NCBI GenBank assembly: GCA_003347645.1
Contig: QDFX01000001.1
Coordinates: 248,001-312,000 of the forward strand
Direction of reading: 5' to 3'
DNA length: 64,000 nt
Origin: Rhizobiaceae bacterium CPCC 101076
GTDB taxonomy: Bacteria; Pseudomonadota; Alphaproteobacteria; Rhizobiales; Methylopilaceae
Shown here: in pieces, positions 1-64,000 of the stretch
Layout: every line of letters begins with the position of its first letter
How positions within the stretch are numbered: position 1 is the stretch's first letter
Notes under the pieces: generated by a model
Seen by the model: only the letters and a program-made list of their open reading frames with translations
Told to the model about the DNA's origin: nothing
Databases searched by the model: none
Program-made: the position numbers and the translations under genes

Positions 1-536
1 TGGGCGAGGTACAGCGCGCGCGGACCGAGCGGGTTGCCGATGCCGCCCGGCATGCCTTCGGGCCACTTCGCTGCTTCTGGATCGCGCAGCTGCATCTCCT
101 TCGGCGGATGCCATTTCGGCCATTCCTGCTTGCGGTCGATGATCGCCCGGCCGTTCCAGGCGAAGCCCTCGCGGCCGACACCGACGCCATAGCGCCTGGC
201 CGTCCCGTTATCCTGCACGAGGTACAGGAATTTGTTGGCCGTATCGACCACGATGGTGCCCGGCTTCTCCCGGGTCGGGTTCGAAACTTCCTGCCGAAGG
301 AAGCGCGGATCCAGGTTCTTCGTGTTGATGGCGGCGATGGGGAAAGGTTCCGTCGTGATCGCGCCGTAGCCGTTCACGACCGGCGTGGACCCGGTCACCG
401 CGGTCGCGATCTTGGTGCTGGCCGTGCCCGAAGCGGTCGGCGAACCGCCGGCGGTCTGGCAGGCGGCAAGGAAGAGCGGCAGGCCGGCAACGAATGCGCG
501 GCGGCTCAGAGCTCCGAATTCAGGAGTATCGGTCAT
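1..536 (-). CDS. L,D-transpeptidase (YkuD family), exported lipoprotein, 3' part outside the window
   Basis: Reading leftward from an ATG at 536, the first 178 residues are visible and the frame is open to the window edge. The N-terminus has a twin-arginine motif SRRAF at residues 11-15, a short hydrophobic stretch and a lipobox-like LAAC ending at Cys26, so a Tat-exported lipoprotein is likely. The region from about residue 75 (GTIVVDTANKFLYLV, then RYGVGVGREGFAW) is the start of a YkuD L,D-transpeptidase domain, which makes 3-3 peptidoglycan crosslinks or attaches proteins to the wall. The catalytic His/Cys segment lies beyond position 1, so activity cannot be judged here. Confidence 0.88.
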   Translation of the reverse strand, partial: MTDTPEFGALSRRAFVAGLPLFLAACQTAGGSPTASGTASTKIATAVTGSTPVVNGYGAITTEPFPIAAINTKNLDPRFLRQEVSNPTREKPGTIVVDTANKFLYLVQDNGTARRYGVGVGREGFAWNGRAIIDRKQEWPKWHPPKEMQLRDPEAAKWPEGMPGGIGNPLGPRALYLA

Positions 537-561
537 CGCAGTCAGAACCTTTCGTCGCCGA

Positions 562-581
562 CTCAAACGACGGCGTTTGAG
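562..581. repeat. 7-bp inverted repeat CTCAAAC-N6-GTTTGAG upstream of the L,D-transpeptidase gene
   Basis: The arms at 562-568 and 575-581 are exact inverted copies. The dyad lies 25 to 45 bases upstream of the ATG at 536 on the minus strand, where a promoter or operator would be expected. No regulator is identified. Confidence 0.35.
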
Positions 582-654
582 GCTCATGAATACAGTGATG
601 CGGCTGTCTTGAACCAGAGAAAACCCGCTTCTCGGAGTGTAGAATCCGGGTTGT

Positions 655-670
655 GTTGCCGCGCGGCAAC
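655..670. repeat. 16-bp perfect palindrome GTTGCCGCGCGGCAAC
   Basis: A perfect self-complementary 16-mer sits between the end of rsmE (683) and the L,D-transpeptidase start (536). No T-run follows on the minus strand, so it is not an obvious intrinsic terminator. It could be an operator for the L,D-transpeptidase gene or a hairpin closing the rsmE transcript. Confidence 0.5.
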
Positions 671-682
671 TTAAGCGAAAGT

Positions 683-1420
683 CTAAGTGCTCTCTATAGC
701 AGCCTGTACGAGCGCTAAAGCTGCCACGGCGGCGGTGTCCGCACGCAACACACGCGGGCCGAGAGAAATGCGGATCACGCCGGGCACGCGAAGCAGGTGC
801 TCGCGCTCCTTGTCGTCGAACCCGCCCTCGGGGCCGATGACGACTGCGATTGGCGCACCTTTGGCGGGCCGGAGAGCCGCCATCGGATCGGCTTCCTCCG
901 CCTCTTCGTCGCAGAAGACAAGCCGCCGCTGCGCGTCCCAGTTGCCGAGCAGCTTTTCGAGCGCGATCGGTTCGTCGATCTCGGGCAGGCCGAGAATGCC
1001 GCACTGCTCGGCGGCCTCGACGGCATTGGCATGCATACGGTCGAGATTGACCCGTGCAACCTGCGTCCGGCGGGTGATGACCGGGACGAGCCGCGAGGCA
1101 CCCATCTCGACGGCCTTCTGCATCATGTAGTCCAGCCGCGCGTGCTTCAGCGGCGCGAACAGATACCAGACATCGGTCAAGGGCGTCTGGGCGCGGGTCT
1201 GCTCGCGGGCGACGGTCGTCGTGCGTTTCTTCGCGATCTCGACGATCTCGGCCCGCCATTCGCCGTCGCGGCCGTTGAACAGCAGGATAGACTGGCCGGC
1301 CGTCAGCCGCAGGACATTGCGGAGATAGTTCGTCCGGTCGTCGTTCAGAACCACTTCGGCGCCGGCCCCCAGTGGCAGGTCCACATGGAGGCGCGGCGCC
1401 GAAAAATCATACTTCGCCAT
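683..1420 (-). CDS. rsmE: 16S rRNA (uracil(1498)-N(3))-methyltransferase
   Basis: The 245-residue product matches the RsmE family in length and layout: an N-terminal PUA-like part (RLHVDLPLGAGAEVVL, then YLRNVLRL) and a C-terminal SPOUT methyltransferase domain. The SAM-binding knot motifs GPEGGF (about residues 197-202) and LGPRVLRADTA (about 221-231) are clear. It methylates U1498 of 16S rRNA in the small subunit. It starts at ATG 1420, 11 bases downstream of the end of the lytic transglycosylase gene, and may be co-transcribed with it. A 16-bp palindrome lies beyond its stop codon. Confidence 0.93.
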   Translation of the reverse strand: MAKYDFSAPRLHVDLPLGAGAEVVLNDDRTNYLRNVLRLTAGQSILLFNGRDGEWRAEIVEIAKKRTTTVAREQTRAQTPLTDVWYLFAPLKHARLDYMMQKAVEMGASRLVPVITRRTQVARVNLDRMHANAVEAAEQCGILGLPEIDEPIALEKLLGNWDAQRRLVFCDEEAEEADPMAALRPAKGAPIAVVIGPEGGFDDKEREHLLRVPGVIRISLGPRVLRADTAAVAALALVQAAIEST

Positions 1421-1431
1421 CGTGTCGAGGG

Positions 1432-2244
1432 TCAGCCGCCCGAGACTTTGGTGGCGAACAGCGAGATCGCCCTCTGGTAGTTCGGCGATTTGTTCCAGCC
1501 GGCGAGCACCGCGAAATTGGCGGAGCCTTCCTGCCAGCCGCCGCCCTTCTGCCAGCCATAGCCGCGCAGATAATTTGCGGTCGAGGCAAGAACGTCGGCC
1601 TGGCTGCGGATCAGGTCCTTCTTGCCGTTGCCGTCGAAATCGACCGCGAACTTCAGATAGGACGAGGGGAGGAACTGGGTCTGGCCGATCTCGCCATGGC
1701 CCGCCCCGCGAAGTTCGGCGATAGAAAGGTCGCCGCGATCGACGATCTGCATCACCGCGAGTAGTTCGCGCTGGAAGAGGTCAGGGCGGCGGCAGTCGGA
1801 TGCGAGCGAGGCAAGGCCATTGACGATTGGCTTGCCGCCGACCACGGCGCCGAAGTCTGTCTCCATCGCCCAGATCGCGACGATAACGGGACCGGGAACG
1901 CCGAACTGCGCCTCGATGCGCTTGAAGAGATCGGCATGGGACTTGAGATAGGCCTTCGCCTTGGAGACGCGGCCAGCGGTAACGCGCTTCGCCGCGAACT
2001 GCTCGAAGCTGCCCTTGAAGCTCGCGCGCACCTTGTGATCGTAGGCGATGACGGCCGCGTCGTACTTCACGCCGTTCAGCACGCTCAGCCCGCGAGAGCC
2101 GACACCCTGCCTGGCGGCATCGGCCTTGAACTGTTCGACGAAGCCCTGGAAGCCGCTCGGCGGCACGCATTGAAGGGCCAGGGCCGGCGCCGCAAAGAGG
2201 GACGCAAAGACCAACGCAACCAGATATCGAATGCCGAGCCGCAT
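1432..2244 (-). CDS. Lytic murein transglycosylase, MltB/SLT2 family
   Basis: The 270-residue protein begins with a signal peptide (hydrophobic core LVALVFASLFAAPALA, cleavage near residue 23) and continues as a membrane-bound-lytic-transglycosylase B type domain. The segment AIWAMETDFG at about residues 125-134 carries the catalytic Glu, and GEIGQTQFLPSSYLKFAVDFDGNG is the family hallmark. It cleaves the MurNAc-GlcNAc bond of peptidoglycan in the periplasm, giving 1,6-anhydro ends. A strong Shine-Dalgarno AGGAGA precedes the ATG at 2244. It is encoded upstream of rsmE with an 11-base gap and divergent from ubiA. The C-terminal peptidoglycan-binding domain of larger relatives is absent. Confidence 0.92.
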   Translation of the reverse strand: MRLGIRYLVALVFASLFAAPALALQCVPPSGFQGFVEQFKADAARQGVGSRGLSVLNGVKYDAAVIAYDHKVRASFKGSFEQFAAKRVTAGRVSKAKAYLKSHADLFKRIEAQFGVPGPVIVAIWAMETDFGAVVGGKPIVNGLASLASDCRRPDLFQRELLAVMQIVDRGDLSIAELRGAGHGEIGQTQFLPSSYLKFAVDFDGNGKKDLIRSQADVLASTANYLRGYGWQKGGGWQEGSANFAVLAGWNKSPNYQRAISLFATKVSGG

Positions 2245-2341
2245 ATGTGCTCTCCTAGGCTGAAACCGCCGCGACGATACGCATTTTCGCGTGTATCGCT
2301 AGGGGCGGCGACATCTGTTCACGATCATACTTGCGGTGAAC

Positions 2342-3301
2342 ATGCGCCTGAGGCTAATCGGCCCCATGGTCAGCCTGCATGCACAAACCGTCGCCGATGC
2401 TCCCGCCGGGAACTGGGTTGATCGCTACGCGCCGGACTGGTTGAAGCCCTTCGCGCGGCTGGCGCGATGGGACCGGCCGATCGGGGCCTGGCTCCTGTTC
2501 TGGCCGTGTGCCTGGAGCGCTGGTCTCGCCGCCGTGGCGGCCGGGACCATGCCGAACCCTTGGCACGTCGTCCTGTTCTTCATCGGCGCATTCGCGATGC
2601 GCGGGGCTGGCTGCACCTGGAACGACATCGTCGACCGTGACATCGACGCCAAGGTCGCCCGCACCGCGAGCCGGCCGCTGCCGTCGGGCCAGACCACGAC
2701 AAAAAAAGCGGCCGCATTCCTCGCGCTCCAGCTCGTGGTCGGACTTCTGGTCCTCGTCCAGTTCAACCTGTTCACAATCGTGCTCGGGATGGCGTCGGTC
2801 CTGCCGGTCATCACCTATCCGTTCATGAAGCGGATCACTTGGTGGCCGCAGGTCAATCTCGGCATCTGCTTCGGCTGGGGAGCGCTGATGGGCTGGGCGG
2901 CGGTATTCGCAGGCCTGGGGCCGGCGCCGCTGCTGCTCTATCTGGCCGCGATGGCCTGGGTGATCGGTTACGACACGATCTATGCGTTGCAGGACATCGA
3001 GGACGACGCCCTTGTCGGCGTCCACTCGACCGCGCGCCTGTTCGGCGGACAGGTGAAGTCGTGGCTCTGGGGCTTCTATGCGTCCACGGCCGTTCTGATT
3101 GCCGTCGCACTGTTTGCGGCGGAGGCGGGTACGGCGAGCTATCTGGGGCTGGGCGCCTTCGCATTTCATCTAGGACGACAGATCGTGGTTCTGCGCCCGT
3201 CCGATCCGAAACAGTGCCTGGCCCTGTTCAAATCGAACAGCCCGGCCGGCTTGATCTTCTTCGCGGGATTGGTGGTGGACGCGGCGATCCGGGCTTTCTG
3301 A
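2342..3301 (+). CDS. ubiA: 4-hydroxybenzoate polyprenyltransferase
   Basis: Integral membrane prenyltransferase that attaches the polyprenyl tail to 4-hydroxybenzoate in ubiquinone synthesis. The first Asp-rich motif NDIVDRDIDAKVART (about residues 93-107) and the second, DTIYALQDIEDDALVGVHSTA (about 209-229), are both intact, with about eight hydrophobic segments between and after them. Candidate starts are GTG 2336, ATG 2342 and ATG 2366; relatives usually begin near MVSLHAQTVADA, so 2366 is a real alternative, and no site has a strong Shine-Dalgarno. Its TGA abuts the stop of the convergent DUF6101 gene. Confidence 0.94.
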   Translation: MRLRLIGPMVSLHAQTVADAPAGNWVDRYAPDWLKPFARLARWDRPIGAWLLFWPCAWSAGLAAVAAGTMPNPWHVVLFFIGAFAMRGAGCTWNDIVDRDIDAKVARTASRPLPSGQTTTKKAAAFLALQLVVGLLVLVQFNLFTIVLGMASVLPVITYPFMKRITWWPQVNLGICFGWGALMGWAAVFAGLGPAPLLLYLAAMAWVIGYDTIYALQDIEDDALVGVHSTARLFGGQVKSWLWGFYASTAVLIAVALFAAEAGTASYLGLGAFAFHLGRQIVVLRPSDPKQCLALFKSNSPAGLIFFAGLVVDAAIRAF

Positions 3302-3877
3302 TCAGCCCGGAAAGATTTCGCGTTCGTCCAGATGCACGAACGGCACCATCGGCAGATGGGTCATCCGGCGGCGCGTCAGGAAACGCGGGCGGCGGCCACT
3401 CAGCAGCGCATGGCGACGGCGCGGACGCGGGCGATCGACTGTGAGTGCGCCGATACGCTTGTCGGCGGCGACCAGATGTCCGTCCATGCCCTCGATGAGG
3501 AGCGGCAGGCCGAGCGTGGTGCCCCAGAGGCGCCATTCGGCGATGACGTCCTCGTCGTCGCTCGCCTCATAGAGCGGGATGTCGAAATCGCGGTCGCGAT
3601 GGACGAGGCTGACCGCGACGCGGTCGTCTTCCTCGCGCTCGCCCGGAACGATGCGGAGAGCGATACCGCGATAGCTCGTCACCGGAAGCGCCACGTTCAT
3701 CGCGACCGCACCGAGGCGACGCATCAGGAGAACGCGTTCGCTGTCCAGGGTGACCGAGCGGCGGCCATGATCGGCGGCCGCATCCGCGCAGGTAAAGCGT
3801 AGAGGAAGCGCCCTTGGATCCAGTCTTTCGTCGCGAACATTCGCGGCAGTCTGGTTGATCTCTGTCTGATGCCTCAC
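3302..3877 (-). CDS. DUF6101 family protein
   Basis: A 191-residue soluble protein resembling a Hyphomicrobiales-restricted family (DUF6101) that is often found beside ubiA. No catalytic motif is evident. It has a conserved-looking central part (ALPVTSYRGIALRIVP, then ISLVHRD-like segments) and an Arg-rich C-terminal third (RPRPRRRHALLSGRRPRFLTRRR). I place the start at GTG 3877, because GAGAGGG lies 5 to 6 bases upstream; a TTG 7 codons earlier keeps the frame open but has no ribosome-binding site. Function is unknown. Confidence 0.78.
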   Translation of the reverse strand: MRHQTEINQTAANVRDERLDPRALPLRFTCADAAADHGRRSVTLDSERVLLMRRLGAVAMNVALPVTSYRGIALRIVPGEREEDDRVAVSLVHRDRDFDIPLYEASDDEDVIAEWRLWGTTLGLPLLIEGMDGHLVAADKRIGALTVDRPRPRRRHALLSGRRPRFLTRRRMTHLPMVPFVHLDEREIFPG

Positions 3878-3882
3878 GAAAC

Positions 3883-3929
3883 CCTCTCGAGGAGCCAACT
3901 CGTTGCTTGGTGGCCCGTTGTTCGAGAGG
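3883..3929. promoter_or_regulatory. 8-bp inverted repeat and AT-rich divergent promoter region between the DUF6101 and CysQ-like genes
   Basis: CCTCTCGA (3883-3890) and TCGAGAGG (3922-3929) form an exact inverted repeat just upstream of the DUF6101 start. The rest of the 258-base gap (3878-4135) is clearly more AT-rich than the genes on either side and contains TATAAA at 3998-4003, a possible -10 for the rightward gene, but I cannot pair it with a convincing -35. Confidence 0.35.
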
Positions 3930-4135
3930 ATTTTGCTTCTTCCCGGTCGAAAAGCTCTTAAGGGAACTGGTTAAGCGAAACTGACTTAGTTCGTTGGTAT
4001 AAAATGCTTTTCCAAGCGACTAAGAATAGCTTTACGTTCAGAATGAATGACCTGTGAACGCGGGGCAGGCGCGGCACTTGCCGGATTGGTCCGTGCGGGC
4101 TAACTCCCGTCTCTCACCTTCAATTGGAGCTCTCA

Positions 4136-4957
4136 TTGCCGGACGGCCTCACTCGCGACCAGCTCGTCGGATTCCAGACGGCGGTCGGCGCGATCATCCG
4201 CGAGGCCGGCGAGATTGCGCTGGGCTACGCCCGCGACGGCGCGAAGCGCTGGGTCAAGGGCGACACCTCTATCGTCACCGAGGCTGATATCCGCGTCGAC
4301 GGTTTCCTGCGTGAACGGCTGACCGATCTCGACCGCGACATCGGCTGGCTCTCCGAGGAGACGGTCGATACACCCGACCGGCTCGATCGGGACAAAATCT
4401 GGATCGTCGATCCGATCGACGGCACGAGAGCCTTCGTCGAGGGTGTTCCCGTCTGGGTCATCTCGATCGCGCTCGTCGAGGCAGGCCGACCGACGCTCGG
4501 CATCATCTACAACCCGACCCGCGACGAACTCTTCACCGCCATCGCCAATGACGGCGCCTATCTGAACGGCCATGTCATCCGTGCTTCGGAGAGGCCGTCG
4601 CTGACCGGCGCCGAGATCGTCGGCCCTCGTTCAATGATCGAGGACTTGGCAAACGTTGGAATCCAGGTGACCCGTGCCCCTTACGTCTATGCCCTGGCCT
4701 ATCGCATGGCGAACGTCGCCGCGCACCGCGTCGATGCCGCTGTCGCCTCCACGCGTTCGAAGGATTGGGATATCGCCGCCGCCGACCTAATTCTGCACGA
4801 ATCCGGCGGGCGCCTCGTCGAACTCGACGGCAGCACGCCGTCCTACAATCTGCCCGCGCCGGTTCATCAGCCGCTGATAGGCGCGACGGAACCGCTAAAT
4901 GCGTCTATACGAGCGGCGCTGAGCCGGGCCGCCGAGCGGCCCCAAACCTGGGCCTGA
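4136..4957 (+). CDS. cysQ: Inositol monophosphatase family protein, probable 3'(2'),5'-bisphosphate nucleotidase CysQ
   Basis: A Mg-dependent, Li-sensitive phosphatase of the FIG superfamily, 273 residues. The metal-binding motifs are visible in order: LSEETVDTPDRL (E of motif 1, about residues 74-85), IVDPIDGTRAFVEG (DPIDGT, about 91-104) and SKDWDIAAADLIL (WDxAA, about 206-218). CysQ removes the 3'-phosphate of PAP from sulfate assimilation or acyl-carrier turnover; other family members act on inositol phosphates, so the substrate is inferred. I chose the TTG at 4136 because GGAG lies 6 bases upstream; a TTG at 4124 would add four residues. It opens a run of same-strand envelope genes. Confidence 0.85.
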   Translation: MPDGLTRDQLVGFQTAVGAIIREAGEIALGYARDGAKRWVKGDTSIVTEADIRVDGFLRERLTDLDRDIGWLSEETVDTPDRLDRDKIWIVDPIDGTRAFVEGVPVWVISIALVEAGRPTLGIIYNPTRDELFTAIANDGAYLNGHVIRASERPSLTGAEIVGPRSMIEDLANVGIQVTRAPYVYALAYRMANVAAHRVDAAVASTRSKDWDIAAADLILHESGGRLVELDGSTPSYNLPAPVHQPLIGATEPLNASIRAALSRAAERPQTWA

Positions 4958-4967
4958 CTGAATTCCG

Positions 4968-5204
4968 ATGAGCGAACAAGCAACCGAAATCCCGCAACTT
5001 CTCCATCTCGTCTTCGGTGGCGAGATCGATGACCTGTCAGGCGTTACGTTCCGTGACCTCGACAAGCTCGACATCGTTGGCATCTATCCGAACTACCGGA
5101 CGGCGCACGCGGCCTGGAAAGCCAAGGCTCAGGCTAGCGTCGACAACGCTCACATGCGCTATTTCGTGGTCCATCTGCACCGGTTGCTGGACCCGACGGC
5201 CTGA
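4968..5204 (+). CDS. DUF4170 domain protein
   Basis: A 78-residue soluble protein that is essentially one DUF4170 domain: LLHLVFGGEIDD, then LDIVGIYPNYRTAHAAWKAKAQ and an MRYFVVHLHRLLDP ending. Such proteins are common in Alphaproteobacteria between cysQ and the lipid A/Kdo genes, as here (10 bases after the phosphatase, 6 before the acyltransferase). No biochemical function is known; the context suggests an accessory role in envelope lipid assembly, which is inference only. Confidence 0.82.
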   Translation: MSEQATEIPQLLHLVFGGEIDDLSGVTFRDLDKLDIVGIYPNYRTAHAAWKAKAQASVDNAHMRYFVVHLHRLLDPTA

Positions 5205-5210
5205 TTTCCA

Positions 5211-5924
5211 ATGCTGAAGACGCTTGGACGCCGACCCGAGATTCTGGAGGCGGGGGGTACCCTGTTCGCCGCCTATGTGCGCTTCGTCGAAAAGACCACG
5301 CGCTGGAAGGTAGAGCCTGCCGATATCCGGGCCGAACTCGGGCCTGAACTCCCCGTGATCATGGCTCTCTGGCACGGCCAGCACGTGTTCACGTCGATCG
5401 CCTGGCCACGTGAGTGGCCGATGAGCGCGCTGGTCGCCCGCCATGCGGATGGCGAGATCAACGCCGTGGCGCTGCGGAAGCTCGGCTTCAACCTCATCCG
5501 CGGAGCAGGCGGCTCGGGCACCCAGAGGAAGCTCATCAAGCGCGGCGGCATGCAGGCGCTGCGCCTACTGATTCGCACGCTGAAGGAAGGCAATTCGGTC
5601 TCGCTGACGGCCGACGTGCCGAAGATCGGCGGCGTGGTCGGGCAGGGCATCGTCGCGCTCGCCAAATTGTCGGGCAGGCCGATCTACCCGCTGGCGGTCG
5701 TCACGCGCCGTCGGATCCAGTTCAATTCCTGGGACCGCGCCACGCTCAGCCTGCCTTTCAATCGCGGCAGCATCGTCCTCGGCGATCGGATCGACGTCCC
5801 CGCCGACGCAGACGAGGCCGAACTCGAGGCAAAGCGCATCGAAGTCGGACAAGCGCTTGATCGCGTTCATGCAAGAGCCTACCAGCTTGCTGGAGGTACT
5901 CCCTGGCAAAGCCGAGATGGCTGA
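5211..5924 (+). CDS. DUF374 family lysophospholipid acyltransferase-like protein
   Basis: The 237-residue protein has the DUF374 layout: MALWHGQHVF (about residues 47-56) with the acyltransferase-type His, an ARHADGEI segment, a GSGTQRKLIKRGGMQAL region and LTADVPKIGGVVGQGIVALAKLSGRPIYPL. The family is related to lipid A late acyltransferases and usually sits directly before waaA, as here, with an 8-base overlap of the two genes. A role in acylating an envelope lipid is likely; the acyl donor and acceptor are unknown. Confidence 0.82.
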   Translation: MLKTLGRRPEILEAGGTLFAAYVRFVEKTTRWKVEPADIRAELGPELPVIMALWHGQHVFTSIAWPREWPMSALVARHADGEINAVALRKLGFNLIRGAGGSGTQRKLIKRGGMQALRLLIRTLKEGNSVSLTADVPKIGGVVGQGIVALAKLSGRPIYPLAVVTRRRIQFNSWDRATLSLPFNRGSIVLGDRIDVPADADEAELEAKRIEVGQALDRVHARAYQLAGGTPWQSRDG

Positions 5925-7221
5925 CCAACCGCTTCTGCTTCGTGCTTACACGAGCCTGCTGACCATCGGCGGGCCTTTGGCCGCGCTCGGCGTGCTCCAC
6001 ACCCGGCAGAAGCGCGGCAAGGAGATGGCCGGGCGGCTCGGAGAGCGAAAGGGTCGCGCCAGTCGCGCCCGGCCCATTGGACCGCTGATCTGGGTTCATG
6101 CCGCGAGCGTCGGCGAATTCGTGTCGGTTCTTCCGCTGGTTGAGGCTCTCGTCGAGCGAGGTTTCAATCTTCTCGTTACGACAGGTACCGTCACCTCTGC
6201 TCGCCTGGCGGCGGTCAGGCTGCCGGCCGAAGCCATCCATCAGTTCGTTCCCCTCGATGTTCCGGCATTCGCCCGCCGCTTCTACGATCACTGGAAACCC
6301 GAGCTGATCGTTTTCACCGAATCCGAACTGTGGCCGAGCCTCCTTTGGGAAGCGAAGGAGAGGTCGATCCCGGTGGTGATCGCCAATGCGCGGATCTCGC
6401 TGAGATCCTATCGGCGCTGGCAGCGCGCGGGACGGGCGATCAGGGCGCTGCTTGACGGCGTCGATCTTTGCCTGGCGCAAAGTGAGGCGGACGCCCAGAG
6501 GCTTGCCTCGCTCGGTGCGCCCCGTGTCGAGAACGCAGGCAATCTGAAGTTCGATGTCCCACCGCCGCCCGCCGCTCCCGCTTTGCTCAGACCGCTGCGG
6601 GATGCGGTCTTCGGCCGCCCCGTCTTCGTCGCCGCCAGCACCCATCCGGGCGAGGAAGAGATCATCGCCGCGGTGCACGCGACCAACCGGAAGAAGGCGC
6701 ACAACCTCCTGACGATCATCGTTCCGCGCCACCCCGAGAGGGCTGATGAGATCGCCCAATCGCTCGAACGGTTCGGGCTTCACGTGACCTTGCGCTCGCG
6801 GCATACCGTACCGGACTGGAACACCGACATCTTCGTTGCCGATACGATCGGCGAGCTCGGCCTTTTTTATCGACTGGCCGATGTCGCCTTCGTGGGTGGA
6901 TCGCTCGTCGAGCACGGCGGCCAGAATCCCATCGAGGCGGCAAAGATCGGCGTTCCTATCGTCCATGGCCCGCATGTCGGGAACTTCGCCGACATCTATC
7001 CCGCGCTCGATACCGAAAAAGGAGCGATCGAGGTCCAGGATGGGAGCCAGCTGGCCGCGACTGTCGGCAAGCTGCTCGGCGACACCGCGACACGCGAACT
7101 GATGCGCCGGGCGGCCAAGCAGGTCATGGTCCGGCAGAGCGGCGCCCTGGAGCGGACCCTGACCGCGATCGAGCCTTATCTGCTGCAATTCAACCTCACC
7201 CGGGCCCATGCGCGCTCCTGA
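5917..7221 (+). CDS. waaA: 3-deoxy-D-manno-octulosonic acid (Kdo) transferase
   Basis: A 434-residue inner-membrane glycosyltransferase that adds Kdo from CMP-Kdo to the lipid A precursor. The N-terminal anchor (AYTSLLTIGGPLAALGVL) is followed by WVHAASVGEFVSVLPLV (about residues 70-86), carrying the catalytic Glu region, the FTESELWPSLLWEA motif (about 132-145), and the C-terminal nucleotide-binding region DVAFVGGSLVEHGGQNPIEAA (about 326-346). ATG 5917 is chosen because the upstream in-frame extension lies inside the DUF374 gene. Its end overlaps lpxK by 14 bases, so the trio is probably translationally coupled. Confidence 0.95.
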   Translation: MADQPLLLRAYTSLLTIGGPLAALGVLHTRQKRGKEMAGRLGERKGRASRARPIGPLIWVHAASVGEFVSVLPLVEALVERGFNLLVTTGTVTSARLAAVRLPAEAIHQFVPLDVPAFARRFYDHWKPELIVFTESELWPSLLWEAKERSIPVVIANARISLRSYRRWQRAGRAIRALLDGVDLCLAQSEADAQRLASLGAPRVENAGNLKFDVPPPPAAPALLRPLRDAVFGRPVFVAASTHPGEEEIIAAVHATNRKKAHNLLTIIVPRHPERADEIAQSLERFGLHVTLRSRHTVPDWNTDIFVADTIGELGLFYRLADVAFVGGSLVEHGGQNPIEAAKIGVPIVHGPHVGNFADIYPALDTEKGAIEVQDGSQLAATVGKLLGDTATRELMRRAAKQVMVRQSGALERTLTAIEPYLLQFNLTRAHARS

Positions 7222-8212
7222 TTGGTGGTGGCGCGACCGCCCGACCAATCTGGCCAGGTTTCTTGAGCCTCTGGGATCGATCATTGGTGTGATCACCGCT
7301 CGTCGTCTGGCCGAGCGGGGAGGGCGCGCCGACATCCCCGTCATCTGCGTCGGAAATCCCGTGGCCGGTGGCGCCGGCAAGACACCGACCGCCATAGCGG
7401 TAGCGGGCATTCTGAAGAGAAACGGCCGCCGTCCGGTGTTCCTGAGCCGCGGTTATGGCGGCCGTCTGGCGGGTCCGGTTCAGGTCGATCCCGCACGCCA
7501 CGGATCAGTCGATGTCGGTGACGAACCGCTCCTGCTGGCTAGGTACGCTCCGGCGATTGTCTCGGGTGACCGGCTCGAAGGCGCTGCTCTTGCTGCGAGT
7601 CTCGGCGACGTCATCGTGATGGATGATGGCTTTCAGAACCCGTCGCTCTCGAAAGACCTGTCGCTTCTTGTGGTTGATGGCGGCTCCGGGGTGGGTAACG
7701 GCCTGTGCGTCCCCGCAGGCCCGCTGCGCGCACCTCTCGACGAACAGCTAGCTCGCGCGCAGGGGCTCGTGCTGATCGGAAAAGGCGCGGCCGGCGAACG
7801 GGTCGCAAGTGCCGCCGCGGGCCGAGGCCTTGCCATTCATCGTGGGAGCCTGGAACCGGATCGTCGAGCGGCCGCCGGGCTCCGGGGATTGGATGTGCTG
7901 GCCTTCGCCGGAATAGGCCGCCCCGATAAATTCGCCGATACCCTTCGCTCTGTCGGCGCCGACGTGGTCCAACTCACCGCCTTCGGCGATCATCACCGCT
8001 TCACCGCGCATGAAGCCAGGGCGCTCCTCATGGCCGCCGAACGGGCTCAGCTGACGCTCGTCACCACAGAGAAGGACATGGTCCGGCTCAGCGGCGCGGC
8101 GGATGCGTCTGTCCGTGAACTCGCGCGCCGCAGTCGCGTCCTGCCGGTGGCGCTCGTCTTTGAGGACGGCGATGCCCTGGCGGTTCAGATCTCAGATGTA
8201 CTCAGGCCCTAG
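7208..8212 (+). CDS. lpxK: Tetraacyldisaccharide 4'-kinase
   Basis: LpxK phosphorylates the 4' position of the lipid A disaccharide at the inner membrane. The 334-residue protein begins with the membrane-associated segment PDWWWRDRPTNLARFLEPL and has an unusual Walker A NPVAGGAGKTPTA (about residues 51-63), a DMDDGFQNPSL-type motif (VMDDGFQN, about 139-146) and a late FGDHHRFT segment (about 258-265). It overlaps waaA by 14 bases. At its 3' end it overlaps the convergent DUF2093 gene by 11 bases. Confidence 0.95.
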   Translation: MRAPDWWWRDRPTNLARFLEPLGSIIGVITARRLAERGGRADIPVICVGNPVAGGAGKTPTAIAVAGILKRNGRRPVFLSRGYGGRLAGPVQVDPARHGSVDVGDEPLLLARYAPAIVSGDRLEGAALAASLGDVIVMDDGFQNPSLSKDLSLLVVDGGSGVGNGLCVPAGPLRAPLDEQLARAQGLVLIGKGAAGERVASAAAGRGLAIHRGSLEPDRRAAAGLRGLDVLAFAGIGRPDKFADTLRSVGADVVQLTAFGDHHRFTAHEARALLMAAERAQLTLVTTEKDMVRLSGAADASVRELARRSRVLPVALVFEDGDALAVQISDVLRP

Positions 8213-8429
8213 GAAGAAGGCCGAGGTCGAGGAGCCGTTTCACGGCGATCTCGGGGGAGGCGTAGGCCTCCTGCCGCTCGGCCGACCAATATCGAAGCTC
8301 GTCGAGAGGGATCTTCTCGCCGGTGACGGCGCAGCGGACGAACGAACCGGGCTTCAGCACACGAAAGTCGCCGTCCATGTAGCGGACTTCGGCCTCGTTC
8401 GAGGGGCGCATGCGTTCGTGCTGGTTCAT
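8202..8429 (-). CDS. DUF2093 domain protein
   Basis: A 75-residue protein that is one DUF2093 domain: EAEVRYMDGDFRVLKPGSFVRCAVTG, then IPLDELRYWSAERQEAYASPE. The family is small, alphaproteobacterial, typically next to lpxK and of unknown function. It is transcribed leftward, and its last 11 bases overlap the end of lpxK. Confidence 0.85.
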   Translation of the reverse strand: MNQHERMRPSNEAEVRYMDGDFRVLKPGSFVRCAVTGEKIPLDELRYWSAERQEAYASPEIAVKRLLDLGLLPRA

Positions 8430-8507
8430 TGCGGCTTAGAAGGTCTCGTTTCCTGCGCGCATAGATAGCGCGCGCAGGCCCGGGACGCCATGCCGCTGAT
8501 GGAAAGT

Positions 8508-9149
8508 CTACTTTCCGAAGAGATCGTCGACCTTGGACTGGTCGATCGCCTTGCCCGCCAGCTGGGGGCCGTTGAGGAGAAGCTCCTCGGCACGCTTGGC
8601 GCGCTTGGCTTCACGCTCGTCGAGGAAGCCGGTGACGTCGCGGGCGTTCACCGCCTCGGCGAAGCGGCCGACTCGGTTCTCGATCATCTGAAGGGTCTCG
8701 ACGACCTTCGCGACGCGCTGTCCCGTAATGTCCTGGAACGAGCAGGCCTCGAAGATCTTCATGACGTGGTCATTCACCAGCGCCTGATAGGCCTTGAGGT
8801 CCGTGCACTCGGCGCCCATCAGCGCCTCGGCGCTCGACATGATGGTGTTGGTCGCGTCCTCGGTCGCCTTCACGACCGCGTCGAGTTCCTGGCCTGCGGC
8901 AGGGATGCGGCTTTCCTTCAGGTCATTGGCCTGAAACATGCCGATCTCCTGCTTCATCGTCTCGATGTAGCGGGCGATCTCGCGCAGTTCGCGATAGGTG
9001 GTCGCGTCCATGCTCTGGGAGAACGCATCCATGCTTTCGGCCGCAAGGGAGGCGAGCTTCATGACATCGGCGAAGGTAGGCTCGGTGCCGGCTTTGCTTT
9101 CCGCATAGACGGCCATCTTGTTGAAATGGGCCTGCTTCGCCTTGGTCAT
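8508..9149 (-). CDS. cheZ: Chemotaxis protein CheZ (CheY-P phosphatase)
   Basis: CheZ dephosphorylates CheY-P and so resets the flagellar motor signal. This 213-residue protein is nearly all helix and has the catalytic helix EACSFQDITGQRVAKVVETLQMIE (about residues 136-159), in which the Gln of QDITGQR is the one that activates the attacking water, and a C-terminal peptide KVDDLFGK that resembles the CheY-docking tail of enterobacterial CheZ (VDDLLDSLGF). It lies 39 bases downstream of cheY on the same strand, so the pair is probably one operon. No other che genes lie in the window. Confidence 0.9.
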   Translation of the reverse strand: MTKAKQAHFNKMAVYAESKAGTEPTFADVMKLASLAAESMDAFSQSMDATTYRELREIARYIETMKQEIGMFQANDLKESRIPAAGQELDAVVKATEDATNTIMSSAEALMGAECTDLKAYQALVNDHVMKIFEACSFQDITGQRVAKVVETLQMIENRVGRFAEAVNARDVTGFLDEREAKRAKRAEELLLNGPQLAGKAIDQSKVDDLFGK

Positions 9150-9188
9150 GGTGCTCTTCCTTGTATGCGAGCCGGTCTTCGCCGGCGG

Positions 9189-9572
9189 TTAATCCCCGAA
9201 GACGGCGTCGATCTTCGATTTGAGCGTCTGGGCGTTGAACGGCTTGACGATGTAGTTGTTCACACCGGCCTTCTTCGCCGCGATGACGTTTTCCGTCTTC
9301 GATTCGGCGGTGACCATGATGAACGGAGTGCGCTGAAGCTTTTCGTCCGCGCGGACTTCCTTCAGGAGCTCGTAGCCGGTCATCGGCTCCATGTTCCAGT
9401 CGGAGATCACGAGGCCGTATTTCTTCTCGCGCATCTTGCCGAGCGCCTCGGAACCGTCCGCGGCCTCATCCACTTCGTCGAAACCGATCTGCTTCAGCAG
9501 ATTGCGGATGATGCGAATCATCGTCTTGTAGTCGTCGACGACGAGGATCGGCATCGAGTGATCGACAGCCAT
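9189..9572 (-). CDS. cheY: Chemotaxis response regulator CheY
   Basis: A stand-alone 127-residue receiver domain. The acidic pair Asp13-Asp14, the phosphorylation site Asp58 in VISDWNMEPMTGYELL, Thr88 in MVTAES and Lys110 in YIVKPF are all present, and the DWNMEPMTG signature is typical of motor-type CheY. Phosphorylated by CheA, it binds the flagellar switch. It stands upstream of cheZ in the same orientation, with ribF divergent. A possible CtrA box lies about 95 bases upstream. Confidence 0.94.
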   Translation of the reverse strand: MAVDHSMPILVVDDYKTMIRIIRNLLKQIGFDEVDEAADGSEALGKMREKKYGLVISDWNMEPMTGYELLKEVRADEKLQRTPFIMVTAESKTENVIAAKKAGVNNYIVKPFNAQTLKSKIDAVFGD

Positions 9573-9665
9573 GCTTAAAACCCCCAGCAGGCAGGCGAAG
9601 ACATCGCCTGGCGTTCAAATCGGACACGCGTTGGTCCGTCATCAGGTGAAATACAGGCCATCGGT

Positions 9666-9680
9666 TGAATATCCGGTTAA
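9666..9680 (-). promoter_or_regulatory. Candidate CtrA-binding site upstream of cheY-cheZ
   Basis: On the minus strand the sequence reads TTAA-N7-TTCA, one mismatch from the alphaproteobacterial CtrA consensus TTAA-N7-TTAA. It lies 94-108 bases before the cheY start, a plausible promoter position, and CtrA commonly controls motility genes. Such short AT-rich matches can occur by chance. Confidence 0.3.
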
Positions 9681-9785
9681 CTAGCGAAGCTTCTTCGAAA
9701 TGAACTGCGCATTCTGGCCGCCTTGCCTTTGGGCGAGGGCGGCGGCAGGTTTCGCCCGCATGCGAACCCCCGAGGACAACTCCCT

Positions 9786-10766
9786 GTGAATGTGCCGCTC
9801 GCCCCAGGATTCCGCCTTCAACGCGGGCTCGACGGCATTCCCGCCCAGCTGAAGGGTGGTGCGGTCGCCATCGGTAATTTCGACGGCGTTCACCTTGGAC
9901 ATAAAGCGGTTTTGGCCGCGGCGAGGGCCGCGGCGATCCGTGCGGGAGGCCCGGCGGTTGCGCTGACGTTCGAGCCGCATCCGCGATCTTTCTTCCGGCC
10001 CGACCAGCCGATCCCCCGGCTGACCCCCGCGCGCGAGAAGAGGTTGCTGCTGTCGCATGAAGCGCTGGAGGGAATGGTCGAACTGGCTTTCGATGCCGGA
10101 CTTGCGGCACTGACGGCCGAAGAATTCGTCGCTGACATTCTTGTGAACGGGCTGGAAGCGGAGACCGTCGTCGTCGGCTGGGACTTCCATTTCGGCAAGG
10201 GGAGGGGAGGCTCTCCCGCTTTCCTGCAGGACGCCGCGGCCCGCTATGCCTTCGGCGTGGAGGTCGTTTCGCCCTTCGGCGACACCGCGCCAGTCTCGTC
10301 GAGCTCGATCAGGGCCTTGCTGTCGGCGGGCGAGATCCAGGAGGCCAATCGGAAACTGGGCCATCGCTGGTTCGTCATGGGCGAGGTCGCGCACGGCGAC
10401 AAGAGAGGCCGGCACCTCGGCTATCCCACTGCAAATATCGCGCTTCCGCCGGAAACACCGCTCGCGCAGGGTGTCTACGCGGTCCGGGTGACGTTCGACG
10501 GTCCGATCCGCGATGCGGTCGCGAGCTTCGGCCGCCGCCCGCAATTCCACGAGAACGCGCCGCCGCTACTCGAAAGCTATATTTTCGATTTCCAGGGCGA
10601 CCTTTACGGCAAGACCCTCGGCGTCGAATTCGTCGCGCGTCTGCGCGGCGAAGAGACGTTCGAGAATGTCGATGCGTTGGTCTCGCAGATGCATCGCGAC
10701 GCGATCACGGCGCGCCGCCTTCTCTCAGGTCCCGTCGATCCTCTCGCACCCAGTGCCATCGGCTAG
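9786..10766 (+). CDS. ribF: Bifunctional riboflavin kinase / FAD synthetase
   Basis: RibF turns riboflavin into FMN and then FAD. The N-terminal FAD synthetase half shows VAIGNFDGVHLGHKAVL (GxFDGxHxGH, about residues 29-45) and the late PVSSSSIRALLSAGEI motif (about 168-183); the C-terminal kinase half has GHRWFVMGEVAHGDKRGRHLGYPTANI (about 193-219) and the FENVDALVSQMHRD ending. The open frame extends upstream without an ATG; I chose GTG 9786 (GTG 9792 is equally possible) from the expected N-terminus. The product is about 326 residues. It is the first gene of the ribF-ileS-lspA run. Confidence 0.93.
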   Translation: MNVPLAPGFRLQRGLDGIPAQLKGGAVAIGNFDGVHLGHKAVLAAARAAAIRAGGPAVALTFEPHPRSFFRPDQPIPRLTPAREKRLLLSHEALEGMVELAFDAGLAALTAEEFVADILVNGLEAETVVVGWDFHFGKGRGGSPAFLQDAAARYAFGVEVVSPFGDTAPVSSSSIRALLSAGEIQEANRKLGHRWFVMGEVAHGDKRGRHLGYPTANIALPPETPLAQGVYAVRVTFDGPIRDAVASFGRRPQFHENAPPLLESYIFDFQGDLYGKTLGVEFVARLRGEETFENVDALVSQMHRDAITARRLLSGPVDPLAPSAIG

Positions 10767-10832
10767 GGGAGAAATGCTTTCCCCTTGCGCGTCGCCTTGG
10801 TAGAACGCGCGCACTCCAGACCCTTTAGGCTC

Positions 10833-13754
10833 ATGAACGATACCGTTACGGCGCCGACGCGCGACTATTCCGAGACCCTTTTTCTGCCGAAGACCGATTT
10901 CGCGATGCGCGCGGAATTGCCGAAGCGGGAGCCCGACCTTCTTGCGCGCTGGTCGAAGATGGGTCTCTACCAGCGCCTGCGCTTGAGCGCGGCCGGCCGG
11001 CCGAAATTCGTCCTGCACGACGGCCCACCCTATGCGAACGGCCATCTCCATATCGGCCACGCCGTCAACAAGATCCTGAAGGACCTCGTGATCCGTTCCA
11101 AGCAGATGGCCGGTTTTGACTCGCCGTATGTCCCCGGCTGGGATTGCCACGGCCTGCCGATCGAATGGCGGATCGAGGAAGAATACCGCGCCGCCGGCAA
11201 GAACAAGGACGAGGTGCCGACCGTCGACTTCCGCCGCGAATGCCGCGCCTATGCCGACAAATGGGTCGGCATCCAGAGCGAGGAATTCCAGCGTCTGGGA
11301 GTCGTCGGCGATTGGGGCCGTCCGTATAAGACGATGGATTTCCGCTCAGAAGCGGTGATCGTCGGCGAGCTTCTGAAGTTCGCGACCTCCAGCCAGCTAT
11401 ATCGCGGCTCGAAGCCGGTGATGTGGTCGATCGTCGAGAAAACTGCGCTCGCCGAGGCCGAGGTTGAATATCAGGAACATACGAGCCACACGATCTTCGT
11501 GAAGTTCCCGGTGCTTGTCGGTTCGGACGACCTGAAAGGCGCCTCCGTCGTCATCTGGACGACGACGCCCTGGACCATCCCGGGCAACCGCGCCGTCGCC
11601 TATTCGCCGACGATTTCCTATGGCCTCTATGAAGTCACTGCCGCTCCGGACGACAATTGGAGCAAGCCCGGCGACCGCATCCTGCTGGCCGACGATTTGG
11701 CGGAGACCGCCTTCAAGGCCGGTCGCATCGAGGACGTAAAGCGGGTTCGCTCGGTCGAGGCCGCCGAACTCGCGAAGCTGGTTCTCAATCATCCGCTGCA
11801 TGCACAGGGCTTCGCCTTCAAGGTACCCGTCCTGTTGGGCGATTTCGTCACCGCCGACACCGGTACCGGCTTCGTTCACGTCGCACCCGGCCACGGTGCC
11901 GACGACTACGGCCTCTGGACCAAATCGCGTCCTTATCTCGTCTCGCTCGGCATCGACGCCGATGTTCCGCACACCGTCCAGCCCGACGGCTCCTACTTTC
12001 CGAACGTGCCGGTCTTCGGGCCGGCGGGCGTTCGAGTCCTCGATGAAAAGGGCAAGGAAGGCCAGGCCAACAAGGCTGTCATCGACGCGCTGATCGCCGC
12101 CAACGGCCTGCTCGGCCGCGGCCGGCTGCGCCATCAGTATCCGCATTCCTGGCGCTCCAAGGCGCCTTTGATCTTCCGCAACACGCCGCAATGGTTCATC
12201 GCGATGGATCGCGAGCTCGAAGGCGGGGTAGCGGACACGCTGCGGGCCCGCGCGCTCAAGGCGATCAGCGACACCGATTTCTACCCGCCGCAGGGCGAAA
12301 ACCGTCTGCGCGGCATGATCGAGGCGCGTCCGGACTGGGTCATCTCGCGCCAGCGCGCCTGGGGTGTGCCGATCGCTGTCTTCGTCAACAAGAAGACCGG
12401 AGAGGTCCTCAAGGACGAGGCCGTCAACGCGCGCATCGTCAAGGCGTTCGAGGCCGAAGGCGCCGATGCCTGGTTCTCCGATACGACCGGCGCCCGCTTT
12501 CTCGGCAACGACTATGCCGCCGAGGATTTCGAGAAGGTCGACGACATTCTCGACGTCTGGTTCGACTCGGGCTCCACGCACGCCTTCGTTCTCGAAGGCG
12601 ATCCGGAACTCAAATGGCCGGCCGACATGTATCTCGAGGGCTCCGACCAGCATCGCGGCTGGTTCCATTCCTCGCTGCTCGAAGCCTGTGGCACCCGCGG
12701 GCGCGCACCCTACGACAGCCTGTTGACGCACGGCTTCGCGCTCGACGAGCAGGGCCGCAAGATGTCGAAGTCGCTCGGCAACGTCGTCTCGCCGCAGGAC
12801 GTGATCAAGCAGTCCGGCGCCGACATCCTTCGCCTGTGGGTGGCCGCTTCGGATTACTCGGACGATCTCCGCATCGGCGCGGAAATCCTGAAGACCTCGG
12901 TCGATACCTACCGCAAGCTCCGCAACACGCTGCGCTGGATGCTCGGCGCGCTCGGCCATTTCCGCGAGAGTGACCGGGTCGAGCTGAAGGACATGCCGGA
13001 GCTGGAGCGGCTGATGCTGCACCGCCTCTGGGAGGTCGGGCAGGCGGTCCGCGAGGGCTATGACGGCTACGACTTCAAGCGCGTCTTCGCGGCGATCATG
13101 CAGTTCGCGACCGCCGACCTGTCGGCCTTCTACTTCGACGTCCGCAAGGACGCGCTCTACTGCGATCCGATCTCCTCGGTGAAGCGCCGGGCGGCGCTGA
13201 CGGTCATCGACATCCTGTTCGACCGCATCATCCGCTGGCTCGCGCCGCTGATCCCGTTCACCACGGAAGAGGCTTGGCTGCTCCGTCATCCGGGCGAGGA
13301 TGTGTCGGTGCATCTGGAGACCTTCGCCGAGGTCTCCGATTCCTGGCGGAATGATGAGCTGGAAGAGAAATGGGAGAAGGTCCGCCGCGTCCGCCGCGTC
13401 GTGACCGGCGCGCTGGAAATCGAGCGCGCCGCCAAGCGCATGGGCTCCTCGCTCGAGGCGGCTCCGGTCGTTTACATTGATGATGCCGCTCTTCGCTCGG
13501 CTCTGGCCGATGTCGATCTCGCCGAGGTCTGCATCACCTCCGACGCCAAGGTTGCGAATGGTGCGGCTCCCGCCGGTGCGTTCACGCTCGACGATGCTCC
13601 GGGCATCGCGGTCGAACCGCGTCTGGCCGAGGGCCGCAAATGCGCCCGCTCGTGGAAGATCTCTCCCGAGGTCGGCCGCGATCCGGAATTCCCCGATCTG
13701 ACGCTGCGCGACGCGGAAGCGATGCGCGAATGGCAGGCGGCGCAGGCGGCATGA
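10833..13754 (+). CDS. ileS: Isoleucyl-tRNA synthetase
   Basis: A class I synthetase of 973 residues. The HIGH motif appears in [16 protein letters not shown] (about residues 66-81) and KMSKS in [10 protein letters not shown] (about 642-651). The CP1 editing domain includes [17 protein letters not shown] and [14 protein letters not shown]. The C-terminal zinc-knuckle region is degenerate (KCARSW), which is common in alphaproteobacterial IleS. ATG 10833 is taken because the upstream extension ([11 protein letters not shown]) is not conserved-looking. Its TGA overlaps the lspA start as ATGA, indicating translational coupling. Confidence 0.97.
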
Positions 13755-14257
13755 CGTCTGGCCTCCGCCTCGGCCTGATCACGGCGGCGATCACCCTCGT
13801 CGCCGACCAGGCGTCGAAGCTGTGGATTCTTTTTGAGTACGGCCTGCCGGATCGCGGCCGGGTTCCGGTCCTGCCGTTCCTCGACCTCGTGATGGTCTGG
13901 AACAGGGGGGTCAGCTATGGGCTGTTCCAGCAGAGCACCGATTTCGGCCGCTGGATGCTGATCGTGCTGTCGATCGTCGCGGCCGTGGTTCTCGTCGTCT
14001 GGCTGCGGAAGGAAACCTCGGGTCTCGCCGCGTTCGCTATGGGACTGATTCTCGGCGGAGCCATCGGCAATGCGATCGACCGTAGCGTCTACGGCGCGGT
14101 CGCCGATTTCGTGCTTCTCTACGGCTTCGGGTACGAATGGTACGTCTTCAACATCGCGGATGCGGCGATCGTTGTCGGCGTCGTGCTCCTGCTATATGGT
14201 GCGCTCCGGCGGGGCGACCGGTCGGACGAGGCGAAACAGCCCACGACTGTCGAATGA
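13751..14257 (+). CDS. lspA: Lipoprotein signal peptidase (signal peptidase II)
   Basis: LspA cleaves the signal peptide of prolipoproteins in the inner membrane. The 168-residue protein has four hydrophobic segments and both catalytic Asp motifs: [20 protein letters not shown] (about residues 102-121) and [12 protein letters not shown] (about 131-142). The start ATG at 13751 overlaps the ileS stop by 4 bases; the longer in-frame ORF lies inside ileS. The C-terminal tail ([16 protein letters not shown]) is hydrophilic. Confidence 0.95.
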
Positions 14258-14297
14258 AGGTGGTGCGGCGCCGGGCTGGCGTGCATTGACGGGACCT

Positions 14298-14936
14298 ATG
14301 CCTATGCAATTTGCGTTGAAGTCGTCTGAGATCATTCGTGGTACCGCGCTCGCGGTCGTTGCGGCGTCGTGCCTTTCGGTAGTGCCTGCGGAGGCGCAGT
14401 CCCTCAAGGAACTGATGCAGGACATCGGCATCCAGGAACGCGATCCGGTGAAGGCCGACTATAACGAGCGCGCGCCTCTGGTCATTCCGCCTTCCTTGAC
14501 CGCACTGCCTCCGCCTGAGACCGATCAGCCTGTCGGCGCCACTAATTGGCCGGCCGATCCGGACGTCATGAAGGAACTCGCCGACGAGAGGGCGCGAGCG
14601 ACGCCCGACAAGGATCTGTCGGAACGCCTGTCGGTCGAGGAACTCCGCGAACATCGCCGCTCGGGCACGAATAACGACTACAAGACGCTCGGCGAGATCA
14701 AAGACTCGAAGATGACGCCGGCGCAGTTGAAGGCCACCTCCAGGACCAAGACGGCCACCGCGGATGCTGTTACGCCGCTGCCAACGGTCGAGCCGGAGCG
14801 CAAGCGGCTGTCCGATCCGCCGCCTGGTTATCGCGTCGCGTCGCCGGCACAGCCCTATGAAGCCGGCATGAGCGAGCGTGAGAAGAAGATGAAGAAGAGC
14901 GGCAGCTGGCTGTCGAAACTCAACCCGTTCGACTGA
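14298..14936 (+). CDS. Exported protein resembling DUF3035 / BamF
   Basis: A 212-residue protein with a signal peptide (hydrophobic ALAVVAASCLSVVPAEA, cleavage near residue 31). The segment ERAPLVIPPSLTALPPPE (about residues 52-69) resembles the core of DUF3035 proteins, which include the alphaproteobacterial BAM-complex subunit BamF, and genes of that family often lie between lspA and M16 peptidases as here. The rest is charged and probably disordered, ending in SGSWLSKLNPFD. The Cys at the signal peptide (AASCLS) could be a lipobox but is not canonical. Assignment is tentative. Confidence 0.6.
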   Translation: MPMQFALKSSEIIRGTALAVVAASCLSVVPAEAQSLKELMQDIGIQERDPVKADYNERAPLVIPPSLTALPPPETDQPVGATNWPADPDVMKELADERARATPDKDLSERLSVEELREHRRSGTNNDYKTLGEIKDSKMTPAQLKATSRTKTATADAVTPLPTVEPERKRLSDPPPGYRVASPAQPYEAGMSEREKKMKKSGSWLSKLNPFD

Positions 14937-14996
14937 GATCGGCCGCGCACCTTTCAGACGGGACGGATTTGACCATATGATGACGGTCCGGCGATC

Positions 14997-16412
14997 ATGC
15001 CGGACGTCCGCCGCAATGACGGCCGCGATTTGAGGAAGCGTCCCATCAGAATGATTGAATTGTCGCTTGGCGCCGCGCTGGTTGGCGCGGCCTTCGGATC
15101 CGGTGCCCTGGCGCAAACCGCGAAGGCGGGCCCCGAGGTCGAGACCTTCTCCCTGGCAAACGGTATGGACGTCGTGGTGGTGCCGGATCGCCGTGCGCCC
15201 GTCGCGACTCACATGGTGTGGTACCGCGTCGGTTCCGCCGATGAAGTCCGTGGAAAGTCGGGTCTCGCCCATTTCCTCGAACATCTGATGTTCAAGGGCA
15301 CGAAGAAACATCCGGCCGGCGAATTCTCGAACACCGTTTCCGAGCTCGGTGGCCAGGAGAACGCCTTCACGTCCTACGACTACACGGCCTATTACCAGCG
15401 CGTTCCGAAGGAAGCGCTGAAGACGGTCATGGAGTTCGAGGCGGACCGCATGACCAATCTCGTTCTCTCGGACGAGGTAGTGCTGCCCGAGCGCGACGTC
15501 ATTCTCGAGGAGCGCCGCTCGCGCACGGATTCCGATCCGTCCGCGCAGCTGTCCGAGGCGACCTCCGCCGCTCTGTGGATGAATCATCCCTATGGTCTGC
15601 CGATCATCGGCTGGGATCATGAGATCCAGGGCCTGACCCGGCAGGACGCGATCGCGTTCTACGAGAAGTACTACACCCCGAACAATGCGATCCTGATCGT
15701 CGCCGGCGATGTCGATGCCGCAGAGGTGAAGGCGCTGGCCGCCGAGACCTATGCGAAGATCGAGCGTCGCGCCGAGCCGCCGGTGCGCGATCGTCCGCGC
15801 GAGCCTGAACAGCGCGCTGCCCGCCGGGTCGAACTCGCCGATGTGCGCGTCCGCCAGCCTTCCGTCAGCCGCGTCTACCTCGCTCCGTCCTACCGGACCG
15901 CGAAGGGCGAGGAGGCTTACGCGCTCGACGTGCTTGCCGTCGTTCTCGGCGGCGGTTCGACCAGCCGCCTCTATCGTTCGCTTGTCGTCGAGCAGGGAAT
16001 CGCCGCCTCCGCCGGCGCCTATTACGGCGGCACGTCGCTCGATGAGAGCCGTTTCGCAGTCTATGCGCTGCCGCGTCCGGGGGTTTCACTCGCGCAGTCC
16101 GAAGCTGGCATTGACGCCGTCATCACCAAACTCGTCGCCGAGGGCGTGACCAAGGAAGAACTCGACCGCGCCAAGACCCGTCTCGTCGCGGAGACGATCT
16201 ACGACCTCGACAGCCAGGCCTCGATGGCCCGCACCTTCGGCGCGGCGCTGACGACCGGCATGAGCGTCGAGGACGTCATCGCCTGGCCGGAGCGCATCAA
16301 GGCAGTCACGGCCGAACAGGTCGTCGAAGCCGCGAAGTCCGCTCTCGTCACCCGCCAGTCGGTCACCGGACTGCTCGAATCCGCATCCGGGTCTCCCGGA
16401 AGCGCGTTGTGA
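14997..16412 (+). CDS. M16B family zinc metallopeptidase, catalytic subunit
   Basis: A 471-residue pitrilysin-family protein. The zinc motif HFLEH is at residues 92-96, followed by the downstream Glu region EADRMTNLVL; a signal peptide follows a basic N-terminus (RDLRKRPIR, then a hydrophobic stretch to SGALA). The start at 14997 is preferred over ATG 15051 because it supplies the positively charged n-region. The second half, GGGSTSRLYRSLVVEQGIAASAG, lacks the usual R/Y pair found in EKRGLAYSV-type segments. The next gene supplies that motif but lacks the zinc site, so the two probably form a heterodimeric periplasmic peptidase. Confidence 0.9.
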   Translation: MPDVRRNDGRDLRKRPIRMIELSLGAALVGAAFGSGALAQTAKAGPEVETFSLANGMDVVVVPDRRAPVATHMVWYRVGSADEVRGKSGLAHFLEHLMFKGTKKHPAGEFSNTVSELGGQENAFTSYDYTAYYQRVPKEALKTVMEFEADRMTNLVLSDEVVLPERDVILEERRSRTDSDPSAQLSEATSAALWMNHPYGLPIIGWDHEIQGLTRQDAIAFYEKYYTPNNAILIVAGDVDAAEVKALAAETYAKIERRAEPPVRDRPREPEQRAARRVELADVRVRQPSVSRVYLAPSYRTAKGEEAYALDVLAVVLGGGSTSRLYRSLVVEQGIAASAGAYYGGTSLDESRFAVYALPRPGVSLAQSEAGIDAVITKLVAEGVTKEELDRAKTRLVAETIYDLDSQASMARTFGAALTTGMSVEDVIAWPERIKAVTAEQVVEAAKSALVTRQSVTGLLESASGSPGSAL

Positions 16413-17797
16413 TCCGCGAAGTACTGTTCTCTATCGCCATGGGTTTCATGATCATTGATACGGCCACCGCGGCCGCCAAGATTCAGCGCATCGTCTCTCC
16501 TGGCGGCATTGAGGCCTGGCTGGTCGAGGAGAACACGGTTCCGCTGATTTCCTTCGAATTCGCGTTCCGCGGCGGTTCCGCCCAGGACGAGCCGGCGCGA
16601 GCCGGAACCGCGAACCTGCTGTCCGGCCTTCTGGACGAGGGAGCGGGTTCGCTCGACGCCCAGACCTTCCAACAAAAGTTGGAGGAGAGCGCGGTCGAAC
16701 TGCACTTCAACGCCTCTCGCGACAGTTTCGACGGCAGCCTGAAGACGTTGTCGGAAAAGCGCGACGAGGCGTTTGAGCTCGTACGTCTTGCCGTCAACGA
16801 GGCGCGGCTCGACGCCGAGTCGATCGAGCGCATCCGCGCCCAGACGCTCGCCCGCATCCGCCGCGATTCAACCGATCCCGGCGACGTCGCGCACGAGATG
16901 TGGTCGCAGTTGGCGTTTCCGGACCATCCCTACGGCCTGCGCGCGATTGGCACCGAAGAGACCGTCGAGGCGATCACGCGCGACGATCTCACGGGCTATC
17001 GCGCCAGGAATTTCGCCCGCTCGAACCTCGTCGTTTCGGTGGTCGGAGCAATCGATGCCGCGACGCTTGGCCCGGCGCTGGACAAGATTTTCGGCGCTCT
17101 GCCGGCCGAACCGAAGCTGAAGCCTGTGCCGGAAACGTGGCCGGGGAAGGTGGGTCACACCGAAGTCGTTACGATGGATGTGCCGCAGACGACGCTCATC
17201 TTCGGCCGTCCCGGTCTCGTCCGCGAGGATCCCGATTACATCCCGGCCGTCGTGATGAACCACATCATCGGCGGCGGTACCTTCACCTCACGTCTGTTCA
17301 ACGAGGTCCGCGAGAAGCGGGGCCTCGCTTATTCCGTCTATTCCTATCTCGATCCGATGGAGCGCTCGGGCGTGTTCGGCGGCGGCGTCGCGACGCGCAA
17401 CGACCGCGCGGGTGACGCCATCGACATCATCGAGGCTCAGATCGCCGGCTTCGCCAAGGAAGGCCCGACGGCGGACGAGTTGGCGAAGGCGCAGAAATAC
17501 CTGACCGGCTCCTATGCGCTGAATTTCGACTCCTCGGTCAAGATCGCGCGCGGTCTCAAGGCCATCCAGCTCAACCGGCTACCGATCGACTACATCGAGA
17601 AGCGCAACGCGCTGGTGAATGCGGTGACGGTCGAAGATGTAAAGCGCGTCGCCGCCCGCATTCTCGGCGATGGTGATCTCCTGGTTGTCGCGGTCGGCAA
17701 GCCCGAGCTCGCATCGGGCCGTGGCTCCGCTGCACCGCTCACGGATGATCAACAGGACGTCGTGCCGAAGGCGCTCCCCTCCGGCGCAATCCGCTAG
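16409..17797 (+). CDS. M16B family protein, non-catalytic partner subunit
   Basis: A 462-residue M16 homologue with a signal peptide (FSIAMGFMIIDTATAAA). At the place of HxxEH it has GTANLLSGLLDEGAG, so the zinc ligands are missing. It does carry the substrate-binding R/Y segment GGGTFTSRLFNEVREKRGLAYSVYSYLD (about residues 287-314). This matches the known division of labour in heterodimeric M16B peptidases. It begins at a GTG that overlaps the stop of the catalytic gene (GTGA), so the two are translationally coupled in equal amounts. Confidence 0.88.
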   Translation: MIREVLFSIAMGFMIIDTATAAAKIQRIVSPGGIEAWLVEENTVPLISFEFAFRGGSAQDEPARAGTANLLSGLLDEGAGSLDAQTFQQKLEESAVELHFNASRDSFDGSLKTLSEKRDEAFELVRLAVNEARLDAESIERIRAQTLARIRRDSTDPGDVAHEMWSQLAFPDHPYGLRAIGTEETVEAITRDDLTGYRARNFARSNLVVSVVGAIDAATLGPALDKIFGALPAEPKLKPVPETWPGKVGHTEVVTMDVPQTTLIFGRPGLVREDPDYIPAVVMNHIIGGGTFTSRLFNEVREKRGLAYSVYSYLDPMERSGVFGGGVATRNDRAGDAIDIIEAQIAGFAKEGPTADELAKAQKYLTGSYALNFDSSVKIARGLKAIQLNRLPIDYIEKRNALVNAVTVEDVKRVAARILGDGDLLVVAVGKPELASGRGSAAPLTDDQQDVVPKALPSGAIR

Positions 17798-17890
17798 CGG
17801 CAAAGGGGCGCGGTAAAAGCCGCCCCCATACGGGAACCGTTGTTCTCTTGCCATGCTTTTGCGTTAGGCTCACCAAATCAGCCTCACGGA

Positions 17891-19213
17891 ATGGCAATCA
17901 TGTCTCTCGTCCAGACGTACGACCGCGCCCTCGTTTCCAAGATCGGGGAGGGCGGCATCGACGATGCGGCCTTCCACGCCAAGCTCGAACAGAGTCGCGA
18001 GGCGTTGGACTGGGTTCGCTCGGCGCATGCGAACAAGGAGCTCGCGCTCCTCGGCTATGCCGGCAAGACGGACGACGTCGCGGCGATCGAAAGCGCGGCG
18101 AAGACCTTCGCCGAAGGCGCGACGGATCTCATCTTCTATGGCACCGGCGGTTCAAGCCTTGGCTCGCAGGCGCTGGCGCAACTGGCCGACTACAACGTGC
18201 CCGGCCTCGGCGTTCTCCGCGACGGCCCGCGTCTCCACTTCCTGGATAACCTGGATCCGATCACGCTCGACAAGCTGTTCGCCAAGCTGCCGCTCGAAAC
18301 CTCGCGGTTCATGGCCGTCTCGAAATCCGGCGGTACCGGCGAGACCCTCACCCAGGTCATGGCGACGATCTCGCTGCTGCAAGCCAATGGTCATGGCGAC
18401 CATCTCGCCCGTCATTTCCTTGGCCTGTCAGAGCCCGAAGCCGGCAAGAAGAACGAGCTTCGTGCTCTGCTGGAGCCCTACGGTGTGACATTCCTCGAAC
18501 ATGACACCGGCGTCGGCGGCCGCTATTCGGTTGCGACCAATGTCGGCCTCCTGCCAGCTGCGGCCGCGGGTCTCGATATCGCCGCCGTTCGCAACGGCTT
18601 CATGGATGCACTGAAGCCGATCCTCGACGGTGCCGAACCGAAGGACGTGCCGGCGGCGATCGGTGCCACGCTCGCCGCTTGCGCGGCTGATGCCGGCAAG
18701 AACGTCTCGGTAATGATGTCCTACGCCGATCGCCTGGAGCGCACCGCCGCGTGGTGGGTGCAGCTCTGGTCAGAAAGCCTCGGCAAGGACGGCAAGGGCA
18801 CGACGCCGGTCCGCGCGCTCGGACCGGTCGACCAGCACAGCCAGCTCCAGCTCCATCTCGGCGGTCCGCGCGACAAGCTGTTCACGGTCGTCACCGTCGG
18901 CTTCGCGGGTAAGGGACCGAAGCTCGATCCGGAACTCGCGGCGCGAGTCGGCGAACCGGTGTTTGCGAACAAGACAGTCGGCGATTTCGCCGCCGCCGAA
19001 GGCCGCGCGACAGCCGACACGCTTGCGAAGAATGGTCGCCCGACCCGCACGATCTACATACCGGAGCTGAACGAGCGCGCGCTTGGCACATTCCTGATGC
19101 AGTTCATGCTGGAAACGATCATCACCGCGCGGCTGATCGGCGTGAACGCCTTCGACCAGCCGGCGGTCGAAGAGGGCAAGATCCTCGCGAAGAAATATCT
19201 CGGCGAAGGCTGA
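17891..19213 (+). CDS. pgi: Glucose-6-phosphate isomerase, short form
   Basis: Interconverts glucose-6-phosphate and fructose-6-phosphate in the cytosol. The 440-residue product is of the short type rather than the roughly 550-residue enterobacterial form. Visible motifs include LIFYGTGGSSLGSQAL (about residues 78-93), VSKSGGTGETLTQV (about 141-154, the SKT-like phosphate loop), GGRYSVATNVGLLP (about 212-225), GPVDQHSQLQLHLGGP (about 313-328) and the C-terminal Lys-containing INAFDQP-like GVNAFDQPAVEEGK. ATG 17891 or the ATG three codons later are both possible starts. It stands alone between the M16 genes and mutL. Confidence 0.93.
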   Translation: MAIMSLVQTYDRALVSKIGEGGIDDAAFHAKLEQSREALDWVRSAHANKELALLGYAGKTDDVAAIESAAKTFAEGATDLIFYGTGGSSLGSQALAQLADYNVPGLGVLRDGPRLHFLDNLDPITLDKLFAKLPLETSRFMAVSKSGGTGETLTQVMATISLLQANGHGDHLARHFLGLSEPEAGKKNELRALLEPYGVTFLEHDTGVGGRYSVATNVGLLPAAAAGLDIAAVRNGFMDALKPILDGAEPKDVPAAIGATLAACAADAGKNVSVMMSYADRLERTAAWWVQLWSESLGKDGKGTTPVRALGPVDQHSQLQLHLGGPRDKLFTVVTVGFAGKGPKLDPELAARVGEPVFANKTVGDFAAAEGRATADTLAKNGRPTRTIYIPELNERALGTFLMQFMLETIITARLIGVNAFDQPAVEEGKILAKKYLGEG

Positions 19214-19279
19214 TCGCTCCACAGCTGAGTTCAGGCATGACTTGATCCGGCCCCACGGGGCCGCGATCTTTGTCGAATC

Positions 19280-21070
19280 ATGACCATCCGCCGCCTTCCC
19301 GAGACTCTCGCTAACCGCATCGCCGCGGGCGAGGTCGTCGAACGTCCGGCGAGCGTCGTGAAGGAACTCGTCGAGAACGCGCTCGACGCCGGTGCGACCC
19401 GGATCGAGATCGTCCTGAAGGCCGGCGGCAAGGACCTCATCCGCGTCACTGATAACGGCTCGGGCATGGCGCCGGACGACCTGCCGCTCGCGGTCGAACG
19501 CCACGCGACCTCGAAGCTGCCGTCGGACGACCTCCTCGATATCCGCCATCTCGGCTTCCGCGGAGAGGCGCTGCCGTCGATTGCGTCCGTCTCGCGGATG
19601 ACCTTGACCTCGCGGCGGCGCGACGATGCCCATGCCTCCCAACTCGTCGTCGAGAATGGCCGTCTCGGCGATGTCGGCCCCGCGGCGCATCCGGAAGGCA
19701 CGCGCCTCTCCGTCGAGGGCCTGTTTGCGGCTCTGCCGGCCCGGCTGAAGTTCCTCAAGACCGAGCGGGCGGAGAACGAGGCCGTCGCCGAGATCGTCCG
19801 CCGTCTCGCCGCCGCTCATCCCGGGACTGACATCGCGCTCGACCTCGACGGCCGCGCGCTGCGCTTCGCCGCCCAGTCCTCGACCGATGACGGCATCCGG
19901 GCGCGACTGTCGGATGTTCTCGGCAGAGATTTCGGTGCCAATGCGGTCCCGGTGCTGGCCGAGCGCGAAGGCTTCCGGCTATCCGGCTTCGCGGGCGTGC
20001 CGACCTATCACCGCGCCACCGCCGCGCATCAGATATTCGTCGTCAACAAACGCCCGGTGAAGGACCGTCTGCTGATCGGGGCGCTGCGCGGCGCCTATTC
20101 GGACCTCATGCCGCGCGACCGGCATGCAGTCGTGGCGCTCTTCCTCGATGTCGATCCGCGCGATGTCGACGTCAACGTCCATCCGGCTAAGGCGGAGGTG
20201 CGCTTCCGTGATTCCGGTCATATCCGCGCGCTGCTGATCTCGGCTTTGCGCAACGCTATCGACGCTGGCGGCCTGCGCGTGGCAACGACAGGTGCGCGCT
20301 TTGCGACCTCCGCCTTCCGGGCGCCACAGCGTCCCCAGAGCTGGCCGTCGTCGGCCCCGACCTTCGGGTCGCTGGCGCTCGCGCCGGAACCGGTCGCCCA
20401 GGCTTTCGGCTTCGCCGAGCCGAGGCAGACCACGTTCGAGGTCCAGCCTTCGGCCGACGCCCGCGCGGATGCAGTCGTCGCTCCCGAGCAGGAGGCGCTG
20501 CCGCTGGGAGCGGCGAAGGCGCAGCTCCACGACACCTACATCCTCGCCCAGACGGAGAACGGCATCGTCCTCGTCGACATGCACGCCGCCCATGAGCGTC
20601 TGGTCTACGAGCGGCTGAAGCGCCGCGCAGGCTCTTCGCAATCGCAGATCCTGCTCGTTCCCGATGTCATCGAACTAGCGCCCGACGAGGCATCCCGCGT
20701 GGTCGCTGCCGCTGACGATCTCGCGAGGCTCGGCCTTGTCGTCGAGGCGTTCGGGCAGGGTGCGGTGCTGGTCCGCGAGACCCCGGCCGCGCTCGGCGAC
20801 TTCAATGTCACCGCCCTGATCCGTGATCTCGCCGACGGCCTCGCTGAATGGGGAGCGGCGCTGCCGCTGTCGGACCGCCTCGACCGGCTGGCATCTACCT
20901 TCGCCTGCCATCACTCGATCCGTGCCGGGCGGCGGCTGAAACCAGAAGAGATGGACTCACTTCTCCGTCAGATCGAGGACGAACCCTTGGCCGGCCAGTG
21001 CAATCACGGCCGCCCGACCTTCGTGACTTTGTCGCTCGCCGATCTGGAGAAGCTGTTCCAGCGGCGCTAG
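19280..21070 (+). CDS. mutL: DNA mismatch repair protein MutL, endonuclease type
   Basis: A 596-residue GHKL ATPase. The N-terminal motifs are IAAGEVVERPASVVKELVENALDAGA (about residues 14-39), DNGSGM (about 58-63) and RHLGFRGEALPSIASV (about 91-106). The C-terminal domain has DMHAAHERLVYE (about 434-445), matching the MutL endonuclease motif DQHAx2Ex4E except Gln to Met, plus ACHHSIRAG and CNHGRPT, the associated metal-site motifs. It probably nicks DNA itself during mismatch repair, so MutH is not needed. A flexible Pro/Ala linker joins the halves. Confidence 0.95.
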   Translation: MTIRRLPETLANRIAAGEVVERPASVVKELVENALDAGATRIEIVLKAGGKDLIRVTDNGSGMAPDDLPLAVERHATSKLPSDDLLDIRHLGFRGEALPSIASVSRMTLTSRRRDDAHASQLVVENGRLGDVGPAAHPEGTRLSVEGLFAALPARLKFLKTERAENEAVAEIVRRLAAAHPGTDIALDLDGRALRFAAQSSTDDGIRARLSDVLGRDFGANAVPVLAEREGFRLSGFAGVPTYHRATAAHQIFVVNKRPVKDRLLIGALRGAYSDLMPRDRHAVVALFLDVDPRDVDVNVHPAKAEVRFRDSGHIRALLISALRNAIDAGGLRVATTGARFATSAFRAPQRPQSWPSSAPTFGSLALAPEPVAQAFGFAEPRQTTFEVQPSADARADAVVAPEQEALPLGAAKAQLHDTYILAQTENGIVLVDMHAAHERLVYERLKRRAGSSQSQILLVPDVIELAPDEASRVVAAADDLARLGLVVEAFGQGAVLVRETPAALGDFNVTALIRDLADGLAEWGAALPLSDRLDRLASTFACHHSIRAGRRLKPEEMDSLLRQIEDEPLAGQCNHGRPTFVTLSLADLEKLFQRR

Positions 21071-21096
21071 CCTTCTCCCGTCGAAGAGGAGAGAAC

Positions 21097-21498
21097 ATGG
21101 CGTCGGTAAATGTTGACCTCAGAAGTGTCGACGGCACGGAAGCGGCAATGGGCTGGGCCGCCGGTCATACGATCACCGTGGACCGTCCCGACGGTAAGGC
21201 CGGCGGGCTTGGGCTCGGCTTCAACGGCGCACAATTGCTGGCGCTCGCAATCGGCGGCTGCTTCTGCAACGACCTTCGCTACACGGCACACACTATGGGC
21301 GTCGCGCTGGGCAAAATCGCGGTCAGTGTCCGGGTCGATATGGAAGGCGAGCCGCTGCTGACGACGAATGCGACCATGGTCGTCCAATGCGAGACAATGG
21401 ACGGCTCGGATCCGCAGGCCGTCATCGCAAAGGCCAAGGCGGCATGCATGGTCGCGAACTCGCTGCGACAGGGCATCCCGGTCGCGATCGAGAGCTAG
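21097..21498 (+). CDS. OsmC family protein
   Basis: A 133-residue OsmC/Ohr-fold protein: an N-terminal strand-rich part ([17 protein letters not shown]), the [26 protein letters not shown] helix with a Cys at the usual peroxidatic position, and [14 protein letters not shown] containing the second Cys. Relatives reduce organic hydroperoxides or act as redox chaperones; the substrate here is unknown. A Shine-Dalgarno GAGGAGAG precedes the ATG at 21097. The gene converges on modC, and the tetranucleotide CTAG (21495-21498) holds both stop codons. Confidence 0.85.
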
Positions 21499-22583
21499 TC
21501 CGGGGCGGGCGCCGCGAGCGCCACGCCCTTGACCTGAGCGTGGACGACGACACCTTCGGCGAGGCCGAGATGTTCCCATGACCGCCGGGTGACCCGCGCG
21601 AGCAGGCGCGCCCCGGTTCCGTCCGTACCCAGGGCCAGCACCGCCACCATCTGGTGTTCGTGGGGGATGACCGAGACGATGCGGGCCGGCAGCACGTTCA
21701 GGATCGTGCTCTCGCCCGGAGCGTGCCGGGCAAGGCTGACATCTCCCGCGGAAATGGTCAGGCGGCGTCTTTCGCCAGGCTTGGCACTCGCGGTCGGAAC
21801 GACGAAGCATCCGCCGGCCACGCTAAGCGCGGCGAGACCGTAGGACGCGTCGTAGGAATCGACGATCGCTTCGATACTGACCGCAGCCTCGCGTGACGCC
21901 GCGAGTGGAAAGTCGGGATCGCTCTGCAGCTCTCCCAATGGACCCGACGCCACGACACGCCCCGCCTTCATCAGGACGAGGTGGTCGGCAAGCCGCTCGA
22001 CCTCGCTCATATCGTGGGTGACGTAGAGGACCGGGATCGACAGGCTCTCATGCAGCCTTTCCAGGAAAGGCAGGATCTCCTCCTTGGTCTGGCGGTCGAG
22101 CGCCGAGAGCGGCTCGTCCATCAGGAGGAGTTTCGGCTGAGTGAGAAGCGCTCGGCCGAGCGCGACGCGCTGACGTTCGCCGCCGGAGAGATTGCGCGGG
22201 GCGCGATCGAGGAGGTGGCCGATCTTGAAGAGTTCGATCACCTCGTCGAAGGCGATCTCTTTCGGTCCGTCCTTCGGTGCGCCGTAGAGGAGGTTCTTCC
22301 GCACGGTCATATGTGGGAACAGGCTCGCCTCCTGGAAGACGTAGCCGACAGGGCGCAAATGGGGACGCAAAAAGACGGAATCGTCCTGCCAGGTGCCGCC
22401 GTTCACCAAGCATCGACTCTCCGGCAGAAACTGAAGGCCGGCGACGCAGCGCAGCACCGTGGTCTTGCCGCAGCCGGACGGCCCGAACAAAGCGGTCACG
22501 CCTCTCGACGGCGCGTCGAAGGCGGCATCGAGGTCGAAGCGTCCGAGGCGCCCGCGGAATGCGACGGAGATCGTGCTGGTCAT
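21495..22583 (-). CDS. modC: Molybdate ABC transporter, ATP-binding protein
   Basis: A 362-residue ABC ATPase: Walker [10 protein letters not shown] (about residues 34-42), signature [15 protein letters not shown] (about 134-148), Walker [13 protein letters not shown] and the switch His in [16 protein letters not shown]. The C-terminal part ([14 protein letters not shown] through [12 protein letters not shown], about 290-355) is a MOP/TOBE molybdate-binding domain. It energises molybdate import through ModB. It overlaps modB by 4 bases and is the last gene of modA-modB-modC. Confidence 0.95.
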
Positions 22584-23263
22584 TCGCCGATACGGGCCGT
22601 GCGTTTTTCAAGCGTCGTCATGGCGAGGACGACCGAGAAGGCGAATACGACCATGCCGGCGGCAAGGATGTTCGCCTCGCGCCACTGCATAGTCTCGACA
22701 TAATCGTAGATCGCGACCGACAGCACCTTGGTCTCGTTCGGAATATTGCCGCCGACCATCAGCACGATGCCGAACTCGCCGACGCAATGAGCGAAGCCGA
22801 GCACCGCGCCGGTGAGGAAGCCGGGGCGGGCGAGGGGGACCGCGACGGTCCAGAACGTCTTCCATGGAGAGGCGCGGAGCGTCGCCGCGACTTCGAGCGG
22901 CCGTTCGCCCATCGCCTCGAAGGCGTTGCGCACCGGCTGGACGACGAACGGCATGGAATAGACGACCGAGCCGATGACGAGGCCCTCGAAGGTGAAGGCC
23001 AAAGTGCGGGCCCCCCATAGGCTGGCGAGAGCCCCGCCGGGTCCCGAGGGACCCAGCGTGACGAGAAGGTAGAAACCGAGGACCGTCGGCGGCAGGACGA
23101 GGGGCAAAGCGACGATCGCTCCCACCATTTCCTTCCAGGCGGCTTTCGAACGCGCCAGCCACCACGCGATCGGCGTGCCGATGATCAGCAGTATGATCGT
23201 CGCGGTGGTGGCGAGTTCGACCGTCAACCGAACCGCCGTCCAGACCTCAGGAGGTAATTCCAA
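22580..23263 (-). CDS. modB: Molybdate ABC transporter, permease
   Basis: A 227-residue inner-membrane permease of the ModB type. About five hydrophobic segments are visible; the hallmark segments are [39 protein letters not shown] (about residues 29-67) and the EAA loop [27 protein letters not shown] (about 126-152), which contacts ModC. It lies 10 bases after modA and overlaps modC by 4 bases. Confidence 0.95.
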
Positions 23264-23273
23264 TGCTTCAGAC

Positions 23274-24032
23274 TCAGCTCTTCACGTCGAGAGCGTAGCC
23301 GAACTTCTGGATGATCGCCTTAGCTTCCGGACCCTTGAGGAAAGCGATGAACGCCCTGGCGACCTCGTTGTCCGCGCCCTTCTTGAGGAGCACGGCGTCC
23401 TGGAGGATCGGCTTGTAGAGGCTCTGCGGGACGAGCCACTGCGAACCGCCCTTGCCCTGGACCTGCGAGAGCGCGACGAAGCCGAGTTCAGCATTGGCGG
23501 AATCGATGAACTGGAACGCCTGGGCGATGCTGTTGCCCTGGACGATCTTAGGCTCGAGCGTCGGATAGAGGTTCAGCGCCTTCATGGCTTCGATCGCGGC
23601 GGCGCCGTAGGGGGCGGCGGTCGGGTTGGCGATCGAGATCTTGGTGAAGGAGCCGGTCTTGAGCGTGTCCTCGCCCTTCACGAACGCGGCATCCTTGCTC
23701 CACAGGACGAGCTTGCCGACGGCATAGGTGAAGCGGCTGTCGGCGACGCCGAACCCGTCATCGACGGCCTTCTTTGGACGTTCGGAATCGGCCGAGAGCA
23801 GGATCTGGAACGGCGCGTCCTGGGTGATCTGGGTGTACAGCTGGCCGGAGGAGCCGAAGCTCAGCACGGCGTCATGGCCGGTCTTGGTCTTGAACGCGGC
23901 AGCGATCTCCTTGGCCGCGTCGGTGAAGTTGGCGGCGACCGCGACATTGGTCTCGGCGGCGCTGACCGGCGTCACGACCAGAGCGGCAGCGAACAGGCCG
24001 GCCGCAGTCGTCAGGGCTTTCACGAAGTTCAT
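23274..24032 (-). CDS. modA: Molybdate-binding periplasmic protein
   Basis: Periplasmic receptor for molybdate (and tungstate). A signal peptide ([25 protein letters not shown]) is followed by [19 protein letters not shown] and [25 protein letters not shown], the oxyanion-binding strands of the ModA family. The mature protein is about 228 residues. ATG 24032 is chosen because GGAGAG lies about 5 bases upstream; a GTG four codons earlier is in frame. A candidate Mo-box lies 47-70 bases upstream. Confidence 0.95.
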
Positions 24033-24078
24033 GGTGCTCTCCACTCTATCGGCTCGGATGATACGTCGCGTCGCGGTA

Positions 24079-24102
24079 CGTCATATGCGCTCGTATATAG
24101 CG
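24079..24102 (-). promoter_or_regulatory. Candidate Mo-box (ModE-type operator) upstream of modA
   Basis: An imperfect dyad. On the minus strand it reads CGCTATATA-CGAGCG-CATATGACG, in which the first arm is an exact copy of the known ModE half-site CGnTATATA and the second agrees at 6 of 9 positions. It lies 47 bases from the modA start, where binding of a Mo-loaded ModE would block transcription when molybdate is plentiful. No modE gene is in the window. Confidence 0.6.
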
Positions 24103-24250
24103 GAAAGTTTCCTCGAAGTGGAAGGCCGCTGTTTGCAGATCAATCATCAGGTGACTTCAGAGGAATTCGGAGCAAAACTTTGGGAAGGGCTTCCGCTTCA
24201 GCGCCTCAGGGTGCTGATGTGTCGCGCTCGGGGAAAGGTCTGGGGGCGAG

Positions 24251-25267
24251 ATGTCCGAGGTTAAGGACGCGGTCGATCCGACTGGCTGGCTGCTCGACGT
24301 CGACCTCAGCCAGTTCGAAACCTATCTTGGCCGTACCTTGCCCGGCTTTCGCGGCCCGGTGACGATCCATCCCGCGCGCGCTGAATCGCTGTCGACCTTC
24401 ATCGTCTCGACGCCCGACACCCGCTTCGTCATGCGTCGCGCGGCCGGGCTCGAACGCGAGTTCAGGATCGTTGCCGCTCTGCATCAGAAGGGGTTTCCCG
24501 TCCCTCGGCCGCTTCTCTACTGCGACCACGAAAAGCTGACCGGTACCGTCTTCTACATGTCGGAGTTCGTCGAGGGACGATCGTTCGAGGATCCGGCGCT
24601 GCCGGGCCTCGGTAACGAAGAACGGGCTCGCATATACGACGATGTGAACGCGACCCTGGCTAGGCTGCATGCGATCGAGCCGCGCGTCCTTGCGATCGAT
24701 CTGGGGACGGGCCGCAACTATGTCGCCGAGCAGGTGGACCGGGCGATCGTCCGTTACAAGGCGAGCGGCGTCACCGGCTTCGCCGACATGGACCGCGTCG
24801 CGGCCTGGCTGCCGGGCCATCTGCCTCCCGATCGGCCGCCCCGTTTGATCCATGGCGATTTCCGCATCGACAACGTCATCTTCGACACCACCGAGCCGAA
24901 GGTCATCGCCGTCATCGACTGGCATCAGGCCGGTCTCGGCGATCCGATTGCCGACGCGGTCTACCACTTCATGGCCTGGATCAAGCTGGGCGCGGGCGGT
25001 GTGGGCGGCCGGGCCTTCACTCAGAACGACTTCGCCGAACTCGGCATTCCCACGCTCGAAGCCTATGCCGGCGAATACGCCAAGCGGGTCGGGTTGAAGA
25101 CTATCCCTAACTTCGAGACCTATTTCGCCTATAATCTGTTCCGCATGGCGGCTTTGCAGGGCATCGTCGTGCCGCAGCCGGGCGTTTCCAAGGGCCGGGC
25201 GCTTGCGGCGCTTGCCCCGCTTTCCGCGATGGCCTGGGCATTCGCCCGCCGCGCCGGAGCGACATGA
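24251..25267 (+). CDS. Phosphotransferase of the APH / ACAD10-like kinase family
   Basis: A 338-residue protein with the aminoglycoside-phosphotransferase/choline-kinase fold. The nucleotide-binding region includes FVMRRAAGLEREFRIVAALH (about residues 58-77), the catalytic loop is HGDFRIDNVIFD (about 201-212), and the metal site is VIDWHQAGLGDPIADAVYH (about 221-239). It most resembles the kinase-like proteins related to eukaryotic ACAD10/ACAD11 that act in fatty-acid catabolism rather than true aminoglycoside kinases. The substrate is unknown. A good GGGGGCGAG precedes the ATG, and a patatin gene follows 4 bases later, so lipid metabolism is a reasonable guess. Confidence 0.82.
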   Translation: MSEVKDAVDPTGWLLDVDLSQFETYLGRTLPGFRGPVTIHPARAESLSTFIVSTPDTRFVMRRAAGLEREFRIVAALHQKGFPVPRPLLYCDHEKLTGTVFYMSEFVEGRSFEDPALPGLGNEERARIYDDVNATLARLHAIEPRVLAIDLGTGRNYVAEQVDRAIVRYKASGVTGFADMDRVAAWLPGHLPPDRPPRLIHGDFRIDNVIFDTTEPKVIAVIDWHQAGLGDPIADAVYHFMAWIKLGAGGVGGRAFTQNDFAELGIPTLEAYAGEYAKRVGLKTIPNFETYFAYNLFRMAALQGIVVPQPGVSKGRALAALAPLSAMAWAFARRAGAT

Positions 25268-25271
25268 CGGG

Positions 25272-26132
25272 ATGGAATCTGGGGTAACGGCAGTTCTGGA
25301 ACGGGCATCCTCCACGCCCCGGATCGCCGTCGCGCTGGGCGGCGGCGGTGCCCGCGGGCTGGCTCACGTCCTCGTTCTTGAAGCCCTCGACGAACTCGGA
25401 ATCAGGCCCGCTGCCATCGCGGGAACCTCGATCGGCGCGATTTTCGGCTGGGCGTACGCCTCCGGCCTGCCGGCGAAGACGATCCGCAACGACTTCATCG
25501 GCAAGCTCAAGGACCGGCGGAAAATCATCGCCCGGCTCTTCGAAGCCCGTGTCGGCCGTTTCACCCGCCTCGTCGCGGGCGGCGGCAATCCCATGCTGAT
25601 AGACGCCGAGGTCCTGCTGCCGCTCCTCATGCCGGAGGGGCTGACCATGCGGTTCGAGGATCTTGAAATCCCGCTATCGGTGGTGGCGACGGACTTCCAT
25701 GCCCGATGCGAGGCGGTTTTCCGGACCGGCCCGATCCAGCCGGCGGTTGCGGGTTCCGCAGCAATCCCCGGACTGATACGGCCCGTCGTCCACGAGGGTC
25801 GCGTTCTGATCGATGGCGGCGCGGTCAATCCCTTGCCGTTCGATCTTCTCTTCGATCACGGAGATGTAGTGGTCGCAGCCGATGTCATCGGGGGCCTGCC
25901 GGTTCCGACCAAGCCGGTCCCCGATCCCTGGGAGGCGATGTTCGGTTCGCTCCAGATCCTGCAGAGCGTCATCGCGCAATCGAAGATCGCCCGCCGTCCA
26001 CCCGACATCACTATCCGCCCGCCGGTCGGCATCTATCGTGTGCTCGATTTCTTCAAGGCGCCGGCGATCCTGAAGGCCGGCGAGCCCTGCAAGGATGAGC
26101 TGAAGCGGGCGCTGGAGAAGGTGCTGGCGTAA
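25272..26132 (+). CDS. Patatin-like phospholipase, RssA/NTE type
   Basis: A 286-residue serine lipid hydrolase. The oxyanion loop GGGGARGLAHVLVLEAL (about residues 24-40), nucleophile elbow GTSIGAIFG (about 52-60) and catalytic DGGAVNPLP (about 181-189) give a complete Ser-Asp dyad. No signal peptide is visible, so it probably acts in the cytosol or at the inner face of the membrane. ATG 25272 is used because the upstream extension overlaps the phosphotransferase gene. The C-terminal part (RPPDITIRPPVGIYRVLDFFKAPAILKAGE) is typical of the RssA-like group. Confidence 0.9.
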   Translation: MESGVTAVLERASSTPRIAVALGGGGARGLAHVLVLEALDELGIRPAAIAGTSIGAIFGWAYASGLPAKTIRNDFIGKLKDRRKIIARLFEARVGRFTRLVAGGGNPMLIDAEVLLPLLMPEGLTMRFEDLEIPLSVVATDFHARCEAVFRTGPIQPAVAGSAAIPGLIRPVVHEGRVLIDGGAVNPLPFDLLFDHGDVVVAADVIGGLPVPTKPVPDPWEAMFGSLQILQSVIAQSKIARRPPDITIRPPVGIYRVLDFFKAPAILKAGEPCKDELKRALEKVLA

Positions 26133-26133
26133 T

Positions 26134-26269
26134 GCCTCTCCCGTTTGCGGGAGAGTTCGACTCGCGAAGCGAGCGGGTGAAGGCATGATTGCAGCAACGA
26201 GCATCGTGCTGGCCCTCACCCCGGTCGCGTGACCGCGACTCGACCCTCTCCCGCTACGCAGGACAGGGG
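26134..26269 (+). repeat. Dispersed palindromic intergenic element, copy A (full length, about 136 bp)
   Basis: Begins GCCTCTCCCGTTTGCGGGAGAG, which folds on itself, and continues through CGTGCTGGCCCTCACCCCGGT to CGACCCTCTCCCGCTACGCAGG. Its reverse complement aligns nearly end to end with the element at 35128-35264. It fills the gap between the convergent patatin and tadA genes. Confidence 0.85.
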
Positions 26270-26270
26270 A

Positions 26271-26720
26271 CTACCGCCGTTCCCGAAAAAACTCCCTCAA
26301 CAATTCCGCCGACGCCGTCTCCCCAAATCCCCCATAGACCTCCGGCGCATGATGGCAGGTCGGCAGGGAATACAGCCTTCCCCCGCTGACGACGGCGCCG
26401 CCCTTCGGGTCGTCGGCGCCGTAGTAGAGCCGCCGTATCCGGGCGAACGAGATCGCCGCCGCGCACATCGGGCAGGGCTCGAGCGTCACCCAGAGATCGC
26501 AGCCGATCAGCCGCTCGGAGCCGAGCTTCGCAGCCCCCGCGCGGATGACCAGCATTTCGGCATGGGCAGTAGGGTCGTTCAGTTCGCGCGGCCGGTTGCC
26601 GTCGGCGGCGACGATCTCGCCGTCGCGCACGAGCACGGCGCCGATCGGCACCTCGCCGCGCCGGGCCGCGGCCTCGGCTTCATCGAGCGCCCGCGCCATG
26701 AACTCGTTCGTTATCGTCAA
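26271..26720 (-). CDS. tadA: tRNA-specific adenosine deaminase
   Basis: Converts A34 to inosine in the anticodon of tRNA-Arg. The 149-residue deaminase has the zinc/catalytic motifs HAEMLVIR (about residues 53-60) and PCPMCAAAI (about 82-90), and the substrate-proximal EVPIGAVLVRDGEIVA segment. The frame opens with TTG 26720, which has GGAAG about 9 bases upstream; an ATG at 26699 is the alternative and gives a product 7 residues shorter. It is divergent from rluB. Confidence 0.92.
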   Translation of the reverse strand: MTITNEFMARALDEAEAAARRGEVPIGAVLVRDGEIVAADGNRPRELNDPTAHAEMLVIRAGAAKLGSERLIGCDLWVTLEPCPMCAAAISFARIRRLYYGADDPKGGAVVSGGRLYSLPTCHHAPEVYGGFGETASAELLREFFRERR

Positions 26721-26770
26721 GATGGCAATCTTCCGCTTCGCCTCTCAGCCCTCCCATGATAGGCGAGCGC

Positions 26771-28417
26771 ATGATCGACAACGAAGATAACCTGCCGGCC
26801 GCCGATGCGCACGATGCGGATCGTGCCCGGATCGCCAAAGTCATTGCACGGGCGGGGCTGACCTCGCGCCGCGACGCCGAAGCCTGGATCGCCGCCGGTC
26901 GCGTCGCGCTGAACGGCGAGGTGATCGACAATCCCGCGACCACGGTCGGCCCGCGCGACCGCGTCACCGTCGACGGCGAGCCGCTTCCCGCGCGCGAGCG
27001 CACGCGTCTGTGGCTCTACCACAAGCCGCGCGGGCTGGTGACGACCGCCCGCGATCCCGAAGGCCGCCCGACCGTGTTCGACGTCCTGCCGGACGAACTG
27101 CCCCGCGTGGTCTCGGTCGGCCGCCTCGATATCAACACCGAGGGCCTGCTGCTGCTGACCAATGACGGCGGCCTCGCCCGCGTGCTCGGCCACCCGGACA
27201 CGGGATGGCTTCGTCGCTATCGCGTCCGCGCATTCGGCGAGGTGACGCCGGACAAGCTATCGGCGCTCTATAAGGGCATCGAGATCGAGGGGTTCAGCTA
27301 TGGTCCGATCGAGGCGGTGATCGATCGCCAGCAGGGAGACAATGCCTGGCTGACACTCGGCCTGCGCGAAGGCAAGAACCGCGAAGTCCGCAAGGTTCTG
27401 GAGCATCTTGGACTGCAGGTGAACCGGCTGATCCGCATCTCGTTCGGACCGTTTCAGCTGGGCGAGATGGCCGAGGGTCAGGTCGAGGAAATCCGCACCC
27501 GCTACTTGCGCGACCAGCTTGGCGGGCTGGCGGACGAGGCGAATTGCGACTTCTCCGGACCGATCGTCGACCGCACGAAGCCGGAGCCGAAACGCGCCCC
27601 GCGCAGTCGGCGCGCGGAGCCGGCCGCGGGAGAAGAACGCCGCCGGGCAGGTGTCGTTACGGATCGCCGTGGGCGACGCGTACTGATCGAGCGCATCGAG
27701 AAGGAAAAGCCGGCGAAGCCCGTTCGTGAGCGTCCGGCCCGTGGCCGCGATGACCGTCGGGACGATGCTGGGCGTCCAGCACGGCAGCGTGACGATCGCC
27801 CGATGCGCGACGACCGTCGTCCGCCTCGTCCCCGCGACGGCGAGCGGCCGCGTACGCGCTCGGCCGTCTCACGCGTGCGTGGCGATGATCTCCCGTCAGG
27901 GCAGCTGGCGCGTCCGCCGCGCGAGCGGAAGGAGCGGGAGATGGAGCCGCGTCCGGATGGCAATCGCGCTCGCGTGTTCCGTACCCGGCCAGATCGACCG
28001 GACGGAGAGCGTGGAGAACGTCGCGGCCCGCCGAAGGACCGCCAGTCTCGTCCTCGTCAAGATCGTGATGAACGCGCTCCACGCGGCGAACGGCCGTTCC
28101 GTGCTCGGGAAGAGCGTCCCGCAGGCGAGCGCCCTCAACGGGAGGAACGCCGAGGTCCACCGCGAGATCGCGAAGCCCGGCCCGCCGGTGGCAAGGGGCG
28201 GGGAGGCGACAAGCCCGGCTTCGGCGCCCGGCCGCAGCGTTCCGGTCCGCCGCGCGGAGACAGGCCGCAAGGAGACAGGTCGCAAGGCGGCCCGCCGCGC
28301 GGAGATCGCCCGCACGGCGGTCGTCCCGGAGGGCGCCCCGGCGGCGGTGGCCGTCCGCAGGGTGGACATCCTTCCGGCGGAAGGCCCAGTGGCGGCAAGC
28401 CTCGTTCACGCGGCTGA
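26771..28417 (+). CDS. rluB: Pseudouridine synthase of the RsuA/RluB family with a long basic tail
   Basis: The first 250 residues form an S4 RNA-binding domain (RIAKVIARAGLTSRRDAEAWIAAGRV) and the RsuA-type catalytic domain with GRLDINTEGLLLLTND (catalytic Asp, about residues 118-133) and REGKNREVRKVLEHLGLQVNRLIR. It should modify helix 89 of 23S rRNA. From about residue 268 to 548 the protein is almost only Arg, Gly, Pro, Asp and Gln, with repeated RxxRPxGDRPQG-like units, and is surely disordered. Such tails occur in other Hyphomicrobiales but this one is longer than the enzyme domain. ATG 26771 has a Shine-Dalgarno-like GGCGAG; ATG 26756 has none. Confidence 0.92.
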   Translation: MIDNEDNLPAADAHDADRARIAKVIARAGLTSRRDAEAWIAAGRVALNGEVIDNPATTVGPRDRVTVDGEPLPARERTRLWLYHKPRGLVTTARDPEGRPTVFDVLPDELPRVVSVGRLDINTEGLLLLTNDGGLARVLGHPDTGWLRRYRVRAFGEVTPDKLSALYKGIEIEGFSYGPIEAVIDRQQGDNAWLTLGLREGKNREVRKVLEHLGLQVNRLIRISFGPFQLGEMAEGQVEEIRTRYLRDQLGGLADEANCDFSGPIVDRTKPEPKRAPRSRRAEPAAGEERRRAGVVTDRRGRRVLIERIEKEKPAKPVRERPARGRDDRRDDAGRPARQRDDRPMRDDRRPPRPRDGERPRTRSAVSRVRGDDLPSGQLARPPRERKEREMEPRPDGNRARVFRTRPDRPDGERGERRGPPKDRQSRPRQDRDERAPRGERPFRAREERPAGERPQREERRGPPRDREARPAGGKGRGGDKPGFGARPQRSGPPRGDRPQGDRSQGGPPRGDRPHGGRPGGRPGGGGRPQGGHPSGGRPSGGKPRSRG

Positions 28418-28420
28418 TCC

Positions 28421-28975
28421 ATGCGCATCATTGCCGGCCGGTTTCGCGGGCAGGCGCTGAAGGCGCCCAAGACCTATCGCGTTCGGCCGACCTCCGACCG
28501 GCTCCGCGAGACGCTCTTCAACGTGCTCGTCCATTCCTATGGCGACCCGGTCGGCGATGGGCGGGTGCTCGATCTTTTCGCCGGGACCGGGGCGCTCGGC
28601 CTGGAGGCGCTATCGCGCGGAGCGGCGTTCGCGCTGTTCGTCGAGGACGGCGTGGAGGCGAGGGGGCTTCTGCGCGGCAATGTCGAGATGTTGGGAGTGG
28701 CCGGCACGAGCCGCATCTTCCGACGAGACGCGACAAGGCTCGGCCCGGCCCATCCGAACGAACCGTTCGATCTGGTTTTCGCCGACCCACCCTATGGCAA
28801 GGGTCTGGGAGAAAAGGCACTCGCCTCGGCCCGCGAGGGTGGCTGGATCAAGCCAGACGCGCTGGTCGTGGTCGAGGAGGCGGGCGATGTGGAATTCGCG
28901 GTGCCAGAGGGGTTCGAACTGATCGAGACCCGGAACTACGGCGAAGCGCAACTCGTGTTTATGCGCTTCGTTTGA
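28421..28975 (+). CDS. rsmD: 16S rRNA (guanine(966)-N(2))-methyltransferase
   Basis: A 184-residue Rossmann methyltransferase. The N-terminal MRIIAGRFRGQALKAP and RPTSDRLRETLFNVL segments, SAM-binding VLDLFAGTGALGLEALSRGA (about residues 48-67) and catalytic VFADPPYGKGL (about 119-129) identify RsmD. It methylates G966 of 16S rRNA during 30S assembly. It starts 3 bases after rluB, so the two rRNA-modifying genes are probably one transcript. Confidence 0.95.
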   Translation: MRIIAGRFRGQALKAPKTYRVRPTSDRLRETLFNVLVHSYGDPVGDGRVLDLFAGTGALGLEALSRGAAFALFVEDGVEARGLLRGNVEMLGVAGTSRIFRRDATRLGPAHPNEPFDLVFADPPYGKGLGEKALASAREGGWIKPDALVVVEEAGDVEFAVPEGFELIETRNYGEAQLVFMRFV

Positions 28976-28986
28976 TTGCCGTCGTC

Positions 28987-29053
28987 CTCCGGCTTGACCG
29001 GAGGACCCATGGGGCCCCTTGCGGTTTGGCTGGATCCTCCGGTCAAGCCGGAG
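28987..29053. repeat. 19-bp perfect inverted repeat with self-palindromic arms
   Basis: Arms at 28987-29005 (CTCCGGCTTGACCGGAGGA) and 29035-29053 (its exact reverse complement) enclose 29 bases that contain GGGGCCCC. Each arm is itself a small hairpin (CTCCGG-N5-CCGGAG). It sits between rsmD and the convergent ialB gene next to copy B of the palindromic element, and may end transcription from both sides. A diverged version of one arm occurs near 51775-51790. Confidence 0.85.
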
Positions 29054-29065
29054 ACCAAAGGATGT

Positions 29066-29130
29066 CGTGCTGGCCCTCACCCCGGTGCGTTGGCACGCAC
29101 TCGACCCTCTCCCGCTTCGCAGGAGAGGGG
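29066..29130 (+). repeat. Dispersed palindromic intergenic element, copy B (half-length)
   Basis: Matches the second half of copy A in the same orientation: GTGCTGGCCCTCACCCCGGT, a short variable hairpin, then CTCGACCCTCTCCCGCTTCG and CAGGAGAGGGG. It ends 5 bases before the stop codon of ialB. Confidence 0.8.
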
Positions 29131-29135
29131 AAAAA

Positions 29136-29675
29136 TCACTTCAGCGAATCGAAGCCCGCCCCAAACCCGTTCAGCGAAACCGGGATGCCGATGCCTTCTT
29201 CCGGCGTCTGGAAGATGATGAACACGGCGCTCTTGCCGTTCCGGATCTTCCCGATCAGCGTGTCGTCGAGCACGACTTCAGCGACGCAGCCGTCCGGCAG
29301 GCAGCGGACGAAGCCGGCGCGGCCGATCTCGGCGTCGTCGATGCGCAGACCGAGGCCCGCAGGGAGAAGGACGCCGAGCGGAGCGAGCACGCGCAGGAGA
29401 CGGCTCTTATTATCCGCTGTCTTCAGGATGATGATGGAGAGACCGACATTCGGGCGATCCTCGGCGGTTACCGATTGGACGAGGGCGCATTGCTCGCCCT
29501 TCGCGCCCGGAGGCGTGTCGCATCGCACCTGCCAGTCGCCATGGGTCGCCTTCACCGTGCCCTGGGCGGAAGCGGGGTAGAATGCGGCCGTCGGGCCGGC
29601 TGCGAGGATTGCGGCGAGCGCGATGGTCGCGATCCGCGAAGGCTTGCCGAACAGACGGCGGAAAGAGCCGGTCAT
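29136..29675 (-). CDS. Invasion-associated locus B (IalB) family protein
   Basis: A 179-residue exported protein with a signal peptide (hydrophobic core ATIALAAILAAGPTAAF, cleavage near ASAQ at residue 38). The mature part has the IalB pattern: HGDWQVRCDTPPGAKGEQCALVQ, FVRCLPDGCVAEV with two paired Cys, and the C-terminal NGFGAGFDSL. In Bartonella the founding member aids erythrocyte invasion; in free-living Hyphomicrobiales the family is common and its role unclear. No clear Shine-Dalgarno precedes the ATG. It is divergent from the cta operon. Confidence 0.9.
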   Translation of the reverse strand: MTGSFRRLFGKPSRIATIALAAILAAGPTAAFYPASAQGTVKATHGDWQVRCDTPPGAKGEQCALVQSVTAEDRPNVGLSIIILKTADNKSRLLRVLAPLGVLLPAGLGLRIDDAEIGRAGFVRCLPDGCVAEVVLDDTLIGKIRNGKSAVFIIFQTPEEGIGIPVSLNGFGAGFDSLK

Positions 29676-29962
29676 TGCTTTATAGACGCTCCGACAGAGG
29701 GCGATTCCGCCGCTCGGGACACTGGAATTACTGTCCGCCTACCATGCGGGGGTGGCGAGTCAAGGGCAGGCGAATCAGGCATCTTCGGAGCAGTAGCCCG
29801 ACTGTTTGATGGAGGCTTGGTTTCGCGCCCATATGCCGCATAGACTGGAACTGCCCCAAAGTTGCGGGCAAACCGCCTTTATGTTTGAACCACAACCGGT
29901 CGGACTCGGGCTGTTTCCGGGTCGACTTTAGGCTAATCGCCTCTCAGGAGAGCGCCCCCGAA

Positions 29963-30877
29963 ATGTCGTCCCGCCTCGGTCTTGCCTCCGGGCTCCTCGC
30001 AGGTTCGTTCCTCGCGCTCGCCGCAGCCCCCGCGCTGGCCGATACCGGCCATCCTTCGCCGTGGCAGATCAACTTCCAGGGCGCCGTGACCCCGATCGCG
30101 GAGCGCATCCACGAATTCGGCACGTTCATCAACGTCATCATCGCGATCGTCGTCCTCTTCGTCCTCGCCCTGCTCGCCATCTGCGCGATCAGGTTCAACG
30201 AAAAGGCCAACCCGATCCCGTCGAGGACCACGCATCACGTCCTGCTCGAAGTCGTCTGGACGATCGCTCCGGTTCTGATCCTCGTCATCATCGCCATTCC
30301 GTCGTTCCGGCTGCTCTACGCCCAGTACGACATGCCGAAAGCGGACCTGACGCTGAAGGTCACCGGCAAGCAGTGGTTCTGGAGTGTCGAATACCAGACC
30401 GCCGAGGCGCCGGCCGCCGCTCCAGCAGCCGCGGGCGCCGCCCATGCCGCTCCGGCCGCCGCGACCGGCAATGTCGATTTCGGCTTCGATGCACTGATGA
30501 TCCAGCGCAAGGATCTGAAGGAGGGCCAAATCGCCCTTCTCGCGGTGGACAACGAGGTCGTCGTTCCGATCAACAAGGTCGTCCGCGTCCAGGTGACCGG
30601 CGCCGACGTGATCCACGCCTTTGCGATCCCGAGCTTCGGCATCAAGGTCGACGCCGTTCCGGGACGCCTCAACGAAACTTGGTTTAAGGCCGAGCGCGAA
30701 GGCGTCTATTATGGCCAGTGCTCGGAGCTTTGCGGTAAGGACCACGCCTTCATGCCGATCGCGGTCCGCGTCGTGAACGATGCCGACTACCAGGCCTGGG
30801 TTTCTCAGGCCCGTCAGAAGTTCGCAATGAATCCTCCGACCTTCGTCGTCGCGGACGCGACCCCGGCGGCGCGGTAA
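29963..30877 (+). CDS. ctaC: Cytochrome c oxidase subunit II
   Basis: A 304-residue aa3-type subunit II. It has a signal peptide (SGLLAGSFLALAAAPALA), two membrane helices (TFINVIIAIVVLFVLALLAICAI and VVWTIAPVLILVIIAIPSF), and a periplasmic cupredoxin domain with the CuA ligands in GADVIHAFAIPSFGIK and YGQCSELCGKDHAFMP. An Ala/Pro-rich insert (EAPAAAPAAAGAAHAAPAAATG) precedes the second half of the CuA domain. ATG 29963 is supported by CAGGAG about 12 bases upstream. It heads the cta operon in the 287-base gap after ialB, where I cannot define a sure promoter. Confidence 0.96.
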   Translation: MSSRLGLASGLLAGSFLALAAAPALADTGHPSPWQINFQGAVTPIAERIHEFGTFINVIIAIVVLFVLALLAICAIRFNEKANPIPSRTTHHVLLEVVWTIAPVLILVIIAIPSFRLLYAQYDMPKADLTLKVTGKQWFWSVEYQTAEAPAAAPAAAGAAHAAPAAATGNVDFGFDALMIQRKDLKEGQIALLAVDNEVVVPINKVVRVQVTGADVIHAFAIPSFGIKVDAVPGRLNETWFKAEREGVYYGQCSELCGKDHAFMPIAVRVVNDADYQAWVSQARQKFAMNPPTFVVADATPAAR

Positions 30878-32506
<1,629 letters not shown>

Positions 32507-32521
32507 GACGCCAGGACAATG

Positions 32522-32548
32522 ACCGGCCGGGGCAAAGCTCCGGCCGGT
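32522..32548 (+). repeat. Stem-loop (9-bp stem) between ctaD and ctaB
   Basis: ACCGGCCGG (32522-32530) and CCGGCCGGT (32540-32548) pair perfectly around a 9-base loop. No T-run follows, so complete termination is unlikely; it may protect the 3' end of the ctaCD message or reduce read-through into the assembly genes. Confidence 0.6.
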
Positions 32549-32577
32549 TGGTTACAGACCCAGGACAGTAACGAGCG

Positions 32578-33507
32578 ATGAGCCTCGCCAACGAACAGAT
32601 CACCACGGCCTATGCCGAGCCCAGCCGGGCAGAGGTGCGCGATTTCGTTGCCCTGCTGAAGCCGCGGGTGATGTCGCTCGTCGTTTTCACGGCTCTGGTC
32701 GGCATGGTTCTGGCGCCGGGCCATATGCATCCGGTGGTTGGCGCCCTCGCGCTGCTCTGCATCGCCATCGGCGCCGGCGCCTCCGGCGCCCTGAACATGT
32801 GGTGGGATGCCGACATCGACGCCCTGATGACCCGCACGCGCGGCCGTCCGGTGCCGGCAGGCCGCATGCAGCCCGGCGAGGCTCTAGCCTTCGGTATGGT
32901 CCTGTCGGTCGGCTCGGTGATCGTGCTCTACCTCGTCGCCAACTGGCAGGCGGCGGCGCTCCTCGCCTTCACGATCTTCTTCTACGTCGTCATCTATACG
33001 ATCTGGCTGAAGCGCTGGACGGCGCAGAACATCGTCATCGGCGGCGCGGCCGGCGCATTCCCGCCAATGGTCGGCTGGGCTGCGGTGACGGGCAATGTCA
33101 GCCTCGAGAGCATCGTCCTCTTCCTCATCATCTTCTTCTGGACGCCCCCCCATTTCTGGGCGCTGGCCCTGCTGAAGTCCGGCGACTACGCCAAGGCCGG
33201 CGTGCCGATGCTGCCGGTCGTCGCGGGCGAGAGCGAGACACGCCGCCAGATCCTGATCTATTCGATCCTACTGGCGCCGCTCGGCGTCGTGCCGTGGATC
33301 ATGGGCTTCGGCGGCATGGCCTACGGTGTGGTCTCGATCGCGTCGGGCGCGCTGTTCCTCCTGCTCGCGATCCGCGTCTGGCGCGAGCGCGAGGGAACGC
33401 AGGCCGCGACCGCGGCTCGCCAGCTCTTCGCATTTTCCATCCTCTATCTCTTCGTCCTGTTCGCCACGCTGCTCGGCGAAGCGACCCTGGGCGGGTTCGG
33501 TGCATGA
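32578..33507 (+). CDS. ctaB: Protoheme IX farnesyltransferase (heme O synthase)
   Basis: A 309-residue UbiA-superfamily membrane enzyme that farnesylates heme b to heme o, the precursor of heme a. Motifs: [25 protein letters not shown] (about residues 78-102) and the second Asp-rich-type site in [22 protein letters not shown]. About nine hydrophobic segments are visible. Its stop overlaps the start of the next small gene (ATGA). Confidence 0.96.
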
Positions 33508-33671
33508 TCATGGCCGAGGAAGAGAAGGGCATCGTCCTCACCGAGGAACAGAAGCGCCGCCGTCGCAATCGCAATACGGCGATCGCGGTCGTGCTGTTCG
33601 GCCTCGTCGTACTGTTCTACGTGCTGACGATCTTCAAGCTCGGCGGCGGTGTCGCCGACCGGGCGTTGTGA
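33504..33671 (+). CDS. Small single-span membrane protein in the cytochrome oxidase operon
   Basis: A 55-residue protein with an acidic/basic N-terminus ([22 protein letters not shown]), one hydrophobic helix ([20 protein letters not shown]) and a short tail. A tiny membrane protein is commonly found between ctaB and ctaG in Alphaproteobacteria and is sometimes annotated CoxF-like. A role in oxidase assembly is inferred from position only. It starts at ATG 33504 overlapping the ctaB stop (or ATG 33510), and ctaG follows 4 bases after its stop. Confidence 0.8.
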
Positions 33672-33675
33672 CGCG

Positions 33676-34266
33676 ATGACGACCGAGCCCGGCAACACCT
33701 CCGCACCTGACCGCCGCCATTTGCGCGTCGCGGCAGCGTGCGGCGTGTTCGTCGCCTGCATGGTCGGCGCTTCATTCGCCGCCGTTCCGCTCTACGACAT
33801 GTTCTGCCGCGTTACCGGCTTCGGCGGGGCGACCGTCGTTCGCGAACAGGCGCCGGGCAATGTCCTGGAACGCGAGATCATCGTCCGCTTCGACGGCACC
33901 GTCGCTCCTGGCCTGAATTGGGATTTCCAGCCTGTCCAGCGCCAGATGAAGGTCAAGGTCGGCGAGACCGCGATCGCCTTCTACCGCGCCCGGAATCGCG
34001 GCGAGGACGGTTGGGGCACCGCCTCCTATAACGTCACTCCGGAAGTCACCGGCGGCTACTTCGCCAAAATCGCCTGCTTCTGCTTCACCGAGCAGCGTCT
34101 GAAGGCCGGCGAGGAACTCGATATGCCCGTTCAGTTCTTCATCGATCCGTCGATCGCGGAAGATGCGACACTGAACGGCGTGAACACGATCACACTGTCC
34201 TATACCTTCTTCGCAGCCAAGCCGCCGGCGTCTGTCGCCGGCGCCGCCGCGGCGCCGAAACTCTGA
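33676..34266 (+). CDS. ctaG: Cytochrome c oxidase assembly protein CtaG (Cox11)
   Basis: A 196-residue copper chaperone that delivers Cu to the CuB site of subunit I. An N-terminal membrane anchor (RVAAACGVFVACMVGASFAAVPLYDMFCRVTG) is followed by a periplasmic immunoglobulin-like domain with the copper motif IACFCFTEQRL (about residues 134-144). ATG 33676 gives the family-typical N-terminus. It lies between the small membrane protein gene and ctaE. Confidence 0.96.
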   Translation: MTTEPGNTSAPDRRHLRVAAACGVFVACMVGASFAAVPLYDMFCRVTGFGGATVVREQAPGNVLEREIIVRFDGTVAPGLNWDFQPVQRQMKVKVGETAIAFYRARNRGEDGWGTASYNVTPEVTGGYFAKIACFCFTEQRLKAGEELDMPVQFFIDPSIAEDATLNGVNTITLSYTFFAAKPPASVAGAAAAPKL

Positions 34267-34277
34267 CGGAGCAAGAG

Positions 34278-35117
34278 ATGGCCGACGCCCACGTCAAGCA
34301 TCACGACTACCACATGGTGGATCCGAGCCCGTGGCCGATCCTCGGCACGGTCGCTGTGTTCATCTTCGCCCTTGGCGGCATCCATTACATGCATGGCGGC
34401 GCGGCGTGGTGGATCCTGCCGGGCTTCCTCTTCACGCTCTATGTGATGGCGATGTGGTGGGTTGACGTCCGCAACGAGGCCAATGCTGGCTACCACACCC
34501 GCGTCGTTCAGCTCACCCATCGCTACGGCATGATGCTGTTCATCGCCTCCGAGGTGATGTTCTTCGTCGCCTGGTTCTGGGCCTATTTCGACGTCGCGCT
34601 GTTCCCGAGTGATCCGCATCAGGTCGCCCGCACCGCCTTCACCGGCGGTCACTGGCCGCCCCAGAATGTCGCGACCTTCGATCCGTGGCACCTGCCGCTG
34701 CTCAACACCCTGATCCTGCTCACCTCGGGCACGACCGTCACCTGGGCGCACCACGCGATCGTCCATGGCGACCGCGATGGCGCCAAGCAGGCACTCTGGA
34801 TCACCTGCGGTCTCGGCGTGCTGTTCAGCATGCTGCAGGCCTATGAGTACAGCCACGCCCAGTTCAGCTTCGGCGGCAGCATCTACGGCGCGACCTTCTT
34901 CATGGCGACCGGCTTCCACGGCTTCCACGTCATCGTCGGTACGATCATGCTCGCGGTCTGCCTGCTCCGCCTCTACAAGGGCGACTTCACCCCGAAGCAG
35001 CATTTCGGCTTCGAAGCCGCTGCCTGGTACTGGCACTTCGTCGACGTGGTCTGGCTCTTTCTGTTCGCCGCGATCTACGTCTGGGGCTATGGCGGCCCGG
35101 TCGCTGGCGGCCATTGA
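34278..35117 (+). CDS. ctaE: Cytochrome c oxidase subunit III
   Basis: A 279-residue subunit with seven hydrophobic helices. Typical segments: GMMLFIASEVMFFVAWFWAYF (about residues 88-108, with the conserved Glu), TVTWAHHAIVHGDR, FYMATGFHGFHVIVGTIML-like (FFMATGFHGFHVIVG) and EAAAWYWHFVDVVWLFLFAAIYVWG at the C-terminus. It stabilises subunit I during turnover. It ends 10 bases before copy C of the palindromic element. Confidence 0.97.
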   Translation: MADAHVKHHDYHMVDPSPWPILGTVAVFIFALGGIHYMHGGAAWWILPGFLFTLYVMAMWWVDVRNEANAGYHTRVVQLTHRYGMMLFIASEVMFFVAWFWAYFDVALFPSDPHQVARTAFTGGHWPPQNVATFDPWHLPLLNTLILLTSGTTVTWAHHAIVHGDRDGAKQALWITCGLGVLFSMLQAYEYSHAQFSFGGSIYGATFFMATGFHGFHVIVGTIMLAVCLLRLYKGDFTPKQHFGFEAAAWYWHFVDVVWLFLFAAIYVWGYGGPVAGGH

Positions 35118-35127
35118 TGCGTGATTT

Positions 35128-35264
35128 CCCTCTCCTGCGAAGCGGGAGAGGGTCGAGTTGCCGTCAGGCAACCGAGGTGAGGGCAAGCACGATGCTCATC
35201 GCTGTAATCATGCCCTCACCCGCACGCTTCGCGAGTCGTCCTCTCCCGTGAACGGGAGAGGGGA
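35128..35264 (-). repeat. Dispersed palindromic intergenic element, copy C (full length, inverted relative to copy A)
   Basis: CCCTCTCCTGCGAAGCGGGAGAGGG opens the element and CCTCTCCCGTGAACGGGAGAGGGG closes it; each end is a hairpin. The reverse complement of the whole unit follows copy A (26134-26269) base for base with scattered changes, including the central GGTGAGGGCAAGCACGATGCTC part. Its right end supplies the purine-rich stretch before the DUF983 start codon. Confidence 0.85.
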
Positions 35265-35271
35265 GACTGAA

Positions 35272-35649
35272 ATGACCGACGACGATTACTATCCGCCCGT
35301 CTCGCCAATTTCGGCCGGGCTGCCGGGCAAGTGCCCCCGCTGCGGGCGCGGCCATCTCTTCAAGAACTTCATCGACGTTCCACCGGCCTGCGACGCCTGC
35401 GGCCTGGACTACGCCTTCGCCGATTCCGGCGACGGTCCGGCGGTGTTCGTCATCATGATCGCCGGCTTCGTCGTGCTCGGTTTTGCGCTCTGGCTCGAAT
35501 TCACCTATGAGCCGCCGATGTGGGTACACATCGTCGTATCGCTCCCGCTCCTGATCGTCGTGTGCGGCGGACTGCTCCGCGTGCTCAAAGGCGTGCTGAT
35601 CTGCCTGCAATACCGCAACAAAGCCGCGGAAGGGCGCTGGGAGGGTTAG
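35272..35649 (+). CDS. DUF983 family membrane protein
   Basis: A 125-residue protein: an N-terminal zinc-ribbon-like part with two CxxC pairs (KCPRCGRGHLF and PACDACGLDY) followed by two membrane helices (VFVIMIAGFVVLGFALWLEF and WVHIVVSLPLLIVVCGGLLRVLKG). DUF983 genes are regularly placed between ctaE and surf1 in Alphaproteobacteria, so a role in oxidase biogenesis is suspected but unproven. The ATG at 35272 follows GGGGAG from the end of the repeat element, so its ribosome-binding site appears to be provided by that element. Confidence 0.88.
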   Translation: MTDDDYYPPVSPISAGLPGKCPRCGRGHLFKNFIDVPPACDACGLDYAFADSGDGPAVFVIMIAGFVVLGFALWLEFTYEPPMWVHIVVSLPLLIVVCGGLLRVLKGVLICLQYRNKAAEGRWEG

Positions 35650-35660
35650 ACCTCTTGCCC

Positions 35661-36383
35661 ATGCAGCAGCGTTCCATCCTCATTCCCGGCCTCGCCGCAT
35701 TGGTCGCATTCGCGATCCTGATCGGTCTCGGCACCTGGCAATTGGCGCGCCTTCACTGGAAGGAAGCGCTGATCGCGACGGTCCAGCAGCGCGTTGCCGA
35801 GCCGCCCGCCGCGCTGCCTCCGCTGGCGGAATGGAAGAATCTCGACCTTTCCGAATGGGAATACCGGCCGGTCACGCTGAAGGGCCGCTTCTGGTACGAT
35901 CGCGAGGCCTATGTCTACACGCTCCTCAGCGACCCCAAGGGCAAGCTCGAAGGGCCTGGCTATTGGGTGATGACGCCGCTCCAGATCGACGGCGGCGGCA
36001 ATGTCATCGTCAATCGCGGCTTCATCCCGCTGGATCACCCGGAGATGAAGGTCGCGCAGACCAACGGCGAGGTCGAGATTCGGGGCCTGCTACGCGGCCC
36101 AGAGGAGCGGAATATGTTCACGCCCGACGATTTTCCGGCCAAGAGCCTTTTCTACGCCCGGGATGCAGCGGCGATCTCGGCCGGGATGAGCTTCGATGCC
36201 GCGCCGTTCACTATCGACGCACTGGAGACGCCGCCGGGTGGCCTGCCGCAGGCGGGGGAAACCCGCATGAGCTTCCCCAATCGGCATTGGGAATATGCGC
36301 TGACCTGGTATGGCCTCGCCGCCAGTCTGGTCGCAGTGATGGCCGGCCTCCTGTGGAGCCGCCGTCGTCGCGCGGCCTCATGA
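35661..36383 (+). CDS. SURF1 family cytochrome oxidase biogenesis protein
   Basis: A 240-residue protein with the SURF1 arrangement: an N-terminal helix (ILIPGLAALVAFAILIGLGTWQLARLHWKEAL), a periplasmic domain (YRPVTLKGRFWYDREAYVY, GYWVMTPLQIDGGGNVIVNRGFIP) and a C-terminal helix (HWEYALTWYGLAASLVAVMAGLLW). SURF1 assists heme a insertion into subunit I. ATG 35661 is used; a TTG two codons earlier lies at a better distance from GGGAGGG. It closes the oxidase part of the operon. Confidence 0.94.
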   Translation: MQQRSILIPGLAALVAFAILIGLGTWQLARLHWKEALIATVQQRVAEPPAALPPLAEWKNLDLSEWEYRPVTLKGRFWYDREAYVYTLLSDPKGKLEGPGYWVMTPLQIDGGGNVIVNRGFIPLDHPEMKVAQTNGEVEIRGLLRGPEERNMFTPDDFPAKSLFYARDAAAISAGMSFDAAPFTIDALETPPGGLPQAGETRMSFPNRHWEYALTWYGLAASLVAVMAGLLWSRRRRAAS

Positions 36384-36438
36384 ACTTGCCTCACCCCTGT
36401 AGCGCTACTAGGTTGCAACGATCTCCTCGGGAAGAGTG

Positions 36439-37854
36439 ATGAACCCGTCTTACGTCTCGACTCGCGGCGAAGCGCCCGAACTGGGCTTTCTGGATGTCCT
36501 TCTGGCCGGCCTCGCCCGCGATGGCGGACTCTATGTGCCGTCCGAATGGCCGCATCTCTCCGCTGAAACCATCGAAAGCTTTGCCGGCGCGCCCTATGCG
36601 GCAGTCGCCGAGGCCGTGATCTCGCCCTTCGTCGGCGATGCCTTCGCGCCGGCCGACCTTCGCTCGATGATCGACGAAGCCTATGCCAATTTCCGTCATC
36701 CGGCGGTGGCGCCGCTTGTCCAGACCGGCACGAACAGCTTCGTGCTCGAGCTCTTCCACGGCCCGACCCTGGCCTTCAAGGACGTGGCGATGCAGCTCTT
36801 GGCGCGGATGATGGACCGTGCGCTGATGCTGCGCGGTGAGCGGGCGACGATTGTCGGCGCCACTTCGGGCGATACCGGCGGCGCGGCCATCGAGGCGTTC
36901 CGCACCTGCGAGCGGGTCGATGTCATCATCCTGTTCCCGCACGGCCGCGTTTCGGACGTCCAGCGCCGCCAGATGACGACGGTCGATGCACCGAACGTTC
37001 ACGCCGTGGCGGTCGAAGGGAACTTCGACGACTGTCAGGCGCTCGTGAAGGCAATGTTCAACGACCACCGTTTCCGTGACGGCCAGAAGCTTGCGGCGGT
37101 CAATTCGATCAACTGGGCGCGCATCCTCGCCCAGGTGGTCTACTACTTCACCTCGGCGGTCGCGCTCGGCGCCCCGCATCGCCCTGTTTCGTTCGTCGTT
37201 CCGACAGGCAATTTCGGCGATGTCTTCGCCGGCTGGGTCGCCAAGCGAATGGGCCTGCCGATCGAGCGCCTGGTCGTCGCCACCAATTCGAACGACATCC
37301 TCGCCCGCACCATCGAGACAGGCCGCTGCGAGGTGAAGGGCGTCCATCCGACGACCTCGCCCAGCATGGACATCCAGGTCTCGTCGAACTTCGAACGTCT
37401 CGTCTTCGAGGCCGAGGGTCGCGATCCCGCTGCCGTGCGCCGCCACATGGCCTCGCTCGGCCAGGCCGGTGCTTTTACGCTAGGCAATACGCCGCTCGCC
37501 GCCATTCGTGGCGAGTTCGACGCCGGACGGGCGAACGAGACGGAGACGTCCGAGACGATGCGCCGTCTGCTGCGCGAGAGTGGTTATCTTTCCGATCCGC
37601 ACACGGCGGTCGCCTTATCGGTCTCGCAGCGTCTTGCCGGCGATCCGGAAGTGCCGCGCGTCGTTCTCGGCACCGCGCACCCGGCGAAGTTCCCCGACGC
37701 CGTGATTGCGGCGACGGGCGAGCATCCCGACCTGCCGGAGCATGTCGCCCACATCATGCAGGGCGCCGAGCGGATGACCGTGTTGCCCAACGATCTCGTC
37801 ACGATCCAGGCTTTCGTCGCCGAGAAATCGCGCGCCTCTCTGGAGGTCGTGTGA
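36439..37854 (+). CDS. thrC: Threonine synthase
   Basis: A 471-residue PLP enzyme that converts O-phosphohomoserine to threonine. The N-terminus (YVSTRGEAPELGFLDVLLAGLARDGGLYVP) is that of the long proteobacterial type; the PLP Lys lies in GPTLAFKDVAMQLLARMM (about residues 110-127) and the phosphate-binding loop in VGATSGDTGGAAIEAF (about 140-155). GTG 36436 is one codon upstream of the chosen ATG. The stop overlaps the GTG start of the following M16 gene. thrB lies about 8 kb away on the other strand. Confidence 0.96.
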   Translation: MNPSYVSTRGEAPELGFLDVLLAGLARDGGLYVPSEWPHLSAETIESFAGAPYAAVAEAVISPFVGDAFAPADLRSMIDEAYANFRHPAVAPLVQTGTNSFVLELFHGPTLAFKDVAMQLLARMMDRALMLRGERATIVGATSGDTGGAAIEAFRTCERVDVIILFPHGRVSDVQRRQMTTVDAPNVHAVAVEGNFDDCQALVKAMFNDHRFRDGQKLAAVNSINWARILAQVVYYFTSAVALGAPHRPVSFVVPTGNFGDVFAGWVAKRMGLPIERLVVATNSNDILARTIETGRCEVKGVHPTTSPSMDIQVSSNFERLVFEAEGRDPAAVRRHMASLGQAGAFTLGNTPLAAIRGEFDAGRANETETSETMRRLLRESGYLSDPHTAVALSVSQRLAGDPEVPRVVLGTAHPAKFPDAVIAATGEHPDLPEHVAHIMQGAERMTVLPNDLVTIQAFVAEKSRASLEVV

Positions 37855-39125
37855 GCGTCGAAGTCACCGTCCTCTCGAATGGACTGACCGTCGCCACCGA
37901 TACGATGACGGGCATCGGCACCGCCGCCGTCAGCGTCACCTTCGGCGCGGGCGCGCGTAGCGAGGCGGAGAGCGAGCACGGCCTTGCTCATCTCCTCGAA
38001 CACATGGCCTTCAAGGGCACGAAGCGGCGCACCGCGATCCAGATCGCCGAGGAGATCGAGGAGGTCGGCGGCGATCTCAACGCCGCGACCGGCGTCGAGC
38101 AGACTTCATACGACGCACGGGTGCTGAAGGCGGACATTCCGCTGGCGCTCGACATGCTGTCGGACATCCTGACCCAGCCGCTGTTTGCGGAAGACGAACT
38201 CGCTCGCGAGAAGGGCGTCATCCTTCAGGAGATCGGCGCGGTCGAGGACACGCCGGAAGACCTCGTCCACGACCTCGTCCAGACGGTGGCGTATGGTGGA
38301 CAGGCCCTCGGCCGTCCGATCCTCGGTACGCCGAAATCGGTGAAGGCGCTCGATCGGGCGGCGATCAGCGGATTTCTCGGCCGCCATTATCGGGCGCCGC
38401 GCGGTGTCGTCACCGCGGCCGGTGCCGTGAACCATGAGGAGATCGTCAAACTCGCCGGCGACCTTCTCGGTGATCTCGGAAGCGAGGCCGGCCCGCACGC
38501 CCCGCTCGCGCAGTGGACCGGCGGCGATATCCGCCAGAAGCGGGACGACGAGCAGGCTCATCTGGTTTTGGCCTTCCCGGGCAAGGCGATGGCCGACGAC
38601 GATGCATTCGCGCTCCAGATATTCGCCAACGTGCTCGGCGGCGGCATGTCCTCCCGCCTGTTCCAGGAGGTCCGTGAGAAGCGGGGCCTCGTCTATTCGA
38701 TCCAGGCCTTCCATTGGGCGTTCTCGGACACCGGCCTGTTCGGCATCTATGCCGGAACCGGCGAGGATGACCTCGATGAATTGATGCCGGTCACGCTCGA
38801 CGAACTTGCCGGAGCCGCGCAAAATACGACGGAGCGCGAGATCGCCCGTGCGAAGGCACAGATGCGGATGAGCCTCGAACTCGCCCGCGAGCAGCCGACC
38901 TCGCGGTCCGAGCGTCTGTCACGGCAGATCCTCGTTCTCGGCCGTCCCGTGCCGGGAGAAGAGATTCTCGCGCTGCTCGATGCCGTGACCGTCGAGGATG
39001 TTCGCCGCGTCGGACTGGAGACGATTTCGGCCCGGCCGGCGCTTGCAGCGGTCGGCCCGATCTCCAGGCTGATGCCGCCTGAGCGGATTTCCGAGCGCCT
39101 CGGCGCTCCAGCCTACGCTGCCTGA
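37851..39125 (+). CDS. M16 family metallopeptidase, processing-peptidase type
   Basis: A 424-residue M16B peptidase without a signal peptide. It has the complete zinc site HLLEH at residues 47-51 with the second Glu further on (EEIGAVEDTPEDLVHD region), and the R/Y segment GGGMSSRLFQEVREKRGLVYSI in its second half. It therefore resembles the mitochondrial processing peptidase beta subunit and can act alone, unlike the pair at 15-17.8 kb. It begins with GTG overlapping the thrC stop and is followed 2 bases later by a GNAT gene. Confidence 0.9.
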   Translation: MSVEVTVLSNGLTVATDTMTGIGTAAVSVTFGAGARSEAESEHGLAHLLEHMAFKGTKRRTAIQIAEEIEEVGGDLNAATGVEQTSYDARVLKADIPLALDMLSDILTQPLFAEDELAREKGVILQEIGAVEDTPEDLVHDLVQTVAYGGQALGRPILGTPKSVKALDRAAISGFLGRHYRAPRGVVTAAGAVNHEEIVKLAGDLLGDLGSEAGPHAPLAQWTGGDIRQKRDDEQAHLVLAFPGKAMADDDAFALQIFANVLGGGMSSRLFQEVREKRGLVYSIQAFHWAFSDTGLFGIYAGTGEDDLDELMPVTLDELAGAAQNTTEREIARAKAQMRMSLELAREQPTSRSERLSRQILVLGRPVPGEEILALLDAVTVEDVRRVGLETISARPALAAVGPISRLMPPERISERLGAPAYAA

Positions 39126-39127
39126 CC

Positions 39128-39712
39128 ATGGCCTTCCTCCGGGCACTCTCCGACGAACAGGAGCCGGTTCTGAGAGGCGAGGGGGTGACGTTGCGCCCGC
39201 CGGCCGGAGGTGATTTCGAGGAATGGTCGGATTTGCGCGGGCGGTCCCGTGCCTTCCTGAAACCTTGGGAGCCGATTTGGCCCGCCGACGACCTGACCCG
39301 TTCGGCCTTCCGCCGTCGCCTGCGCCGTTATGCCGACGAGCGTCGTTCCGACAGCGCGTATTGCTTCTTCGTCTTCGGCAGCGAATCCAGCCTTCTGCTC
39401 GGCGGGCTGACACTTTCCAACATCCGCCGCGGTGTCGCCCAGTCCTGTACTCTCGGTTACTGGATGGGCGAGCAGTTCGCCGGCAAGGGTCACATGACGG
39501 CTGCCGTGCGTGCCGTCGTTCCGTTTGTTTTCGACCGCCTGGCGCTTCGCCGCATCGAGGCCGCCTGCCTGCCGACGAATACCGCCTCGATCCGGCTTCT
39601 GGAGAAAGTCGGCTTCGTCCGCGAGGGTTATGCGCGCCAATATCTGTGTATTGATGGAATTTGGCAGGACCATCTTCTTTTTGCCCTTCTCAGGGACGAT
39701 GGGTTGCGCTGA
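39128..39712 (+). CDS. GNAT family N-acetyltransferase, RimJ/RimL type
   Basis: A 194-residue acetyltransferase. The acetyl-CoA-binding region is LGYWMGEQFAGKGHMTAAVRAVVPFVFDRLALRRIEAACLPTNTASIRLLEKVGFVREG (about residues 114-172), typical of enzymes that acetylate N-termini of ribosomal proteins such as S5 (RimJ). The N-terminal VTLRPPAGGDFEEWSDLRGRSRAFLKPWEP is also RimJ-like. The exact substrate is not certain. It is the last gene of the run that begins with ctaC or thrC. Confidence 0.87.
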   Translation: MAFLRALSDEQEPVLRGEGVTLRPPAGGDFEEWSDLRGRSRAFLKPWEPIWPADDLTRSAFRRRLRRYADERRSDSAYCFFVFGSESSLLLGGLTLSNIRRGVAQSCTLGYWMGEQFAGKGHMTAAVRAVVPFVFDRLALRRIEAACLPTNTASIRLLEKVGFVREGYARQYLCIDGIWQDHLLFALLRDDGLR

Positions 39713-39841
39713 TCTGGCGGGATGCGCCAGCTTGCCGAGCGTTCGGCCTGGGGCTACGGAAGTTACGTGGTGCGTTGTGCCGCGAAGGGGGTTCACGGTT
39801 TGCGAGTTCGTGCGGGCCGTGAATCAGGGGAGATTGGCGTT

Positions 39842-42787
39842 TTGAATCTCGTCCGGAGGGCCGTGTGCGCCCTCCTCATCCTGTTCGGCGTGTTTGCCGC
39901 CGGCGGCCCCGCCGCCGCGCTGGAGCCGATTGTCGTGCCACCCGATCGCGGCGCGATCGATCTGACGCGCGTCGTCGAACGGTTCACCAGCGAGGGCGAT
40001 CGCGTCCAGGTGACGACGGCGCCGGGTGCCGACGGCGTCGTGCGCCGTATCGAGGTGCGCGGCCACGCGGAGGGCCGGACCAATTGGGCGCTGTTCGCAC
40101 TGACCAACACCTCGGACGACCAGATCGACCGGGTGCTCGTCGCGCCGCATTACCGGCTCGTCGGCTCGGGCGTGATCTGGCCGGACCTCGGCTCGCGCCG
40201 CATCGTCGACGTCACCGCGAGCCAGGGTTTCCGTCCGGAGCGCGAGCCAAGCAGCGACGCCGACATCTTCCTGATCACGCTCGACCCCGGCGCGACCGTC
40301 ACCTTCGTGGCCGAGCTGTCGTCGCCGACCTTGCCTCAACTCCATCTGTGGGACCCGGATTCCTACAAGGACAGCGTCAACGACCTGACCCTCTACAAGG
40401 GCATTGTCATCGGTATTTCCGGCCTGATGGCGCTGATTCTGACCATCGTCTTCGTGGTCAAGGGTTCGACCATGTTCCCGGCCTCCGGCGCGCTGGCCTG
40501 GGCGGTGCTCTGCTGGCTGTCGATCGATTTCGGCTTCTGGCACAAGATCTTCAATCTCGGCGTCGGCGAGGACCACGTCTACCGTGCGGGCGCCGAGGCC
40601 ACGCTTGCGGCGACGCTCATCGTCTTCCTCGTCGCTTACCTCAATCTCAATCGCTGGCACGTCCGCTTCGCCCATATCGCGGGCGTCTGGCTGATCGGTC
40701 TATGCGCCCTCGTCGGCATCGCGCTGATCGACGCGCCGGTTGCGGCCGGCATCGCGCGTATCTCGCTCGTCCTCGTCGCCGTTCTCGGCTTCGGCGTCGT
40801 GGTCTGGCTGGCGCTGCACAATTTTGACCGCGCGGTCATGCTCATCCCGACCTGGTTCCTGCTGCTGGCCTGGGTGGCCGCGGCGGGCTTCACCGTATCT
40901 GGCGTGCTGCAGAACGACATGGTCGCGCCGGCCCTCGTCGGCGGCCTCGTCCTGATCGTGCTGCTGATAGGTTTCACCGTCATGCAGCATGCCTTCGCGG
41001 GCGCGGGTCTGGCCCATGGTCTCGGTTCCGATCTCGAACGCCGTGCTCTCGCGGTCACCGGCTCGGGCGATCTCGTCTGGGACTGGGACGTGTCGGCCGA
41101 CAAGATTCATGTCACCCCGGAATTCGAGCATCTGCTCGGCCTGAAGAAGGGCGACCTCCACGGTTCGGCAGCGACCTGGCTCGACGTGCTACACCCGGCC
41201 GACCGTGACCGGTTTCGCGCCGCGCTCGACATGATCGTCACCGAACGGCGCGGCAAGATCTCGGAGCAGTTCCGCTTCCGCGCGCAGGACGGCCATTACC
41301 ACTGGATGCTTCTGCGCGTCCGCCCGGTCATCGCCGCGCATGGCGAAGTCACCCGCTGCGTCGGAACCCTGATCGACATCACCGATTCCAAGGCTTCCGA
41401 GGAACGCCTGCTGCACAATGCGGTGCACGACAACCTCACCGGCCTGCCGAACCGCCGTCTCTTCCTTGATCGCGTCGAGAGCGCGCTGTCCTTTGCTGCA
41501 GCCGACGAGAGGGTTCGCCCGACGATCCTCATTATCAATCTCGACGGCTTCAAGAAGATCAACGAGAGCGTCGGTCTGACCGTTGGCGACACGCTGCTCC
41601 TGACACTCGTCCGCCGCCTCGGCCGTCATCTCCGCGCCCAGGACGTGCTGGCTCGTCTCGGTGGCGACCAGTTCGGCATCCTGCTGCTCTCCGAGCGGGA
41701 AGGGCCGCGCATTTCGGCTTTCGCCGATACCGTGCGTAAGACGATCTCATCGCCGATCAGCTTCTCCGGCCGCGATATCGTCATCACCGGATCGATCGGT
41801 CTGGCGATGTCCGAACCGAGGACACCGATCACTTGCGAGGACCTCGTCCGCAATGCCGAGGTCGCGATGTTCCACGCCAAGCGGCTCGGCGGCGATCATA
41901 TCGAGATCTTCAAGCCGACCATGCGGACGGCGAAGACCGACCGGCTTCTGGTCGAGGGCGAGCTTCGCCGCGCGCTGGAGCGCGAGGAGCTTCGCGTCCT
42001 CTATCAGCCGATCGTGCGCCTGGAAGACCGCCATATTGTCGGCTTCGAGGCGGTGCTGCGCTGGGATCACCCGCGCTACAGCCGCCGCCCCGCCGCCGAA
42101 TTCCTGGCGATCGCCGAGGAGACCGGGCTCATCGTCGATTTCAGCCTGTTCGCGCTGGACCGCGCGTCGAGGCAGCTGTCGCTCTGGCAGCGCAAGGTGC
42201 CGGTCGAGCCGCCGCTGTTCGTGACGGTAGGCCTGCCGGGCAAGCAGTTCGAGCGTCAGGATCTAATCCAGGACGTGAAGACCGTCCTCTCGCGCACTGT
42301 CCTCGCGCGCGGCTCGCTGAAGCTCGAACTGTCCGAGAACCTCGTCATCCAGAATCCCGAGCGCGCCTCCTATATGCTGGAGAAGCTGCGCGATCTCGGT
42401 GTCGGCCTCGCGCTCGACGATTTCGGCACCGGCCATGCGAGCCTGGCCTATCTCGAGCGTTTCGCCTTCGACGTCGTGAAGATGGACCGCAGCTTCCTGC
42501 GCCAGCAGAGCAAGATGCACCGCGTCGCGATCCTGCGCTCGATGATCCAGCTCGGCCGAGAACTCGGCCTCGACGTTATCGCAGAAGGTGCCGAGACGGA
42601 TTCCGATGCGGTCGAGCTCTACCACCTCGGCTGCCAGTTCGCTCAGGGCACGGCCTTTGGCGATCCGATGACGGCGGAAGCGGCAGAGAAGCTGCTCGGC
42701 ATCGTGCCCGAGGCGTCGTCGCCGATGTCGAGCGTCCGCCGCGCCATGATGAACGTGGCGCGCCCGCAGGCTTCGTCTTCGTCCTAG
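39842..42787 (+). CDS. Membrane PAS-GGDEF-EAL protein with degenerate active-site motifs
   Basis: Layout of the 981 residues: a signal peptide (NLVRRAVCALLILFGVFAAGGPAAAL), a periplasmic region of about 170 residues resembling a 7TMR-DISM sensor, seven or so hydrophobic segments (about residues 175-390), a PAS domain (about 400-525), a GGDEF domain (about 530-690) and an EAL domain (about 715-955). The GGDEF signature is GGDQF (607-611). In the EAL domain the first motif is EAVLRW and the usual Asn of the VNLS motif is Gly (TVGLPGKQF), whereas LDDFGTG, KMDRSF and EGAET are kept. The TTG start at 39842 is chosen because GGGGAG lies about 9 bases upstream and the signal peptide begins there; the frame stays open to an ATG at 39722. 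Confidence 0.92.
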   Translation: MNLVRRAVCALLILFGVFAAGGPAAALEPIVVPPDRGAIDLTRVVERFTSEGDRVQVTTAPGADGVVRRIEVRGHAEGRTNWALFALTNTSDDQIDRVLVAPHYRLVGSGVIWPDLGSRRIVDVTASQGFRPEREPSSDADIFLITLDPGATVTFVAELSSPTLPQLHLWDPDSYKDSVNDLTLYKGIVIGISGLMALILTIVFVVKGSTMFPASGALAWAVLCWLSIDFGFWHKIFNLGVGEDHVYRAGAEATLAATLIVFLVAYLNLNRWHVRFAHIAGVWLIGLCALVGIALIDAPVAAGIARISLVLVAVLGFGVVVWLALHNFDRAVMLIPTWFLLLAWVAAAGFTVSGVLQNDMVAPALVGGLVLIVLLIGFTVMQHAFAGAGLAHGLGSDLERRALAVTGSGDLVWDWDVSADKIHVTPEFEHLLGLKKGDLHGSAATWLDVLHPADRDRFRAALDMIVTERRGKISEQFRFRAQDGHYHWMLLRVRPVIAAHGEVTRCVGTLIDITDSKASEERLLHNAVHDNLTGLPNRRLFLDRVESALSFAAADERVRPTILIINLDGFKKINESVGLTVGDTLLLTLVRRLGRHLRAQDVLARLGGDQFGILLLSEREGPRISAFADTVRKTISSPISFSGRDIVITGSIGLAMSEPRTPITCEDLVRNAEVAMFHAKRLGGDHIEIFKPTMRTAKTDRLLVEGELRRALEREELRVLYQPIVRLEDRHIVGFEAVLRWDHPRYSRRPAAEFLAIAEETGLIVDFSLFALDRASRQLSLWQRKVPVEPPLFVTVGLPGKQFERQDLIQDVKTVLSRTVLARGSLKLELSENLVIQNPERASYMLEKLRDLGVGLALDDFGTGHASLAYLERFAFDVVKMDRSFLRQQSKMHRVAILRSMIQLGRELGLDVIAEGAETDSDAVELYHLGCQFAQGTAFGDPMTAEAAEKLLGIVPEASSPMSSVRRAMMNVARPQASSSS

Positions 42788-42805
42788 TGCGCGCGGGCGA
42801 AGCCC

Positions 42806-42926
42806 GTCGCGAGAACCGGGACCCAGCGTTCCTCGCGGCGAAGCCGAACTTTAGCTATAGAGCGCCTGCGGCGCACTGATGCGCTGGACCCCGGATCGGC
42901 GTGCGCTTTGCGTACTTGTCCAGGGG
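42806..42926. repeat. Palindromic intergenic sequence between the convergent GGDEF-EAL and yqgE genes
   Basis: The gap holds GGACCCCGGATC (42886-42897) and the imperfect reverse complement TTGTCCAGGGGAC (42916 on), flanked by further hairpins such as CGCGAGAACCGGGACCCAGCGTTCCTCGCG. It looks like a second, different family of Hyphomicrobiales intergenic repeat and may terminate both genes. I see only this copy in the window. Confidence 0.45.
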
Positions 42927-42931
42927 ACGTA

Positions 42932-43543
42932 CTAGGCGTGGCCTGCCACCGACGACAGCATGGCCGGATCGATCCCGATCTTGCGCAACGCGCGCTCGTA
43001 GCGGCTCTCGACGGGCGTATGGAAGATCAGCTGCGAGTCCGCGGGGCAGTTGAGCCAGCCATTCGCCTGAATCTCGGTTTCGAGCTGCCCCGGCGCCCAG
43101 CCGGCATAGCCGAGCGCGAGCACGGCCGAGGTCGGCCCTTCGCCGCTCGCGATCGCCTTCAAGATGTCGAGAGTTGCGGTCAGCGAGATGCTTTCGTCGA
43201 TCGGCAGCGTCGAATTCTCGATGAAGAAGTCGGCCGAGTGCAGGACGAAGCCGCGCCCCGTTTCGACCGGGCCTCCCTTGAGCACCGATATTGTGTCGGC
43301 ATTGGCGGGAAGGCGGATCGAGTCGTTCTCGGGAATGACGTCGAGCTGGACAAGCAGATCGTGGAAATTGAGATTTGGCGCCAGCTGATTGACGATGATA
43401 CCCATCGCTCCTTCAGCAGAATGGGCGCAGAGATAGATGACAGAGCGGGAGAAGCGATCGTCCAACATCCCGGGCATCGCGACGATCAATTGACCGTCGA
43501 GATAACCTTCCCCGGACACTGATCTCGATCCTGCCGGAATCAT
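42932..43543 (-). CDS. YqgE/AlgH family protein
   Basis: A 203-residue single-domain protein: [41 protein letters not shown] near the start, [14 protein letters not shown], and [22 protein letters not shown] late are family hallmarks. The family (AlgH in Pseudomonas, YqgE elsewhere) is widespread, often linked to yqgF or transcription, but without a defined activity. I use the ATG at 43543; in-frame ATGs at 43561 and 43597 would run into the leader of the divergent gene and have no better ribosome-binding site. Confidence 0.88.
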
Positions 43544-43657
43544 ACCTACGAGTGTAGGCATGATATGTGCGCTTTGAAAGGCATCCCAATCGGCCATGAT
43601 CCATTACTCACGTTCTTGTGGCAGGCCCGCCATCTGTTTCGTGGTAAGGGCCGCCTC

Positions 43658-44506
43658 ATGATCAACCGTCGTACTGTGCTAACGGCTGCGGTCGCTGCAC
43701 TGTTCCTCTTCGCGCCTATGGAAATCGTTCTGGCTGGTGCGGGGGTTTCGCCCTGGGCGGAGGACAACGGCGGCAAAGTTCGCCTCGTTGTGGGAAAGCC
43801 CGCCGCCGATGGCTCGCTTCGGGCAGGGATCGAGATCCGGCTGGAGCCCGGCTGGAAGACCTATTGGAGTAATCCCGGTGCCTCCGGAATGGCGCCGCGC
43901 TTCGACTGGGCCGGATCGGAAAATCTCGCCGAAGTCCGAGTGCTATGGCCTGTGCCGAAGACATTCATGGACGGGAAATCGGAGGCCGCCGGCTATTCGG
44001 GAACGGTCGTCCTGCCGGTCGTCATCAAGCCGGCCGATGCCGGGAAACAGGTTGATCTGAAGCTGACGCTGGACTTCGGCCTCTGCAAGGAACTCTGCGT
44101 GCCGGCGCATGCCGAGCTTGCTTTGCCGGTCTCCGGAAGCAGTCCCGTCGATGCTCTGGCGGCAGCCCAAGTCACCGGCTTCGAAAGCCGTGTACCGACA
44201 CCGGTCGGGGTCGGGCAGGGGGGCGACCTGTCGTTCGCAAAAGTCGATCGCGATCCGGCTCAGCCTTCACTTGAAGTTCATGTTAACCATGCAAGTGGCT
44301 TGGAAATAACGGAATTATTCGCCGATGCAGGTGGTGCGGGTCAGGTCCAGCCACTTCAAGCGGACGCGAACGCGGAAAACATCCGCCGCTTCCGCGTCAG
44401 CTGGCGTGCGTCTGCCAAGCCCTCGTTCGTCGATCTCGTGGCCGTATCCGGCAATCGCGCAATCGCGACCCGTATCGCCCTCGACGGGTCATCGTTGACG
44501 CCTTAA
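43658..44506 (+). CDS. Exported protein with DsbD N-terminal-like (PF11412) domain
   Basis: A 282-residue protein with a signal peptide (INRRTVLTAAVAALFLFAPMEIVLAGA). The mature part has the DsbD alpha-domain pattern: KVRLVVGKPAADGSLRAGIEIRLEPGWKTYWSNPGASGMAPRFDW and LDFGLCKELCVPAHAELAL, where CxxxC could be the reducible pair. Unlike full DsbD it lacks the membrane and thioredoxin parts, so it may accept electrons from a separate membrane protein. ATG 43658 is preceded by AAGGG at a good distance; the longer ORF from 43565 overlaps the divergent yqgE leader. Confidence 0.85.
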   Translation: MINRRTVLTAAVAALFLFAPMEIVLAGAGVSPWAEDNGGKVRLVVGKPAADGSLRAGIEIRLEPGWKTYWSNPGASGMAPRFDWAGSENLAEVRVLWPVPKTFMDGKSEAAGYSGTVVLPVVIKPADAGKQVDLKLTLDFGLCKELCVPAHAELALPVSGSSPVDALAAAQVTGFESRVPTPVGVGQGGDLSFAKVDRDPAQPSLEVHVNHASGLEITELFADAGGAGQVQPLQADANAENIRRFRVSWRASAKPSFVDLVAVSGNRAIATRIALDGSSLTP

Positions 44507-44571
44507 GTAAGCTTCACGCCGCACTTTCGTGCGGTCCCGCCCCATCCCAAGAAGACACAGTGAGGCCAATC

Positions 44572-45057
44572 ATGGCGATCAAAGCCGGCGACAAGATACC
44601 CGAAGCCACCTTTGCGGTGATGGGCCCGGAGGGCCCGGCCAAAAAGACCACGGACGAGGTCTTCAAGGGCAAGAAGGTCGTGCTGTTCGCAGTTCCGGGC
44701 GCGTTCACGCCGTCCTGCCACAAGAACCACCTGCCGAGCTACGTCCAGAACTACGATGCGCTGAAGGCCAAGGGCGTCGACACGATCATCGTGACCGGCG
44801 TCAACGACGTCTTCGTTCAGGACGCCTGGATCAAGGCTTCGGGCGCCGAGGGCAAAATTGAGGCGCTCGCCGACGGTTCGGCCGATTTCGCCAAGGCGAT
44901 GGGTCTCGACATCGATCTGGGCAAGGCCGGTCTCGGCATCCGCTCGCAGCGTTATGCCGCGATCGTCGAGGACGGCGTGGTGAAGTGGATCGATGTGGAA
45001 GACGCTCCGCCGAAGACCGACAAGTCCAAGGCCGAGAACGTTCTTCAGCATCTGTGA
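44572..45057 (+). CDS. Peroxiredoxin, Prx5 type
   Basis: A 161-residue thiol peroxidase. The peroxidatic Cys lies in VPGAFTPSCHKNHLPSYV (about residues 39-56, the PxxxTxxC motif), after the KAGDKIPEATF N-terminus, and GVNDVFVQDAW is also typical. It reduces H2O2 and alkyl hydroperoxides, normally with glutathione/glutaredoxin or thioredoxin. It stands 65 bases after the DsbD-N-like gene. GTG 44560 is an in-frame alternative, but GTGAGG there looks more like the ribosome-binding site of ATG 44572. Confidence 0.92.
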   Translation: MAIKAGDKIPEATFAVMGPEGPAKKTTDEVFKGKKVVLFAVPGAFTPSCHKNHLPSYVQNYDALKAKGVDTIIVTGVNDVFVQDAWIKASGAEGKIEALADGSADFAKAMGLDIDLGKAGLGIRSQRYAAIVEDGVVKWIDVEDAPPKTDKSKAENVLQHL

Positions 45058-45063
45058 GTTCTT

Positions 45064-45156
45064 GCCTCTCCCAAGGGGAGAGGTCGAGTCGCGGCGGAGC
45101 CGCGACCGGGTGAGGGGTAAGGCCTATCGAGAGGGCATATCCCTCACCCGCTGAGG
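45064..45156 (-). repeat. Dispersed palindromic intergenic element, copy D (diverged)
   Basis: Contains CCTCTCCCAAGGGGAGAGG, then TCGAGTCGCGG-N5-CCGCGAC and GGGTGAGGG, in the same order as copy C, and ends with CCCTCACCCGCTGAGGG. Positions further right have diverged. It lies between the convergent peroxiredoxin and rnhA genes and ends 4 bases before the rnhA stop codon. Confidence 0.7.
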
Positions 45157-45159
45157 GGG

Positions 45160-45618
45160 TTACCCCCGCGCCGCCTTGAACGGCGCCATGCCTTCGCGGG
45201 CCAGTTCGTCCGCCCGCTCGTTCTCGTCATGGCCGGCATGACCCTTGACCCAGTGCCAGGCCACATCGTGCCTGGCGATCAGCTTGTCGAGCTCCTGCCA
45301 GAGGTCCTGGTTCTTCACCTGCTTCTTGTCCGCCGTCTTCCAGCCGTTGCGCTTCCAGCCCTGCAGCCAGCCGGTGACGCCGCCGCGCAGATACTGGCTG
45401 TCGGTATGTACGTCGACCGCACAGGGACGAGTGAGGGCTTCCAGCGCGCGGATGGCCGCCAGAAGCTCCATCCGATTGTTCGTGGTCAGCGCCTCGCCGC
45501 CGCGAAGCTCCTTGTCGCTCTCACCATAGCGAAGGATCGCGCCCCAGCCGCCTGGTCCCGGATTTCCCGAGCAGGCACCGTCGGTCCAGATCTGGACGCG
45601 GGCGCTCAAGGCGTCCAC
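45160..45618 (-). CDS. rnhA: Ribonuclease HI
   Basis: Degrades RNA in RNA-DNA hybrids. The 152-residue product has all four acidic catalytic residues: Asp13 in [17 protein letters not shown], Glu51 in NNRMEL, Asp73 in [10 protein letters not shown], and the late Asp in [16 protein letters not shown]. The true start is GTG 45618 or TTG 45609; the TTG overlaps the thrB stop as TTGA, so coupling to thrB is likely. The much longer open frame upstream lies antisense-free within thrB but in another frame and is not real. Confidence 0.95.
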
Positions 45619-46571
45619 CCGTAATCGGCGATCGACTTCACGGTTTGGTGGAAGCGGAGTTTGCGCCAGTATTCCAGCGGATCGTGCGGTTTCACCAGCG
45701 CACCGGGCGGGACCGACAGCCAGTCGACGAGGCGCGTCAGCAGGAAGCGCAGGGCGGAACCACGGGCGAGCGTAGGCAGCGCCGCGATCTCTTCCGCCGT
45801 CAGCGGCCGCGCCGCATTGTAGGCGGAGATCAGCGCCCGGCCTTTGGTGGCGTTGTAGGAATTGTCCGGCTCGAAGCACCAGGCATTCAGGCAGATCGCC
45901 AGATCGTAGGCGAGGAGATCGTTGCAGGCGAAATAGAAGTCGATCAGCCCCGGTGCGCGGCCGTCGAGGAAGAGCACGTTGTCCGGGAAGAGATCGGCGT
46001 GGATGACACCATGCGGCAAGCCCTTCGGCCAAGCCGCGTCGAGGAAGGCGAGTTCGTCCCGGATCGTCTCGCCGAGGCCCTCGCGAACCTCGTCAGCGCG
46101 GCCGTCGGCGGTTGCGGCCAGAGCGTGCCAACCCGCAATGCTCAGCGCATTGTCGCGACACATCGGGAATTCCCAAGCGACGTTGTGGAGGCGGGCGAGC
46201 GAATCGCCGACCTGCGCGCAGTGCTCGACCGCCGGGCGCTTGCGGGAAATGCCATCGAGGAAGGTGACGATCGCGGCTGGCCGGCCGGCGAGCTCGCCAA
46301 GAATCTGACCCTGGCGGTTCTTCAGCGGCAGCGGGCAGGCGATGCCGTGTTCGGCGCAATGCTCCATCAGGCGCAGGAAGAAAGGCAGATCGTCCTTGCG
46401 GACGCGCTTCTCGTAGAGCGTCAGGATGTAGGTGCCGGCCTCGGTGCGCAGCAGGAAGTTCGAGTTCTCGACGCCTTCCGCGATGCCCTTGCAGCTCAGA
46501 TGCGCGCCGATGTCGTATCCGCGGACAAATCCGGCGAGATCGTCTTCCCGCACTTCGGTATAGACGGCCAT
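45606..46571 (-). CDS. thrB: Homoserine kinase, ThrB type II (aminoglycoside-phosphotransferase fold)
   Basis: A 321-residue kinase of the alphaproteobacterial/pseudomonad type, unrelated to the GHMP homoserine kinase of enterobacteria. It has an N-terminal [26 protein letters not shown] nucleotide site (about residues 30-55), the catalytic loop [18 protein letters not shown] (about 186-203) and [25 protein letters not shown]. It makes O-phosphohomoserine for ThrC. It ends inside the start of rnhA; ispH lies upstream with a 146-base gap in which I see no clear gene, only a weak CCCGGT/ACCGGG dyad. Confidence 0.95.
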
Positions 46572-46717
46572 GTCCTTGCGTCGGCTCGTGATTGCGCGGG
46601 AAGGGCGCCCCGCAGTGCTCCGCCCCGGTCACGGGTGTTACCGGGCGGTGCGCGAAGCGTCAAACCTTGGGATGGACTTTGCCCCAGCCGCGAAGCCGCA
46701 GCCGGGAAGGGCAGCCG

Positions 46718-47689
46718 TCAGGCCGCGGCGCCACGAAGCGGACGCGGCAGCGGGAAGAACATGTTCTCTTCGATCGCGGCGACGGTCTCGACCTCGACCG
46801 TGAAGCGTTCGGCGAAGGCGTCGATGATCTGCTCGACGAGGACTTCCGGAGCCGAGGCGCCGGCGGAGACGCCCAGCGTCCGGATGCCTTCGAACTCCGC
46901 CCAATCGATCTGGTGGGCGCCGTCGACGAGGCGCGAAACCGGGCAGCCGCGCTGTTCGGCGACTTCACGCAGGCGCTGCGAATTCGACGAGTTCGGCGAA
47001 CCGACGGTGATGAAGGCATCACATTCATGCGCGATCTGCTTCACCGCTTCCTGACGGTTCGTCGTCGCGTAGCAGATGTCTTCCTTGTGCGGCACGGTGA
47101 TATTCGGGAACCGGCGCTTCAGCGCGTCGATGATGCCCGACGTCTCCTCGACCGACAGGGTCGTCTGGGTGACGAAGGCGAGCTTGTCCGGATCGTCCGG
47201 AACGAAAGCCTCGACGTCCTCGACCGTCTGCACGAGCTTGACCGCGCCGTCGGGCAACTGGCCGATCGTGCCGACAACCTCCGGATGGCCGGCATGGCCG
47301 ATCAGGATGATCTCCTTGCCGCGCTTGTAGTGGATCTCGGCCTCGCGATGGACCTTGGTCACCAGCGGGCAGGTCGCGTCGAGGATCTGGAAATTGCGGC
47401 GCTCGGCTTCGGCGGGAATGGTCTTGGCCACGCCGTGCGCCGAGAAGATGACTGGAGCCTGGGTCTCGTCCGGAACCTCGTCGAGTTCCTCGACGAAGAT
47501 CGCGCCTTTACGCTTCAGGCTTTCGACTACGTATTTGTTATGGACGATCTCGTGGCGCACATAGACCGGCGCGCCGTAGAGGTTGAGGGCCTTCTCCACC
47601 ACATCGATCGCACGGACGACGCCGGCGCAGAAACCGCGCGGCGCGCAGAGCAGGACCTTTAGGGGAGGCTTCTCAGTCGTCATGGTCAT
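46718..47689 (-). CDS. ispH: 4-hydroxy-3-methylbut-2-enyl diphosphate reductase
   Basis: The last enzyme of the non-mevalonate isoprenoid pathway, an iron-sulfur protein making IPP and DMAPP. All three cluster Cys positions are visible in the 323 residues: Cys21 in [16 protein letters not shown], the Cys in [11 protein letters not shown] (about residue 106) and that in [13 protein letters not shown] (about 202). [12 protein letters not shown] is the substrate loop. Two ATGs two codons apart start the frame. It probably shares a transcript with thrB and rnhA. Confidence 0.96.
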
Positions 47690-47782
47690 GTCAGTGCCGT
47701 TTTCGGGTCGCTCTTGTCAAGGTCGCGAGGGCTCGCGCATAAGGGCACGGTTACTCTTTCGGCGGAGGCAGGAGCGTTAGAT

Positions 47783-48415
47783 ATGGTGGCTTTCCGGCAA
47801 TTCGAGAGGCGTTTCGCATTGGCGTTGATCGCCGGTCTGCTCGCCGCGCCAATTGCTCATGCTCAGGGCGCGCCGCAGGAGAATGCGGCGGCGCCGACGC
47901 CCGAGAAGCGTAACAGGTGGCTGGATATGCTGTTCCTGAACAGGACCAATCCCGAAGCCGCACCGCAGAAGCAAGCTCCGAAGCAGTACATCTATTGTCC
48001 GAAGGTCGACGTCATTTCGGGCGCCGCCGCCTATACGCTCTACGACAAGGGGCAGGAGAACAATCCGCTCGCCGTCCGCTATCAGGCGCGCTTCGACAAG
48101 CTCGTGCGTGAGTGCGTCGATCTTGGAGTGGAGGCCGGTATTCGCATCGGTATCTCCGGTCGGATCGCGCTGGGACCGCTGGGGAAACCGGGGGTCAACG
48201 TCAACGTGCCGGTGAATTACGTCGTCAAGGACAATTTCGGCGCGGTCGTGCTCAAGAAGTCCGGCGTCATCCCGATGGCGATCCCGGAAGGCCAGACCAG
48301 CGTCGGCTTCACCTATGTCGAGGAGGTCGGTTCCGTGCCGATGCCGCAGGGCCGGCTGAGGGATTGGAGCTTCGCCATCGGCTACGACAATAAGGCGAAG
48401 ACGGCACAGTTCTGA
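47783..48415 (+). CDS. Exported protein of unknown function
   Basis: A 210-residue protein with a signal peptide (FERRFALALIAGLLAAPIAHAQ). A Pro/Ala-rich linker leads into a domain starting YIYCPKVDVISGAAAYTLYDKGQENNP and including VRECVDLGVEAGIRIGISGRIALGPLGKPGVNVNVPVNYVV, then VGFTYVEEVGSVPMPQG. The mature part is rich in beta strands, with two Cys (about residues 73 and 115) that could pair. I do not recognise a family with a known function; similar proteins seem common in Hyphomicrobiales. GGAG lies about 9 bases before the ATG. Confidence 0.8.
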   Translation: MVAFRQFERRFALALIAGLLAAPIAHAQGAPQENAAAPTPEKRNRWLDMLFLNRTNPEAAPQKQAPKQYIYCPKVDVISGAAAYTLYDKGQENNPLAVRYQARFDKLVRECVDLGVEAGIRIGISGRIALGPLGKPGVNVNVPVNYVVKDNFGAVVLKKSGVIPMAIPEGQTSVGFTYVEEVGSVPMPQGRLRDWSFAIGYDNKAKTAQF

Positions 48416-48431
48416 CGGGCGCCGAAGGTGA

Positions 48432-48461
48432 CTCTAACGTTCTGTTAACCCTGAATTTTAG
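48432..48461 (+). promoter_or_regulatory. ccrM leader with a GANTC site and a partial CtrA half-site
   Basis: A CcrM recognition site GACTC lies at 48432-48436 and TTAA-N7-TTTT at 48447-48461, a match of one half to the CtrA consensus TTAA-N7-TTAA. In Caulobacter the ccrM promoter is CtrA-activated and contains GANTC sites, so autoregulation is plausible here. The CtrA match is weak. Confidence 0.3.
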
Positions 48462-48520
48462 CAGGGGCTTAAGGTTGATCATTCAAGTTCTCCGCGTTGG
48501 TCACGCGTCGAGATCCTTGA

Positions 48521-49654
<1,134 letters not shown>

Positions 49655-49753
49655 ACGCGCTAACGCTTCGCAACTGCAATCATAGCTGTTGTTTGCCGCC
49701 CCGGAGGCGGTTATCGCGAGCCGGCCGGACCTTTCCCGGCCTACCGGCTCGGC

Positions 49754-50650
49754 ATGTCTTCGAACCCGCTTCTCTTCCGGATCGCCTTCGGCAGCATCGC
49801 CGTCAGCCTGATCGTGCTCGGGCTGAAGCTGCTCGCGTTCTGGATGACCGGCTCAGTCGCGCTCTATTCCGATGCGCTCGAGAGTATCATCAATGTGGTG
49901 ACGGCGTTCGCGGCGCTCGGTGCGCTCTGGTTCAGCTATCAGCCGGCCGACCAGAACCATCCCTATGGACATCACAAGGCGGAATATCTCTCGGCGGTTC
50001 TCGAGGGCGTGCTGATCGTGCTCGCCGCGATTTCGATTCTGCACCAGGCCTATCTGGGTTTCCTCGACCCGCGCCCCTTGAATGCGCCCTGGCAGGGGCT
50101 GACCGTCAATCTCGTGGCGACGACGATCAATGCCTTCTGGGCGCTGCTGCTCATACGCACCGGCCGTAAGCATCGCTCGCCCGCGCTCACTGCCGATGGC
50201 GGCCATCTGATGACGGACGTCGTCACGTCGGCGGGCGTCTTCGTCGGTCTCGTGGGCGCGATCGTCTTCGACATGCCGCTGCTCGATCCGATCCTCGCCG
50301 GCTTCGTCGCAATCAACATCATCTGGATGGGCTGGAAGCTAATGAGGGAATCGGTCGGTGGCCTGATGGACGAGGCCGTTCCCCCAGTCACTCTCGACGC
50401 CATCAAGTCGATCATCGCGACCGAAGCCGAGGGCGCCATCGAGGCGCACGATATCCGGACCCGGCAGGCGGGCAGGGCGACTTTCGTCGACTTCCACCTC
50501 GTCGTCGCCGGCGACATGACAGTCTCGTTCGCGCACGACATCTGCGACCGGATCGAGCGGGCGCTGAAGGGCAAGATCGAGGACATCACCGTCACGATCC
50601 ATGTCGAGCCCGAGGACAAGGCCAAGCATCAGGGAATCGTGGTGCTCTAG
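49754..50650 (+). CDS. Cation diffusion facilitator family transporter
   Basis: A 298-residue metal efflux protein. Six membrane segments are followed by a cytosolic domain; the metal site segments are SVALYSDALESIINVVTAF (about residues 33-51), HPYGHHKAEYLSA (about 72-84) and GGHLMTDVVTSAGVFVG (about 151-167). The C-terminal domain (EAEGAIEAHDIRTRQAGRATFVDFHLVV) is the usual ferredoxin-like metal sensor. FieF-like Zn/Fe export is likely; specificity is not readable. Its end overlaps the convergent mutY stop by 4 bases. Confidence 0.93.
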   Translation: MSSNPLLFRIAFGSIAVSLIVLGLKLLAFWMTGSVALYSDALESIINVVTAFAALGALWFSYQPADQNHPYGHHKAEYLSAVLEGVLIVLAAISILHQAYLGFLDPRPLNAPWQGLTVNLVATTINAFWALLLIRTGRKHRSPALTADGGHLMTDVVTSAGVFVGLVGAIVFDMPLLDPILAGFVAINIIWMGWKLMRESVGGLMDEAVPPVTLDAIKSIIATEAEGAIEAHDIRTRQAGRATFVDFHLVVAGDMTVSFAHDICDRIERALKGKIEDITVTIHVEPEDKAKHQGIVVL

Positions 50651-51705
50651 GCACGTCCCGCCTCGACGGCCTTCCGCATTACATTCGGCAAGGCTTCCTC
50701 GTCGACCTCGTCCGACCACCAGCAGCCCGCTGGCGCCGCTGTCGTAATCGGAACGGCTGCCGCGAAGACGCGAAGTTCCAGCGCAAAATGCGTGAAGACG
50801 TGGGTGACGCTTCCCTTCGAGCACCAGGAAGCCTTCAGAGGCGCCTTGAGCATCGCGGCATCGCCATCGAATTTTGTCGCCCACTCCGATCCCGGAAGCT
50901 CGACCATCCCGCCGAGCAGTCCTTTTTCCGGCCTCCGGCGCAACAGGACGGCACCATCCGCCCGCCGGACGAAGAAGGCGACGCCGGTCCTCGAGGGGCG
51001 TTCCGCCTTCGCCGCCTTGCGCGGAAAGGTCTCCTGCAATCCAAGCTTCCGCGCTTCGCAGGGATCAATCCACGGGCACAGCGTGCAGGCGGGCTTCTTC
51101 GGAGTGCAGATCGTCGCGCCGAGATCCATCATGGCCTGGGCGAAATCGCCGGGGCGGTTCGACGGCGTCAGCGGCTCGGCGTACTTTTTGATGATCGCCT
51201 TCGCGCGCGGCAGTTCGTCCTCGATGGCGTACAGGCGGGTGACCACCCGTTCGACATTTCCGTCGACCACGGTCGCCCTACGGTCGAAGGCGATGGCTGA
51301 AATCGCGGCTGCGGTGTAGGCGCCGATGCCGGGCAGATCGAGAAGCGCATCCTCGCTGTCGGGAAACATGCCGCCATGCCGCTCGACCACGGCCTTGGCG
51401 CAGGCATGCAGATTGCGCGCCCGGGCGTAATAGCCGAGCCCCGCCCACAGCCTCAGCACATCGTCGAGCGGCGCGGCGGCAAGCGCCCGGACGTCCGGGA
51501 ATCGGTCGAGGAACTTGAGAAAGTAAGGGCCTGCCGCGACCACGGTGGTCTGCTGCAGCATGATCTCGGACAGCCAGACGCGATAAGGATCGGCGCGTTC
51601 GCCCGGTCCGGCGCGCCAGGGCAGGCGGCGGCGGTGCCGGTCGTACCAGGCGAGCAGGCCGGCCGGATCGGGCTTTGCAGGGGTCAGGTTTTCAGCGAGC
51701 GCCAT
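50647..51705 (-). CDS. mutY: A/G-specific adenine DNA glycosylase
   Basis: MutY removes adenine paired with 8-oxoguanine. The 352-residue protein shows LSEIMLQQTTVVAAGPYFLKF (catalytic Glu, about residues 46-66), the helix-hairpin-helix LLDLPGIGAYTAAAISAIAFDRRATVVDGNVERVV (with the catalytic Asp) and a complete [4Fe-4S] motif C-x6-C-x2-C-x5-C in CTPKKPACTLCPWIDPC. The C-terminal NUDIX-like domain (about 235-345) recognises the oxoG. It is divergent from dciA. Confidence 0.96.
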   Translation of the reverse strand: MALAENLTPAKPDPAGLLAWYDRHRRRLPWRAGPGERADPYRVWLSEIMLQQTTVVAAGPYFLKFLDRFPDVRALAAAPLDDVLRLWAGLGYYARARNLHACAKAVVERHGGMFPDSEDALLDLPGIGAYTAAAISAIAFDRRATVVDGNVERVVTRLYAIEDELPRAKAIIKKYAEPLTPSNRPGDFAQAMMDLGATICTPKKPACTLCPWIDPCEARKLGLQETFPRKAAKAERPSRTGVAFFVRRADGAVLLRRRPEKGLLGGMVELPGSEWATKFDGDAAMLKAPLKASWCSKGSVTHVFTHFALELRVFAAAVPITTAAPAGCWWSDEVDEEALPNVMRKAVEAGRA

Positions 51706-51813
51706 TCGTCCGCTTGTAGCATCCCGAAACGACCAGCGGCCTCAAACCTGCGAAATCCACATGCACGTCACCCCGAGCTTGACCCGGAGGCCCCGGCAGG
51801 CCGCAATGGCGGC

Positions 51814-52314
51814 ATGTCCGCCAATCAGAAGAAACGCCGCACCCATTCGCTCGGCGAGCTCGTGCCCAAGGCCCTCGGCGATGCCTTCGCGGCGCAGGGC
51901 TTTGCCGGCACGGAGGTCATACAGCGTTGGCGCGAGATCGCCGGACCGGAACTTGCCGCCCGCTCGCGGCCGATCAAGCTCGCCTGGCCGAAGCAGCCGA
52001 AGGACACAAGCGCGCCTCGTCTGCCCGCCACTTTGATGGTCCAGGTCGAAAGCGCCTTCGCGCTCGAATTGCAGATGCAGACTCCGGTTCTGCTGGAACG
52101 GATCAACCGCTATTTCGGCTGGGCCTGCGTCGCCACCCTCCGCATCAAGCAGGGGCCCGTGTCCGAACGCCGCGCTGCTCCGCGCCGCGATCCCGTGCTT
52201 TCGCCCTCGACGGAGAAGCGGATCGTTGCAGCGGCAGAGGGTTTCGAGGATGCGCGGCTCGCCGATGCGCTGGTCAGGCTAGGCAAGGCTGTTGCTGGAA
52301 GCGGTCGAAGGTGA
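51814..52314 (+). CDS. dciA: DciA-type protein (DUF721), replicative helicase loader
   Basis: A 166-residue protein with the DUF721 core: LGELVPKALGDAFAAQGFAGTEVIQRWREIAGPELAARSRPIKLAWP (about residues 13-59) and LMVQVESAFALELQMQTPVLLERINRYFGWACVATLRIKQGP (about 73-114), followed by a basic disordered tail. DciA loads DnaB in bacteria without DnaC/DnaI. The longer frame from 51376 lies within the mutY region and is rejected; ATG 51814 gives a family-typical N-terminus. Confidence 0.87.
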   Translation: MSANQKKRRTHSLGELVPKALGDAFAAQGFAGTEVIQRWREIAGPELAARSRPIKLAWPKQPKDTSAPRLPATLMVQVESAFALELQMQTPVLLERINRYFGWACVATLRIKQGPVSERRAAPRRDPVLSPSTEKRIVAAAEGFEDARLADALVRLGKAVAGSGRR

Positions 52315-52329
52315 TCCAAAAGGCGTAAA

Positions 52330-52355
52330 CTTGCCACATTTCCAGCGTTGGCAAG
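52330..52355. repeat. Inverted repeat CTTGCCA-N12-TGGCAAG upstream of the DsbA-like gene
   Basis: Perfect 7-bp arms separated by 12 bases, in the 85-base gap between dciA and the DsbA-like gene, starting 16 bases after the dciA stop. It may be an operator or a transcript hairpin. No T-run follows. Confidence 0.4.
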
Positions 52356-52399
52356 GTTCTCAAAATCCATTCGGACGGCTCGCGCCGGGAGAGATCGAA

Positions 52400-53137
52400 A
52401 TGAAGCGTTCCATTCTGTTCGCGGTTCTCGCGGCAGTCGTCCTGGTCGCGGGCGTGGTGCTGTATTCGCAGTTCGGCAACCAGAACCCGATCTCCTCCAG
52501 CGTCACGAGCGATTCCTCGGACGACGCCTCCTCGAACAGCACGCCGGCCGCTTCGTCCGTGCCGGCCCAGGAGGCCGACGCCTCGACGACCAGTACCCAG
52601 GACCTGATGGCTCCGGGGCCGCTGCCGGATCAGGCGGTCGGCGATGCGAATGCGCCGATCACCATCATCGAATACGCCTCGCTGACCTGCCCGCACTGCG
52701 CGCATTTCCACGAGACGACCTATCCTGAACTCAAGAAGCGCTACATCGACACCGGCAAGGTGCGCTTCATCTTCCGCGAGTTCCCGCTGGACAACTACGC
52801 GACCGCCGGTTTCATGCTCGCCCGCTGCGGCGGCGACGGTAAGTACTTCCCGATCCTCGAAGCCTTCTTCAACAAGCAGGAAGAGCTGATGAAGGCGGCC
52901 AATCCGTTCGACTGGATCCAGGGCTTCGGCAAGCAGGTTGGCTTCACACAGGAATCGCTCGATTCTTGCTTGTCGAATCAGCAGCTGCTGGACAGCGTGA
53001 TGGCTGTTCGCCAGCGCGCGGCCGAGAAGCTCGGCGTCTCCTCGACGCCGACCTTCTTCATCAACGGCAAGGTCAAGCGCGGTGCGATGACCATCGAGGA
53101 GCTCGACAAGGAACTCGAGCCCCTTCTGAGAAGCTGA
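52400..53137 (+). CDS. DsbA family thiol-disulfide oxidoreductase
   Basis: A 245-residue membrane-anchored or secreted protein: an N-terminal hydrophobic helix (SILFAVLAAVVLVAGVVLYSQF), a Ser/Asp/Ala-rich linker, then a thioredoxin fold with the active site YASLTCPHCAHFHETTYPELKKRY (CPHC, about residues 96-99), FREFPLDNYA and the cis-Pro loop GVSSTPTFFINGKVK. It introduces or isomerises disulfides in periplasmic proteins. Genes of this type regularly precede smc in Alphaproteobacteria. GGGAGAG precedes the ATG at 52400. Confidence 0.93.
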   Translation: MKRSILFAVLAAVVLVAGVVLYSQFGNQNPISSSVTSDSSDDASSNSTPAASSVPAQEADASTTSTQDLMAPGPLPDQAVGDANAPITIIEYASLTCPHCAHFHETTYPELKKRYIDTGKVRFIFREFPLDNYATAGFMLARCGGDGKYFPILEAFFNKQEELMKAANPFDWIQGFGKQVGFTQESLDSCLSNQQLLDSVMAVRQRAAEKLGVSSTPTFFINGKVKRGAMTIEELDKELEPLLRS

Positions 53138-53189
53138 GGCCTCTGACCCGCGTGCGGCGCGGAGCGGGCGCCGCAGGCAAGGGCCAGGC

Positions 53190-56100
53190 ATGAAGCTCAC
53201 GCGCCTTAGGCTGGTCGGTTTCAAGTCCTTCGTCGATGCGTCGGAGCTGGTCATCCAGCCCGGCCTGACCGGCGTTGTGGGACCGAATGGCTGCGGCAAG
53301 TCCAATCTCGTCGAAGCCTTGCGCTGGGCGATGGGCGAGAGCTCCCACAAGGCGCTGCGCGCGGCGGAGATGAACGACGTCATCTTCGCGGGCTCCGGCG
53401 GCCGCCCGTCGCGCAACACCGCCGAAGTCGTCATCGCCCTCGACAATTCAAATCGGCTCGCGCCCGCGCCCTTCACCGAGCAGGAAGAGCTGGAGATTTC
53501 GCGCCGCATCGAGCGCGACAAGGGCTCGACCTACCGCGTCAACGGCCGCGAGGTCCGCGCCCGCGACGTTCAGCTCCTCTTCGCCGATGCCTCGACCGGC
53601 GCGCGCTCTCCGGCCCTCGTTCGACAGGGTCAGATCGGCGAGATCATCAATGCCCGGCCGGAAGCGCGCCGCCGCGTTCTGGAAGAAGCCGCCGGCATCG
53701 CGGGTCTCCATGCCCGCCGCCATGAATCCGAGCTGAAGCTTCGCGCCGCCGAGCAGAACCTCGACCGGGTCGAGGACGTCCTTGGCCGGATGCAGACTCA
53801 GCTCGAGGGCCTGAAGCGCCAGGCCCGTCAGGCCGTCCGCTACCGGCAGCTTTCCGCCGACATCCGCCGTCTCGAATCGCTCACTCTGGCTCGCGCCGTA
53901 GCCGAGGCGATTGCCGAGCGGGACGAAGCGGTGAGGGCGGTGCAGGAGGCCGAACGTCAGCTTGCGACGGCGACGCTCACCCAGGGCGAGGCGGCGCGCA
54001 TCGAGGCCGTTGCGGCTCATGAACTCCCCACGCTTCGCGATGCGTCAGCCGCGGCCTCCGCCGCGCTGGAGCGCATCCGCCGCGCCGGAGAGGATCTCGA
54101 CCGCGAGGAGAAGCAGGCGCGCGAGCGGCTCGCCCATCTCATCCGCCAGATCGCCCAACTGGACGACGACCGCGAGCGCGAGAAGTCGCTGGCCGACGAT
54201 GCCGCCGCGACTCTTGCCCGCTTCGAGGCCGACGTCGCCGCGCTCGATGCCGACGAGGCACAAGCCGAAGACCGCGAAGCGGCCGCGACGAAGCGCGTCG
54301 CCGAAGTCGGGGAATCGCTTGCCGCCCTGGAAGCCGCTCTGGCAGAGGCCAATGCCGCGCTTGCCGCACGCACCGCCGAACGCGATACGCTGAGCCGAGC
54401 CCGCAACGACGCGTCCTCTCGCGCCGCCCGTCTCAGCGCCGAACTCCAGAAGCTCGACGCCGAAGCGGCCCAGATCGAGGCCACGCCGCCGACCGATCTT
54501 GCCGGCATCGCCGCTGAGGCGGAAGCGGCATCGGCAAAGGTGGCCGAGACCGAAGCCACGGCAGCGGCCTCGGAAATCGCGCTGGCGGCCGCCCGCGAGC
54601 GCGAGCAGCAGGCTCGCGGCGCGTTCCAGACCGCCGAATCCGAGCTTCGCCGCTATGAAGTGGAGGCGCGCACCCTCTCCAAGGTCCTCGACGTAGAGAC
54701 CAAGAAGCTATGGCCGCCGGTCATCGACAAGGTCTCGGTGAAACCGGGATACGAGGCCGCGCTTGCCGCCGCGCTCGGCGAAGACCTGACGGTTCCGGAC
54801 GATACTTCCGCCCCGATCCATTGGGGCCAGATGGATTTGTTCGATACCGATCCCGCGCTGCCCGATGGCGCGACGCCCCTTTCGTCCGTTGTCGACGTAC
54901 CGCCTGCTTTGGCCCGCCGCCTCGCGCAAATCGGCATCGTTGCCCGCGCCGACGCCAGGCGCCTGCAGTCCAGGCTGTCGCCGGGCCAGCGGCTCGTCTC
55001 GGTCGAAGGCGATCTCTGGCGTTGGGACGGCTTTGTCGCCACCGCCGAATCCGAGACGCCGGCTGCGCGCCGCCTCGCCGGCCGGAACCGGCTCAAGGAA
55101 CTGGAGCAGCAGCTCCTCGTCGCCATCGACCAGATGGTCGTCCGCAAAGCGGAAGCGGAAAAGGCGCAGACCATTGTGGCTGCGGCCACCCGCGAGGAGC
55201 AGGCGGCGAGGGATGCCGTCCGCAACGCGCGTAGAACCTTTGATTCCCTACGTGAACGCGCCGCCGATGCCGAGCGGCAGATCGCGAAGTACGAGGCGCG
55301 ACGCACCTCCGTGGTCGAACAGCGAGCCCGCGTCTCGACTGATGCCGCCGAGGCGCAGCAGCGCCTTGCCGAGGCGGAGGCCGCACTGTCGGCCCTTACC
55401 CCCGCTGCTGATCTCGAAGGCGAGCGCGACCGTCTCAGGATTTCCGTCGAGCGCGAGCGGACCATCGCCGGCGATGCCCGCGCCGCGCAGACGGCGCTTG
55501 CCCGCGAGCGTGAGGGCCGCGTTCGTCAACGCGAAGCCATCGCCCGCGACCGTGCTTCCTGGGAAACCCGTCTCCAGGGCGCCGACGACCGTCTCGCCAA
55601 GATGGAAGAACGCCGCATCGCCGCCGAGACCGAGCGTGCCGCGCTCGATGACGTGCCGGAGGCCACGGCCGCCAAACGTCGAACATTGATGCTGACCATG
55701 GGCGAGGCCGAGATCGCCGCGAAGGCCGCGGCGGACCGGCTGGCCGAGGGCGAATCGAAGAAGAATTCGGCCGATACCGCCGCCCGCGATGCCATCCGGG
55801 CGCTCGGCGATCGACGCGCCTCGCTGGCCCGCGAGGAAACAAGGCGCGATGCCGCGAACGAACGTCTGGCCGAGGCTCGCCGCCGCTTCATCGAGGCGAC
55901 CGAGGAAGATCCGGATATCGCCGCGCGCTCCGCCGCGAGCGATCCGCAGCCGCTTGAGACATTGTCCAACGATCTCGCGAGGCTGAAGAGCGATCGCGAT
56001 CGTTTGGGCGCGGTGAACCTGCGCGCCGAGGACGAATTGACCGAAGTCCAGCAAGCATATGACGGACTGGTCGCCGAGCGCGACGACCTGATCGAGGCGA

Positions 56101-56630
56101 TCAAGCGTCTCCGACAGGGTATCCAGTCGCTGAACCGCGAGGGCCGCGACCGCCTGAGCACGGCCTTCGATGCCGTGAACGCTCACTTCGTCCGGCTGTT
56201 CGCCACGCTTTTCGGCGGCGGCGAGGCGAAGCTCGAACTGATCGAGTCGGACGATCCTCTGGAAGCCGGTCTCGAAGTCATCGCCCGTCCGCCGGGCAAG
56301 CGTCCGCAGACTTTGTCGCTGCTATCGGGCGGCGAGCAGGCGCTGACGGCAATGGCGCTGATCTTCGCGATCTTCCTCACGAATCCGGCGCCGCTCTGCG
56401 TTCTGGACGAGGTCGACGCGCCTCTCGACGACGCCAATGTCGAGCGTTTTTGCGACTTGCTGGAAGCCATGCGCGGCGATACCGATACCCGCTTCCTGGT
56501 CGTCACCCATAATCCGGTGACGATGAGCCGAATGGACCGGCTGTTCGGTGTTACCATGGCGGAACGAGGCGTCAGCCAGCTCGTTTCGGTCGATCTGGAG
56601 GCCGCCGAACGCCTCCGTGAGGCGGTCTAG
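53190..56630 (+). CDS. smc: Chromosome segregation protein SMC
   Basis: A 1146-residue condensin ATPase. Head parts: Walker A [20 protein letters not shown] (about residues 32-51) and, at the C-terminus, the signature [21 protein letters not shown] with Walker B [16 protein letters not shown] (about 1040-1085). Two long Ala/Glu/Arg coiled coils (about 165-505 and 640-1010) flank a hinge of about 130 residues ([23 protein letters not shown] onward). It compacts and separates the chromosome with ScpA/ScpB, which are not in the window. It follows the DsbA-like gene by 52 bases. Confidence 0.97.
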   Translation: [1146 protein letters not shown]

Positions 56631-56733
56631 AGGGCCCTCCTTCGACGAAGGTCGCAAAAAGGGCCTGCGACAGAGCGTCCACAAGCCGCAAATATATAGA
56701 TATACCAAATACTTAATACTGTCGGCCGAATCC

Positions 56734-56762
56734 TTGACACCCCATAGGGGCGAAACTAAGGT
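56734..56762 (+). promoter_or_regulatory. Probable sigma-70 promoter of the F0 operon
   Basis: TTGACA (56734-56739), a 17-base spacer and TAAGGT (56757-56762) fit the housekeeping consensus well, about 56 bases before the atpI start. The spacer contains the small palindrome CCCCATAGGGG (56740-56750), and an AT-rich stretch (56690-56717) precedes the -35. The 187-base gap after smc contains no other obvious element. Confidence 0.65.
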
Positions 56763-56817
56763 GCGCGCGGTTTCAGGGGGGAGGGCGACCTCTCTTGGTC
56801 TAAGCCAGGCTCGCAAG

Positions 56818-57195
56818 ATGAACGACCGCAAAACGACGGACGGTCAAGACGGCGAGCCGGGGCCGACAACCGCTGATACCGAACTCTCCGGCAGGCTTCG
56901 CGGTCTCGACGCCGAACTCAAGCGGGTTCGCGCGGAAAAGGAAGCGGAAGAAAAGGCCTCGATCCCCGATCGGACCTCCGCCACCGCCGGTATGACGCTC
57001 GCCTTCCGTCTCGGGAGCGAGTTCGTCGCCGGAGTTCTGGTTGGCGCGGGTCTTGGCTGGGCGATCGACCATCTCTTCGGCACCGCGCCGTGGGCGATGA
57101 TCGTGTTGCTTCTTCTCGGCTTCGGTGCCGGGGTGATGAACATGATGCGGGCCGCGGGCGAGACCGGGAAAAAGACGCCGCCTGGCGGCGCGTGA
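56818..57195 (+). CDS. atpI: ATP synthase protein I
   Basis: A 125-residue membrane protein that helps assemble the c-ring. The N-terminal half is charged (SGRLRGLDAELKRVRAEKEAEEKA), and the C-terminal half has two helices (GSEFVAGVLVGAGLGWAIDHLFG and APWAMIVLLLLGFGAGVMNMMRAA). The start ATG is at 56818; the longer open frame reads through the promoter region. It leads the F0 operon, 82 bases before atpB. Confidence 0.9.
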   Translation: MNDRKTTDGQDGEPGPTTADTELSGRLRGLDAELKRVRAEKEAEEKASIPDRTSATAGMTLAFRLGSEFVAGVLVGAGLGWAIDHLFGTAPWAMIVLLLLGFGAGVMNMMRAAGETGKKTPPGGA

Positions 57196-57277
57196 GATTG
57201 GGCTGTCGCCGTCCGGCGACATGTGAATTCGGGGCAGGCGCCGTCCGGCGTCGCACAAACGAGGGCAGCGAACGGCG

Positions 57278-58036
57278 ATGGCGACTGAGATCGATCCGAT
57301 CCATCAGTTCGAGATCCAAAAGATCGTCGACTTCGGCCATGTCGGCGAATTCCCGATCGCCTTCACCAATTCCGCGGCGTTCATGTTCGGCATCGTCGCG
57401 CTGGTCTTCTTCTTCCTGACCTCGGCCACGTCGAGCCGCGCTTTGGTTCCGGGCCGCTGGCAGAATCTGGCGGAGATCTCATACGAGTTCGTCGCCTCGA
57501 CGATCAGGTCGACGGCCGGCACCGAGGGGATGAAGTTCTTCCCGCTGGTGTTCTCGCTGTTCATCTTCGTGTTCACCGCGAATTTCCTCGGCATGGTGCC
57601 GTACGCCTTCACGGTGACGAGCCATCTGATCGTGACGGCCGCGCTTGCGGCGATCGTCATCGGCACGGTGATCCTCTACGGCTTCTTCCGTCACGGAACG
57701 CACTTCCTCCACCTCTTCGTCCCGTCGGGCGTGCCGGCTTTCCTGCTGCCCTTCATGGTGATCATCGAGGTGATCTCCTTCCTGTCGCGCCCGATCAGCC
57801 TGTCGCTGCGTCTCTTCGCCAACATGCTGGCCGGCCACATCGCCATGAAGGTGTTCGCAGGCTTCATCGTCATGATGGGATCGGCCGGTGTCGCCGGCGC
57901 TCTCGGCGCGGTTCTGCCGCTGTCGATGGTCGTCGCGCTGACTGCCCTCGAATTTCTCGTCGCCTTCCTGCAGGCCTACGTCTTCACGGTCCTGACCTGC
58001 ATCTACCTCAACGACGCCCTGCATCCGGGTCACTGA
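57278..58036 (+). CDS. atpB: ATP synthase F0 subunit a
   Basis: A 252-residue proton-channel subunit. Hydrophobic helices are regularly spaced; the essential Arg lies in [29 protein letters not shown] (about residues 169-197), and the ending [29 protein letters not shown] is typical of Alphaproteobacteria. It carries protons to and from the c-ring. 59 bases separate it from atpE. Confidence 0.97.
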
Positions 58037-58095
58037 CCTGGGGCGGAGCGCCACACAGTCCAACCAACACAGTACGAAATTGACAGGAGATCATA

Positions 58096-58323
58096 ATGGA
58101 AGCGGAAGCCGCTAAGTTCCTGGGCGCCGGTCTCGCCACCTTCGGCATGGGCCTCGCTGCCATCGGCGTCGGCAACATTTTCGCCAACTTCCTCTCGGGC
58201 GCGCTGCGTAACCCGTCGGCTGCCGACGGCCAGTTCGCTCGCGCGTTCATCGGCGCGGCGCTCGCGGAAGGACTCGGCATCTTCTCGCTCGTCGTTGCGC
58301 TCGTTCTGCTGTTCGTGGCCTGA
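58096..58323 (+). CDS. atpE: ATP synthase F0 subunit c
   Basis: The 75-residue c-ring monomer: two hydrophobic helices joined by the polar loop [11 protein letters not shown] (Arg38-Asn39-Pro40), with the proton-carrying carboxylate as Glu58 in [15 protein letters not shown]. About 10 or more copies form the rotor. AGGAG lies 10 bases before the ATG, and a stem-loop directly follows the stop codon, which may raise its mRNA stability relative to its neighbours. Confidence 0.98.
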
Positions 58324-58338
58324 CGACACCAACCGCAT

Positions 58339-58363
58339 CCGGCCGCTACTAAAGAGCGGCCGG
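58339..58363 (+). repeat. Stem-loop (9-bp stem) immediately after atpE
   Basis: CCGGCCGCT (58339-58347) pairs with AGCGGCCGG (58355-58363) around a 7-base loop. There is no T-run. The position between atpE and the b' gene fits an mRNA 3'-end stabiliser or partial terminator that would leave more subunit c message than b/b' message. Confidence 0.6.
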
Positions 58364-58397
58364 CGCGCTAGTCTCATTCCTCGGGAAAGCGGAAACC

Positions 58398-59036
58398 ATG
58401 TCCGAGATCTCCGGTCCGACCGTCGCTTACGTCATCGCGCAGGCTGAAACGCCTGCGGGACAGCCGCACGGCGTCGGTTCGAACGATCCTCACGCCGGCC
58501 AGACCGGTGTTGAAATCGCCACGCCGCACGGCGAGGCCGACGGCTCGCACTTCCCGCCCTTCGACGCGCAGACCTTCCCGTCGCAGCTCCTGTGGCTCGC
58601 GATCGCCTTCGTGCTGCTCTACGTACTGATGAGCAAGGTCGCGCTGCCGCGCATCGGCTCGATCATGGAGGACCGCCAGACGCGGATCGACAACGATCTC
58701 GCCGAGGCACAGAAGTCGAAGGAAGAGACCGACGCGGCGATAGCCTCCTATGAGGCCTCGCTCGCGAGCGCGCGTTCCAAGGCGCAGACCATCGCGACCG
58801 AAACTCGCGACAAGGTCAATGCCGAGGCCGACGCACAGCGCAAGACGATCGAAGCTCAACTGACCGACCGCCTGATCGCGGCCGAGAAGCAGATCGCGGA
58901 CACCAAGACCCAGGCCTTGGCGAATGTCCGTTCCATCGCGGTCGATGCGGCCTCCGCAATCGTCGCCCGCCTCTCCGGCACCGAGCCGTCCGCCAAGGAC
59001 GTCGAGAGCGCCGTCGATGTCAGCCTGAAAGGCTAA
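58398..59036 (+). CDS. atpF': ATP synthase F0 subunit b'
   Basis: A 212-residue peripheral-stalk subunit. A hydrophilic N-terminal extension of about 65 residues (rich in Pro, Gly and His) precedes one helix in the membrane (FPSQLLWLAIAFVLLYVLMSKVALPRIGSIMEDR) and a long Ala/Lys/Glu coiled coil. Having distinct b and b' subunits is typical of Alphaproteobacteria and phototrophs. It lies 5 bases before atpF. Confidence 0.93.
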   Translation: MSEISGPTVAYVIAQAETPAGQPHGVGSNDPHAGQTGVEIATPHGEADGSHFPPFDAQTFPSQLLWLAIAFVLLYVLMSKVALPRIGSIMEDRQTRIDNDLAEAQKSKEETDAAIASYEASLASARSKAQTIATETRDKVNAEADAQRKTIEAQLTDRLIAAEKQIADTKTQALANVRSIAVDAASAIVARLSGTEPSAKDVESAVDVSLKG

Positions 59037-59041
59037 GCCCG

Positions 59042-59518
59042 ATGCTGCAAACGGCTGAATTCTGGGTCGCCGTCGCCTTCGTGGTCTTCGTCGGCATCGT
59101 CCTCTACGCAGGCGGTCACAAGACCATCCTGCGTGGTCTCGACGCCCGCACCAAGCAGATCGCCGACGACCTCAACGAGGCCAAGGCGCTTCGCGAGGAA
59201 GCGCAGCGCGTGCTCGCTGAGTACGAGCGCAAGCGCAAGGAAGCCGAGAGCGAAGCCGAGACGATCGTCGCGACCGCCAAGGCCGAGGCCGAGCGTCTCG
59301 CCGCCGAAGCCAAGGCCAAGGCCGAGGACTTCGTCGCCCGCCGCACCAAGATGGCCGAGACCAAGATCGCCCAGGCCGAACAGCAGGCCCTCGCCGAGGT
59401 TCGCGCGGTCGCCGCCGATGCCGCCGTCAAGGCTGCCGGCGAAATCCTGAAGAAGACCGCCAAGGCCGACGATCTCGTCACCTCGGGGCTCAAGGAAGTC
59501 CGCGCCAAGCTGCACTGA
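59042..59518 (+). CDS. atpF: ATP synthase F0 subunit b
   Basis: A 158-residue stalk subunit with one N-terminal membrane helix (EFWVAVAFVVFVGIVLYAGG) and an Ala/Lys/Glu-rich coiled coil (KQIADDLNEAKALREEAQRVLAEYERKRKEAESEAE and onward) that reaches the F1 part. The F1 genes are not in the window, so the two halves of the complex are encoded at separate loci. A strong intrinsic terminator follows 33 bases after the stop. Confidence 0.95.
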   Translation: MLQTAEFWVAVAFVVFVGIVLYAGGHKTILRGLDARTKQIADDLNEAKALREEAQRVLAEYERKRKEAESEAETIVATAKAEAERLAAEAKAKAEDFVARRTKMAETKIAQAEQQALAEVRAVAADAAVKAAGEILKKTAKADDLVTSGLKEVRAKLH

Positions 59519-59550
59519 AGTTCACAAGGGTTCACATCCGAGTGCACATC

Positions 59551-59575
59551 AAAGGCCGCCTCCGGGCGGCCTTTT
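59551..59575 (+). terminator. Rho-independent terminator of the F0 operon
   Basis: A 10-bp perfect stem AAAGGCCGCC / GGCGGCCTTT with a TCCG loop, ending in TTTT and a T-rich stretch (TTTTGCATTTT). This is the clearest intrinsic terminator in the window. Confidence 0.88.
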
Positions 59576-59646
59576 GCATTTTGGTTCGGTGGAACCCTGG
59601 CCCCGCCAAAACATTCCTTCTCCATGAAAAATGGAGGCAACACACC

Positions 59647-59730
59647 ATGATGAAGGGCGGACTTTTGTGGCTGATCGGAATCCCGCTTCCGATCATTCTC
59701 GTGCTCTGGCTGACGGGTTTCCTCAGCTAG
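59647..59730 (+). CDS. 27-residue hydrophobic membrane protein
   Basis: MMKGGLLWLIGIPLPIILVLWLTGFLS is a single membrane helix with a Pro-rich centre (GIPLPII); tiny proteins of this pattern are widespread in proteobacteria and of unknown function. GGAGG lies 11 bases before the first ATG, and it follows the F0 terminator, so it has its own promoter or is read through. It ends 4 bases before the rnhB stop on the other strand. Confidence 0.75.
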   Translation: MMKGGLLWLIGIPLPIILVLWLTGFLS

Positions 59731-59733
59731 GCG

Positions 59734-60459
59734 CTACTCGGCGGCGTCGACGCGTGTCTCTTCCAGCATGAGGAGGCCTGCCGTCGCGCCGTCGGCACCG
59801 CCATCGCGCATTTCCAGCGCGAGCCGTACCGGGGCAAAGCTCCGGCGGTGATGAACCGTCGGTCCAAGCCGAACCAGTGCTTCCTTGTGCTCCCGGGTCG
59901 AATAGCCGACATGGCGCTCGAACCCGTATCCCGTCACCGACAATCCGAGCCGACGCATCATCCGGTCACGTGTGACCTTGGCAATGATCGAAGCGGCGGC
60001 GATCGACACCAGCTTGGCGTCGCCGTCGACCACGGCTTCGGCCGGGCAGGGAAGACCGTCCGGGAATTCCCTTCCATCCACGAATACGCGATGCGGCTCG
60101 CGCGGAAGCGCGGCGACGGCCCGGCACATCGCCCAGAGCGTCGCCTTGCGGATGTCGTCGCGATCTATTCTCTGCGGGCACGCGGAGACGACAGAGACCT
60201 CGGCGCTTGCCATGATCTTCTCGTAGAGCACGTCGCGGGCGTCAGGCGTGAGAACCTTCGAATCGTCGAGCCCCTTCGGAATACGCGACGGATTGAGGAT
60301 CACGGCCGCTGCAACGACGGGCCCGGCCAGAGGGCCGCGTCCCGCTTCGTCCACTCCGGCTACAATCTGGCAGCCGTCACGCATCGCCGCTTTCTCCCAC
60401 TTGAAGTCGGGCTTCAGCAGGATAGCGGGCATTGCGTGCTTTTCGCGGCGAGGAGGCAT
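59734..60459 (-). CDS. rnhB: Ribonuclease HII
   Basis: Removes ribonucleotides from DNA and RNA from hybrids. The metal-binding residues are seen in IVAGVDEAGRGPLAGPVVAAAVIL (Asp-Glu pair), AVVDGDAKLVSIAAASIIAKVTRDRMM (second Asp and the ASIIAKVxRD motif) and GYGFERHVGYSTREHKEAL. ATG 60459 (GGGGCGG upstream) gives 241 residues; ATG 60432 is the next candidate, and a longer frame begins at 60543 without support. A role beside RNase HI at 45.2 kb is expected. Confidence 0.95.
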   Translation of the reverse strand: MPPRREKHAMPAILLKPDFKWEKAAMRDGCQIVAGVDEAGRGPLAGPVVAAAVILNPSRIPKGLDDSKVLTPDARDVLYEKIMASAEVSVVSACPQRIDRDDIRKATLWAMCRAVAALPREPHRVFVDGREFPDGLPCPAEAVVDGDAKLVSIAAASIIAKVTRDRMMRRLGLSVTGYGFERHVGYSTREHKEALVRLGPTVHHRRSFAPVRLALEMRDGGADGATAGLLMLEETRVDAAE

Positions 60460-60601
60460 CCGCCCCTTTTCGCATGGCCGGCGCCGAGTCGGGAGGGCAA
60501 ACGAGCCACACGAATTTACGTTAATGGCGGGTTCCGATTGCACCTTCCATCTTAGACGATAGTAGTACAGTCAGGAGTTGTGGCCATAATAGGAGACGAA
60601 G

Positions 60602-60958
60602 ATGCAGGATCGGCGCCAGCACGTACGCTATCCGAGCCTTCTTGGCGGACAGATTTCCCTTCACCGGCTGTCGTCTGCCCACGAATGCGTTGTCAGGAAC
60701 ATCACCCCGGCTGGCGCCCGGATCGTCTTCGATCATCCGGTTCCGATGCCGCGTGAGTTCGACCTCAACATCCCGCACCGTCGCGAGAATTTCCGCACCC
60801 GCGTGATCTGGCAGCGCGACAATATGATGGGTGTCGAATTCCTGAAGCAGGAGCGGACCGAGCAGCCCGCCGATCTCGCTCTTGCCCGCCGCGTGAAGCG
60901 GTTGGAGGTTGAGAAAGCGGATCTCGAGCGCCGAATCGTCACTTCCTACTTCGACTGA
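60602..60958 (+). CDS. PilZ domain protein, probable cyclic di-GMP receptor
   Basis: A 118-residue protein with the PilZ signature: RRQHVRYP at residues 4-11 (RxxxR) and NITPAGARIVF (D/N-x-S/T-x-x-G) at about 33-43, followed by beta strands and a C-terminal helix rich in Lys/Glu (LARRVKRLEVEKADLERRI) that may form a coiled coil. Such single-domain proteins bind c-di-GMP and control motility or surface traits. A strong AGGAGA precedes the ATG. It is divergent from rnhB. Confidence 0.88.
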   Translation: MQDRRQHVRYPSLLGGQISLHRLSSAHECVVRNITPAGARIVFDHPVPMPREFDLNIPHRRENFRTRVIWQRDNMMGVEFLKQERTEQPADLALARRVKRLEVEKADLERRIVTSYFD

Positions 60959-60961
60959 TCT

Positions 60962-61399
60962 TCAACCTACGCGGGCCGGCAGTTTGACGCCGCCAGTCTC
61001 GTCCAGCTCCCAGAACGGATTGTGGGCGATCTCCCAGACATGTCCCTCGGGGTCGGCGACATAGCCGGAATAGCCGCCCCAGAAGGTCCTTTCCGGCGCC
61101 TTCAGAAGCCGCCCGCCGGCAGCGACGAAGGCCGCGACCAGACGATCCACCTCTAGTGCCGAGCGAGTATTGTGCGCCAGGCTCACGCCGCTGAAGCCGG
61201 CCTCGCGAATGTCAGACCCCATATCCGCGGCGAGATGCTCGCGACCCCAAAGGGCGAGGACGAGACCGCCGTTCAACTGGAAGAACGACACCTCCGCATT
61301 GCCCTCGCCGGATCGCTTGAAGCCGATCCGCTCGTAGAACGCGGTCGCCGTCGCGACATCGCCGACACCCAGAGTAATCAGGCTTATCCTCGGTTCCAT
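60962..61399 (-). CDS. VOC family (glyoxalase/dioxygenase-fold) protein
   Basis: A 145-residue vicinal-oxygen-chelate protein with two paired beta-alpha-beta-beta-beta modules: ISLITLGVGDVATATAFYERIGFKR at the start and GYSGYVADPEGHVWEIAHNPFW at the end, the latter carrying the usual metal-site Glu. No particular substrate can be named. ATG 61399 lies 9 bases after GAAGGA, which is a better distance than ATG 61405. The next gene upstream on the strand is the radical SAM protein. Confidence 0.88.
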   Translation of the reverse strand: MEPRISLITLGVGDVATATAFYERIGFKRSGEGNAEVSFFQLNGGLVLALWGREHLAADMGSDIREAGFSGVSLAHNTRSALEVDRLVAAFVAAGGRLLKAPERTFWGGYSGYVADPEGHVWEIAHNPFWELDETGGVKLPARVG

Positions 61400-61503
61400 C
61401 ACCATTCGTCCTTCGCTGCGACGACCATGCGGTCGTATCGTGCGCCCAGGGGCGACTTCGCGTCTCCCATCCCGCATCGGCGTCGAAATCAGCACGCTTC
61501 CCA

Positions 61504-62631
61504 TCAGAACAGCGCCAATTGCTCGCCCTTTCGGGCCGGCGGCGTGAACAGGTCCTTGCGCAAGGATGTCCTGTTCTGGTTCAGCCCGAGCCGCTTGGTC
61601 GCGAGCTCGAAGCGTCTACCGATCGTCCAGGCATAGACGCCGTCGCCGATCATCCGCTTACCCCATTCCGCCTGATAGGCCTTTCCGCCGCGCGTCGACT
61701 TCACCAGGCTCATCACATGGTTCAGCCGGTCGGGTCGGTGCTCGGCCAGCCATTCCTGAAACAGGTCCTTGATCTCGTAGGGCAGGCGCAGCAGCACATA
61801 GCCAGCACTTGTCGCGCCCGCCCCCTTCGCGGCATCGAGCAGGCGCTCGATCTCCTCGTCGTTCAGCGCGGGAATGATCGGTGCCGTCATCACGGTCGTC
61901 GGAATCCCGGCCTCCGTAAGCTGGCGGACGGTTTCCAGCCGCCGCGACGGTGTTGGCGCGCGGGGTTCGAGCGTCCGCGCGAGGTCGGCGTCCAGCGACG
62001 TGATCGAGACGGCGACCCGCACCAGTCCTTCAGCCGCCATCGGCGCGAGGATGTCGATGTCGCGTGTCACAAGCGCCGATTTGGTCACGATCCCGACCGG
62101 ATGCTTGGTCTTCGCCAGAACTTCGAGCACAGAACGGGTGATGCGGTGCTCGCGCTCGATGGGCTGGTAAGGATCGGTGTTCGTCCCGAGTGCCATGGTC
62201 CTGACCTGATAGCCCGGGTGCGCCAACTCCTTTTCCAGAAGCTCGGCCGCGTTCGGCTTCACCGTCAGCCTGGTCTCGAAATCGAGCCCCGGCGACAGGC
62301 CGAGATAGGAATGCGTCGGCCGGGCGAAGCAATAGACGCAGCCGTGCTCGCAGCCGCGATAGGGATTGATCGAGCGGTCGAAGGAGATGTCCGGGGATTG
62401 ATTGCGGGTAATGATCTTCCGCACCGCCTCGAACGAGATGTCCGTCTTGAATGGTGGCAGGTCGCCGAGGCTGTCCCAGCCGTCGTCCTCCAGCGAACGG
62501 GAATATGGCTCGAACCGGCCGACCGAATTGGTCACGGCGCCTCTGCCGCGTCGGCGTTCGGCCGTCACACCGGGTCTGGTCTCTGTAGTCTTCTCTGTCT
62601 CGTAGCTCAGTGTGCGTGCTGGATTCGCCAT
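61504..62631 (-). CDS. Radical SAM protein, PA0069 family
   Basis: A 375-residue radical SAM enzyme. The cluster motif is PYRGCEHGCVYCFARPTHSYLGLSPGLDFE (CxxxCxxC, about residues 90-119), preceded by SPDISFDRSINPYRGC, and it shares the DNA-photoproduct-lyase-like SPL fold with AMAPLIPALNDEEIERLL (TAPIIPALNDEEIE). The family is common in proteobacteria; the reaction is not known. ATG 62631 has GAGG 7 bases upstream; the frame is open to 62679. Confidence 0.88.
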   Translation of the reverse strand: MANPARTLSYETEKTTETRPGVTAERRRGRGAVTNSVGRFEPYSRSLEDDGWDSLGDLPPFKTDISFEAVRKIITRNQSPDISFDRSINPYRGCEHGCVYCFARPTHSYLGLSPGLDFETRLTVKPNAAELLEKELAHPGYQVRTMALGTNTDPYQPIEREHRITRSVLEVLAKTKHPVGIVTKSALVTRDIDILAPMAAEGLVRVAVSITSLDADLARTLEPRAPTPSRRLETVRQLTEAGIPTTVMTAPIIPALNDEEIERLLDAAKGAGATSAGYVLLRLPYEIKDLFQEWLAEHRPDRLNHVMSLVKSTRGGKAYQAEWGKRMIGDGVYAWTIGRRFELATKRLGLNQNRTSLRKDLFTPPARKGEQLALF

Positions 62632-62741
62632 GGGAGAGCCTCTGTGCCACATATGAACAAAACAGGAACAAATAAGCAAGTGTTCCCATGCGACGAAGGA
62701 AAAGTTCTCATTTTCCTCAAGGTGCTGTAGAGCGAACGCCG

Positions 62742-63425
62742 ATGATCAGCGTTGTGATCCCGACACTTAACGACGAGGAGGCACTCGTCGGTACTCTCGG
62801 TTCGCTCGTTTCGGCTGCCGCCGACGGGTCGGTCCGGGAAGTCATCGTCGTCGATGGCGGTTCGACCGACGGGACGCGCGTCATCGCGGAGGGTTCTGGC
62901 TGCACCTTCATCAAGGGCCCGTTGCCGCGCGAGCAGCGGCTTTCAATCGGCACCCAAGCGGCCAAGGGGCCCTGGTTGATGTTCCTCTCTCCGGGCGCGG
63001 AGATGGAGGAGGGCTGGTTCCGCGAGGCGCGCCAGTTCATCGAACGGGCGGAGCGGCAGGATTCGGTCCATAATCGCGCTGCCGTGTTCAAATTGGTCGT
63101 TGGCGAGCCGCGCGGTTTCCTTCGCGAATTGCCGGGCGCGATCCGCCGCTCGCTCTCGGCTCAGCCTGCCGGCCGTCACGGCCTCCTCATCCACCGCGCG
63201 TTCTATTCGAAGATCGGCGGCTTCCGGCAGATCCCGGCCGTCGAATATGTCGATCTCGCCCGCCGGATTGGCCGTGGTCGCATGGTGCGGCTCCGCTCCA
63301 GCCTGTTCATTTCGCCGGCCGCGGCGGATGCCGCCGATCTCGGCCATGGAGCGCGGCGGCTGATCTCGTCCGGGCTGCTGGCGTTGCGCGTTCCGGCCAG
63401 CCTGGTCGGGCGCCTCTACGGCTAG
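62742..63425 (+). CDS. Family 2 glycosyltransferase
   Basis: A 227-residue GT-A type transferase: ISVVIPTLNDEEALVGTLGSL at the N-terminus, VIVVDGGSTDGTRVIA with the nucleotide-binding Asp, and GPWLMFLSPGAEMEEGWF where the metal DxD is replaced by SPGAE. A hydrophobic C-terminal stretch (RRLISSGLLALRVPASLVGRLYG) may attach it to the membrane. The sugar and acceptor are unknown. ATG 62742 is preferred to 62688, whose extension is not conserved-looking. Confidence 0.85.
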   Translation: MISVVIPTLNDEEALVGTLGSLVSAAADGSVREVIVVDGGSTDGTRVIAEGSGCTFIKGPLPREQRLSIGTQAAKGPWLMFLSPGAEMEEGWFREARQFIERAERQDSVHNRAAVFKLVVGEPRGFLRELPGAIRRSLSAQPAGRHGLLIHRAFYSKIGGFRQIPAVEYVDLARRIGRGRMVRLRSSLFISPAAADAADLGHGARRLISSGLLALRVPASLVGRLYG

Positions 63426-63430
63426 CCCCA

Positions 63431-63480
63431 CCCTCTCCCGTTTACGGAAGAGGACGACTCGAAAATAAACGGGAGAGGGG
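63431..63480. repeat. Dispersed palindromic intergenic element, copy E (deletion derivative)
   Basis: CCCTCTCCCGTTTACGGAAGAGGACGACTCG at the left matches the start of copy A; it is joined by AAAA to TAAACGGGAGAGGGG, the opposite end. The result is one 50-base hairpin between the convergent glycosyltransferase and moaB genes, where it may act as a bidirectional terminator. Confidence 0.75.
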
Positions 63481-63482
63481 AA

Positions 63483-64000
63483 TCAGCCTTTCTTCCGTTT
63501 CAGGTGCTCGTCGAGCCGGGGCGCAATCTCGACGAAATTGCAGGGCACGGAACGGTAATCGAGCTGGCTTTGCAGGATGCCGTCCCAGGCGTCGCGGCAG
63601 GCGCCGGGGGAGCCCGGAAGCGCGAAGATGAACGTCCCGCCGGCAACCCCGGCCGTCGCCCGTGATTGGACGGTCGAGACCCCGATTTTCTGGAATGAGA
63701 TTTGGTGGAAAATGGTCGAGAAGCCGTCCATGCGCTTCTCGAATAAAGGTTCCAGCGCTTCCGGCGTGACGTCGCGCCCGGTGAAACCGGTTCCGCCGGT
63801 GGTGATGACCACGTCGACGCCGGAATCGGCGATCCAACCCGAAACCTTGGCGCGGATCGTCTCGGTCTCGTCCGGCACGATGGCCCGGTCGGCGAGCACG
63901 TGGCCCGCTCCGGTCAATCGCTCGGCGAGCGTGTTTCCGGACTTGTCATCCTCCAGGCCACGCGTATCCGATACGGTGAGCACAGCGATCTTGAGGGGGA
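63483..64000 (-). CDS. moaB: Molybdenum cofactor biosynthesis protein B, 5' end outside the window
   Basis: The visible 172 residues read from the window edge (SPLKIAVLTVSDTRG) to the stop at 63483. The MoaB/MogA motifs are SDVDVVITTGGTGFTGRDVTPEAL (TTGGTGxxxRD, pterin/ATP site) and FALPGSPGACRDAWDGIL. It adenylylates molybdopterin or acts close to that step. The first codons lie past position 64000. It pairs functionally with the modABC importer at 21.5-24 kb. Confidence 0.92.
   Translation of the reverse strand, partial: PLKIAVLTVSDTRGLEDDKSGNTLAERLTGAGHVLADRAIVPDETETIRAKVSGWIADSGVDVVITTGGTGFTGRDVTPEALEPLFEKRMDGFSTIFHQISFQKIGVSTVQSRATAGVAGGTFIFALPGSPGACRDAWDGILQSQLDYRSVPCNFVEIAPRLDEHLKRKKG

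Follow-up and report, generated by a model that had tools for sequence, protein, structure and literature searches.

A putative RgsP orthologue with a family-wide GGDQF motif and a glycine in place of an EAL metal ligand

The gene at positions 39842-42787 (+) of the window, the 64,000-nucleotide stretch of DNA analysed here, is best read as encoding the growth receptor or scaffold RgsP in a form whose GGDEF domain is predicted to make no c-di-GMP and whose EAL domain is probably inactive, with selection on phosphodiesterase (PDE) activity relaxed and the growth function of the N-terminal half retained. We give this reading a probability of about 0.8. As judged from sequence, the gene is an orthologue of rgsP (SMc00074 of Sinorhizobium meliloti; BpdA/PdeA of Brucella), an assignment based on architecture, the GGDQF motif, order-wide distribution and the published description, the S. 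meliloti protein having been compared by description only. S. meliloti RgsP is reported to be essential, to combine the 7TMR-DISMED2/7TM/PAS/GGDEF/EAL layout with a GGDQF motif, to localize to the septum and the growing pole, and to have RgsM, an M23 protein, as a binding partner (PMC6107284); Brucella BpdA/PdeA is named as its homologue (PMC10212136, PMC10787603). RgsP counts among the known factors of unipolar growth without MreB, and the reason for its c-di-GMP domains is described as unknown (PMC10212136). The features of the locus are as follows.

36436-37854 (+): threonine synthase gene thrC, conserved neighbour (Pfam and neighbourhood comparison)
37851-39125 (+): M16 peptidase gene, conserved neighbour (Pfam and neighbourhood comparison)
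39128-39712 (+): GNAT acetyltransferase gene, conserved neighbour (Pfam and neighbourhood comparison)
39826-39832 (+): Shine-Dalgarno-like AGGGGAG, nine bases 5' of the TTG (sequence and family comparison)
39842-42787 (+): putative rgsP orthologue, 981 aa, TTG start (frame, genome matches, conserved neighbourhood)
39842-39922 (+): presumed signal peptide or hydrophobic N terminus, residues 1-27 (read from the sequence)
39923-40354 (+): strand-rich periplasmic 7TMR-DISMED2 domain, residues ~28-171 (AlphaFold2 model; Pfam PF07696)
40355-40999 (+): seven transmembrane helices, 7TMR-DISM_7TM, residues ~172-386 (AlphaFold2 model; PF07695)
41105-41368 (+): PAS domain, residues 422-509 (PAS_3, PF08447, 67.1 bits)
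41420-41893 (+): GGDEF domain with GGDQF signature, residues 527-684 (PF00990, 115.7 bits)
41660-41674 (+): GGDQF motif, residues 607-611, with the Gln codon CAG at 41669
41960-42667 (+): EAL domain, residues 707-942 (PF00563, 194.8 bits)
42047-42055 (+): EAV triad at residues 736-738 where EAL is canonical; the metal-binding Glu is retained
42230-42232 (+): Gly797 (GGC) at the M1 metal-ligand Asn position

The reading frame is open from the TTG at 39842-39844 to a stop codon ending at 42787. A TTG start with a good Shine-Dalgarno sequence, which may keep expression low, had been proposed for it, and the start itself holds. The start at 39842 is sound and the TTG conserved, because TTG and a Shine-Dalgarno-like stretch recur at the equivalent place in 17 of the 18 genomes of the same bacterial family and in 40 of the 82 orthologues with enough upstream sequence; 15 of those 40 have neither ATG nor GTG in the tested range. 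A pseudogene is ruled out by the lack of an internal stop and by dN/dS values well below 1 in every domain.

The order of domains agrees with the first-pass annotation, which had described a large membrane GGDEF-EAL protein with a periplasmic region and a PAS domain. The membrane region 7TMR-DISM_7TM, which precedes PAS, GGDEF and EAL as it does in RgsP, scored 28.2 bits in the whole protein and 30.9 bits (cut-off 29) when residues 28-395 were searched alone, while the periplasmic 7TMR-DISMED2 domain scored 18.3 bits with these residues, below its 22-bit cut-off. Among the 13 aligned members, PF07695 was matched in all and PF07696 in 12 at E<=0.05, the window protein included. Modelled by AlphaFold2 from 13 sequences (mean pLDDT 80.5), residues 28-395 form a domain rich in strands and, after it, seven long helices. 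A Foldseek comparison of the N-terminal model with the PDB has no bearing on identity, because its best 50 rows held only weak seven-helix look-alikes (Wntless, cannabinoid and other G protein-coupled receptors, with TM-scores to the query of at most 0.4) and no solved DISMED2 domain.

The gene is conserved across the Rhizobiales/Hyphomicrobiales, as is described for rgsP. Matches at E<=1e-80 were found in 60 of the 61 genomes of the relatives set (in G039 only after residue 304), and matches at E<=1e-130 in 184 of 199 genomes drawn from the whole order; of the 15 genomes lacking the latter, seven come from a single family whose genomes measure 1.3-1.5 Mb. The thrC, M16 peptidase and GNAT genes lie upstream in all 11 named loci tested, and algH, a DsbD_N gene and a peroxiredoxin-like gene lie downstream in eight of them. 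For residue comparisons we used 179 distinct, near full-length orthologues, namely 190 loci minus seven duplicates and four that are partial or lack the N terminus (L054, L101, L102 and L103); from the 184 genomes of the order-wide draw the listed matches were taken, so that the most divergent orthologues are under-sampled.

The genome also encodes candidate partners for polar growth. One of its four M23 proteins is RgsM-like, with a transmembrane segment, an HxxxD motif 472 residues further on and an end 617 residues from the start of that segment; its first residues fall in a run of N. Near its gene lies a ClpB-like gene (named from sequence), and in S. meliloti SMc02433 is, we assume, tied to clpB next to rgsM, a synteny that was not used as evidence and for which no paper stood among those listed by our literature search. 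RgsE/GPR is resembled by a frame of 1911 aa in which ten apolipoprotein-like matches were found, each scoring under the curated cut-off. S. meliloti RgsM is described with a transmembrane segment at 32-57 and an M23 domain at 508-606 of its 646 residues (PMC6107284), and RgsE/GPR as a protein of 2,089 aa in which as many as ten apolipoprotein-like domains occur (PMC7327166). The co-occurrence of these putative Rgs factors with the window gene fits unipolar growth, the two proteins having been assigned by layout and not by alignment to the S. meliloti proteins. Three MreB-profile matches were found in the genome, of which two, named from their sequences as DnaK and an Hsp70-like protein, include no recognised MreB, and the third is a 534-aa frame scoring 27.5 bits.

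We propose that the protein would serve as an inner-membrane receptor or scaffold of the zonal cell-wall growth machinery, in which the DISMED2 domain, the seven helices and the PAS domain would place it at both the growing pole and the septum and connect it with RgsM, the M23 protein of the periplasm. This placement and the link to RgsM have been shown in S. meliloti, and are predicted here from orthology and the partners in the genome.

The GGDEF signature reads GGDQF, as had been pointed out before, and differs from the GG(D/E)EF of active diguanylate cyclases. We consider this a family-wide state and not a strain error, because the fourth position of the motif is Gln in 137 of the 179 orthologues and Glu in only eight, with other residues in 34. 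Nine other EAL proteins of the same genome have a GGDEF-type motif found upstream by pattern, and all nine read GGDEF, including the otherwise degenerate L013. The GGDEF domain of the window protein would thus be unable to make c-di-GMP, as has been shown for S. meliloti RgsP, which carries GGDQF as well and is described as an active PDE free of diguanylate cyclase activity (PMC6107284).

It has to be asked whether a domain that cannot cyclise GTP and yet retains its pocket could be a GTP sensor tuning RgsP. Asp568 and Asp583 are invariant in the 179 orthologues and Asn574 is kept in 166, and none of the five GTP-pocket residues is changed in 155 of the 179, nor in 15 of the 23 orthologues that have changed at least two of nine checked EAL residues. 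PdeA and the GTP-bound hybrid domain of PA0575 are also among the solved folds nearest to the GGDEF-EAL half. However, exchange of GGDQF for GAAAF in S. meliloti is reported to leave complementation and c-di-GMP content unaffected (PMC6107284), and pocket loss tends to accompany EAL loss, occurring in 8 of these 23 orthologues but in 16 of the 156 others, a pattern suggestive of a pocket that serves the PDE, although this tendency is nonsignificant on independent tree pairs. Fisher tests at single sites gave p values of 0.0022 for Asn574 and 0.014 for Gly608, but given the nonsignificant tree pairs we claim no link between pocket loss and EAL loss. All told, we regard a GTP-sensing role as improbable.

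The EAL domain presents a different case. The first-pass annotation had noted that the metal-ligand Asn of the VNLS motif is replaced by Gly and that other EAL motifs are kept. Both statements stand at the level of residues, since Glu832, Asp859, Asp860, Lys880, Glu915, Glu918 and Gln935 are all kept, but it had overlooked that the triad itself reads EAV. The equivalent Asn is reported to bind the M1 metal in PA3825 (Asn98; PMC5301497) and to be an M1 ligand in RocR (N233; PMC7911125). The window protein, with Gly797 at this position, departs from the M1 ligand set of active EAL PDEs (Glu, Asn, Glu/Asp, Asp). Because an M1 ligand is lost, the EAL domain is probably inactive or crippled, although the Asn to Gly exchange alone may leave residual PDE activity.

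The loss of Asn is confined to few relatives. Position 797 is Asn in 168 of the 179 orthologues and, among the matches listed, Gly only in the window protein. A single sequencing error is unlikely because GGC lies at least two base changes from AAC or AAT, and we consider an error ruled out, as sister species also lose EAL ligands. The genus comprises four species: in G002 the EAL Glu has become Gln and the Asn Thr, and in G003 the EAL Glu has become Gln, so that two of the three sister species also lack an M1 metal ligand, while G001 keeps all nine checked residues. Of the 14 EAL domains encoded in the genome, 12 have the Asn, and it is absent only from the window protein and L013. By these comparisons the Asn to Gly exchange is specific to the window species, whose genus is in the course of losing EAL residues. 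Contrary to what had been supposed, the two sites are therefore not degenerate in the same sense: alignment with orthologues supports conservation of the Gln in GGDQF, a family-wide state that coexists with an active PDE in S. meliloti, but not conservation of the Gly, which is particular to one species.

It could be argued that Gly797 is compensated, a water molecule or a neighbouring side chain filling the M1 site, and that the protein is an ordinary RgsP with a working PDE. Such a possibility would be in keeping with the retention of all other checked catalytic residues, with an EAL dN/dS well below 1 in the genus (0.164) and with the reported PDE activity of S. meliloti RgsP (PMC6107284). 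Against it, the lost residue is an M1 ligand that most orthologues keep (PMC5301497, PMC7911125), and two of the three sister species have likewise lost one. We hold a working PDE to be unlikely, though less so than the other alternatives discussed here, and retain probable EAL inactivity, a reading that is limited by the other catalytic residues still in place and by the intact set in G001.

Comparison with characterized systems places the window protein closest to RgsP. It has in common with S. meliloti RgsP the complete 7TMR-DISMED2/7TM/PAS/GGDEF/EAL order, the GGDQF motif, order-wide orthologues and polar-growth partners in the genome; it differs in having Gly at an M1 ligand and an EAV triad where the S. 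meliloti protein is a proven c-di-GMP PDE. The Caulobacter PdeA, RmcA (PA0575) and MorA are alike in fold and sequence of the GGDEF-EAL half, but these are, as we understand them, active PDEs with intact M1 ligands and N-terminal halves unlike that of the window protein. LapD and FimX, which bind c-di-GMP as receptors, share the degenerate GGDEF-EAL tandem, and the similarity of LapD is lower (structures 3pjw and 6pwk rank 26 and 35 in the fold comparison of the GGDEF-EAL half). Brucella BpdA/PdeA, likened here by description, is an RgsP homologue reported to shape polar peptidoglycan insertion independently of catalysis (PMC10212136, PMC10787603); it was an active PDE in a heterologous screen, whereas the window protein is predicted to be inactive.

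A LapD/FimX-like receptor, in which an inactive EAL domain would bind c-di-GMP and inform the growth machinery on the other side of the membrane, would account for degenerate GGDEF and EAL domains within a single membrane protein, and most residues of the pocket are indeed kept, as is Arg740 in the EALLRW stretch. LapD-type receptors, however, have a HAMP relay between membrane and GGDEF, and a Pfam scan at E<=0.001, which matched the PAS domain, found no HAMP domain in the window protein. The EAL consensus match of only 0.502 in the 23 sequences with at least two losses would also be unexpected for a receptor pocket under conservation. In S. meliloti, moreover, RgsP is described as functional in a strain (DeltaXVI) lacking detectable c-di-GMP, its growth function survives EAL to AAL, GGDQF to GAAAF or removal of the whole EAL domain, and its PAS-GGDEF fragment is reported to show no c-di-GMP binding (PMC6107284). 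These reports leave the earlier suggestion of a c-di-GMP effector unsupported, and of the alternatives we find such a receptor the least credible. The suggestion of a scaffold rather than an enzyme, on the other hand, is well supported by orthology to RgsP and by catalytic mutants that keep function in S. meliloti (PMC6107284) and in Brucella, where a catalytic substitution is reported to preserve wild-type morphology (PMC10787603).

The loss of EAL residues extends beyond the genus of the window species. All nine checked residues are canonical in 144 of the 179 orthologues, at least one is changed in 35 and at least two in 23, a single change at Glu918 or Gln935 not being counted as proof of inactivity. 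On a FastTree tree built without the EAL columns, with changes counted by parsimony and losses thus not distinguished from regains, 16 changes are needed for at least one EAL loss and nine for at least two. An M1 ligand is lost in 16 of the 179 orthologues, requiring ten changes. The losses are clustered in clades yet repeated, because random labels on 16 tips would need 15.56 changes on average (minimum 13). In the passages covered by our literature search we saw no report that the EAL site has decayed repeatedly in this order, and motif variations are marked by colour in the S3 table of PMC6107284; the receptor or scaffold role of the family has already been published.

Decay in these sequences is concentrated in the EAL domain. 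With branch lengths fitted for each domain on the EAL-free tree, and end branches of N-terminal length <=0.02 dropped, the median log2 ratio of EAL to N-terminal end-branch length is 0.95 for sequences with at least two losses (n=19), against -0.18 for intact ones (n=101; p 3.5e-7), and 0.95 for those with at least one loss (n=27). Consensus match in intact sequences and in the 23 with at least two losses is 0.633 and 0.636 for the periplasmic domain, 0.626 and 0.639 for the transmembrane region, 0.638 and 0.643 for PAS, 0.660 and 0.609 for GGDEF, and 0.689 and 0.502 for EAL. The periplasmic, 7TM and PAS domains of the latter are thus as conserved as elsewhere while the EAL domain decays, which fits the dispensable PDE site of the published mutants. 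The window protein, with one of nine residues changed, stands outside these 23; its own consensus matches are 0.706 (periplasmic), 0.707 (transmembrane), 0.675 (PAS), 0.598 (GGDEF) and 0.623 (EAL).

A bolder idea is that RgsP repeatedly becomes a pseudoenzyme, through the approximately ten M1-ligand losses, with its receptor half unaffected and most of the GTP pocket retained in a GGDEF half that is mostly inactive, and that its cytoplasmic half may then form a GTP-sensing gate on polar wall growth that is uncoupled from c-di-GMP. We offer it as speculation with the odds heavily against it, and rate it slightly below the simple GTP sensor. The natural orthologues with a broken EAL domain are in any case ready-made experiments, which suggest that evolution often drops the enzyme and keeps the receptor, and pairs of lineages of which one has the PDE residues and the other lacks them offer a direct route to the purpose of a polar PDE.

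In the lineage of the window species, selection on PDE activity appears to be relaxed while the growth function of the N-terminal half would be kept. The stem of the genus measures 0.244 in EAL and 0.118 in the N-terminal half, and the end branch of the window species shows a modest EAL to N-terminal ratio of 1.19. The EAL domain is relaxed but not released, and still under purifying selection, because the genus has a dN/dS of 0.164 in EAL, 0.097 in the transmembrane region and 0.072 in PAS; a related genus with an intact EAL domain has values of 0.222, 0.276 and 0.281, respectively. Since purifying selection persists, the fold of the EAL domain is probably maintained because stability, dimerisation or regulation depends on it.

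The TTG start of rgsP (window position 39842, + strand) and the Shine-Dalgarno-like stretch that accompanies it are kept across several families (orthologue loci L015-L041 and L110-L122), with both found in 17/18, 6/7, 5/5, and 3/3 of the genomes in the best-sampled ones. For an essential gene, such a conserved TTG start seems unusual.

In four orthologues of family f24 (L165, L167, L170, and L171), the sole change among the nine EAL residues is the replacement of Glu918 by Ser or Ala. The order-wide search (199 genomes, E<=1e-130) returned no RgsP match in 15 genomes, seven of which belong to a single family (f4) with genomes of 1.3-1.5 Mb and four more to family f23. RgsP-based polar growth may be missing in f4.

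The genome that contains the window also encodes a candidate for the growth-pole ring protein GPR/RgsE, and strongly degenerate EAL motifs occur in two more of its EAL proteins, both outside the window:

C12:257090-260578 (L233-L235), 1911-aa frame, ten apolipoprotein-like matches, all below the curated cut-off
C1:327481-328170 (L013), EAL protein, degenerate motifs
C1:235717-236418 (L014), EAL protein, degenerate motifs
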